Shown: positions 1 through 32,524 of the stretch, piece after piece
How the letters are laid out: the number at the start of each line of letters is the position of its first letter
How positions within the stretch are numbered: position 1 is the stretch's first letter
Origin: Dictyobacter arantiisoli
Lineage (GTDB): Bacteria; Chloroflexota; Ktedonobacteria; Ktedonobacterales; Ktedonobacteraceae
Assembly (NCBI RefSeq): GCF_008326305.1
Contig: NZ_BIXY01000087.1
Location: 1 to 32,524 of the forward strand
Length of the DNA stretch: 32,524 bases
Direction of reading: 5' to 3'
Made by a program: the position numbers and the translations under genes
The notes under the pieces: generated by a model
Database searches by the model: none
Told to the model about the DNA's origin: nothing
The model's input: the letters and a program-made list of their open reading frames with translations, nothing else

Positions 1-65
1 ACGCCAGCTCAGGTCTATCGGCAACGTTAATCAACGTTACGTAACGTAAAACACTCGTTCTCGTA

Positions 66-890
66 TTGCTGAGTTTTGTCTTATTTGAACCCGTTTTTTG
101 TCTTGACAAACGGTACCACCATAATCTTATACTGTTATGTGTAAATCATCATACGTTAATTGATAAGCAACCTGATTTTTATACAGTGCAAACTTTACAG
201 CAGATGAAAAGTGAACACAAAAAGTGGGTAGAGAAAAATCTTAGTCAGAACGATTTAAAAAAGCAAATTGAAGACGAGCGATATGCAGAGATTATAGACT
301 ATTGGTTTGCTAAAGCAAAGATTGATGATTGGCTCTTATGGACTATTAATGTTTTATATCATGGTGATATTACAATAAGCGGCAACAGCTATTATAGGCT
401 CATGGAATTAAGGAATTGGTTAAGTTCAAGAATATGGTCCAGGTTATATCCCGAATTGGATGCTTCCTTTGAGAATTTTGGTAACGTGCTCCGTGATTTC
501 CTGTCTCTCTTCCAAAGATATTCCACATGTGAAAGCGATGGCGATCAAGTGCGTTATGAGATGGTAAGATTTTACCGTAATGCAATAGGAAACCCTGACC
601 AATATCAGAAATCACTTTCTGAATATAACTTATACAAAACTTTACTCGTTGATTTGATTTTTGAACTCACGCGAGCGATAAATTACATACTTGAGAAGTT
701 TCGTCAGCATATTGATCCTTTATATAGATTAGATGAAGGATTAGTATTAGTTGGAGATGACCCCTTTGAGGCCCCTTATGCGGCAGAGTATAAAGATAAC
801 GAGCGAAAATTATATCCGTACCCAGGCATTCAACAATTCCAGTATGATAGAAAAACTAGGGATATCCATTGTGTTGTGCCTGCAGGATAA
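66..890 (+). pseudogene. HNH-type nuclease-like protein, N-terminally truncated
   Basis: The first 50 residues read HHNLILLCVNHHTLID followed by LQQMKSEHKKWVEKNL. This is the second half of an HNH domain: the NLI-x-LC, NHH and MK-x-EH-x-x-W pattern. The upstream half, with the first zinc/His motif, is absent. The frame opens only after a stop at 42-44, the only start available is TTG at 66, and I could not find the missing half in the other two frames. The remaining ~220 residues, rich in aromatic and charged residues, match no family I recognise and could be an effector or sensor domain. In the family this HNH type cuts nucleic acid and is often found in defence or mobile islands. Here it is probably inactive. 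It lies next to a tRNA fragment and a broken integrase, which fits a degraded island. Confidence 0.55.
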
Positions 891-1232
891 CTGCTCGACA
901 AACGACAATGAGAGCAATTTTTTATAGCCCCCAATTTCAGCCTTTTCGGTCTGCTCAACGCATCCATAGCGGCTACTGTAGAGAACTTTTCTTGATCCTT
1001 TAAAACGCCAACTATAGTTGTAGGGCTTGCAAAGCCTACAATTCCCAATATATACGTGTAAAAATATATTACTGTCTGAGAATTAGAACCGATGGTGGAA
1101 TAACACAAGATCGAGCCGCTTCCGGAGTAGATCCAGGTTTAAAAGAGAGAGAAATAAAAAACCAGGAAAATCTAAGTTGTTGCTATATACCAATAGGTGT
1201 GGATTGGCTTCTAGAGCCGATTTAGTACCTAA
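891..1232. other. Intergenic stretch without a recognisable gene
   Basis: This stretch lies between the HNH remnant and the tRNA fragment. Open frames on both strands give low-complexity or unconserved peptides. The one ending LGGLEPPTHGLGN on the minus strand is just the antisense of the tRNA T-arm. I see no clear promoter, terminator or RNA. Confidence 0.5.
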
Positions 1233-1279
1233 TTGGTTTCCTAAACCGTGCGTCGGCGGTTCGAGTCCGCCCAGTCCCA
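1233..1279 (+). tRNA. 3' fragment of tRNA-Arg(CCU), likely an attachment-site remnant
   Basis: The stretch reads as the 3' part of a tRNA. The anticodon loop TTCCTAA at 1238-1244 has anticodon CCT at 1240-1242. A five-base variable loop follows, then the T-arm GGCGG-TTCGAGT-CCGCC (1255-1271), a 3' acceptor strand CAGTCCC (1272-1278) and discriminator A1279. The anticodon stem is already imperfect on its 5' side (27/43 mismatch, 28/42 G-T). No D-arm and no matching GGGACTG acceptor strand is found upstream. CCA is not encoded. It is therefore not a functional tRNA. Such 3' tRNA pieces are the usual duplicated att core left by tRNA-integrating elements, and the integrase remnant lies 100 bp away. 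Confidence 0.75.
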
Positions 1280-1286
1280 TCTTGTC

Positions 1287-1318
1287 AACCCGCTGCTCAG
1301 GCGGGTTTCTTTGTTTCT
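1287..1318 (+). terminator. Rho-independent terminator after the tRNA fragment
   Basis: A perfect 7-bp stem AACCCGC / GCGGGTT (1287-1293 with 1301-1307) encloses the loop TGCTCAG and is followed by a T-rich run (TTTCTTTGTTT). It sits 8 nt after the tRNA 3' end, so it was probably carried along with the tRNA 3' segment as part of the duplicated att sequence. Confidence 0.75.
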
Positions 1319-1376
1319 TCGCACTGATTATGCGTGTAATTGTTTCACTTTGACAGCAGTAGTGACAGCAACGTGC

Positions 1377-1901
1377 TTAGACAGTCCTGGACAGCAGTGT
1401 ATCGAGACGACCCATGGCCTCCTCTTGCATCGATGGCAGCACATGAGAATACGTATCGAGCGTGACGCTGATCTGGCTGTGTCCTAGCAATTCTTGCACC
1501 ACTTTGGCGTGTACTCCCAGTATCAGTAATAAACTGGCCGCACTATGCCGTAAATCGTGGAAGCGAATGATCGGAAGTTCTGCCCTGACCAGGATTGGTC
1601 GAAATGATCGGCGAACCATATTGCTCACCTCAATTGGACCTCCATTCGCATTGCAAAAGACCCATCCCTGTTCTTGCCATGCCTGCCCTGTGGCTAATCT
1701 TGCTTCCCCTGGACGTATCCGATGCTGCTTTAAGGCCTCAATTGCCAGCCTGGTCAGATGAATACGACGGCGGCTTTTTGTCGTTTTGGGTTTGGAAACA
1801 GTGAATCCTTTCCCAATCAGATGGGTAATTGTTCGCTTCACCTGGAGGATATCTATGGCCATGTCAATGTCATCCCACTTGAGGCCGAGTGACTCGCCTT
1901 G
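1377..1901 (-). pseudogene. Tyrosine recombinase/phage-type integrase, C-terminal fragment
   Basis: The conserved C-terminal half of the catalytic domain is present: a basic beta-hairpin with the active Lys (SKPKTTKSRRRIHLT), box II HDLRHSAASLLLILG with the H-x-x-R pair, LLGHSQ, and the nucleophile Tyr in TLDTYSHV. Homology stops abruptly at QGESLGLKWDDID. The catalytic Arg of box I, normally just before Q/R-GE in GLRxGE, is replaced by unrelated sequence. The frame runs on to 2018 only as non-homologous residues that overlap the kinase remnant on the other strand. The N-terminal arm-binding and core-binding domains are missing, so this is an inactive relic. Its 3' end points at the tRNA-Arg fragment, the normal layout for an element integrated at a tRNA gene. 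Confidence 0.85.
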
Positions 1902-2694
1902 GGAAAGCAGACCATCCGACAGATCCTGAGCGCCATGCTCTTGATTGTACTTCTTTACCTTCTCTATGCCGTCTATGCTTATTTTTCTTTGTGGAAAATG
2001 AATCGTACTGCGGCGCAATCTTTCTCTCTTTTTGAGCTACTACCCATGCTTGTCCTGGTAGGGTGTATTTATGGGGGTTGGTTGTTTTGTGCCAGTTGGA
2101 TAGTGCATCTCTTTCACTATTGGCATCGACGCAAGCGGCAATCATTGGCCTGGAAGATCGTGTACGCGCACATTCTGGTCATCACGTTTTTACTCTCTCT
2201 TGGTATCATATTCATTGAAGTCTGGGGGTCCTGACGCAGTCGGGGTGGGGCTTCATAAATATCATTTCCACCCTTTTCTTGATGGGTGGATTGACGATGG
2301 GGTTTCTGTTACTCTTCGTGCCTCTGCTGGCCTTTTTTTCGCAAATCGTGACACGCCAGACGGTCAAACAACTCGCTGATCTGGTGGTTGCCACCCAGAT
2401 TTGAGTAGCGGGAAGTATAGCGTGCTCATTCCCGTGGTAGGAGAAGATGAAGTCGCGCAACTGCAAGCGAATTTTAATAAGATGGCTGATGAGCTGGAAC
2501 AAAAGATCCAGGATCTCCATCAAGAACGTGATCACGTCGCCACGTTACTCAAAGAGCGACGAGAACTCTTCGCCAACGTCTCCCATGAGTTGGGGACACC
2601 TATTGCGACCTTACGAGGATACCTCGAAAGTAATTTGAAACAGGAGCAAGAGATTACGCCTCCTTGTGTGAGCTGCGGTACTGACCGAGTGTGA
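1899..2694 (+). pseudogene. Sensor histidine kinase remnant (TM-TM-HAMP-HisKA), frameshifted and truncated
   Basis: Three overlapping frames together give one kinase. At 1899-2234 there are two or three membrane helices. From about 2218 to 2403, one frame over, lie another helix (LLLFVPLLAFF) and the start of a HAMP linker (RQTVKQLADLVVATQI). From 2401, in the third frame, the rest of the HAMP and the H-box FANVSHELGTPIATLRGY follow. Two frameshifts are thus needed, near 2218-2234 and near 2400. The ATP-binding half is gone: the sequence loses similarity soon after the H-box and runs into the 3' end of the alcohol dehydrogenase gene on the other strand. The 5' edge abuts the integrase break at about 1900. 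No response regulator lies beside it. Confidence 0.75.
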
Positions 2695-2718
2695 TCTTTG
2701 TACATTCATCTACAAAGA
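2695..2718 (-). terminator. Stem-loop just past the alcohol dehydrogenase gene
   Basis: An 8-bp perfect stem TCTTTGTA / TACAAAGA encloses an 8-nt loop, 10 nt downstream of the minus-strand stop. No clear U-run follows on the minus strand, so terminator function is only a guess from position. Confidence 0.3.
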
Positions 2719-2728
2719 GGATATGCAG

Positions 2729-3778
2729 TTAAAAGACAATCAGCACCTTCAGGACGCCATCGAGTTTTTTGTCTGCTACCTCGAATGCTCGTTCCATTTC
2801 ATCAAATGAGAAGGTATGTGTCGTCATATGTGTTGGATCAACGCGCTTCATTTCCAGGATGCGCAGGAGCCGTTCTAGCCTCAAGCGGCCACCAGGGCAT
2901 AGGCTCGTCGTGATCGTTTTGTCTGCCATGCCAACGCCCCACGCGATCCGTGGAATGCGCACAAATTCACCGTGACCGTGGTAACCTATATTGGAAACGG
3001 TACCCCCTGCTTTAGTAACGCTGATCGCGTTTTGAAACGTTTCATCGGCTCCAAAGGCTTCAATTGCGGTATCCACCCCCTGTCCATGTGTCAGGTCAAG
3101 AATGCGTTGAATAACATTTTCCTTAGCAAAATCAGCAATCTCGTCTGCACCATAGGTGCGTGCAAGTTCTTGCCTGCGCGGGACCGCCTCAATTCCGATA
3201 ATTAGCCCGGCTCCGCGTAATCGTGCTCCTGCCGTTGCCATGAGTCCTACCGGTCCCTGCGCGAAGACCGCAACGGCCCCTCCAATAGGAATATGACCAT
3301 TCTCCGCGCCCGCAAACCCCGTCGAGAGCATATCTGCACAGTACACAGCCATTTCATCAGAGACGCCGTCGGGAATATGGGCCATATTTGCATCAGCCTC
3401 GTTCACATGAAAATACTCTGCAAAGACGCCATCTTTGGTATTGGAGAATTTCCAGCCGCCCAAAGGGGCCCCTGATTGGGAGGCATGACCAGCTTGAGAA
3501 GCAGGATCTCCCCAATCAGGGGTGATCGCGCCAACGAGCACCCGATCTCCTGGTTGAAAGACGGTGATGTTGCTGCCCACATTATGGACGATGCCGACAG
3601 CCTCGTGTCCGAGCGTCAAATTCTCTCGTGGTCCAATACCTCCGTTGACGGTATGAGAATCTGAGGTGCAAATGAGCGCCCTGGTCGTTTTGACAATGGC
3701 ATCGTTTGGTCCTGGCTGGGGAATGGGTTTTTCCATAAAACCAACCTGACCGATTGTTTTCATGACAAACGCTTTCAT
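2729..3778 (-). CDS. Zinc-dependent secondary alcohol dehydrogenase (Thermoanaerobacter ADH-like)
   Basis: This 349-aa medium-chain dehydrogenase closely follows the tetrameric secondary-alcohol/isopropanol dehydrogenase family. Examples are GHEAVG, ITPDWGDP, GWKFSNTKDGVFAEYFHVN and LCPGGRLRLERLL. The catalytic zinc ligands are seen as Cys37, His58 (with Glu59) and Asp149. The Rossmann glycines lie at AQGPVG. At the end of beta-2, NADP-specific relatives have Gly-Ser-Arg; here it reads Glu197-Ala-Val, an acidic residue that usually means NAD(H) rather than NADP(H). The structural-zinc lobe is absent, as is normal for this subfamily. The start was set at the ATG preceded by AAAGGAG; an in-frame ATG 15 nt upstream lacks a ribosome site. 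It is the last gene of the minus-strand run and follows the hydroxyacid dehydrogenase closely. It would interconvert a secondary alcohol and a ketone or aldehyde; the true substrate is unknown. Confidence 0.9.
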   Translation of the reverse strand: MKAFVMKTIGQVGFMEKPIPQPGPNDAIVKTTRALICTSDSHTVNGGIGPRENLTLGHEAVGIVHNVGSNITVFQPGDRVLVGAITPDWGDPASQAGHASQSGAPLGGWKFSNTKDGVFAEYFHVNEADANMAHIPDGVSDEMAVYCADMLSTGFAGAENGHIPIGGAVAVFAQGPVGLMATAGARLRGAGLIIGIEAVPRRQELARTYGADEIADFAKENVIQRILDLTHGQGVDTAIEAFGADETFQNAISVTKAGGTVSNIGYHGHGEFVRIPRIAWGVGMADKTITTSLCPGGRLRLERLLRILEMKRVDPTHMTTHTFSFDEMERAFEVADKKLDGVLKVLIVF

Positions 3779-3809
3779 GCTTGCTCCTTTCATTGTGCAG
3801 TCTTAGCTC

Positions 3810-4853
3810 TCATTGCTCTTCTGATGAAAATGTTTTTCCATGGGTACTGGCGGGTGAAACCGCATTCACTGGTGAGAGTGGAGGCTTACCCGTCAATACG
3901 CGCACGACTTCCTGAGCCGCAAAGTCACGCACGAAATGGATAGCTTCTTCGGAATAGTAGGCGGCGTGTGGTGTGATGATGACATTGTCCAGGCCGAAAA
4001 GTGGATTCGTCGGTGTCCAGTTGCGCAGCTTTGCTGGTTCCTCTTCGATATCATCCAGACCCGCTGCGGCAATCCACCCTTCTTTCAAGGCCCGATAGAG
4101 CGCTTGATCATTGACAATCGGACCGCGGGCAGTATTGATGAGGATGGCTTCTGGCTTCATACGGCGGAGTTGCGTTTCATCTATGAGATTGCGTGTCTGT
4201 GCGGTCAATGGTGCTTGAATCATCAGGTAGTCTGCCTGTTCGATCAGCGCATCAAACGAGACTGGTGTTGCACCATGTGCTGTGATATCTTCAGGGGGCC
4301 TGTAAGGGTCGTGTGTGATGATGCGCATGCCAAACCCGGTAGCCCGGGTGGCGATCGCTTGCGCGATCGCTCCAAATGACAGTAATCCCAGGATGCGGCC
4401 GTGCAAACGATGGATCGGCTGACCGGATTGCCAGTGCCAGACCCCTGCGCGCGTTGCGTGATCATAGTTCCGAATCTTGCGCGCCACGGTGAGCAGTAAG
4501 GTCATGGCATGATCTGCGACCTCGTTCTCACACCAGTTATTGGGAACGTTGGTGACCAGAATGTTGTGCTGTGTAGCTGCGTCAACATCGACGATGTCTA
4601 CGCCGGTCCCATAGCGTGCAATGACCCGACACCTGGTCAGGGCAGTGATGGCTCTCGCTCCAATTGTTGCATATTGTGCAATGATGGCATTTGCATCTCG
4701 GGCGGTCTCGATGACATCATCCTCACTCTTGCATTGAGCCGCAACCAGTTCTATTCCTGCACCTTCTATAATCGCTCGTTCAATATCGACGTTGCTATAG
4801 TCATAGTCTGCGATCACGACGGTCTGTTTCTTCTTCTGCATGGCATATCTCAT
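3810..4853 (-). CDS. D-isomer-specific 2-hydroxyacid dehydrogenase
   Basis: This 347-aa NAD-dependent dehydrogenase of the PGDH/CtBP-like family would reduce a 2-keto acid or oxidise a D-2-hydroxy acid. The substrate loop VIARYGTGVDIVD lies at ~77-90. The nucleotide-binding domain at ~100-295 has LGLLSFGAIAQ, and Asp182 in THDPY marks NAD use. The catalytic triad is Arg243 (NTARGP), a Glu of the DIEEEP run (~270-272) and His296 (TPHAAY). The fingerprint G-x-G-x-x-G is degraded to S-F-G-A-I-A. The last Ala is fairly common in relatives, but the Ser is unusual. The first of two close ATGs is annotated; the second (Met5) is equally possible and neither has a strong ribosome site. In this operon it could act on a 2-keto-3-deoxy acid or a glyoxylate-type product of sugar-acid breakdown. 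That assignment is inferred from context only. Confidence 0.88.
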   Translation of the reverse strand: MRYAMQKKKQTVVIADYDYSNVDIERAIIEGAGIELVAAQCKSEDDVIETARDANAIIAQYATIGARAITALTRCRVIARYGTGVDIVDVDAATQHNILVTNVPNNWCENEVADHAMTLLLTVARKIRNYDHATRAGVWHWQSGQPIHRLHGRILGLLSFGAIAQAIATRATGFGMRIITHDPYRPPEDITAHGATPVSFDALIEQADYLMIQAPLTAQTRNLIDETQLRRMKPEAILINTARGPIVNDQALYRALKEGWIAAAGLDDIEEEPAKLRNWTPTNPLFGLDNVIITPHAAYYSEEAIHFVRDFAAQEVVRVLTGKPPLSPVNAVSPASTHGKTFSSEEQ

Positions 4854-4889
4854 TTCTTGTTGTCAGATATATGCGTTTTGGCATCCTTC

Positions 4890-6629
4890 TTATGTGATGG
4901 ATGCTCCATCGGATGCTCCGCGAGCAACACGAGCATATAATGATAAGATGCCGTGGCTGTGGCGTGGCTCTGGTGGGGTCCAGTGGCGGCGCCGTTCTGC
5001 AAAAATGCTTTGTATGTGATCTTCGGGAAGGCGCTGACCTTTCACGCCCACAATTGCGAGCCGCCGTTCGGGAACGTTGATTTCAATCAAGTCGTTCTCT
5101 TCGACCAGAGCGATCGGACCACCATCCAGCGCTTCTGGGGTAACATGTCCGATACATGGCCCTCTCATAGCGCCGGAATAACGGCCATCCGTGATCAGGG
5201 CTGTTGTGGTATTGAGGGTGTGGTCAGAGGAGAGAATCGTTGAGGCGAAATACATCTCCGGCATCCCATTTGCCCGCGGTCCCTCATAGCGAATGACCAC
5301 CATATCGCCTGCCACAACCTGACGTTTCACCAGCGCCTGGATGGCCTCCTCCTCATGATCAAAAATGCGGGCCGGTCCAACATGGATATGCATCTCTTTG
5401 GGCACAGAGAAAGTCTTGATCATGGCTCCCTCGGGAGCGAGATTGCCCCGGAGTATCGCTACTCCCCCATCAGTCCCGAATGGATCAGTGCGTGGTCGAA
5501 TGATCTCGTCCCTGGCGACTTTGACATTATTGAGATAACCGCGCCTTTCGGCGAAGAAGAAGTGGTTGTGCTCAATCTCCTCCAGGTTCTCTCCCAGTGT
5601 CTTGCCGGTCACGGTCAGACAATCCAGGTGTAGCATATCGCGTAGCTCTAACATGACCGCGGGAACACCACCAGCATACCAAAAGTACTCGACAGGATAG
5701 CGACCGGTGGTCTTCACATTGGCCAGGACCGGGACATGCCGATGGATGCGGTCGAAGTCATCAATCGTGATCTCAACGCCCGCCTCGCGAGCAATAACTG
5801 GTATATGGAGTAGGGCATTTGTTGAGCCGCCAATGGCTGCATGGATGATAATGGCGTTTTCAAAGGCATCATGGGTTAAGATGCGTTGAGGGGTAATATC
5901 GTCTTCGATCAGTTTCAGGATCTGCTTCCCTGTTGCTCGTGCATACCGTAAGAGTTTTGTCAGTGGTGCTGGGACCAGTGCTGAGCCCGGTAGTGCCAGG
6001 CCAAGGGCTTCTGCTAATACCTGACCTGTGCTGGCGCTGCCCATAAATTGGCAGGCGCCGCAGGTTGGGCAGGCGCCACGTTGTGCCAGATCAAGATCCT
6101 CTGGTGCCAGTTCCCCGCGTTCAACGGCGGCTCCCATGGACCACATTTTATTAGATGTCACATAATTAGGCGCGTTCAATTGAGTCCCACCAGGCAAATG
6201 AATGGCGGGAAGATTACAACGAGCAATCGCCAGGAGGTGCGCTGGAACGGACTTGTCATTACCGGAGATGAGCACCATCCCATCATGGGGATGTCCCAGG
6301 GCATGGATCTCAACCATTGCTGCCATAATGTCTCGTGAAATGAGTGAATAGCTCATGCCGTTAGTCGCCTGAACAACGCCATCGCAAATGTCGCTGACGG
6401 CGAAAACTCCCGGCTTTCCGCCTGCCTCATAGACACCGTTACTGACCTCTTCAATCAGTTCTCGGAAGTGGAACGTGCCTGGATGCCCCATGCCATAGGC
6501 GCTATCAACCAGCACCTGCGGCTTGGCAAGATCTTCTTCCGTCCAATTCATCCCCATACGAAGTGCGTCGCCCTGATAGTTGACGGCACGCAGGCGCTGA
6601 CTTCGCAGGTGTTCAGGATCTTTTGGCAT
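4890..6629 (-). CDS. IlvD/EDD-family dehydratase, probably a sugar-acid (gluconate-type) dehydratase
   Basis: This 579-aa member of the IlvD/EDD Fe-S dehydratase family removes water from a 2,3-dihydroxy acid to give a 2-keto-3-deoxy acid. Recognisable blocks are GVYEAGGKPGVFAVSDICDG (64-84), NGMSYSLISRD, the GNDKSVPAH block (123-131), ACPTCGACQFMGSAST (186-201), IHAAIGGSTNALLHIP, FGTDGGVAILRGNLAPEGA, and a C-terminal swivelling domain with RYEGPRANGMPEM and TDGRYSG. The Cys of the usual CDK motif is Asn124 here. The usual PCN Cys of biosynthetic enzymes is Gly51 (HPG). Cys82, 187, 190 and 193 remain as possible cluster ligands. The start is the ATG after GGAGGAG with 5-nt spacing; a TTG lies just before it. 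The sugar-dehydrogenase neighbour argues for gluconate-like substrates rather than branched-chain amino acid synthesis. Confidence 0.85.
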   Translation of the reverse strand: MPKDPEHLRSQRLRAVNYQGDALRMGMNWTEEDLAKPQVLVDSAYGMGHPGTFHFRELIEEVSNGVYEAGGKPGVFAVSDICDGVVQATNGMSYSLISRDIMAAMVEIHALGHPHDGMVLISGNDKSVPAHLLAIARCNLPAIHLPGGTQLNAPNYVTSNKMWSMGAAVERGELAPEDLDLAQRGACPTCGACQFMGSASTGQVLAEALGLALPGSALVPAPLTKLLRYARATGKQILKLIEDDITPQRILTHDAFENAIIIHAAIGGSTNALLHIPVIAREAGVEITIDDFDRIHRHVPVLANVKTTGRYPVEYFWYAGGVPAVMLELRDMLHLDCLTVTGKTLGENLEEIEHNHFFFAERRGYLNNVKVARDEIIRPRTDPFGTDGGVAILRGNLAPEGAMIKTFSVPKEMHIHVGPARIFDHEEEAIQALVKRQVVAGDMVVIRYEGPRANGMPEMYFASTILSSDHTLNTTTALITDGRYSGAMRGPCIGHVTPEALDGGPIALVEENDLIEINVPERRLAIVGVKGQRLPEDHIQSIFAERRRHWTPPEPRHSHGILSLYARVARGASDGASIT

Positions 6630-6719
6630 CAATCTCCTCCTTCTCTATGGAGAAACCATGCATGTTGTGAACCGACAGAAACCGATAGACTAAAAAACTA
6701 TGCTATTGCTCAGAGTTGA

Positions 6720-7838
6720 TCAGAGCTGGAAGGAAATGATACTTTTAATCCCTGTTGGTCGTTCAAGAACCCGCTGGGCTGCTTGCTCGATAGGAATACG
6801 GTCAGCCATCAGTGCAAGCACAGCACGAGGCCAGCATTGATGGAAGACATCGAGATCGGCGATGGCTGCCTTAAAGGCCTGTGTCCCTGCATTGACTGTT
6901 CCCAACACCACCTGGTTTTTTAAGACTATCTCGCGGAAAAGCGTCGCTGGATCAGCCTCAATCAGTGTTTGTAAGCCAGGGACACCTGTCAGGATGTAGA
7001 TGCCATTGGGCCCTAATGCTTTGAGCACTTCCAGCGCAAGTAACGAGTGTCCGACCGCCTCATATACAAGATCAATCGGGCCAATGTGCGTTTCAAGCTG
7101 ATCTGTAGGCAGTGCCTGGCTTGAAAGGTAGGTTGCACCAATCTCCTGGGTGACGGCAATTCGTGGATCGGGTTCCATCTCTCGTGAATAGACAACTGTG
7201 TCGAACCCGACGGTTCGGAGCGCCATCGCTCCTAATAACCCGACTGGACCAGCTCCCAGGACCAGTGCTTTGTGTCCCTGTCCTTGAGTGCGCTCGGAGA
7301 CAGCTGGATCGATCCAGGGAGGACGACGTTGCATAAGACCGTAGAGTTGGTGTTCCGCCTTCTCAATGATTGTCAATGGCTCAACCAGTACTGCAATCTC
7401 ACGCAGGTGGCGTGGTACGAGGTTCATATATTGAGCCTCATCTACTATGAATTCGGCCAGATAGCCATGAGCGCCCTTGATGCCCCGCTCAGTGAAATCG
7501 CCGGTTTCACAGAAGTCTTGATGACCAGCACGACAGGAACGACACCTCGCATGAGGACAAGGACGGCGTACGGTTGGTACGACCAGATCGCCGGGGGCCA
7601 GATGCGTGACGGCTGATCCTACTTCCACAACGCTTCCCAGTGCTTCGTGACCGATCACCAGGTAATCAGCATGTGCGGGAGGGGTGCCATACACAAAGGT
7701 GCAGATCTCTTTATCGGTTCCACAGATTCCAACATCGAGCATGCGCAGCTTGACTTGATCTGGTTGTGTGATGACTGGCTCTGCCTGCTCGATAAGCTTC
7801 ACTTCCCGGCTGAGGGGAAATACTGCAACTGCTTTCAT
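6720..7838 (-). CDS. Glucose 1-dehydrogenase-like zinc MDR enzyme
   Basis: This 372-aa medium-chain dehydrogenase resembles archaeal/chloroflexal glucose dehydrogenases, which oxidise beta-D-glucose to glucono-1,5-lactone with NAD(P). The catalytic zinc site is seen as Cys39 (GICGTDKE), His64-Glu65 (GHEALG) and Glu153 (LVEPLTIIEKA). The structural zinc lobe has four Cys (94, 99, 102, 110). The Rossmann fingerprint is LGAGPVG (194-200), and the beta-2 end YSRE does not clearly choose between NAD and NADP. The Glu-Pro after the zinc Glu and the long C-terminal domain fit this subfamily rather than simple alcohol dehydrogenases. The start is set at the ATG with AGGGGAG 5 nt upstream; the frame extends 28 codons further without a better site. 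It lies between the glycosidase and the dehydratase, which matches a glucose-to-gluconate step. Confidence 0.85.
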   Translation of the reverse strand: MKAVAVFPLSREVKLIEQAEPVITQPDQVKLRMLDVGICGTDKEICTFVYGTPPAHADYLVIGHEALGSVVEVGSAVTHLAPGDLVVPTVRRPCPHARCRSCRAGHQDFCETGDFTERGIKGAHGYLAEFIVDEAQYMNLVPRHLREIAVLVEPLTIIEKAEHQLYGLMQRRPPWIDPAVSERTQGQGHKALVLGAGPVGLLGAMALRTVGFDTVVYSREMEPDPRIAVTQEIGATYLSSQALPTDQLETHIGPIDLVYEAVGHSLLALEVLKALGPNGIYILTGVPGLQTLIEADPATLFREIVLKNQVVLGTVNAGTQAFKAAIADLDVFHQCWPRAVLALMADRIPIEQAAQRVLERPTGIKSIISFQL

Positions 7839-7949
7839 CTTTCTCCCCTGGTGTCTTTTCTTGGCTGGATAGTGTGCATCCAGATGAAACGTGTACGGTA
7901 TTCTCGTCGAAAGTCTGTGCATCTCAGAATCTCAGCGTCTTGGAGACGC

Positions 7950-9800
7950 TTAGAGGCTGAAATACTGATGTGGCGCAATATTGTCCATGGCCTCATTCAC
8001 ACTGAGGCACGCATGAATCAGTGCCAGATGCGTAAACGCCTGCGGGAAGTTTCCCAATGCTTCCCCATTCGATGCAATCTCCTCTGAGTACAGACCGACA
8101 TGATTCGCAAAGGTGAGCATATGTTCCAACGAGAGTCTCGCCTCATCCACACGTCCCGCTCTGGCCAGGGCTTCTACCAGCCAGAAACTACAGATGTTAA
8201 AGGTCCCTTCATGGCCTGCCAGGCCATCATCTGCGGCGTTGTCTACGTCATAGCGATAGACATGAGGGGTATGGGTCAGTTCTCGCTGAATACGTGCAAT
8301 CGTTGCGAGCATGCGAGGATCACGGGCTTCAATGAAGCCCATGCGCGAGAGCAAAAGGGCGCTGGCATCGATCGCCTCCCCGCCATAATACTGGACAAAG
8401 CTCTGTGTGTGTTCGTTCCACCCTTTTTCCATAATCTCGCGATAGATCTGCATACTGATCTGCTGCCACTCACTGAGTGGCGCCGGTAAACCGCGCTCCT
8501 GGGAGATGCGCACTGCGCGGTCAAAGGCAACCCAACTCATCAGGCGAGAGTGCAGAAAATGTTTGGCCCCACCGCGTACTTCCCAGATTCCCTCATCTGC
8601 CTCCTGCCAGTGTTGAGCCAACCAATCCAATTGCTGGCACAGGTGCAGCCAGGTTTCATAGGAGAGGCCACGATGCCGACTATAAAGGAAAAGGACATCG
8701 ATAAGTTCGCCGTAGATATCAAGTTGCTTCTGTGTGGCCGCCCCGTTGCCAATACGCACCGGGCGACTCTGCCGATACCCTTCCAGATGATCCAGGTGGA
8801 TTTCAGGCATCTCATGGTTGCCACGAATCGTGTAGATGGGTTGGAGTTCTCCCCCTTCCTGGATCTTGTTTGTGCGCCCTTTTAACCAGGCGATAAAGGC
8901 TTCTGCCTCTTCTGTAAAACCCAGGGCGAGCAGGCTATCCAGGGTGAAGGCGGCATCACGGAACCAGGTAAAGCGGTAATCCCAGTTGCGTTCCCCTCCA
9001 ATGCCTTCTGGTAAGCTGGTGGTCGGCGCGGCCACAATGGCTCCCGTTGGAGCGTAGGTGAGCAGTTTCAGGGCCAGTGCGGACCGTTGCACATGTTCGC
9101 GCCAGCGTCCCTGATATTGACATTGGCTCAACCAGCGCAACCAGTATCGTCGTGTGGCTGCGAATTGCGTGTCGTACGTAGCTTGCGCAACTGGGGCGAA
9201 GTGCATCTGCTGATTTTGAGAACTGTCCAAAAAGAAGAAAGCGGATTGATCTTCGGAGAGCGTAAAACGTGCCTGTGCTCCACCATTGCCGTCATCATGT
9301 AACGGTACCGACGACGAAAGTGCCAGAGTCAGGTTGGCTGTCTGGAACAGGGTGCCTTGTTCGGAAACGTGGAGTGTATGCGTATCGCGCGCATAATTAA
9401 AGGCCGGATGACACGTCATCTGAAATGTCAGTGAGCCGCGCACCATATGGACTGCACGGATCAGGTGATGTTCGTAGCGCTCCGTGTCATTCGCTTTCAC
9501 CGGCATAAAATCGGTAATCTCGCCAACACCATCGTCGCTCAAAAAGCGGGTAATCAGGATATTGGTTGCCGGGAAATACATCTGTTTGGTTCCGAGACCA
9601 TTCTGGTCCATAGGGGCCAGACGAAAAAAACCGCCTTTATCCGCATCCAGTAAGGCACCAAAGATACTTGGTGAATCAAAATCAGGAAGACAACACCAAT
9701 CGATCGACCCATTCTTCCCCACCAGGGCAATCGTGGTCAGATCTCCGATCATCCCATAGTCTTCAATAGGAAGATATCGTCTTTCTTGTTCCGACATCAT
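7950..9800 (-). CDS. GH15 glycosidase (trehalase/glucoamylase-like)
   Basis: This 616-aa glycoside hydrolase family 15 enzyme releases beta-D-glucose by inversion. The N-terminal beta-sandwich starts with the family signature PIEDYGMIGDLTTIALV, then GSIDWCCLPDFDSPSIFGALL. The (alpha/alpha)6 barrel carries GGERNWDYRFTWFRDAAFTL (~268-287), the acid-side motif DEGIWEVRGG with Glu407, and the base-side motif GLYSEEI with Glu573. The length matches the actinobacterial/chloroflexal intracellular type, some of which are trehalases. There is no signal peptide, so it acts in the cytoplasm. The first of two adjacent ATGs is annotated; the ribosome site is weak. It is the first gene of the minus-strand sugar operon, 111 bp before the glucose dehydrogenase, and would supply glucose from trehalose, maltose or alpha-glucans. 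The sequence alone does not tell trehalase from glucoamylase. Confidence 0.9.
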   Translation of the reverse strand: MMSEQERRYLPIEDYGMIGDLTTIALVGKNGSIDWCCLPDFDSPSIFGALLDADKGGFFRLAPMDQNGLGTKQMYFPATNILITRFLSDDGVGEITDFMPVKANDTERYEHHLIRAVHMVRGSLTFQMTCHPAFNYARDTHTLHVSEQGTLFQTANLTLALSSSVPLHDDGNGGAQARFTLSEDQSAFFFLDSSQNQQMHFAPVAQATYDTQFAATRRYWLRWLSQCQYQGRWREHVQRSALALKLLTYAPTGAIVAAPTTSLPEGIGGERNWDYRFTWFRDAAFTLDSLLALGFTEEAEAFIAWLKGRTNKIQEGGELQPIYTIRGNHEMPEIHLDHLEGYRQSRPVRIGNGAATQKQLDIYGELIDVLFLYSRHRGLSYETWLHLCQQLDWLAQHWQEADEGIWEVRGGAKHFLHSRLMSWVAFDRAVRISQERGLPAPLSEWQQISMQIYREIMEKGWNEHTQSFVQYYGGEAIDASALLLSRMGFIEARDPRMLATIARIQRELTHTPHVYRYDVDNAADDGLAGHEGTFNICSFWLVEALARAGRVDEARLSLEHMLTFANHVGLYSEEIASNGEALGNFPQAFTHLALIHACLSVNEAMDNIAPHQYFSL

Positions 9801-10391
9801 TTTTTCGCTTTCTTTGTGCGGATAGCTAGATCTTATGAGCAGCTTACCCCGAAATCTAGCGCTTGCCATTGAACAGGCTCATAGTGACGGCTGAAACTTG
9901 TCCTGAGAGGAAGATGTTTGGATTGTCTCATCATTTCAACGGACAGCTCAGTATACCTGGTCTGAGTGAGAAGGACGCTATACACCATGAAAAGAATTCC
10001 ATACCATGCCAAACATTGTTATTGTAAGATATAGGTGCAAACACGACCATGCATGCTCTATGTGATCGTAAGTTCTCATAGCGGATAGACGCAAAAACTA
10101 TAGAACCCATGATAAACGCTTTCAACGAAAGGGATGAAGAATGTGGTAAATCCATGGAGAACATGGATTTTTTGAAGTTCTGTAGGATCTCCGTCCTTGC
10201 GGGTGAAAGCGGGGTGCAGGGGCGGCAGCCCATGACGGAGCGCGAGGTGTCCTCGCAAACTCTCTCTCCTCTTAATCCCCCGGAAGGAGAGAGTGCCGTG
10301 CAATATTCAAAATCCATATGAGAGAAACAGGCTTGAGAAGCTAATGAATTTCTTTTCTCCTTCTGCTTCTCTATGCAAGCCCGGGAAAAGA
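9801..10391. other. Long intergenic region with inverted repeats, possible dispersed element
   Basis: About 590 bp lie between the GH15 start and the end of the H-NOX gene. The GH15-proximal part should hold the sugar-operon promoter, but I see no convincing -35/-10 pair. The stretch 10180-10300 is GC-richer and contains a 9-bp inverted repeat CTCTCTCCT / AGGAGAGAG (10262-10270 with 10285-10293). It looks like a repetitive intergenic element. I see no gene here. Confidence 0.45.
10330..10381 (-). terminator. Possible terminator of the NOS/H-NOX operon
   Basis: GGCTTG+AGAAGC (10330-10341) pairs with GCTTCT (10365-10370) and CAAGCC (10376-10381), giving two 6-bp helices split by a 5-nt bulge. 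On the minus strand it is followed by TGTTTCTCTC, a moderately U-rich tail. It lies 10 bp after the H-NOX stop, the right place for a terminator. Confidence 0.4.
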
Positions 10392-11243
10392 TTAGTTGTC
10401 GAACGTTGGCGCGCGCCAATATAGGCGACTTGTGAGTGTGTCACCTGGTTCGTTCGCGGTGTTGGCTACCAATCCAGCATGGGACAAATGTTGCAATGAT
10501 TCCAAAATACGGTTTAAACGCTGATATTTTGTCGGAATCTGTCCTTGCATTTGAAGTAGACCTTGCAGTTGGGTCAAATTTATTCCTTGTTGCCGTGGCA
10601 GAATGGCAAGAATCAGGTTATCGATTTGTTGCTGTTGCTTACGATGAGCAATCTGCTCTGGGGTTTCTTGTCGTTGGTGTATATTCTCCGCAGGCAAGAA
10701 GGTCACATCGAAACGACAGGCACTAGCTCCTTGTCTCATACATGCTTTTTCATGAATGCGCACCTGTTGACCATAGCGTTCTGCCGCTCCTTCTATTGCG
10801 CCCCGTAGTAAAGGGCATAGTTGTCGGGAACTATCGTAGATGAGGGTCAATGAATTGCTATGCTTAGAGGACGCTTCATAACCAAAGATGGGAGGGGTTA
10901 ATCCTCCAGGGACACGTCGCATCTGAGCGTGGGCGTCACGCATTACAAGCAATAGATCGCGTCCACTATGTACTTGCGTCAATAAATATGAACAGCGGGA
11001 ACTGGTCAATCCATTGATGAGGAAATAACGGCCATATTCCCGTAAGAGAGTATCAACTGGGATGTGTGACAACTCGTGAACTACCACCACTCCTGCCAGG
11101 AGCATTGCATCATCGTAGACCTTGCTGGCCAGGGGGGCGTTTGCTGCTGTCTCGCCAATCTTTTCTCGATAAGTATTGAGAAAGGAAGTATTAAATCGAT
11201 TGACCAGGTATTTCTCCCAGGTCACAAAGATTAAACCATGCAT
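10392..11243 (-). CDS. H-NOX heme NO-sensor with C-terminal winged-helix-like domain
   Basis: Residues 1-183 are an H-NOX (HNOB) domain, starting MHGLIFVTWEKYLV. The proximal heme ligand is His105 (RDAHAQMRRVPGGLTPP). The heme-propionate motif Y-x-S-x-R is Tyr136-Ser138-Arg140. A V4R-like C-x(6)-C end (CMRQGASACRF) closes the domain. The position of the distal Tyr that lets some H-NOX proteins hold O2 is Leu145 here, which predicts an NO-selective sensor. Residues ~195-283 are not part of H-NOX. They read as helix (QIDNLILAIL), helix (LTQLQGLLQ), helix (YQRLNRILESLQHLSHAGLV) and a beta-wing ending YWRAP, a winged-helix fold by eye. The ATG lies 3 nt after the NO synthase stop, with AAGGAG overlapping the end of that gene, so the two are translationally coupled. 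It probably turns NO binding into transcription control. H-NOX identity is firm; DNA binding is inferred. Confidence 0.85.
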   Translation of the reverse strand: MHGLIFVTWEKYLVNRFNTSFLNTYREKIGETAANAPLASKVYDDAMLLAGVVVVHELSHIPVDTLLREYGRYFLINGLTSSRCSYLLTQVHSGRDLLLVMRDAHAQMRRVPGGLTPPIFGYEASSKHSNSLTLIYDSSRQLCPLLRGAIEGAAERYGQQVRIHEKACMRQGASACRFDVTFLPAENIHQRQETPEQIAHRKQQQQIDNLILAILPRQQGINLTQLQGLLQMQGQIPTKYQRLNRILESLQHLSHAGLVANTANEPGDTLTSRLYWRAPTFDN

Positions 11244-11246
11244 ATA

Positions 11247-12440
11247 TTACTCCTTCGTTGGATAGCTGGACAAAAATCTTTGTTCCAGCCAGGGATCGTC
11301 TTGATAAAAGAAGTTAGGGGTAACCTGGCGGTTTTCGTAAGGAATATGGAAAACCGGTGTCGTTGAGCCAGACATGGGTGGTACAATCCAGCTCCAGTCT
11401 GCATACAATTTGCGTCCTGCCTGCTGCTCACGTTTTTCATGGTGTATAAATTGTCGGGCTGCCGTGTGGTGATCGATAATGGTGACACCAGCTAGCGCAA
11501 ATGAGTGGAGTACTGCTCGGTTCAGCTCGACCAATGCGCGATCTTTCCAGAGCGTCCGATCTGAACGGGTATCCAGACCCATCATCTTTGCAATGAGTGG
11601 AAGCAGATTGTAGCGATTGATGTCTCCCAGGTTTCGCGCCCCAATCTCGGTTCCCATATACCAACCATTGAATGGAGCGGCTGTGTAGGAGATACCACCA
11701 ATCTCCAGTCGCATATTTGAGATTACTGGAAGTGCGTGCCATTTTATGCCTAATTCTATGAACCAGGAAAAATCTGGATGGCTGAGCGCGACCTCTAGTA
11801 CGCAATCACGGGGTAATTCAAACAGTTCAGGGGGACGATTGGGCATCTGGATGACAATCGGTAGAAGGTCGAAGGCCCCTCCTTGTGCTCCCCGCCAGCC
11901 CAATTTGTATAGCACTTCCGTCAGTTTTGTATGGAGTGGATCACCGATAATCGTACCATTTGCCTGCCTATAGCCCGCGTAGCGAATAATTTGAGGATTC
12001 CAGATACGGATACCTGGATGTCCTGGGCGTTGGGGCGCAAAGATGGTGATCATTGACCGTATCTTCCCGCTATTGGTAGCAAGGCGAATATGTTCGACAA
12101 TCGCCATGAAAATATCCTGGGCTGTAGAGAGATAGCGCATGTCGCGCACCTGGAGCATTTGCCAGTTGATTCGACCAATGCAACGTGCATTGTTACGCCA
12201 GGCGACCATCGAGCCATAGGTGAGCTCCTCTTGTGTCTGCCAGTATGTGCCTGTGCGCTCCAATTCAGTTTGTACTTCCTCTATTCTTTGCGGATAACTG
12301 TGAGGAACTCTACACTCTTGATGAAATATGCGCAAGTACTGTTGGGCCTCAATAAGAAGCTCTTGAGAAGCTTTTGATGGAAAAGGTCGGTAAGTTCTTT
12401 CCATATTTTCTTTCATTCCGAATCGACGTTGAAACTGCAT
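11247..12440 (-). CDS. nos: Bacterial nitric oxide synthase, oxygenase domain only
   Basis: This 397-aa enzyme converts L-arginine to citrulline and NO. The heme-thiolate Cys87 lies in WRNNARCIGR. The substrate pocket is FNGWYMGTEIGARNLGD, with Glu265 binding the arginine guanidinium. LWKDRALVELNRAVLHSF, IIDHHTAARQF and DWSWIVPPMSGSTTPVFH complete the dimer and pterin region. The distal residue in LPVISNM is Ile, as in other bacterial enzymes, which slows NO release compared with the Val of animal enzymes. There is no reductase domain and no flavodoxin gene nearby, so electrons must come from general cellular reductases. Three in-frame ATGs near the N-terminus (codons 1, 9 and 13) have weak ribosome sites; the first is annotated but Met9 or Met13 would also give a full domain. 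It is the first gene of a two-gene operon with H-NOX. Confidence 0.95.
   Translation of the reverse strand: MQFQRRFGMKENMERTYRPFPSKASQELLIEAQQYLRIFHQECRVPHSYPQRIEEVQTELERTGTYWQTQEELTYGSMVAWRNNARCIGRINWQMLQVRDMRYLSTAQDIFMAIVEHIRLATNSGKIRSMITIFAPQRPGHPGIRIWNPQIIRYAGYRQANGTIIGDPLHTKLTEVLYKLGWRGAQGGAFDLLPIVIQMPNRPPELFELPRDCVLEVALSHPDFSWFIELGIKWHALPVISNMRLEIGGISYTAAPFNGWYMGTEIGARNLGDINRYNLLPLIAKMMGLDTRSDRTLWKDRALVELNRAVLHSFALAGVTIIDHHTAARQFIHHEKREQQAGRKLYADWSWIVPPMSGSTTPVFHIPYENRQVTPNFFYQDDPWLEQRFLSSYPTKE
11250..11255 (-). promoter_or_regulatory. Ribosome binding site inside the NOS stop region (translational coupling)
   Basis: On the minus strand the NOS gene ends AAG GAG TAA, then TAT, then the H-NOX ATG. 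The AAGGAG is both the last two NOS codons and the H-NOX ribosome site, so ribosomes finishing NOS are placed to restart on H-NOX. Confidence 0.8.
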
Positions 12441-12807
12441 AGCGGTTAAATATACTTGAATGTAGTTTTTGCTTTATACTGCTGCTATATAACAAGTACA
12501 CTTTACCTTCGCAATTATGAATCTTCTATTTGTCGCTTTAGATGCTTGCATAAGTATACATATAAGTCGACTAACAAAAAAGTAACCAGTACTTTAGTAG
12601 TAATAAAAAATTGCTTATAAGGATAAGATTATCTATAATTTATAGATGATTATATAGCTGATCGTATTGTTCAGTTTCATGAAGAAGCAATGGGGCTCCA
12701 ACGACAACACAAAGAGTTGCCGAAGTTATTTCACATCTAGCTTATATTTTGCGCATGCTGTGTGTCTGTTCATTTGCATGTCCAGGCGATTCCACCCCGA
12801 ATACCCT
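12441..12807. other. AT-rich intergenic region upstream of the NO synthase
   Basis: About 370 bp, clearly richer in A/T than the flanking genes, lie between the NOS start and the end of the stalk-protein gene, both on the minus strand. It must hold the NOS promoter. It contains a dyad at 12631-12647 listed separately. I found no gene or terminator with a clear U-run. Confidence 0.5.
12631..12647. promoter_or_regulatory. Dyad ATCTATA-ATT-TATAGAT, candidate operator
   Basis: Perfect 7-bp arms around a 3-bp centre lie about 190 bp upstream of the NOS start. The surrounding DNA is very AT-rich, so chance symmetry is possible. It is the best candidate I see for a regulator site in the NOS upstream region. 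Confidence 0.3.
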
Positions 12808-13743
12808 CTAAGTTATGAATGGCTCGTCAGATATATCATACCAGTGGGTATTGGTATTGTTGGCTGGAAGATCCGGGGCTGTTGTGATGTTAGGGTGTGT
12901 CATGCCTGCATTATCTGGCAGAAAGATTTGTGGCGAGGGTATGAAACCACGCGAGAAGGTATCTGCGCCATTGTTTGCTGTCGTAAAAGCAGGGAAGGTA
13001 TTCTCGGCTATTGGCGCTTCATTCATGTCACCAGGTCCCTTTGGAGTATTGGTGGGATCGGGCTCTAAGGTGCGCGTCCAGGAAGAAGCACCACTTGCTG
13101 GCACCTTGACCTTGATTGGTGGCAAAAGCATACGACGGAGTAGGAATAGACCGATGACGAGACCAAAGAGCAGGCATAGGAAAATAATAGCAATAATCCC
13201 CAGCATACTTGAAAATTCATTTCCCCCCGACTGATCCGATGTTTGTTTTTTTGCATTGCTATTGGGCGTAACAGGGATACTCGTTGGACTGGGACTATGT
13301 GTGTGTGTTATTTGCGCCGAGATGACTGTCGCGATTGCCGTAGGCGTTGCATGGGCCGTTGCTGTTGGATATGATGCAGCGGTTGTAGACGGCTGTAGGC
13401 TCGGCGTGGAGCTGGGTGTAGGTATTGACGTCGGTGTTGGTGCAGGTATTGGTGTCGGTGTTGGTGCAGGTATTGGTGTCGGTGTTGGTGCAGGTATTGG
13501 TGTCGGTGTCAACCCGGGCATTGGCGTCGGTGTTGGGCAAGCGAAAAGCACACCGCATGTACTCTTTGCATAGGCATGCGTAACCAGGACCACAGCGTCA
13601 GATCCCGCGATTGCCATCAGCAAAAGGGTGGCTATAATAACGCGCAGAAAGATCAGGTGCATCCGTATTTTTCGACGATGCTGTTTGACCCGAGATTTTT
13701 CTGTTTTATCTGGTTGACCCAGACCTTGTATATTTTTCTTCAT
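12808..13743 (-). CDS. Membrane protein with extracellular Pro/Thr-rich repeat stalk
   Basis: This 311-aa protein of unknown function has a basic N-terminus and a hydrophobic signal segment (~29-57, ending VTHAYAKS). A Pro/Thr/Ala stalk (~70-160) with PTPIPA repeats comes next. A single membrane helix (SSMLGIIAIIFLCLLFGLVIGLFLLRR, ~178-204, shown here only as its boundaries SSM and LRR) leads into a ~107-residue Pro/Asn/Thr-rich tail. The stalk is encoded partly by three exact 24-bp tandem repeats. By the positive-inside rule the stalk is outside and the tail inside. Such stalks present or space surface domains, yet there is no folded domain here. It lies 142 bp from the next minus-strand gene, so it could be co-transcribed with the sigma/sensor pair. 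The start has a distant AAAGG site; alternative start Met28 would shorten the N-terminus. Confidence 0.7.
   Translation of the reverse strand: MKKNIQGLGQPDKTEKSRVKQHRRKIRMHLIFLRVIIATLLLMAIAGSDAVVLVTHAYAKSTCGVLFACPTPTPMPGLTPTPIPAPTPTPIPAPTPTPIPAPTPTSIPTPSSTPSLQPSTTAASYPTATAHATPTAIATVISAQITHTHSPSPTSIPVTPNSNAKKQTSDQSGGNEFSSMLGIIAIIFLCLLFGLVIGLFLLRRMLLPPIKVKVPASGASSWTRTLEPDPTNTPKGPGDMNEAPIAENTFPAFTTANNGADTFSRGFIPSPQIFLPDNAGMTHPNITTAPDLPANNTNTHWYDISDEPFIT
13433..13504. repeat. Three exact 24-bp tandem repeats in the stalk gene
   Basis: Three head-to-tail identical copies of a 24-bp unit (13433-13456, 13457-13480, 13481-13504) are flanked by diverged partial copies. On the minus strand each encodes the eight residues PTPIPAPT. 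Exact identity indicates recent slippage or expansion, and stalk length is probably variable between strains. Confidence 0.9.
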
Positions 13744-13885
13744 CTCAGAAATGCACCTTTCTTTCAGATCTATCGTTAGGCGGACGTCTATGCAGAGATA
13801 GCCCGTGCAAAAGTTACTCTGCAGGACTCCCTGCTACCCCTGGATAACTCACGGCTGATTGGGAAGATTCGATGTTCGTGAGTTT

Positions 13886-15376
13886 TTAACTTACTGAATA
13901 GAATGAAGCAAGCATGGTATTGAATTTTTGCGTATAAGAATTAAACATATCTGGAGGTGCACTCAACTCGATTTTGTAGGGAGTATTCTGGTTAGAGTAT
14001 GCAACCTCTACCTTACTTGATTGACCCTGCACTGAATCCAGAAGATTTACTATGCCTATCTTCCAGGGGATGCCATGATAGGTGGCTGAACTTGTACTAA
14101 GCTGGGTCCCTCGTTTCACATCAGGATCCATCAACAGTAACAGGTCGTTGGAAAGATCGTTGGGATACATTACATCGACGTTGATGAAAACAGCACTCGT
14201 CACTGACGGGCGGAATTGTACTGTTTGTTGATAGATGCCAGCAGTGGTCACCTGCGTGATGACCCAGTTGGATGGATATTGGATTGTGAAGTATTGACTG
14301 CTATACACTTTTATGTCGGATATACTTGTTGTTGGTGATGCCATGATGGTTGGCGATGGCGTTGCCTTATCTATTGGTGTAGCCGTTGGTCTGACCGCTG
14401 GCATGACAGTCGGCGTTGCCACTGAGGTTACTACCGGTGTGGTCTGCGTATGGAATGACGCAAGTATAGTATTGAAAACCGGCGTATAGGCATCAAATTT
14501 GTCTGCAGTTGTACCTAATTCAATTTTGTAAGGGATTCTCTGGTGAGAGTATGCAACCTCAAGTTTGCCTGCCCTGGTGTGGGCGGAACCTGTGAGCTCG
14601 ACGATGCCAACGGTCCAGGGTATATCATGATAGGTGACTGCACTTGTGCTGATCAGGGTTCCCAGTTTCACGTCAGGGTCCATATGCAACAATTGATCAG
14701 TAGAATATTTATTATCGAGCAGCACATCAATATTAATAAAAACAGTACTGGTCACTGATGGACGGAATTGCACTGTTTGCTGGTAGGAACCAGCAGTGGT
14801 CACCTGCGTGATGACCCAGTTGGATGGATATTGGATTGTAAAGTATTGATTGCTATACTTCTTCATGCTTGCTATATCCATCGTGGGTTGGCTTTGAGGT
14901 GTATTCCTGGGTGTGAGAGATTGGATGATACCAACCGACGTGCCATAAAGAGCATAAGATACTAGTGGCCCGAAGAAGATAACAAGCAATATAACGGCTG
15001 CAGCAAGGCTAAACCCAGGCATGCGCCAGTTCCAAATGAATGGCCGTTGTGACCGTTTACCAGCTCTGTGCAGTACTGGATGAGAAAATACTTCACCAGA
15101 AGTGGGTCTCACCTGTTTTTCTTCCTGAGCGGACTGGATAGTAGAAACCTCCACATTGGAGGAGATGTTGCCAGCATTGAGAGCAGATACCTGATTGTTG
15201 ATGCGCGCCCAGACTTGTTCTAGCCTGCGGTTCTCTGCATAGATACTTTGCAGATTATGAACAGTATGAAATATCGTTGTCGCAGTGGCAGAGATATCTG
15301 CCTGCGGCTGCGAAAGATAATGCTCTATTTGCTCATCAACGTTTTCTATTGTAAGTTTTTCGTCATCGCTATCCAT
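13886..15376 (-). CDS. Single-pass membrane protein coupled to an ECF sigma factor, with duplicated extracellular domain
   Basis: This is a 496-aa protein. Residues 1-118 are cytoplasmic, mostly helical and charged (ENRRLEQVWARINNQV). A membrane helix lies at ~121-144. Two copies of a ~140-residue domain start YSNQYFTIQYPSNWVITQVT and YSSQYFTIQYPSNWVITQVT, joined by a Thr/Pro linker. The YF-x-I-x-YP-x-x-W opening resembles PsbP-like lipoprotein/membrane domains. Its start overlaps the end of the sigma gene by 8 nt, with AAGGAG and a 7-nt spacer, so the two are made together. By position it may be the anti-sigma or a partner that senses the outside. However, I do not see a standard zinc anti-sigma motif (H-x3-C-x2-C), so that role is an inference. 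A longer frame upstream lies inside the sigma gene and was rejected as start. Confidence 0.75.
   Translation of the reverse strand: MDSDDEKLTIENVDEQIEHYLSQPQADISATATTIFHTVHNLQSIYAENRRLEQVWARINNQVSALNAGNISSNVEVSTIQSAQEEKQVRPTSGEVFSHPVLHRAGKRSQRPFIWNWRMPGFSLAAAVILLVIFFGPLVSYALYGTSVGIIQSLTPRNTPQSQPTMDIASMKKYSNQYFTIQYPSNWVITQVTTAGSYQQTVQFRPSVTSTVFINIDVLLDNKYSTDQLLHMDPDVKLGTLISTSAVTYHDIPWTVGIVELTGSAHTRAGKLEVAYSHQRIPYKIELGTTADKFDAYTPVFNTILASFHTQTTPVVTSVATPTVMPAVRPTATPIDKATPSPTIMASPTTSISDIKVYSSQYFTIQYPSNWVITQVTTAGIYQQTVQFRPSVTSAVFINVDVMYPNDLSNDLLLLMDPDVKRGTQLSTSSATYHGIPWKIGIVNLLDSVQGQSSKVEVAYSNQNTPYKIELSAPPDMFNSYTQKFNTMLASFYSVS
14238..14287. repeat. 50-bp exact direct repeat, copy 1
   Basis: This is identical over 50 bp to 14790-14839. 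It encodes the ITQVTTAG-containing opening of the second sensor domain (minus strand). Surrounding sequence is only partly similar, so this block has been conserved or converted more than the rest of the duplicated domain. Confidence 0.85.
14790..14839. repeat. 50-bp exact direct repeat, copy 2
   Basis: This is identical to 14238-14287. It encodes the opening of the first sensor domain. The copies are 552 bp apart, which gives a substrate for deletion or expansion of one domain. Confidence 0.85.
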
Positions 15377-15920
15377 TAATCCGCTCCTTGCCGTTTGTGC
15401 TATAGAGATCCCGCAAAAGATTGAGTGAACGTAAAAGCAAGGAACGGATGGCTCCATCGCTTTTATGTAGTCTTGATGCAATCTCTTTGGTACGCAGGCC
15501 ATCTTCGAAGCGAAGTTGCAACACTTGCTGTTGCAACTCTGGTAGTACGGACAGATGGGCACGCAACAATTCCACTTCTTCTCGCTCCACTATCGCTTTC
15601 TCCGGAGTAATCAGATCGGCATCGAATGGACTATCGAGCATCTCGTCCAGGGCTACCTCGGGATATCTGGTCACTCTTCGTTGATAATCAACCACTTTGT
15701 TGCGTGCTACTCGCTGTAGCCAGGCAAATTGTTCTTCCATACTCAATTTGGGCAAGGTCGGACTCTGAATAGCAGCTAGAAAAACCTCGACTAATAAGTC
15801 GTCAGTATCCTCGTTTGAAAATATATATCTATGGATATATCTCAAAATATCACGCGCATGTTTATCGTAGAGCTTTTCAACCGGTGAACGGTCAAAGACT
15901 TGCCGTTGTCGTTGATGCAT
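15369..15920 (-). CDS. ECF-type RNA polymerase sigma factor
   Basis: This 183-aa extracytoplasmic-function sigma factor has two recognisable regions. Region 2 is at ~13-75 (EKLYDKHARDILRYIHRYIF, NEDTDDLLVEVFLAAI, WLQRVARNKVVDYQRR) and recognises the -10 element. Region 4 is at ~122-175 (LSVLPELQQQVLQLRFEDGL, TKEIASRLHKSDGAIRSLL), with a helix-turn-helix for the -35. The region 1.1 and 3 domains of housekeeping factors are absent. The start is the ATG 4 nt after GAGGAG; an upstream in-frame TTG overlaps that site and was rejected. It overlaps the membrane protein gene by 8 nt. The regulon is unknown; a likely target is its own promoter. Confidence 0.9.
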   Translation of the reverse strand: MHQRQRQVFDRSPVEKLYDKHARDILRYIHRYIFSNEDTDDLLVEVFLAAIQSPTLPKLSMEEQFAWLQRVARNKVVDYQRRVTRYPEVALDEMLDSPFDADLITPEKAIVEREEVELLRAHLSVLPELQQQVLQLRFEDGLRTKEIASRLHKSDGAIRSLLLRSLNLLRDLYSTNGKERING

Positions 15921-16018
15921 GGTGCTCCTCAATGGTAAATTGAAAATATCATATGGCTATCGGGGCGTTCTACGGTAATGTTGCATAGCTAGCCGAAATA
16001 GTAACCAAATGGGCTATC

Positions 16019-16032
16019 TCTGATGCATCAGA
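16019..16032. promoter_or_regulatory. 14-bp perfect palindrome TCTGATGCATCAGA
   Basis: A perfect palindrome lies about 100 bp upstream of the sigma factor start, in the divergent region. It fits a homodimeric regulator's operator, but no such binding motif is known to me for this sequence. Confidence 0.35.
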
Positions 16033-16228
16033 CAAGTTTGTTAGAGGATCAGTACGATATGGATTGGCTTATTGTGCTGCTTTATGCTATCTGCAATCTC
16101 CTGATAATTTATCAAATATGCCCATCCAAAGGCCACAAAAACCTGCTAGTCATACGAATTTTTATGTGATTGGGTGAATGGCGCAACATTTTTCTCTTTT
16201 TTTCGATAACAGAGAGAGGACGTAGAAA

Positions 16229-16465
16229 ATGCTCTTGAAAGGCAGTGAAGCTATCAATGATGGCAGCCAGGCATTTTATGCTATGTTCTCGACAATTTCA
16301 GGAAAAGTCCTTAACATCTTGAAATGCTTACCGCTGATTGCGCAAAATATCTATCGGCAGTTGCTATTTTGCCGGAAAATATGGATACCTTGCAACATCT
16401 GTAGCGTGAGCCCGAATCGAAATGTTGTTTGCCTGCGTTTACTACTGCCAGTAGATCGCACATAG
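16229..16465 (+). CDS. Doubtful small ORF in the leader of the peptide cassette
   Basis: A 78-codon frame starts with ATG about 9 nt after AGAGAGGA. It encodes a partly hydrophobic, Cys-containing peptide (MLLKGSEAINDGSQAFYAMF at its start) with no family I recognise. Its 3' end runs into the left arm and loop of the stem-loop at 16427-16485. It may be a leader peptide, a second small product, or just untranslated leader of the precursor mRNA. Confidence 0.25.
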   Translation: MLLKGSEAINDGSQAFYAMFSTISGKVLNILKCLPLIAQNIYRQLLFCRKIWIPCNICSVSPNRNVVCLRLLLPVDRT

Positions 16466-16490
16466 TTGCATTGGCGCAGGCAAACGTTTT
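16427..16490 (+). promoter_or_regulatory. Attenuator-like stem-loop before the precursor gene
   Basis: The 11-bp arms GTTTGCCTGCG (16427-16437) and CGCAGGCAAAC (16475-16485) are perfectly complementary and are followed by GTTTT. A nested CTACT/AGTAG hairpin lies in the loop. It ends about 10 nt before the ribosome site AAAAGGAG of the precursor gene, a position that suits transcription attenuation or mRNA protection. Confidence 0.6.
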
Positions 16491-16507
16491 ATGAAAAGGA
16501 GTATATC

Positions 16508-16765
16508 ATGTTTTCATTTGGGAAGAAAAATGCAGTGGTCACGGAACAGGTTATGGAAGAGGTCACGGACGAGCAACTGAGCCAGGTCACGGGCGGTAGC
16601 CTGCTCAATACTGTCAGCCTGGATAGCCTGGCTGATAATGTCGGCAACGTTGTTAACCTGGGAAAACAAACGGTTTCTAGCGTAGCTGTAGGTGGCGTGC
16701 AGGACCAGGCTGCTGGCTTTAGTGCTACCACTCCTTCGATTATTCCCGGCGCATTGCTCCCATAA
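16508..16765 (+). CDS. Double-glycine leader peptide precursor (bacteriocin-like export substrate)
   Basis: This is an 85-aa peptide. Residues 1-30 form a leader ending EEVTDEQLSQVTGG, the E-L-S-x-V-x-GG pattern cut by C39 peptidases after the second Gly. The predicted mature part is 55 residues (from SLLNTVSLDSL to IIPGALLP), rich in Ser/Val/Gly/Leu. It has no Cys or Trp, one Lys and three Asp, so its net charge is about -2. That is unlike most class II bacteriocins, which are cationic, so a signalling or structural role is also possible. No modification enzyme (lanthipeptide, radical SAM, YcaO) is nearby. The start is fixed by AAAAGGAG six to seven nt upstream; the frame continues 14 codons further without a ribosome site. 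The matching exporter and adaptor follow directly. Confidence 0.75.
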   Translation: MFSFGKKNAVVTEQVMEEVTDEQLSQVTGGSLLNTVSLDSLADNVGNVVNLGKQTVSSVAVGGVQDQAAGFSATTPSIIPGALLP

Positions 16766-16808
16766 TTGATACCAGGGCTGCCTGTTCTAGATACAGAAAT
16801 GCCTGTAT

Positions 16809-16862
16809 GGCAAGGCAAAGGTATAACACATGGCGCTTCTATGTGTTAAGCTTTGCCTTGCC
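16809..16862 (+). promoter_or_regulatory. Long stem-loop between precursor and exporter genes
   Basis: A 12-bp perfect stem GGCAAGGCAAAG (16809-16820) pairs with CTTTGCCTTGCC (16851-16862). A nested 7-bp helix AACACAT / ATGTGTT (16825-16831 with 16841-16847) caps it. No strong U-run follows (TGTTTATGAGG), so it suits partial termination or an mRNA processing/stability element that raises precursor over exporter. It lies 18 nt before the adaptor start. Confidence 0.8.
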
Positions 16863-16880
16863 TGTTTATGAGGAGATGTA

Positions 16881-17456
16881 ATGCCGATGTCAGAACGACC
16901 TGTCTTCCGAGAAAGTGCCCTCGAGCGCTATCAGCAGAGAAATGAGCAGGGAATATTGCTACGTGTGTCTTATCCGCCAGCATTGATCTTCTTCTGGATT
17001 TTCCTGTTGATACTTTTTGGTGTTGGAGGATTTGCCTTCTCTATCCAGGTTCCAGTTGTAATCCAGGGTCAGGGAGTGGTTATCGTGCAGAAGGTTGCCG
17101 GGCAATCTAGGGCAGCAGTGGTAGCAGAGCTCTTTTTCTCACCGGATCAACTGACACATCTGCATACAGGGCAATCCGCTGTTGTAAACATTGGCTCTTC
17201 ACCAATCAATGTATCTGGCATTGTCGAACATGTGGACACAAACCTCATGAGTCCAGATGAAGCACGCAGCCGTTTCAATCTGCAAGGAGGGCTTGCGCAG
17301 GTGATCATTGGACCTTCCATCACCGTCACGCTTTCTATAAGGTCTGCTGCTTCAATACAGGTATACGCTGGCAGTCTATGTAATGCTCAGATTCAGACAG
17401 GATCGCAGAGTGTGCTTTCCTTGCTACCTGGCTTCAATCAGTTTCTCGGTAAATAA
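16881..17456 (+). CDS. Short HlyD-like membrane adaptor protein
   Basis: This 191-aa protein has a cytoplasmic N-terminus (~1-28), one membrane helix (~31-56: PPALIFFWIFLLILFGVGGF) and an extracytoplasmic beta-rich part. That part shows the HlyD/biotinyl-lipoyl-like elements VVIQGQGVVIV and LHTGQSAVVNI, and a late strand run ending QSVLSLLPGF. Normal HlyD adaptors are about twice as long, with a coiled-coil hairpin reaching across the wall or periplasm. I see no such helical hairpin, so the adaptor is stripped down, which fits a cell without an outer-membrane channel. Start ATG follows GAGGAG. It lies 15 nt before the exporter gene and is surely in the same operon, working with it to pass the peptide across the envelope. 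Confidence 0.7.
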   Translation: MPMSERPVFRESALERYQQRNEQGILLRVSYPPALIFFWIFLLILFGVGGFAFSIQVPVVIQGQGVVIVQKVAGQSRAAVVAELFFSPDQLTHLHTGQSAVVNIGSSPINVSGIVEHVDTNLMSPDEARSRFNLQGGLAQVIIGPSITVTLSIRSAASIQVYAGSLCNAQIQTGSQSVLSLLPGFNQFLGK

Positions 17457-17471
17457 AAGGTATAGACTTAT

Positions 17472-20054
17472 ATGGAACAGAAACAGCATATGCATTTTTC
17501 GCGGAATGGTGTAGAACAAAAAGAGCAGCAGAAACTTCAGGTACCTCCTCGGCTTTTACTACCCAGCTTTTCTCGGAAGACTGAGCCGGACAGTTTATCA
17601 CTCTCGGCAATCCCTGCCTCGTCTAATCAAAGCTGGAAGACTGATACGGCTATATCCTCTGGTCCTCATCTTCTTTCATTGCCTAGTCGTCCCATACCTG
17701 CGGTCAAGGATCAGGGGAGGGCACGCGTATTTCCCGCAGCGCAACAAGATATGAGAAGGCAAGGGAACTCTCAGAGGATGGCTGATGTAAAAGTCGTACC
17801 TGCCCAGACATCCTCAACACTGCAACTGGTCCAGCCGGGAACGCAGGAACCCCAACGGCAATCCTCATCAGCTATTTCCTCTCCTCGTCGCAAAAAACGT
17901 TGGCGTCGTGTTCATGAGTTGAGACAGATGAGTGCAGTTGAATGTGGCGCGTGCTGTCTCGCTATGATCTTGAATTATTATGGTTGTGCAGTGAGTGTTT
18001 CTGATGTTCAGGAACGCTGTGGCGTGGGCCGTGATGGACTCTCCGCTCTTTCTATTGTGAAGGCTGCCCGCCAATACGGGCTGCGGGTGCGCACCGTTTC
18101 GTTGAAAAAGAATGATTTTCGTTTCATCACATTGCCTGCAATCGCCCATTGGGATTTTAATCACTTTGTCGTTGTTGAGCGCTGGTCCAGCAGACATGTA
18201 GATATCATCGATCCAGCAACAGGGCATAGAAGATTATCTTATGCGGAGTTCGAAGAGAGTTTTACTGGCATCTTAATTATGCTCGAACCAGGCGCAAACT
18301 TTGAGCGGCAGGCTTCAACACATACACTTTCGCTCTGGACATATCTGCGATCTCTGCCGAACATGCGAGGTGTCTTTGTGCAGATTATTGGCATTTCCCT
18401 CTTGCTGCAAATTATTGGGCTGGGCGCGCCGCTGTTGACACAGACGATCATAGATTATGTTATTCCAACAAAAGCCACTAATCTCTTAATTATGCTCGGT
18501 ATAAGTATGCTCTTTCTGATTATGATGCAAGGAGTTATGAAGTTACTACGCGTTTCTTTGCTTATCTATCTACAAACGCGTATCGATGCTCAAATGATGC
18601 TACATTTTCTTGAACATTTACTCAGCTTATCTTACCGCTTTTTCCAGATGCGTTTGAATGGTGATCTTCTGGCACGTACAGAAAGTAACACGGCAATCCG
18701 TGACCTGCTAACAGGTCAGATGATCTCTACTTTGCTCGATGGCTCTTCTGTGATTGTTTATCTTATTGTCTTGATAATGCAGTCGAAGCTCTTTGCTGGC
18801 GTTACTGTGGTTATTGGCATGGTTCAGGTAGGGTTGCTGTTGACTACAGCTTCAGCAATTCGCCGACTGACCATGCGTGATCTGATTGCGCAGGGAAAAA
18901 CGCAGGGATACCTGAACGAGGTATTGACCGGTATTGCTACGGTGAAGGCGGCTGGAGCGGAACAGCGCGTACTGGCTCGCTGGACAAATCTCTTTTTTGA
19001 TGAAATGAATATCTCTAATCGTCGCAACTATTTCCAGGCTATTATAGGTATTACGTTTGAGATTTTGCAGTTCTTATCGCCTCTATTACTTCTTTGGATA
19101 GGAGCCGCGCAAGTAATCAGTGGCACAATGTCGGTTGGCTCCATGCTGGCACTTAGCACCCTGGCGGTCTCATTTCTGGTTCCTCTCAGTTCGTTGGCTT
19201 CTAGTGGACAAAAGATGCAAATAGCGCATGCGCACTTTGATCGTCTGGCGGATGTGCTTGGGAGTGAAGCGGAGCAAGATTTACAGCAAGTTCAGCTACC
19301 TCCTCGCTTGAAGGGAAGTCTCGAACTGAGACATGTAAGTTTTCAGTATGATCCAAATACGCCACCTATTTTGAACGATATTGCCGTGCGTATTCGACCT
19401 GGACAAAAGGTGGCACTGGTTGGCAAAACGGGTTCTGGCAAGAGCACGCTGGGCAAGTTGCTTATCGGGCTGATAACCCCTACAAAGGGGGAGATCCTGT
19501 ATGACGGCATACCTCTGCAGAAACTCAATTATCAGGAGATACGGCGACAGTTTGGGGTAGTCCTACAGGAGTCCTTTATTTTCAGTGGATCGGTGCGTGA
19601 AAATATCGCTTTCAATAACCCGGATATGAATATGAAGCAGATTATTCGAGCAGCTAAGGCTGCAGCCATTCATGAGGATATTGAAAAGATGCCTATGAAA
19701 TATGAAACGTTACTTTCAGAAGGTGGAAGCGCCTTTTCTGGCGGACAGCGTCAACGTCTGGCACTGGCCCGCGCCCTGGCGAATAATCCTGCGATGATCT
19801 TGCTTGATGAGGCTACCAGCGCCCTGGATGTTACAACCGAACGGGCGGTTGAGCAAAGCCTCAATAGTCTCTCTTGTACGCAAATCGTGATTGCTCATCG
19901 GTTGAGCACAGTTCGTAACGCAGACCTCATTCTCGTGTTGGATCAAGGGCGTATCGTGGAGCAGGGCACACATAACCGTTTGCTCCAACGCGGCGGCTTC
20001 TATGCTCATTTGATTGAGGTACAGATGGAGAATGGCGAGATTGGAGTTGCGTGA
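17472..20054 (+). CDS. C39-peptidase ABC exporter (PCAT) with N-terminal extension
   Basis: This 860-aa bacteriocin-type exporter cuts double-glycine leaders and pumps out the mature peptide. Residues 1-145 are a low-complexity Gln/Ser/Pro/Arg-rich extension not found in typical members. The C39 peptidase (146-275) has Gln152, Cys158 (SAVECGACC), His231 (DFNHFVVVERW) and Asp247 (IIDPATG). The membrane domain (~285-600) has about six helices. The ATPase (~615-860) has Walker A GKTGSGKST (651-659), Q-loop Gln699, signature FSGGQR (755-760), Walker B MILLDEAT (775-782) and His809. All catalytic residues are present, so it should be active. The ribosome site is weak (AAAAGG 12 nt upstream), and translation may depend on coupling to the adaptor. 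The start could be later, inside the extension, for which no better site is seen. Confidence 0.93.
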   Translation: MEQKQHMHFSRNGVEQKEQQKLQVPPRLLLPSFSRKTEPDSLSLSAIPASSNQSWKTDTAISSGPHLLSLPSRPIPAVKDQGRARVFPAAQQDMRRQGNSQRMADVKVVPAQTSSTLQLVQPGTQEPQRQSSSAISSPRRKKRWRRVHELRQMSAVECGACCLAMILNYYGCAVSVSDVQERCGVGRDGLSALSIVKAARQYGLRVRTVSLKKNDFRFITLPAIAHWDFNHFVVVERWSSRHVDIIDPATGHRRLSYAEFEESFTGILIMLEPGANFERQASTHTLSLWTYLRSLPNMRGVFVQIIGISLLLQIIGLGAPLLTQTIIDYVIPTKATNLLIMLGISMLFLIMMQGVMKLLRVSLLIYLQTRIDAQMMLHFLEHLLSLSYRFFQMRLNGDLLARTESNTAIRDLLTGQMISTLLDGSSVIVYLIVLIMQSKLFAGVTVVIGMVQVGLLLTTASAIRRLTMRDLIAQGKTQGYLNEVLTGIATVKAAGAEQRVLARWTNLFFDEMNISNRRNYFQAIIGITFEILQFLSPLLLLWIGAAQVISGTMSVGSMLALSTLAVSFLVPLSSLASSGQKMQIAHAHFDRLADVLGSEAEQDLQQVQLPPRLKGSLELRHVSFQYDPNTPPILNDIAVRIRPGQKVALVGKTGSGKSTLGKLLIGLITPTKGEILYDGIPLQKLNYQEIRRQFGVVLQESFIFSGSVRENIAFNNPDMNMKQIIRAAKAAAIHEDIEKMPMKYETLLSEGGSAFSGGQRQRLALARALANNPAMILLDEATSALDVTTERAVEQSLNSLSCTQIVIAHRLSTVRNADLILVLDQGRIVEQGTHNRLLQRGGFYAHLIEVQMENGEIGVA

Positions 20055-20214
20055 GCATATATAAAATTGCCAATCGACCGCCAGTGTCCAGAATGGCCCA
20101 TTGATTTTTTGAAAGGTTGCTTTTGTTGATCTCAGCAGAAGAGGTTCAAAACGAAGGCTATATTTTGAGTAATTCTGCGCTATTTTCTCACTCTCTGCTT
20201 CTGGATCAGACAAT

Positions 20215-20257
20215 AAAAAGCTGGAGCCACCTCATAAGAAGTGACTCCAGCTTTTTT
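20215..20257. terminator. Bidirectional Rho-independent terminator between convergent genes
   Basis: AAAAAGCTGGAG (20215-20226) pairs with CTCCAGCTTTTT, and the helix extends inward through CCAC/GTGA with one mismatch. A-runs and T-runs on either side make it work in both directions. It ends the peptide cassette on the plus strand and the surface-protein gene on the minus strand. Confidence 0.9.
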
Positions 20258-20278
20258 CAGGGATCGAGGCGACGATCA

Positions 20279-22792
20279 CTATTTGAATGCGTAGGAGAAG
20301 ATGTGCATAAAACCATCTCCTGGTAGGGTGATACTCTGCACTGTGCTTGTGGAGTCTATTGTAAATTCAGCAAAATAAATGTAATTTTTAATTTGCTGCT
20401 TGCCGGTATGCGTATTTCGATAACTCATGGTTGCTGCAACGGTACCTGATGTATTGTTACACCAGTCAGCGAAGGAGAGGGAGATCACCTGGGTGTGACC
20501 ATCTGCATATGTGATAGTTGCCTTGCCACTTGTACCACCATTGATGGCAGAGCCCAGGAAGGCCACTGTTTTCGCACCAACGGGAGGTGTAACATTCAGT
20601 ACCTGAGCAGCTACAATATTGTTATCCAGCGTGCCAGCCGCAGGCCAGGCAAAACTATAACCATTGAAACCGAAATTTTGATTCGCCACCAGACCGGCAC
20701 TTTGCAGCGCCTGAGCTGAATAGCTGCTACCGTTGTTTCCATCAAAGGCCCCAATTGCCGGCGCATTATCATTGGTAATACCGACATTATTGTAGTTGCC
20801 GGATCGCTCGGCTGCTGCAAAGATATGCATCGTACCACCAACAGTATTTTGTGGTAGTTGCACACTGACCAGGGTTTTATCAGCTGCCAACGGAACCTCA
20901 TTATAGTAGAGATAATTTTTTGTTGCTTGCTTCCCATAGGCAGTATTGCGGTATGATAGGGCAGCAGCTATATAATTATGCGTACTACCAGTGCTGGCAC
21001 ACCAGTCGGAGAAGCTCAAGGGAGCCGTTGCGACGGTACCATCACTGTAATTTAAGGTTACCGAACCGGTTGATGCGCCACCAGTTGCTGATCCCAGGAA
21101 GGCCAGGGCGTTGGCACCAGTTACATCGTTCACCGGGATAACCTGTCCATTCGCCACCCAGTTGTCTGGAGATAAACCTGCACCATACATTACCGTAAAA
21201 CTGGTTCCGTTGATCGTGAATGGACGTACTGTTTTGCTTGTGCTAAAGAGGATACCAGCGCTCTGCAGAGCTTCTCCGGAGTAACTACGACCACCACCAT
21301 CGAAATTTCCAAAGATTGGTCTATTATCATCAGTGACACCCACGCTATCGAAGAAACCAGCGACACCGGTTGCAATCGAGTAGACGTGAATATGGCCTTG
21401 ATTGGTTGTTGAGGGTAGAGTGACACTTTTGACCGTTTTGGTAGGGTCTACGTTGGTTTCTGTATAGAAGAGAAATGTTCGTAGCTGCTGCTGTCCAGTA
21501 CGTGTGTTGCGATCAGGCATAGCATAGAAGTAGTGGTTGCCATACGAAGGAGGTTGAGAATAAGCATTCAATGTCCAATCGCTAAAACCCAGTTGGAAAG
21601 ATGTCTGGGAACCATCGGTGTAATTGATCAAAGCGGTGCCAACGGAGGGACCACCGGTTGCTGCACCGACAAAACCAATTTTTGTTGCGCTGGCAAGCGG
21701 AGTTACCGCGATGGTCTGGCCGTTTGCCTGATAGTTATCGGGAGTGCCTGGTAGCACATCAGGCCATTGGAAACTCATATTAGAGCTGCCAGCAAGATTC
21801 TGGTTATAATAGATGGTATAGCCTGTTCCCCAGCCTATTGCTGCGGCAGAATAGCTAGCGCCACCACCATCAAAATTTCCTATTCCTGGATATGCATCAT
21901 CACTCATACCAGTGTTATTGTACGGGGTGGTATAGCTAGCGGCACGAGCACCATATGTGAAGATATGTAACTGAGCATTACCAGTCGATGAGGGCAATTT
22001 GACACTCACTGCCTGTTTCGTGGGATTTGGATGAATCGTCGCATAGAAGAGATATGTTTTTACAGTTTGTGTTCCACCCTGACCGTTGCGATATGGCTGC
22101 ACAGCCACTATAGCATTGCCATAGGAGGGAGAAAGTTTTCCGCCACCCAGTGTCCAGTCGCTCAGGCCGAGCGAAAAGTTCTCCGTGCTATTATCACTGT
22201 ATGTGACGGTGACGGTACCGCTGCCAGCGCCATTTGTTGCGGAACCAATAAAGCCGATTACCTGTGTATTTGTTTGTGAGATCGGAAGTACCTGCCCGCT
22301 GGCCTGCCAGTTGTCAGGCTGTGTGGAATTAGTTTTGTTATCGATGTTTGGCCAGCCGAATTGGATGCCATCATAAATAAAAGGTAGACCAGGTTCAATA
22401 TTGGTTGTGATCAATGCGTTTTGTGAATAGCTGTAGCCTGAAGTATCGAAGTGACCGGCATTCGCTGTTGAGTTATAACTAATGCCAACATTGTTATAAG
22501 CAGGCACGTTGATTGCGGCTCTATTCAATGCATTGGTGTGTAGCGGTTGGCGAGGTGGTACCGCGTAAAAAGAAGATTGGGCTTTACTTTGATACGTCGA
22601 AACATCGCCAACAAGACCTGGAGCTGCCGCCTTCGAAGTGTGGGACTGTGTAAGTATACTGGTGGCGGAGAAAGCCGCGCCAGCTAGCACTATCAGTGTA
22701 AGGAATGAGGTGATCAAGGCCCGTTTATGTCGACGGATGAAGATTGGTCGCGCTAATGGCGAAGAATCCCCTTGACTATGGTCCGGATTCAT
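20279..22792 (-). CDS. Secreted/anchored protein of four tandem beta-sandwich-like domains (paralogue A)
   Basis: This is an 837-aa protein. A basic cytoplasmic start and a membrane/signal helix (~25-46: ALITSFLTLIVLAGAAFSAT) precede a ~50-residue linker. Four repeats follow at ~99-284, 290-476, 480-666 and 668-837. Each repeat runs NVG-x-x-x-D (YNNVG) -> FDGGG-x-SYS -> F-x-WP -> DN-x-x-A-GQ-x-x-x -> FLGSA-x-G -> T-x-x-Y-x-DG -> L-x-FSDW -> YRN -> YLFY -> S-x-x-LP -> MHIF. I know this block as the accessory beta-sandwich module found at the ends of actinobacterial glycosidases, where it probably binds sugars or polymer. Here there is no catalytic domain at all. It may form a surface layer, adhesin or matrix protein. 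GGGAGA lies 11 nt before the ATG. It shares domain order and length with the gene at 29842-32355. Confidence 0.8.
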   Translation of the reverse strand: MNPDHSQGDSSPLARPIFIRRHKRALITSFLTLIVLAGAAFSATSILTQSHTSKAAAPGLVGDVSTYQSKAQSSFYAVPPRQPLHTNALNRAAINVPAYNNVGISYNSTANAGHFDTSGYSYSQNALITTNIEPGLPFIYDGIQFGWPNIDNKTNSTQPDNWQASGQVLPISQTNTQVIGFIGSATNGAGSGTVTVTYSDNSTENFSLGLSDWTLGGGKLSPSYGNAIVAVQPYRNGQGGTQTVKTYLFYATIHPNPTKQAVSVKLPSSTGNAQLHIFTYGARAASYTTPYNNTGMSDDAYPGIGNFDGGGASYSAAAIGWGTGYTIYYNQNLAGSSNMSFQWPDVLPGTPDNYQANGQTIAVTPLASATKIGFVGAATGGPSVGTALINYTDGSQTSFQLGFSDWTLNAYSQPPSYGNHYFYAMPDRNTRTGQQQLRTFLFYTETNVDPTKTVKSVTLPSTTNQGHIHVYSIATGVAGFFDSVGVTDDNRPIFGNFDGGGRSYSGEALQSAGILFSTSKTVRPFTINGTSFTVMYGAGLSPDNWVANGQVIPVNDVTGANALAFLGSATGGASTGSVTLNYSDGTVATAPLSFSDWCASTGSTHNYIAAALSYRNTAYGKQATKNYLYYNEVPLAADKTLVSVQLPQNTVGGTMHIFAAAERSGNYNNVGITNDNAPAIGAFDGNNGSSYSAQALQSAGLVANQNFGFNGYSFAWPAAGTLDNNIVAAQVLNVTPPVGAKTVAFLGSAINGGTSGKATITYADGHTQVISLSFADWCNNTSGTVAATMSYRNTHTGKQQIKNYIYFAEFTIDSTSTVQSITLPGDGFMHIFSYAFK

Positions 22793-23006
22793 AATAGATA
22801 ATTCTCCCGGTTCTATGAACCAACAGACATCTCCATAAGGAGTTCATAAAATTTACATAGTAATAAAGATAAAATGTATATCTGTAATCCCTACTGGGAT
22901 GTACATGCAATCTGATCGGCTTGCCAGGGAACAAAGAAATGCTGCGCCAGAATGTTCATGGTGTTTTCATTAAGTATTCAGTGCTAAAAGCTATTGATAA
23001 GTATTT

Positions 23007-23062
23007 TAAAGTATAGTAACTTATGGATCTATTAGTGTAAAATCATAGGTTACTATACTTTA
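23007..23062. repeat. Long inverted repeat, 14-bp perfect arms extending to 19 bp
   Basis: TAAAGTATAGTAAC (23007-23020) and GTTACTATACTTTA (23049-23062) are perfect complements. After one T-G pair the helix continues with TATG/CATA. The loop is ~18 nt and AT-rich. The long arms could be a two-site operator, the ends of a small miniature element or an RNA hairpin. It lies about 215 bp upstream of surface protein A. Confidence 0.7.
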
Positions 23063-23121
23063 GGCATGGTTCAGAATGAGCTCAGATCAATGTGACAACT
23101 TTGAACAACCCACACTGTGAA

Positions 23122-23166
23122 AAATAAATCCTGAGAGGGCCTCCTGAGCGGCTTCAGGATTTATTT
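23122..23166. terminator. 13-bp stem-loop, possible orphan terminator
   Basis: AAATAAATCCTGA (23122-23134) pairs with TCAGGATTTATTT (23154-23166), and outer CCCAC/GTGGG may extend it. A-rich and T-rich arm ends give it terminator character on both strands. No gene ends next to it, because the membrane-HTH gene already has its own terminator at 23316-23377. Confidence 0.5.
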
Positions 23167-23315
23167 GTGGGTGTTTCCATCGTTCACAACTGTCACATCC
23201 ATTTGAACCTTGCCTTATATCAATAAAGCTTGTCAATATTATTTTTGTTATCCGTACTTTTAGCGTAAGGTTGTGCTTAATTGCGAGCTTGTATGGTTTA
23301 ATCAATAACTTTGTT

Positions 23316-23377
23316 AAAAAGAGAAAAATGTAAGTTGAGGCTGGATGCAGGCGCAGCTTACATCCAGCCTCAACTTA
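23316..23377 (-). terminator. Rho-independent terminator of the membrane-HTH gene
   Basis: A 17-bp perfect stem is formed by TAAGTTGAGGCTGGATG (23331-23347) and its complement (23361-23377). On the minus strand it is followed by CATTTTTCTCTTTTT. It ends 45 bp after the stop codon of the gene at 23422-24801. Confidence 0.9.
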
Positions 23378-23421
23378 AAAAGTGTGTATTTTATACTATG
23401 CAGCATGACATATGAAATTGG

Positions 23422-24801
23422 TTAATGTGATTCCATTACAGGTTGTTTAGTTTTTCGTTTGTTCATATATGCATTGACACTTGAGACTTTGATTTTATTG
23501 CTTTCATCGGTAACGAGGACGCCCTGGCTACGCAGTTCGCGGATACGGCGCTCCGATACCGCTAAGGCTTCCGCAGCTTCGGGAACTGTCATCGGCTTAC
23601 GACGTGTCAATTTTCCTGTGTTGGAGGAGATCTTGGACATAGAAGATGTATCACCTGTTGGGATATAGGGAAGCATATCCTCCATGGTGAGGAAGGTATC
23701 TACATCTTCTCCACCAGCCCAGGCGGGGAGTAGTACATCATTTTCGCTACTATCTTTCTTTTCGAATAGCTCTTCTCCATCCGTTTCCAACGCCATGCTA
23801 TCCAGCTGACCATCGATGATATACTGCGATGCCTCCATGGAAAGCGGTTCAGTGATAAACTTCTGCTCACCCTCCATCTCAGCTACGCTATCATCCCTGG
23901 TGAGTATGACCGCTTCTTGCGCAGCATGTTGATGGGCGAAGAAAGCTGTGCTTGCCGCCTGAGCCATAGTATTGGATGCTGGTTGCGCTTCAGCATAGGC
24001 AGCCTGCGGTGCTGATGGCATGGCATTCTCTGCTGGAACAACTGGCGGAATGGCAATTTCCTGAACCTGTTCCGTCTCTGCTATGGGAGCCTGTGATGCA
24101 GGCGTCTGCTCTGCGAGATCGGATTGCATGAATTGAGCCGCTAGCGTGGTTGCATCTTCTCTCTCTGCTCTCTCCTCTGGCTGCTTGGCAGTAGCTTGTT
24201 CTGGTTCTGTGGTCAAAACTTCGTTGACAGCCGCACGCGCTTCTAAAGCTGTATTCTTGACACGCTGAATGACGCCTGGTTGTTTTGTGCGTTCCTTATA
24301 AGCGAGTAATCGACGCTGCTGTTCCTCTAACTGTTCAAGTTCGTCAACCTTGGCCGCCAGTTCTGCCGCAGTCTCAGTTTTAGAGCTAAAGAATTCCGCA
24401 ACCACCGAATAGGCAAGATTTAAGAAGGCAAATGATGAGGCCAGAATGGGATTAAGCATTCTCAATGTATCGTTTACACGAAGATCATTTCCTTGATAGG
24501 TCATGGCATACTCCCAGTTGACGAACCAGCTAAAGGCGGTCAACGCAACGATGAAGAGCCATGTAAACGACTGTGCATACCAGGGCATATTCTTGCGGAA
24601 GAACATCACGCCCACAGTCAGGACCAGCGAGGTCAGATCGATGCTCACCGCCAGCGTATAAGGATTCACCCAATCGGCGGGATCAGATTCAAAATTATGG
24701 AAAAAGGTGGCGACATGCCGGATTGAAGCCGCCAGGAATGCGATATATGCGAAGATAAAAATCACCCGGATAATAACGCGAAAAGCTCCTTGCCAGGTCA
24801 T
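23422..24801 (-). CDS. Four-TM membrane protein with coiled coil and C-terminal excisionase-type HTH
   Basis: This 459-aa protein of unknown function has four membrane helices at about 8-30, 47-68, 77-97 and 115-137. A charged helix that should form a coiled coil (AAELAAKVDELEQLEEQQRR, ~145-164) follows. Next is ~230 residues of Ala/Glu/Pro/Gln-rich linker, and residues ~402-450 form a MerR/excisionase-like helix-turn-helix (KPMTVPEAAEALAVSERRIR, then VNAYMNKRK). The membrane part resembles DUF2637/SpdB-type proteins of actinobacterial plasmids; that link is weak. The design suggests a DNA-binding head tethered to the membrane by a long flexible linker, useful for membrane-anchored gene control or DNA positioning. 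Start ATG follows GAGAGGA by 6 nt. It has its own terminator, so it is probably monocistronic. Confidence 0.7.
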   Translation of the reverse strand: MTWQGAFRVIIRVIFIFAYIAFLAASIRHVATFFHNFESDPADWVNPYTLAVSIDLTSLVLTVGVMFFRKNMPWYAQSFTWLFIVALTAFSWFVNWEYAMTYQGNDLRVNDTLRMLNPILASSFAFLNLAYSVVAEFFSSKTETAAELAAKVDELEQLEEQQRRLLAYKERTKQPGVIQRVKNTALEARAAVNEVLTTEPEQATAKQPEERAEREDATTLAAQFMQSDLAEQTPASQAPIAETEQVQEIAIPPVVPAENAMPSAPQAAYAEAQPASNTMAQAASTAFFAHQHAAQEAVILTRDDSVAEMEGEQKFITEPLSMEASQYIIDGQLDSMALETDGEELFEKKDSSENDVLLPAWAGGEDVDTFLTMEDMLPYIPTGDTSSMSKISSNTGKLTRRKPMTVPEAAEALAVSERRIRELRSQGVLVTDESNKIKVSSVNAYMNKRKTKQPVMESH

Positions 24802-25353
24802 TAGCAGTCCTCTCTAAACTATAAACGTGCTATCAGCTCTTCTATCCTATCAGTTAGATGCAATGCATTTCTACTGCCGGTGAATGATCCACAGTGATTA
24901 CTTCAACCTATGCAATCCTCTAAGAATGCAATACACAGAAACTATAGCATCTTTTTCGTGCTTGGCCCGTCCGAAATCAGGCCCATAAAGCGACCTGAGA
25001 ACAAGTGTGAGCCACTATTAAACTCTTCGGTTTCAGCCTATAAAAACTCACCCCCTATAGCCCGAAGGTCATTGTCCGCTTCCTTCCTTCGCCTGTTTTG
25101 CTATCCCGAAATGAATGCGCCACAGGCCCAAATAGCCGCAAAAAGATAGCTGCTGATTATGTATGTAAATCGGTAGCTATCTTTTTATGCCAGGGATGTG
25201 ATTTCTACAGTGGTCGGGTTGTTCATTGATGATCATTACTTTCGACATATCTGAGATTATGTCTTTTCGTACTCCTTCTTTTTAGCCCTTTTCTTCTATA
25301 CTATGCTCAGCCTTGAGGACAAGATGTGTTTCATATGAAGGAGTTTTGCAGGT
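24802..25353. other. Divergent intergenic region with an orphan terminator, possible small RNA
   Basis: About 550 bp lie between two divergent genes. A strong bidirectional terminator at 25140-25186 lies inside it, although no gene ends there, so a short transcript from 24.9-25.1 kb is likely. A 79-codon frame (24910-25149) runs into the terminator stem and lacks a ribosome site and any family features. The ABC operon promoter should lie between 25190 and 25330. Confidence 0.45.
25140..25186. terminator. Orphan bidirectional terminator
   Basis: AAAAAGATAGCT (25140-25151) pairs with AGCTATCTTTTT (25175-25186). Weaker pairing (GCTGAT with ATCGGT, including G-T pairs) extends the stem to about 18 bp around an 11-nt loop. 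T-runs flank it on both strands. Confidence 0.85.
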
Positions 25354-26181
25354 ATGCAAGAGTCATTGCCAGAAATTGCGCAGACTATCAAAACGGGACC
25401 AATCCATCTGCCGGACGATGGCCGTGCGGTTGAAGTTGACGTTCAGCGGCTCGTGAAAACCTTTGGCAAACATGAGGCGGTGAAAGAGATTTCTTTCACT
25501 ATTGGCAAAGGGGAGATCTTTGGATTACTTGGTCCTAACGGAGCAGGCAAGAGCACTACTATTAATATGATGTGTGGCTATCTTGAACCAACTTCCGGGG
25601 ATACGTTCATTGGCAATCAGTCAATCACCAGATTGCCGCACAAGGTGAAGCGTATGATTGGGGTTGTGCCCCAGGAAATAGCTCTCTACACTGATCTGAA
25701 TTCTCTGGAGAATCTGAATTTCTTTGGTGAGATCTATGGATTATCCTCACAGGAGCGCAAGGAGCGTTCGCTGGATTTGCTGCATTTCGTTGAGCTCTAT
25801 GATAGGCGTAAAGAGCCGGTAAAAAACTTCTCAGGCGGCATGCAGCGCCGCTTGAACATGGCTATCGCTTTGATACACCAGCCCGCCTTTCTGATGATGG
25901 ATGAGCCAACCGTTGGGGTCGACCCCCAATCCCGTGAGCATATCTTTAGTTCCATTGAGCGGCTTCGTGATCAGGGAACGACTATTCTCTACACAACCCA
26001 CTATATGGAAGAGGCTGAGCGACTCTGCAATCATATCGCTATTATGGATGAAGGGAAGATCATTGCGCTGGGAACGTTGGAACAATTGTTGACCCTGCGT
26101 GACCAGAATCGTGAAGTGCAACGACCCCATGGACTGCAAGAACTCTTCATCCAACTGACCGGAAAAACCTTACGCGACTGA
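25354..26181 (+). CDS. ABC exporter ATP-binding protein (ABC-2/drug-resistance type)
   Basis: This 275-aa ATPase drives the adjacent permease. Walker A is GPNGAGKST (60-68), the Q-loop is Gln107 (VVPQEIALY), the signature is NFSGGMQRRLNMA (158-170), Walker B is FLMMDEPTVGVDP (179-191) and the switch is His216 (TTHYMEEAE). The TVGVDP D-loop and the TTHYMEEAE block are typical of the DrrA/CcmA/NatA class that exports drugs, lipids or polysaccharides. The first ~25 residues are a short extra N-terminus. The ribosome site is GAAGGAG, 10 nt upstream. The permease follows within a few bases, and the operon continues with a response regulator and a histidine kinase, so this is a stress- or antibiotic-responsive exporter by inference. 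Confidence 0.93.
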   Translation: MQESLPEIAQTIKTGPIHLPDDGRAVEVDVQRLVKTFGKHEAVKEISFTIGKGEIFGLLGPNGAGKSTTINMMCGYLEPTSGDTFIGNQSITRLPHKVKRMIGVVPQEIALYTDLNSLENLNFFGEIYGLSSQERKERSLDLLHFVELYDRRKEPVKNFSGGMQRRLNMAIALIHQPAFLMMDEPTVGVDPQSREHIFSSIERLRDQGTTILYTTHYMEEAERLCNHIAIMDEGKIIALGTLEQLLTLRDQNREVQRPHGLQELFIQLTGKTLRD

Positions 26182-26203
26182 TTGTATGAGATACAAGGAG
26201 CGA

Positions 26204-27478
26204 ATGAGTATGCGAACACTCTGGTCTATTGCTAAAAAAGATTTGTTACAGGTACTCAAAGATAGAAGTGCCCTGGTGCTTATGCTGGTGGTCCCTCTGG
26301 TGCTGATTACAGTTGTGGGCTTTGCCTTTGGCAGTTTCTATGGCGATGGAAGCAGCCAACTTCAAATCACAGTTGCGTTGAGTAATCAAGAAAGCGCGCA
26401 TGATGCCTTTATTGGCAAGATCCTCACCAACGCCCTCAAAATCAATACCAGCCAGCTTATGATCACTGTACATGAGTATGCTGATCCGGCCCAGGTGATC
26501 AGCCAGGTTACGAGCACATCAAGTGATGCGGCGGCTGTGGGCATCGTAATTCCTGCGAATGCCAGCCAGACGTTGCTGAATGACTTACAACAGGGAAGTA
26601 CTCCCAAAAATCTTGTGCGTTTTTATTCGTCGCCTGGCAGCAGTGATGCACGTGTGACGGTTGTACAGAATATTGTCCATGAGGTGCTGCAATCACAACT
26701 TGTGGGAAGCGCGGGTGTTGGTCAGGTCTATCAGGTCTGTAATCATCCTGGAAATCATTGTGCTCAAAATACTATGGATGCCATCGCTATTCAAGCTGCG
26801 CTCACCAGGGCCAGTATCCAGTCTGATCAGGCCATACAGTCATTGACAGCGGGGAATGCTATCAAGGTCGGACCATTTGATCAGGCCGTGCCTGGCTATG
26901 CGATCTTCTTCTCACTCTTTGGCCTCAATGCTGTTGCAGCTACGATCTTACAGGAGAAGGAAGATGGTACTTTCCGCCGCCTGCTGATTGCCCCTATCCA
27001 GAAATATGCTCTGCTGGGTGGCAAAATGCTGGCACAGTTTCTGCTGACGCTGGCACAACTATTGATACTCTTTCTGATTGGCTACTTTGTTTTCAAAATG
27101 CATATTGGCAATTGGTTGGCAGTCATTTTGCTGTTGATCGGCACCAGTTTTGCCGCCACTGGTTTGGGGATGGTCCTGGTGTCGCTGGTCAGATCCCGTC
27201 GTCAGATTAGTCCAGTGGTCAGCCTGGTTACGCTCGTTACCTCTGCCATTGGTGGGGCCTGGTGGCCGCTCTTTCTGGAGCCAACCTGGATGCAGCAAGT
27301 CGCTAAAATAGGCATTACCGCCTGGGCGATGGAAGGATTGAATGGTACAATGATCCTCGGAAAAGGCTTTACGGAGGTACTACCCGATATCCTGGCATTG
27401 CTAGTCTACGGCTTGATTTGCTTTATCTTTGCCATGAGATTTTTCCGCTTTCAGGAAAAGACGGCGGTTGCGAAGTGA
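26204..27478 (+). CDS. ABC-2 type permease
   Basis: This 424-aa membrane partner of the ATPase has an N-terminal MRTLWSIAKKDLLQVLKDRS amphipathic entry and the first membrane helix (LVLMLVVPLVLITVVGFAFG). A ~190-residue extracytoplasmic loop follows, then five C-terminal helices with the ABC-2 permease hallmarks EKEDGTFRRLLIAPI and GGAWWPLFLEP. It would form a homodimeric exporter. The annotated ATG follows AAGGAG by 3 nt, the next ATG (26210) by 9 nt, and an upstream ATG at 26186 lacks a site; 26210 is an equally good start. Spacing to the ATPase stop is 22 nt. The substrate cannot be told from sequence. Confidence 0.9.
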   Translation: MSMRTLWSIAKKDLLQVLKDRSALVLMLVVPLVLITVVGFAFGSFYGDGSSQLQITVALSNQESAHDAFIGKILTNALKINTSQLMITVHEYADPAQVISQVTSTSSDAAAVGIVIPANASQTLLNDLQQGSTPKNLVRFYSSPGSSDARVTVVQNIVHEVLQSQLVGSAGVGQVYQVCNHPGNHCAQNTMDAIAIQAALTRASIQSDQAIQSLTAGNAIKVGPFDQAVPGYAIFFSLFGLNAVAATILQEKEDGTFRRLLIAPIQKYALLGGKMLAQFLLTLAQLLILFLIGYFVFKMHIGNWLAVILLLIGTSFAATGLGMVLVSLVRSRRQISPVVSLVTLVTSAIGGAWWPLFLEPTWMQQVAKIGITAWAMEGLNGTMILGKGFTEVLPDILALLVYGLICFIFAMRFFRFQEKTAVAK

Positions 27479-27599
27479 TGTTGCCTGGATCGTGAAGCCG
27501 TCCTCGCCGTTGTATTGCTGCATGGGATAGCTCTGGTGCGATTGCATCCAGATCAATCATGCCAGAGCTATCGCTTAACCTGGAAGAGAGAGATGAACG

Positions 27600-28274
27600 A
27601 TGACCGATCTGATTCGCATTTTGCTTTGTGAGGATCAAACACTCATGCGCCTGGGGCTACGTACCATCTTTGAACTGGAACCGGGTTTTCAAATCGTTGG
27701 CGAGGCGGCAGATGGTGAAGAGGCCGTGAGCCAGTATGGCAAATTGCACACTCAGGGTGATGGTCCTGATATTGTGCTCATGGATATTCAAATGCCGCGT
27801 CTGAGCGGTGTGCAAGCGACCGCTTTACTCACCACCAGCGATCCCGCCGCACGTGTGATTATCCTCACCACCTTCGACTATGAAGATTATGTATTTGAGG
27901 CCATCAAGGCAGGAGCCATGGGCTATCTCCTTAAAGATGTACCTGCTACTGAACTGATGGCAACGATTCGTCAGGTGTATGCGGGCGAACCATCCATCCA
28001 ACCCAGGATCGCTTATAAGCTTCTCCTCGAATTTGGCCGTAATAGTCGTGTTGCTGCTGAGCCAGCCCGTTCAACGCACCTGGAACAACTGAGTCCACGC
28101 GAAATTGAAATTCTTAAATTGCTCGCTGAAGGAGCAAGTAATCGCAAGATCGCAGAGCAACTTGTGCTGGCCGAAGGAACGGTGAAAAATCATGTCAGCA
28201 ACATCTTGAGCAAGCTTCATATTGAGAACCGTACTCAGGCAGCGTATCTGGCCCGAGAGCGCAAACTGTTCTAA
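27600..28274 (+). CDS. Two-component response regulator, NarL/LuxR family
   Basis: This 224-aa regulator has an N-terminal receiver with the acidic pair Glu11-Asp12, phospho-acceptor Asp62 (VLMDIQMPRLSG), Thr90/91 and Lys112 (LLKDVPA). A linker leads to a C-terminal LuxR-type helix-turn-helix (LSPREIEILKLLAEGASNRK, then GTVKNHVSNILSKLHI, ~161-208). It is paired with the histidine kinase 12 nt downstream, and follows the ABC exporter by 121 nt. The likely job is control of that exporter or of the surface-protein gene beyond the kinase. Start ATG has GAGAGAG 8-10 nt upstream. Confidence 0.95.
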   Translation: MTDLIRILLCEDQTLMRLGLRTIFELEPGFQIVGEAADGEEAVSQYGKLHTQGDGPDIVLMDIQMPRLSGVQATALLTTSDPAARVIILTTFDYEDYVFEAIKAGAMGYLLKDVPATELMATIRQVYAGEPSIQPRIAYKLLLEFGRNSRVAAEPARSTHLEQLSPREIEILKLLAEGASNRKIAEQLVLAEGTVKNHVSNILSKLHIENRTQAAYLARERKLF

Positions 28275-28286
28275 AGGGAGGAAACT

Positions 28287-29633
28287 ATGTCGGCACACTT
28301 CGATATAGAGAAAGATAATATCTCTTTTTTTCGCATCTTCAAACGTGTCCTGATAGGAATGGTTATTCTCATCTGTACCTTTTTCGCTGGATTGACCTAT
28401 TCCATTCTAAACGCCAATCCCAGTTATATGCACGACTGGCGTGGATTTGTCTATATTGTGTTGGTCATCGTCGCCTTCTTGCTCTATGCTTGCCCTACGC
28501 TGTTTGCATTCTCCTGGCGGGACTGGCCGCCGCCATTAGGGTATGCTGTAAGTATATGGAGTGGACTATACCTCGTAGTTTTTTTGCTCACGCTCATCAA
28601 TAACACCTTCCAATGGGCTTTCTATGTCGTTTTTTCTATCAGCCTCAGCCTATTTAGTGGTCGTCGTCAGATCATCGCAGTGGCTATCATGGCTCTTACG
28701 CTGTTTGCCTTTCAAGGCTTATTGATCTGGCCGTTGAGTGGGGATGCCATTGTAAGCATTGTCAGCCAGGTTATGCCCATTTTTAGCATGACTGGTTTCA
28801 TCATCCTGTTCCAGCGTTTGGTCAAAGAGCGATTTGAGCGCAATACACTTTTTCAAAAGCTGGATCAGGCGAATAGCGAGTTAGCGGAAACCCATCGGCA
28901 GTTAGAGCAATCTATGGTTCAGAATCAGGAACTTGCGGTCTTGCGTGAGCGAACCAGGCTGGCGCGTGAGATGCATGATACCATCGGCCACGCCCTGGTC
29001 CTGATCTCCGTCAAGCTTGAAGCGGCCCAGAGGTTGCGTGAACGCGATCCCGGACGCTGCGAGCGTGAACTGGAATCCACCAAAGAGATTGCCCGTGAGG
29101 CAATGACTGTTTTGCGTGCCTCCATCGCTAACTTACGCTCTCCGGTCCTGGAACGTGAATCGATTAATCACGCACTCAGTCGTTCTGCCCGGGAACTGGC
29201 ACATCGCACTGGCCTGCACGTCACCTACACTTTACAGGCGGATATCGAGTGTCTCCCTGTCCCTGTTGAAGAAGCTCTCTGGAAGGTCAGCCAGGAGGCA
29301 TTTACCAATATCGAAAAGCATGCTCATGCCAGTCATGTGCAGGCGTGCATCAGTTGGCAGGATGAGAAATTGCTGATGCTCATTCACGATGATGGTGTCG
29401 GCTTACCTCAGCATTTGTACCAATCTCAGCAAGAAAATTGCCTTACGTATAGCAGCCCGGAAGGTCACTATGGATTGCGTGGCATGTTCGAACGTATAGA
29501 AGCCATTGGTGGTCAATTCACCCTGCGCTCTGGGCGAGAACAGGGCACAACCATCGAAATCGAACTCCCACTTGCCCACGTGGACAAGCGGGCATCGGCG
29601 CAGACGGAAGTTGAAATTGACAGACATCAATAA
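28287..29633 (+). CDS. Sensor histidine kinase, HisKA_3 (NarL-partner) type
   Basis: This 448-aa membrane kinase has six or so predicted helices in residues 18-175 with short loops. It has no large extracytoplasmic sensor, so it may sense the membrane or its own exporter, as LiaS/BceS-like kinases do. A coiled coil (185-220) leads to the dimerisation/phosphorylation helix with His230 (RTRLAREMHDTIGHALVLIS). The HATPase_c domain has N-box Asn341 (SQEAFTNIEKHAHA), G1 DDGVGLP (368-374) and G2 GHYGLRGM (393-400). All key residues are present. GGGAGG lies 6 nt upstream of the ATG. It is co-transcribed with its regulator; no exporter-sensor protein is fused. Confidence 0.93.
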   Translation: MSAHFDIEKDNISFFRIFKRVLIGMVILICTFFAGLTYSILNANPSYMHDWRGFVYIVLVIVAFLLYACPTLFAFSWRDWPPPLGYAVSIWSGLYLVVFLLTLINNTFQWAFYVVFSISLSLFSGRRQIIAVAIMALTLFAFQGLLIWPLSGDAIVSIVSQVMPIFSMTGFIILFQRLVKERFERNTLFQKLDQANSELAETHRQLEQSMVQNQELAVLRERTRLAREMHDTIGHALVLISVKLEAAQRLRERDPGRCERELESTKEIAREAMTVLRASIANLRSPVLERESINHALSRSARELAHRTGLHVTYTLQADIECLPVPVEEALWKVSQEAFTNIEKHAHASHVQACISWQDEKLLMLIHDDGVGLPQHLYQSQQENCLTYSSPEGHYGLRGMFERIEAIGGQFTLRSGREQGTTIEIELPLAHVDKRASAQTEVEIDRHQ

Positions 29634-29659
29634 ATATATGGTCTGACATAAAATCAACG

Positions 29660-29697
29660 ATGAAACAGGGGTTATATCATTATTGGTTTCATTTTTG
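29660..29697 (+). terminator. Possible terminator after the two-component operon
   Basis: ATGAAAC (29660-29666) and GTTTCAT (29686-29692) form a 7-bp AT-rich stem with a 19-nt loop, followed by TTTT. It is weak but correctly placed 27 nt past the kinase stop. Read-through into surface protein B is possible. Confidence 0.4.
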
Positions 29698-29841
29698 ATG
29701 AATAGTTCTATTGCGGCAAAAGGTATAAAAGATTGACATAGATGAGTTTGGAAAGTTATAGTTGTAATATTAGCTCTATTTGTCGATGTATATATGTTTT
29801 GTTAAAAAATGTCCAATGAGAAATTTTAAGGAATGAGTCGC

Positions 29842-32355
29842 ATGTATCAAGAAAATGCGCAACGCCCAAAGAAGCCGTCTGCGTTGCGTCGTTGGTCTAG
29901 TATCCTCTCCCTGGCCGCCGTTCTCCTCGTTGGTAGTGGTGTGCTGGCATATTCCATCCACCCGGCCTCCGCTCGCTATACTACAGCACCTACCACGGCA
30001 TCGATAATTGCCAGGGAACAGGCGCAATTACAAGCCGAGCAAGAGCAGCATCTCGGAACGAAACCCCTCAAAAAGGCCAACATCAAAGCCTATGCCGATA
30101 CGGCTCAAGCTTGTACCAATGTTGGTATCAGCGATGACACAAATACCACGGCCGGCAATATCGACGGCGGTGGTCGCAGTTATTCCCTTCAAGCCCTGGA
30201 AAACACGCACATAATGGATACCGCATATAGCGAGGATAATTTGCAATTCTACTGGCCTTATACAACGTTTACAGATTGTATCTCGAATGGGCAGGTCTTG
30301 CCAGTTACGGATGCTACAACCGGTGATGTCTCTCTCGGTTTGCTTGGTTCGGCGACCAATGGCGCTGTAGCCGGCAATGCGACCATCACATACGATGATA
30401 ATTCAACACAAATCTTTTCCCTTGGCTTTAGCGACTGGACGCTAGGCGGTGGAAAGCAAACTCCGTCCTATGGCAATACGATTGCCGCAGCCCAGCTTTA
30501 TCGCAATACCCCGCAGGGACAACAGAACGTCAAAACCTATGTTTTCCTGGTCAAAGTGAATTTGCAAACCGGCAAAAAAGTGGTCAGCATCACGATGCCA
30601 AAACTGACAGGTGCGGCTCAACTCCATGTGTTTGCCTGGAGCACGACAGTTTCGAATGGAGTTGGTCCCTATAATAATGTTGGTTCGTCAGACGATGCCT
30701 ACACCACACCCGGTAATTTTGACCATAGCGGCAATAGCTATCCTACAAAAACAGAACCCTGGTCGCCGGATGGACAAATAGGTGGCGAATATCCTTATCC
30801 TTCTGGTTTTATTGCTCCCGATGTTTTAGGTGGCGCACCCGATAATTATGAGGCGGCAGGACAAACCATTCCAATGGATGCACAGGGTAAGTCGCATGTA
30901 GCATTAGATTTTGCCGGCGCAGCTTCGAATGGTCCCTCTTATGGAACGGCCTATGTGAATTACACTGATGGCACACGTCAGTCTTTTGTCTTAGCATTTA
31001 GTGACTGGACGCTGAATGGCGGTACACAGGCACCTTCATTCTCCAATCTACCATTATGGACCTTCGGGTATCGCAACACCCCGCATGGACAGCAAAATGT
31101 TCCGCTCTATCTTTTTAGTACAGGTGTAAAAATACAGGCGAACAAAATTGTTCAAAGTGTGACTTTGCCAGCCTCTACCAACCAGGGGCAGCTCCATGTT
31201 TTTTCGATGCAGCTTGCAGATGAGGTGTATGGAGACATTGGAAGCACAAGCGATAAGGCTCCTTTGTTCGGTAATCTTGATGGGAGCAATCATAGCTATT
31301 CAGAAGATGCCTTAGTAAAGGCAAACATCCCGATGGGACCTATCACAGGGGTAGAGAAAGCCTTCTCGTTTAATGGTTCCATCTTCAATTGGTCTTCGTC
31401 TTCTGACCATTATATCAATAGCTCGGTTGCGGCCGGGCAGACACGGAACTATTATGCTCCCACCGGGATAACTGCGACGGAGCTAACGTTTATTGGTTCC
31501 GCTACCAATGGTGCTTCATCAGGCACAGGGACACTGCTCTACACTGATGGTTCAACAGCAACCTATACCCTGCAATTTAGCGATTGGTGTGCCGCTGCTC
31601 CTCAATTTGGGAACCTGGTAGTTGCATCGTTACCATATCGCAATAGTGCCTTTGGGCAGCAGAACGTTAAAAACTACGTGTACTACGCAGAGACTCCTAT
31701 CGATCCCACAAAAACGTTGCAATCATTTACGTTGCCACAGACGACTGGCGGCCAGATGCATATCTTTGTAACTGGATATCGCTCTGGCCCCTATAACAAC
31801 ATTGGAAGCGACATGGACGAGGACATGCAGAATATTGCTAACCTGGATGGTCAAAATGACGGTTATTCGGCCGATGCCTTGAATGCAGGTGGTCTGGCTC
31901 AAGGACCTGTCACCTTCAATGGAGTTCATTTTAACTGGCATCCAGATGAGTATTCAACGGCCGATAACTATCAGGCGATCGGGCAAGTGGTGCCTGTTAC
32001 TCCTGTGGCTAAGGCCCAGACACTTGCCTTCCTGGGTGCATCTACTGGTGGTACTACCACATCAGGTGTAACCAGCATAGGTGCATCGGGTTTAGCAACC
32101 ATTGTGTATACTGATGGCACAAAGCAGACCTTTCAGCTATCTCTCGACGATTGGGTTACTGCAACTGCATCTACGCCTGTGAATAACAATCGCCTGGTTG
32201 CTACGGCTGCTTATCGCCTTACACCTCACGGCCATCAGGCGATCAAGACATCTGTCTTTTATACGGATGTCGCGTTGCAGGCCGGTAAGACGATCCAAAG
32301 TGTGATCTTGCCCAACAATAACCAGATGCACATCTTTGCAATTTCTACCAAATAG
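29842..32355 (+). CDS. Secreted/anchored protein of four tandem beta-sandwich-like domains (paralogue B)
   Basis: With the ATG at 29842 (AAGGA nine nt upstream) this is exactly 837 aa, the same length as paralogue A. An ATG at 29833 abuts the Shine-Dalgarno sequence and is less likely. A basic N-terminus and a signal/anchor helix (~21-41, SLAAVLLVGSGVLAYS) come first, then a helical Gln/Glu linker. Four repeats follow at ~91-273, 277-467, 472-647 and 652-837. Each carries the NVG/IGS-x-x-D, NLDGGG-x-SYS, DN-x-x-A-GQ, GSA-NG, YTDG, FSDW, YRNTPxGQQNVK and LHVF/MHIF landmarks. No enzyme domain or LPxTG motif is visible. It may be a polymer-binding wall or matrix protein; the accessory-domain assignment is from memory of actinobacterial glycosidases. 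It follows the kinase gene by ~200 bp, possibly under its control. Confidence 0.8.
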   Translation: MYQENAQRPKKPSALRRWSSILSLAAVLLVGSGVLAYSIHPASARYTTAPTTASIIAREQAQLQAEQEQHLGTKPLKKANIKAYADTAQACTNVGISDDTNTTAGNIDGGGRSYSLQALENTHIMDTAYSEDNLQFYWPYTTFTDCISNGQVLPVTDATTGDVSLGLLGSATNGAVAGNATITYDDNSTQIFSLGFSDWTLGGGKQTPSYGNTIAAAQLYRNTPQGQQNVKTYVFLVKVNLQTGKKVVSITMPKLTGAAQLHVFAWSTTVSNGVGPYNNVGSSDDAYTTPGNFDHSGNSYPTKTEPWSPDGQIGGEYPYPSGFIAPDVLGGAPDNYEAAGQTIPMDAQGKSHVALDFAGAASNGPSYGTAYVNYTDGTRQSFVLAFSDWTLNGGTQAPSFSNLPLWTFGYRNTPHGQQNVPLYLFSTGVKIQANKIVQSVTLPASTNQGQLHVFSMQLADEVYGDIGSTSDKAPLFGNLDGSNHSYSEDALVKANIPMGPITGVEKAFSFNGSIFNWSSSSDHYINSSVAAGQTRNYYAPTGITATELTFIGSATNGASSGTGTLLYTDGSTATYTLQFSDWCAAAPQFGNLVVASLPYRNSAFGQQNVKNYVYYAETPIDPTKTLQSFTLPQTTGGQMHIFVTGYRSGPYNNIGSDMDEDMQNIANLDGQNDGYSADALNAGGLAQGPVTFNGVHFNWHPDEYSTADNYQAIGQVVPVTPVAKAQTLAFLGASTGGTTTSGVTSIGASGLATIVYTDGTKQTFQLSLDDWVTATASTPVNNNRLVATAAYRLTPHGHQAIKTSVFYTDVALQAGKTIQSVILPNNNQMHIFAISTK

Positions 32356-32478
32356 GATCTATCATGTCATATTACGATAAACCTTAAGTTTACATAGTAT
32401 ACATGGGTCACCCCGAATCTTTCGAACAAATATTCGAGTGATAAAAGACTCAACAAAGGAAGTGAAACCTAAAAAACC

Positions 32479-32524
32479 TCCTGAACGATGTAAAGGAAAT
32501 TGATAAATTCCAAACAGTTCAGGA
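32479..32524 (+). terminator. Stem-loop cut by the end of the window, likely terminator
   Basis: TCCTGAAC (32479-32486) pairs with GTTCAGGA (32517-32524). The left arm is preceded by AAAAAACC, so a GG-TTTTTT continuation outside the window would complete a terminator for surface protein B. Confidence 0.45.

Follow-up and report, generated by a model that had tools for sequence, protein, structure and literature searches.

In the window, the whole 32,524-nucleotide stretch of DNA that was analysed, a bacterial NO synthase (NOS) gene is directly followed on the same strand by an H-NOX gene, whose protein product carries a conserved C-terminal tail that is predicted to fold into a winged helix. 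The second gene appears to encode a one-component NO-selective heme regulator that combines an H-NOX sensor with a DNA-binding C-terminal winged helix (probability roughly 0.6), and the locus is best read as a family of one-component NO-responsive regulators recruited into an NO-synthase operon. A broader proposal is that H-NOX/winged-helix one-component regulators are spread over the class Ktedonobacteria and that the Dictyobacter member is co-translated with NOS, the two forming a self-contained circuit that places gene expression under the direct control of endogenous NO; the odds for this proposal are about even. Because an NO maker and a sensor with a predicted DNA-binding domain are encoded in one operon, the cell may both make the gas and read it at its genes. 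The features of the locus are collected in Table 1.

Table 1. Features of the NOS/H-NOX locus in window coordinates.
Feature	Position	Strand	Description	Basis
ECF-type sigma factor	15369..15932	(-)	block head	Pfam Sigma70_r2 + r4; 84-92% identical in three relatives
PsbP-like membrane protein	13886..15562	(-)	upstream neighbour	Pfam PsbP_2, E=5.1e-8; orthologues in three relatives
Pro-rich membrane protein	12808..13743	(-)	upstream neighbour, 311 aa	orthologues with 38-62% identity at the equivalent position in three relatives
Candidate promoter/operator	12441..12485	(-)	upstream of NOS; putative function	conserved stretch in four genomes
NOS gene	11247-12440	(-)	bacterial NO synthase, oxygenase domain only, 397 aa	Pfam NO_synthase
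H-NOX ribosome site AAGGAG	11250..11255	(-)	last two sense codons of NOS	sequence
H-NOX gene	10392-11243	(-)	283 aa	Pfam HNOB
H-NOX heme domain	10692..11243	(-)	residues 1-184 of the 283-aa protein	HNOB, Foldseek, key residues
Predicted winged-helix domain	10395..10661	(-)	residues 195-283, C-terminus	AlphaFold models, fold matches

NO synthase and H-NOX sensor genes

The NOS reading frame matches the Pfam NO_synthase family (PF02898) over residues 26-384 (E=2.7e-162), and solved bacterial and mammalian NOS proteins align with residues 18-388, nearly end to end. The heme-ligating Cys (RCIGR) and the substrate-binding Glu (WYMGTEIG) of the solved enzymes are conserved, and the full oxygenase domain together with these two residues places the protein in PF02898. 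Its identification as a bacterial NO synthase in an earlier note is thus borne out by the Pfam match and the alignment with solved enzymes. Judged from its sequence, the gene encodes a complete bacterial NO synthase oxygenase, which is predicted to make NO from L-arginine. A second, divergent NO synthase is encoded in the same genome (L070 5600-6775, contig 68:18677-19747) and adjoins methyltransferase, JmjC/cupin-like, SET-domain and carbon-nitrogen hydrolase genes. That locus resembles a biosynthetic cluster and may supply NO for nitration or nitrosation.

The H-NOX protein matches HNOB (PF07700) over residues 2-164 (E=1e-21), with a score of 78 bits versus the curated cut-off of 25.5, and a V4R match (Pfam) is located at the end of the H-NOX domain. 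Its closest solved relative is the H-NOX protein of S. oneidensis. The full-length AlphaFold model, built from an 18-sequence alignment with a mean pLDDT of 82, matches this structure (4u99) in Foldseek with an E-value of 1.7e-10 and a TM-score of 0.83 by target. The H105, P117, P118, Y136, S138 and R140 residues are invariant in 18 relatives, and H105 is aligned with the proximal His103 residue of S. oneidensis H-NOX. The protein therefore belongs to the H-NOX family by its domain match, fold, proximal His and YxSxR motif, as the earlier note had proposed. NCBIfam gave neither protein of the pair a name.

The distal pocket of the sensor lacks the Tyr residue that marks O2-binding H-NOX members (PMC8738867). 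L145 occupies the position of Tyr140 in T. tengcongensis H-NOX, which binds O2, and the residue at this position is hydrophobic in the relatives. Because the heme His, YxSxR motif and Pro residues are present and the O2-stabilising distal Tyr is absent, NO-selective sensing is predicted, and the protein would bind heme and NO. The C143, C168 and C176 residues correspond to C139, C164 and C172, the zinc ligands named for S. oneidensis H-NOX (PMC7108781), and are nearly invariant; the third cysteine, C176, is missing from the NOS-linked H-NOX of genome G046, which belongs to another genus.

The two genes are tightly coupled. The NOS stop codon TAA (11247-11249) is followed by TAT and then by the H-NOX ATG (11241-11243), leaving a gap of 3 nt, and the H-NOX ribosome site lies within the last synthase codons exactly as first noticed. 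The corresponding gaps in three relatives are 12, 14 and 35 nt, so the genes have stayed close together, whereas the ribosome site overlaps the coding sequence in this exact way in the window alone. Across the four genomes, a gap of 3-35 nt is kept at 74-84% protein identity.

The C-terminal tail and its proposed role

In the AlphaFold model, the tail consists of three α-helices (residues 195-214, 223-233 and 238-255) and two β-strands (residues 259-261 and 275-277), with pLDDT values mostly between 75 and 90. The same topology is obtained in two models, one of the full-length protein and one of the tail alone, calculated from 26 sequences. The order of three helices followed by a β-wing is that of a winged helix, as seen in these predicted models. 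Foldseek matches of the tail alone are mainly winged helices, including Fur/Zur/Nur DNA-binding domains as well as PadR (Rv3488, 5h20), YodB, MarR types, Z-alpha and histone H1/H5. Most of these matches have probabilities of 0.9-0.99, yet their E-values are weak (0.05-0.3, none ≤0.001), which is possible for so small a domain. The ~90-residue tail with three helices and a wing, read from the sequence in the earlier note, is thus recovered by the structure prediction and fold search that the note had called for on residues 190-283, albeit with these weak E-values. At the sequence level, no curated Pfam HTH family matches the tail above its cut-off; the best sub-threshold matches are the MCM4 winged helix, PadR and MarR, and a comparison with the sequences of solved structures gave chance-level matches only. 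The tail is likely to fold as a winged helix.

The tail is not strongly basic, with nine Lys and Arg residues and eight Asp and Glu residues. Its most conserved residues are the RYWR segment in the wing, and conservation singles out no recognition helix. The dN/dS ratio is 0.13-0.21 in the tail versus 0.10-0.17 in the sensor, for pairs in which dS was measurable in both. The tail is a real and conserved part of the protein that is under purifying selection like that of the sensor, and a DNA-binding function is plausible for it.

A winged helix can alternatively be pictured as a protein-protein module, through which H-NOX, like its proteobacterial counterparts, would act on a partner, for instance a histidine kinase, the upstream ECF sigma/anti-sigma pair or the synthase, instead of DNA. 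Known H-NOX proteins act on kinases and cyclases (PMC8738867, PMC8846402), some members of the present family adjoin sensor-kinase genes (divergently in two genera and, for a third member, nearby), an ECF sigma gene lies at the head of the block, and the tail is weakly charged. However, the wing of the tail is complete and includes a conserved basic strand, RYWR, and the best structural matches of the tail are DNA-binding domains. Moreover, the kinase or cyclase gene that would be expected beside a partner-type H-NOX is not found next to H-NOX in the window, and neighbouring partners vary by locus while the tail does not. The protein-module explanation is therefore considered rather unlikely.

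The DNA upstream of NOS contains a conserved stretch. In four genomes, the mean pairwise identity of the last 45 nt before NOS is 0.54 versus 0.29 further upstream. This stretch contains repeats of the AAGTAC type and shows no obvious ribosome site, and it is possible that it forms a leaderless promoter with an operator. AAGTAC-type palindromes were considered as a shared operator and rejected; the window and two relatives have them upstream of NOS, but at variable spacing, and they are absent from most other H-NOX promoters. A search for an operator motif common to the H-NOX promoters of the family found none, and promoter and terminator scans gave signals no higher than those of shuffled sequences.

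In the proposed one-component mechanism, NO from the upstream synthase or from outside would bind to the ferrous heme and break its bond to His105, and the distal subdomain would rotate against the proximal subdomain. Such NO-driven His release and subdomain rotation are known from structural work on H-NOX (PMC7108781). The helix of residues 195-214, which emerges from the V4R-like end of the sensor domain, may relay the rotation to the winged helices, whose changed pose or dimer state would alter promoter occupancy. Co-translation with the synthase would couple the amount of sensor to the production of NO, and the unit could thereby provide negative feedback on NO or serve as a switch for NO-dependent genes. 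The DNA binding, operator, regulon, target promoters and sign of regulation in this scheme are all putative.

Distribution and gene neighbourhood

Among 47 Ktedonobacteria genomes, H-NOX is found in 28 (40 genes) and NOS in 12. A profile of the tail matched 40 places, comprising 39 of the 40 H-NOX genes and one weak match elsewhere. The remaining H-NOX (genome G001, locus L033) is divergent and has a different C-terminal extension of its own. This gene (L033 1480-2571) comes from another family of the order and encodes a long linker, and its extension is also winged-helix-like. When 400 genomes of the phylum were sampled, H-NOX genes outside the class numbered only two, their open frames of 197 and 218 codons being too short for the tail described here, and NOS was found outside the class in only one genome. 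A patch search of 84,980 species, which detects close relatives only, returned only Ktedonobacteria. Given its presence in 39 of the 40 H-NOX proteins of the class and its near-absence elsewhere, the tailed sensor constitutes a ktedonobacterial family. It has a wider distribution than the NOS linkage, which it probably also predates. The idea that the tail originated together with NOS, as one component of an NOS circuit, is rejected, since tailed H-NOX proteins occur without a nearby NOS gene and in NOS-free genomes.

All 12 NOS genomes of the class contain H-NOX (p=0.0006 ignoring kinship; six of six by genus, p=0.02), and 16 of the 28 H-NOX genomes lack NOS. The latter genomes would suit a regulator that responds to redox state or to O2 or CO rather than NO, through the zinc-cysteine site (C143, C168 and C176) or another ligand, with an incidental NOS linkage. 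The near-invariance of the three cysteines that match the S. oneidensis zinc ligands is consistent with this explanation, as are the heme-free function of Vc H-NOX as a thiol redox sensor (PMC7108781) and the redox sensitivity of MsvR, a V4R-domain regulator of methanogens (PMC3729527). However, the heme His and YxSxR motif are present without change in every member that was compared, so these proteins have probably kept their heme; C176 has been lost from the G046 member linked to NOS, and NOS never occurs in the class without H-NOX. A regulator of redox, O2 or CO is accordingly improbable.

The host genome (7.2 Mb), that of a soil bacterium, shares its genus with Dictyobacter aurantiacus, D. 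kobayashii and strain brp13 (Ktedonobacteria, Chloroflexota). NOS and H-NOX are adjacent on the same strand in the window and in these three relatives, that is, in four of the five Dictyobacter genomes; the fifth has neither gene. The search for NOS with an adjacent tailed H-NOX, suggested in the earlier note, shows that the pair is kept in relatives, but among the 47 class genomes direct adjacency is conserved only within Dictyobacter, and the tail is general to ktedonobacterial H-NOX. Together with three upstream genes, the first of which encodes an ECF sigma factor, the pair makes up a block of five genes, whose order is kept in the four genomes while the downstream genes differ. The ECF sigma, PsbP-like and Pro-rich membrane proteins (12808-15932) possibly form a sigma/anti-sigma system, and the true start of the PsbP-like protein is probably internal, at MDSDDEK.

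A second linkage is found in another genus (G046, L009 2781-6516), where H-NOX, a 179-aa unknown protein, a PPOX-type FMN flavoprotein and NOS form an operon-like run on one strand; the flavoprotein might donate electrons to the synthase. In the tree, the H-NOX of G046 and those of the Dictyobacter group are not sisters, and two changes are needed; the G046 NOS groups with another genus. Both genes are unlinked in seven of the 12 NOS genomes. In two genera, a tailed H-NOX gene is divergent from a three-gene PAS/histidine kinase/hybrid kinase operon of the same order (L005 1767-7098 and L012 2216-6861), and an NtrC-type regulator and a kinase are located near a third family member. Neighbourhood inertia within one genus, by which two unrelated genes without a common job would simply have stayed adjacent, fits the restriction of adjacency to Dictyobacter and the mostly unlinked NOS genes of the class but is very improbable given the short gap kept at such protein divergence while downstream genes differ, the second linkage in another genus and the complete co-occurrence.

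Counted against the one-component regulator are the lack of an HTH family above cut-off, the weak Foldseek E-values, the not strongly basic tail, the most conserved residues (RYWR, in the wing), which single out no recognition helix, the failure to find a shared operator and the seven unlinked genomes. Counted for it are the key residues, the winged-helix models, the conservation and selection of the tail, the synteny, the second H-NOX/NOS operon and the co-occurrence in 12 of 12 genomes.

Comparison with known systems

The role of NO produced by bacteria's own NO synthases has for the most part not been settled; H-NOX sensors, for their part, are known to work via partner proteins. A synthase encoded with a sensor that has a putative DNA-binding domain would make endogenous bacterial NO signalling directly testable with one small protein and a promoter. 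The NOS protein has the same oxygenase-only layout and conserved key residues as the B. subtilis and Geobacillus-type enzymes, but its gene shares an operon with an H-NOX sensor, an arrangement that we did not find reported for those enzymes.

DNR, NorR and NsrR mediate NO-responsive transcription control using CRP/FNR, GAF and Rrf2 sensor folds, respectively. None of them is known to be encoded with an NO synthase. The Dictyobacter protein would perform the same job with a different sensor fold. DNR is also treated in PMC9500659.

In reviews, H-NOX proteins are either stand-alone and partnered with kinases or c-di-GMP enzymes or fused to chemotaxis domains (PMC8738867, PMC8846402, PMC9500659). 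Neither an H-NOX/winged-helix fusion nor an NOS/H-NOX operon was found in the open-access literature, which does not prove their absence elsewhere. The S. oneidensis SO2144/HnoX and V. cholerae H-NOX proteins share with the Dictyobacter protein the fold, proximal His, YxSxR motif, absence of the distal Tyr and three zinc-site cysteines (PMC7108781). However, these stand-alone proteins of ~180-190 aa act on partner kinases or cyclases, whereas the Dictyobacter protein has a predicted winged helix built in, and its gene has no such partner gene beside it. MsvR of methanogens is likewise a one-component protein in which a domain of the H-NOX/V4R superfamily is joined to a DNA-binding domain, the latter being predicted in Dictyobacter (PMC3729527; for the MetOD1-HNOB-V4R relation, see PMC5847659). 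MsvR differs in that its V4R domain lacks the H-NOX heme pocket and senses redox state and in that it is archaeal. HnoC of S. oneidensis (PMC8738867) would resemble the Dictyobacter system in that an H-NOX signal is carried to a transcription factor, but the signal reaches HnoC via a kinase relay, whereas in Dictyobacter the sensor and the putative DNA-binding domain reside in one protein. If this reading is correct, H-NOX joins the sensors of one-component regulators.

Follow-up and report, generated by a model that had tools for sequence, protein, structure and literature searches.

RacA serves as a chromosome anchor in Bacillus. In Streptomyces, the plasmid pSVH1 encodes SpdB2, reported as an integral membrane spread protein with non-specific DNA binding, oligomerisation and interaction with TraB (PMC4170104), and TraB has been reported together with Spd proteins at vegetative septa (PMC5133688). 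Plasmids and phages of Streptomyces also encode the DUF2637 proteins (PF10935), the linkers of which are proline/alanine-rich in the plasmid members. Two of five Streptomyces plasmid records carry the order FtsK, small gene and DUF2637 gene, the last encoding four transmembrane helices, a linker and a helix-turn-helix (HTH) domain; no annotated FtsK is found near DUF2637 in the three other plasmid records or in 3/3 phage records. Thirty-six DUF2637 loci taken from the viral catalogue (IMG/VR), one of them cut by a contig end, have varied C-termini. All six of those taken through Pfam match DUF2637, and three of the proteins, picked for their tails, also match HTH_17/MerR, one with an HTH_17 score over the cut-off. 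Two phage proteins labelled 'excisionase' (L051, 5001-5771, and L053, 4983-5744; PHROG 733) are likewise of the DUF2637 kind, with N-terminal membrane helices, and the label of this PHROG may rest on the HTH end only.

Here we present a real, conserved and lineage-specific membrane protein with a DNA-binding fold, encoded in a 32,524-nucleotide stretch of the Dictyobacter arantiisoli genome (hereafter, the window). The window's genome contains a single match to this 459-aa protein. The gene and the parts of its product are:

23422..24801, minus strand: whole gene, 459 aa, ATG start
24379..24801, minus strand: residues 1-141, four-helix membrane domain (hydropathy, AlphaFold model, alignment)
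24205..24378, minus strand: residues 142-199, two charged helices, read as a cytosolic coiled coil (model, alignment)
23746..24204, minus strand: residues 200-352, A/E/Q-rich disordered linker (model, ortholog comparison)
23602..23745, minus strand: residues 353-400, conserved pre-HTH stretch (52-81% identity to four orthologs)
23446..23601, minus strand: residues 401-452, winged HTH of the HTH_17/excisionase/MerR type (profile, dedicated model, structural matches)

Hydropathy peaks lie at residues 9-27, 50-68, 76-94 and 119-137, and the full-length AlphaFold model, which has a modest mean pLDDT of 51.9, places membrane helices at 3-32, 45-67, 74-103 and 109-141. Because the N-terminus and loop 2 are basic and loop 1 is acidic, an N-in/C-in topology is predicted. 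The membrane helices are followed in the model by helices 145-171 and 175-197, which we read as a probable coiled coil, and then by disorder. Six residues of the membrane domain (S26, H29, D55, S91, N95 and P118) are invariant in 18 aligned sequences, the window's included. The domain has no significant match in Pfam, NCBIfam or PHROG; PHROG 736, a group with no annotated function, gave weak matches to 6/18 family members (best E 0.03). A fold search with the full-length model returned Orai (Z 8.8, rmsd 5.8), NINJ1 and designed bundles, matches that may reflect only a common helical-bundle arrangement. An RNA polymerase match to the same model in the viral structure library (E 0.001) had an rmsd of 44 and was taken as meaningless.

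At the other end of the protein, the Pfam profile HTH_17 scores 29.2 bits on the isolated domain, over the cut-off of 27, and 24.1 bits, under it, on the whole protein. In the full-length model the HTH appears as one helix (406-425), with low confidence past residue 432. A dedicated model, built on a 27-sequence alignment enriched in HTH_17 proteins, has helices at 406-413, 417-426 and 439-452, a core pLDDT above 90 and three single strand/bridge residues at the position expected for a wing. Its structural matches are of the excisionase/MerR class (Xis, BldC, excisionases, MerR proteins and RacA). The top VIA-align match is Xis of mycobacteriophage Pukovnik (Z 7.5, rmsd 2.1 over 50 residues; Foldseek E 0.084), and the Foldseek scores of the model are weak throughout, the best E being 0.055 and none below 0.001.

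An earlier note, made from the DNA alone, had let its proposal depend on the HTH-like segment having an HTH fold in a predicted structure, and this part of it stands, since the dedicated model is a winged, three-helix fold of the excisionase/MerR class. The domain search that it proposed for the separate parts identified the HTH and left the membrane part unmatched. The four helices, the linker and the HTH at the C-terminus were correctly described there, the coiled coil being read from predicted helices; the linker, put at ~230 residues, spans ~200 (200-400), but residues 353-400 are conserved between orthologs, so its free part would amount to ~150.

One full-length copy of the gene is present in each of the five same-genus genomes examined, and the orthologs of Dictyobacter kobayashii, D. 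vulcani, D. aurantiacus and strain brp13 are 64-70% identical to the window's protein. Identity to these four is distributed very unevenly, reaching 93-95% in the membrane domain, 74-90% in the helical part (residues 142-199) and 76-90% in the HTH, and falling to 13-27% in the linker (residues 200-352). The full-length copies in 5/5 genomes and the agreement of the conservation blocks with the domains mean that the open reading frame (ORF) is not a chance one. Such a pattern would be expected, at the level of sequence, if the anchor and the DNA-binding head are both functional and the leash between them is free of sequence constraint.

Using a profile of the membrane domain at E<=0.001, we found matches in 22 of 400 genomes of the phylum, one per genome, all of them in the class Ktedonobacteria (22 of 47 class genomes); the other genomes of the 400-genome sample gave no match at this threshold. 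Two of the 23 matches of an initial search were left out: that in G003 covers the HTH alone (residues 388-449), and that in G008 (E 0.0046) looked by eye like a metal-transport ATPase. A 666-aa protein of G046 (E 1.3e-12) was added only by the membrane-domain profile, and we did not count an additional G019 match (E 1.6e-4), which lies outside the membrane domain. Among the same-family genomes, 21/29 have a match; since the other eight are without one, the protein is not indispensable within the taxonomic family. The viral catalogue yielded one contig with a family member (L091), the plasmid and phage collections yielded none, and a description of this membrane family was not found in a search of the open-access literature. 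An HTH_17-like C-terminal end occurs in Dictyobacter and in L010, and most other relatives have a different C-terminal segment with weak HTH matches only (best E 0.012-0.035). Thus, in the genome samples searched, the membrane family appears confined to Ktedonobacteria, with a C-terminal end that apparently differs between lineages. Two relatives (L024, 427-1749, and L025, 787-2100) have two different putative DNA-binding segments, recognised partly by eye, in one protein, which suggests that the DNA-binding head is swapped through addition and loss.

The window's gene stands between the gene of an 837-aa protein (20279-22792), which has Rib-type matches, and a cluster at 25354-29633 in which an ABC-2 transporter precedes a response regulator and a histidine kinase. 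A C39-peptidase ABC exporter lies at 17472-20054. No neighbour in the window suggests an operon with the gene, and neither FtsK nor TraB stands beside it. We compared the window with 17 related contexts by clustering their ORFs with BLAST; around the four same-genus orthologs ~8 kb per side was covered, and the comparison does not extend to the locus L124 or to the gene's surroundings in G039 and G040. The four same-genus ortholog stretches share a single ORF cluster with the window, ~18 kb from the window's gene. Among relatives with the other C-terminal segment, an NYN-domain gene is near in 9/10 contexts and an M42 peptidase gene in 8/10, L065 being an exception to both. The gene is divergent beside a 23S rRNA gene in four of eight such stretches scanned, and two further stretches held no 23S rRNA gene. 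Here the gene is an established part of the chromosome. In three same-genus genomes the gene lies 0.16-0.18 Mb from one of the two dnaA copies; the distances are 0.47 and 1.1 Mb in a fourth, 0.34 and 0.74 Mb in G035, and more than 1 Mb in G042 and in G038, the latter treated as circular. In G032, dnaA is on other contigs. Two matches to the DnaA C-terminal domain, all over the cut-off, were present in each of the eight genomes scanned (G023-G026, G032, G035, G038 and G042).

Two of the 19 contexts examined, some of them short, have the family member beside a probable DNA translocase, with one of the two (L056) assigned weakly; the 17 others have none. On the 58.8-kb viral-catalogue contig L091, a 177-aa membrane protein and an FtsK/HerA-like ATPase lie directly upstream of the family member. 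This ATPase matches DUF87 over the cut-off (1.2e-5) and FtsK_SpoIIIE below it (0.0022), and the family profile scores the 177-aa protein weakly (E 0.0029, set of 18 sequences). On L056, a 17-kb contig of G032, the family member starts six bases downstream of a P-loop membrane ATPase, which has no Pfam or NCBIfam match and only weakly resembles the translocase of a Streptomyces plasmid (24.5% over 220 aa, E 2.8e-4 in a four-sequence database). A profile of six ATPases found no match in 18 contexts, that of L056 included, at default settings; with filters off and in a four-sequence set it found the L056 ATPase at E 7.3e-4, and it found the FtsK of two Streptomyces DUF2637 plasmids at E 7e-12 and 7e-9 (four-sequence set). 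In an unrooted FastTree phylogeny of 20 sequences, the L091 protein clusters with those of Dictyobacter (0.998), and the protein of L056 is next to them (0.889).

The L091-type FtsK is absent from all five same-genus genomes at E<=1e-5 and present in 3/47 class genomes, all three among the 22 with the family, numbers too few for co-occurrence. Five such genes were found in the class, three in G028 and the others in G001 and G032. In G028 a different membrane protein comes after each of them, one that combines a coiled coil or linker with a possible C-terminal HTH, the HTH matches being below the cut-off or by eye; these proteins have no detectable sequence relation to the window's family, and no such membrane protein lies downstream of the genes in G001 and G032. 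This translocase and membrane protein module recurs in G028 at L117 (4193-7513), L120 (1695-4715) and L121 (3-1910). In L117 and L120 a related membrane protein of 150-185 aa precedes the translocase, as in L091 and L119.

The DNA around the gene contains further features:

24802..25070, minus strand: conserved 5' region (~270 bp before the start), kept in 3/4 other same-genus genomes
24926-24932, 24910-24916 and 24858-24864, minus strand: three ATTGCAT words, a candidate operator only (sequence)
23331..23377, minus strand: hairpin ~45 nt 3' of the gene, possible terminator (22-nt arms, 91% complementary)

In brp13 only about the last 60 bases of the 5' region align. The region has no Rfam match, and its predicted RNA structure has changes on both sides in 5/43 pairs (four sequences). 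The pair of words 16 bases apart, ATTGCAT-N9-ATTGCAT, is the sole exact occurrence in the genome; among the four aligned 5' regions this exact pair is in the window alone, whereas the third copy (24858-24864) is in 4/4. Across the window as a whole ATTGCAT occurs 10 times against 11.2 expected by chance, so the word is not enriched. A T-rich stretch comes after the 3' hairpin on the gene's strand, and the terminator scan did not list the hairpin. Inverted repeats with 19-nt arms are found in the intergenic stretches on either side of the gene (25140-25186 and 23007-23062).

How, then, is this protein to be classified, and what might it do? The earlier note had not recognised its architecture as a described family, which proved true of the membrane domain and too broad for the architecture, because DUF2637 proteins of actinobacteria already combine membrane helices, a linker and a C-terminal HTH, in some members of the HTH_17/MerR type. 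The identical order of parts raises the question of whether the family is a true DUF2637 member, so diverged that sequence similarity has decayed. By eye, four motifs recur in both at near-equal spacing, namely S-x2-H (helix 1), D (helix 2), S-x3-N (helix 3) and P (helix 4); this agreement was noted after the fact and is a hint only, and the H is not invariant in DUF2637. The profile comparisons were negative. PF10935 has no match in the window's genome at E<=10 and 20 in the 400 phylum genomes (E<=0.01), none at a family locus, and DUF2637 was not among the 25 families listed, of 33, in a Pfam scan of 18 family members. A 44-sequence DUF2637 profile with filters off gave E 0.43 or worse against family members, hhalign of the membrane domain with DUF2637 (8 and 44 sequences) gave a probability of 0.3%, and profile alignments were no better than column shuffles (438 and 441 of 600 at or above the observed score, z about -0.7). 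Membership by sequence is rejected on the PF10935, hhalign and shuffle results; since no sequence homology was detected, we do not file the family under DUF2637, and we regard common descent beyond the reach of these methods as unlikely. The HTH_17-type fold and its best structural match, Pukovnik Xis, might instead point to an excisionase or other directionality factor of an integrated element. We consider this the least probable of the readings, given a 459-aa membrane protein present once in each of the five same-genus genomes, the empty plasmid and phage collections and the lack of an integrase among ten window proteins scanned.

The earlier note had left two roles standing side by side, a tether of a chromosomal site to the membrane and a regulator of the flanking surface-protein genes. 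Local control of these and the ABC-exporter genes was suggested by the position of the gene between the Rib-type protein and the ABC/two-component cluster; it is very unlikely, because the nearby flanking genes are absent from the stretches around the orthologs in the four other same-genus genomes, three of which keep the gene's own 5' region. A broader possibility, and a serious one, is that of a membrane-bound one-component transcription regulator, in which the polar residues of the membrane helices would sense a signal and the leashed HTH would reach promoters, its own included. The strong conservation of S, H, D, N and P within the membrane, the resemblance of the HTH to BldC and MerR proteins, and a 5' region that holds a genome-unique repeat pair and is kept in three genomes even though the gene beyond it differs in the window, all agree with such a regulator. 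Against it, the protein shows no separate sensor domain, conservation of the exact repeat pair and of the 5' region is restricted as given above, and two relatives adjoin DNA-translocase-like ATPases. The only candidate DNA site, being in the gene's own 5' region, would suit a regulator equally well as a tether. It is the neighbourhood of probable DNA-pumping motors that suggests the holding of DNA at the membrane over the control of neighbouring genes. Since two of the nearest relatives in other genera have FtsK/HerA-like ATPases as neighbours on contigs that look mobile, one of these ATPases being weakly assigned, the protein most likely works like the Streptomyces spread and DUF2637-type proteins, and we tentatively favour, by a small margin over the membrane-bound regulator, a chromosomal, Spd/DUF2637-like membrane-DNA tether. 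The conservation of both ends around a free linker agrees with this. Several results count against it: the same-genus genomes lack the L091-type FtsK, the six-ATPase profile finds nothing in the 18 contexts at default settings, most of the DUF2637 records opened have no annotated FtsK nearby, the membrane domain shows no homology to DUF2637, eight of the 29 same-family genomes are without a match, and the distance to dnaA varies. The tethering claim of the earlier note thus fits the anatomy and the two ATPase-linked relatives, and the chromosomal site itself is putative.

As a tether, the 459-aa protein would be anchored in the membrane by its four helices, with both ends predicted to be cytosolic, and the helical part that follows may make it oligomeric. 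The long disordered leash would carry the winged HTH, which by its fold could bind DNA near the inner face of the membrane. DNA would thereby be held at a membrane site for movement or partitioning, as in segregation or transfer, with the chromosome served instead of a plasmid. A more specific and rather doubtful version is that a spread-type tether from a mobile element was domesticated as a chromosome organiser in the filamentous Ktedonobacteria. In this role it would hold defined sites of the chromosome at the membrane or the septum as the mycelium grows or sporulates, and its means of doing so would have no sequence relationship with ParB, RacA or DUF2637.

Membrane proteins that combine several helices with a DNA-binding head form a little-studied group, which these findings extend beyond the plasmids and phages of actinobacteria to the chromosomes of another phylum, the Chloroflexota, a phylum with mycelial members in which some relatives are linked to FtsK-type motors. 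Should the tether reading be true, the protein would offer a simple test system for chromosome anchoring and movement in filamentous bacteria. Among the known systems, RacA of Bacillus and BldC of Streptomyces share with it the MerR-type HTH; to our knowledge, neither has membrane helices. Pukovnik Xis has a similar HTH fold in a small, stand-alone protein. SpdB2 is, like the window's protein, integral to the membrane and is reported to have an FtsK-type partner, TraB, but it is plasmid-borne and its DNA binding is described as non-specific (PMC4170104); the likeness is one of description. The DUF2637 proteins have a membrane domain with no detectable sequence similarity to that of the window's family and, in some plasmids, an FtsK neighbour, whereas the window's is a single chromosomal gene without such a neighbour; they are alike in the N-terminal membrane helices, the disordered-looking linker and the C-terminal HTH, which in some members is, as here, of the HTH_17/MerR type.
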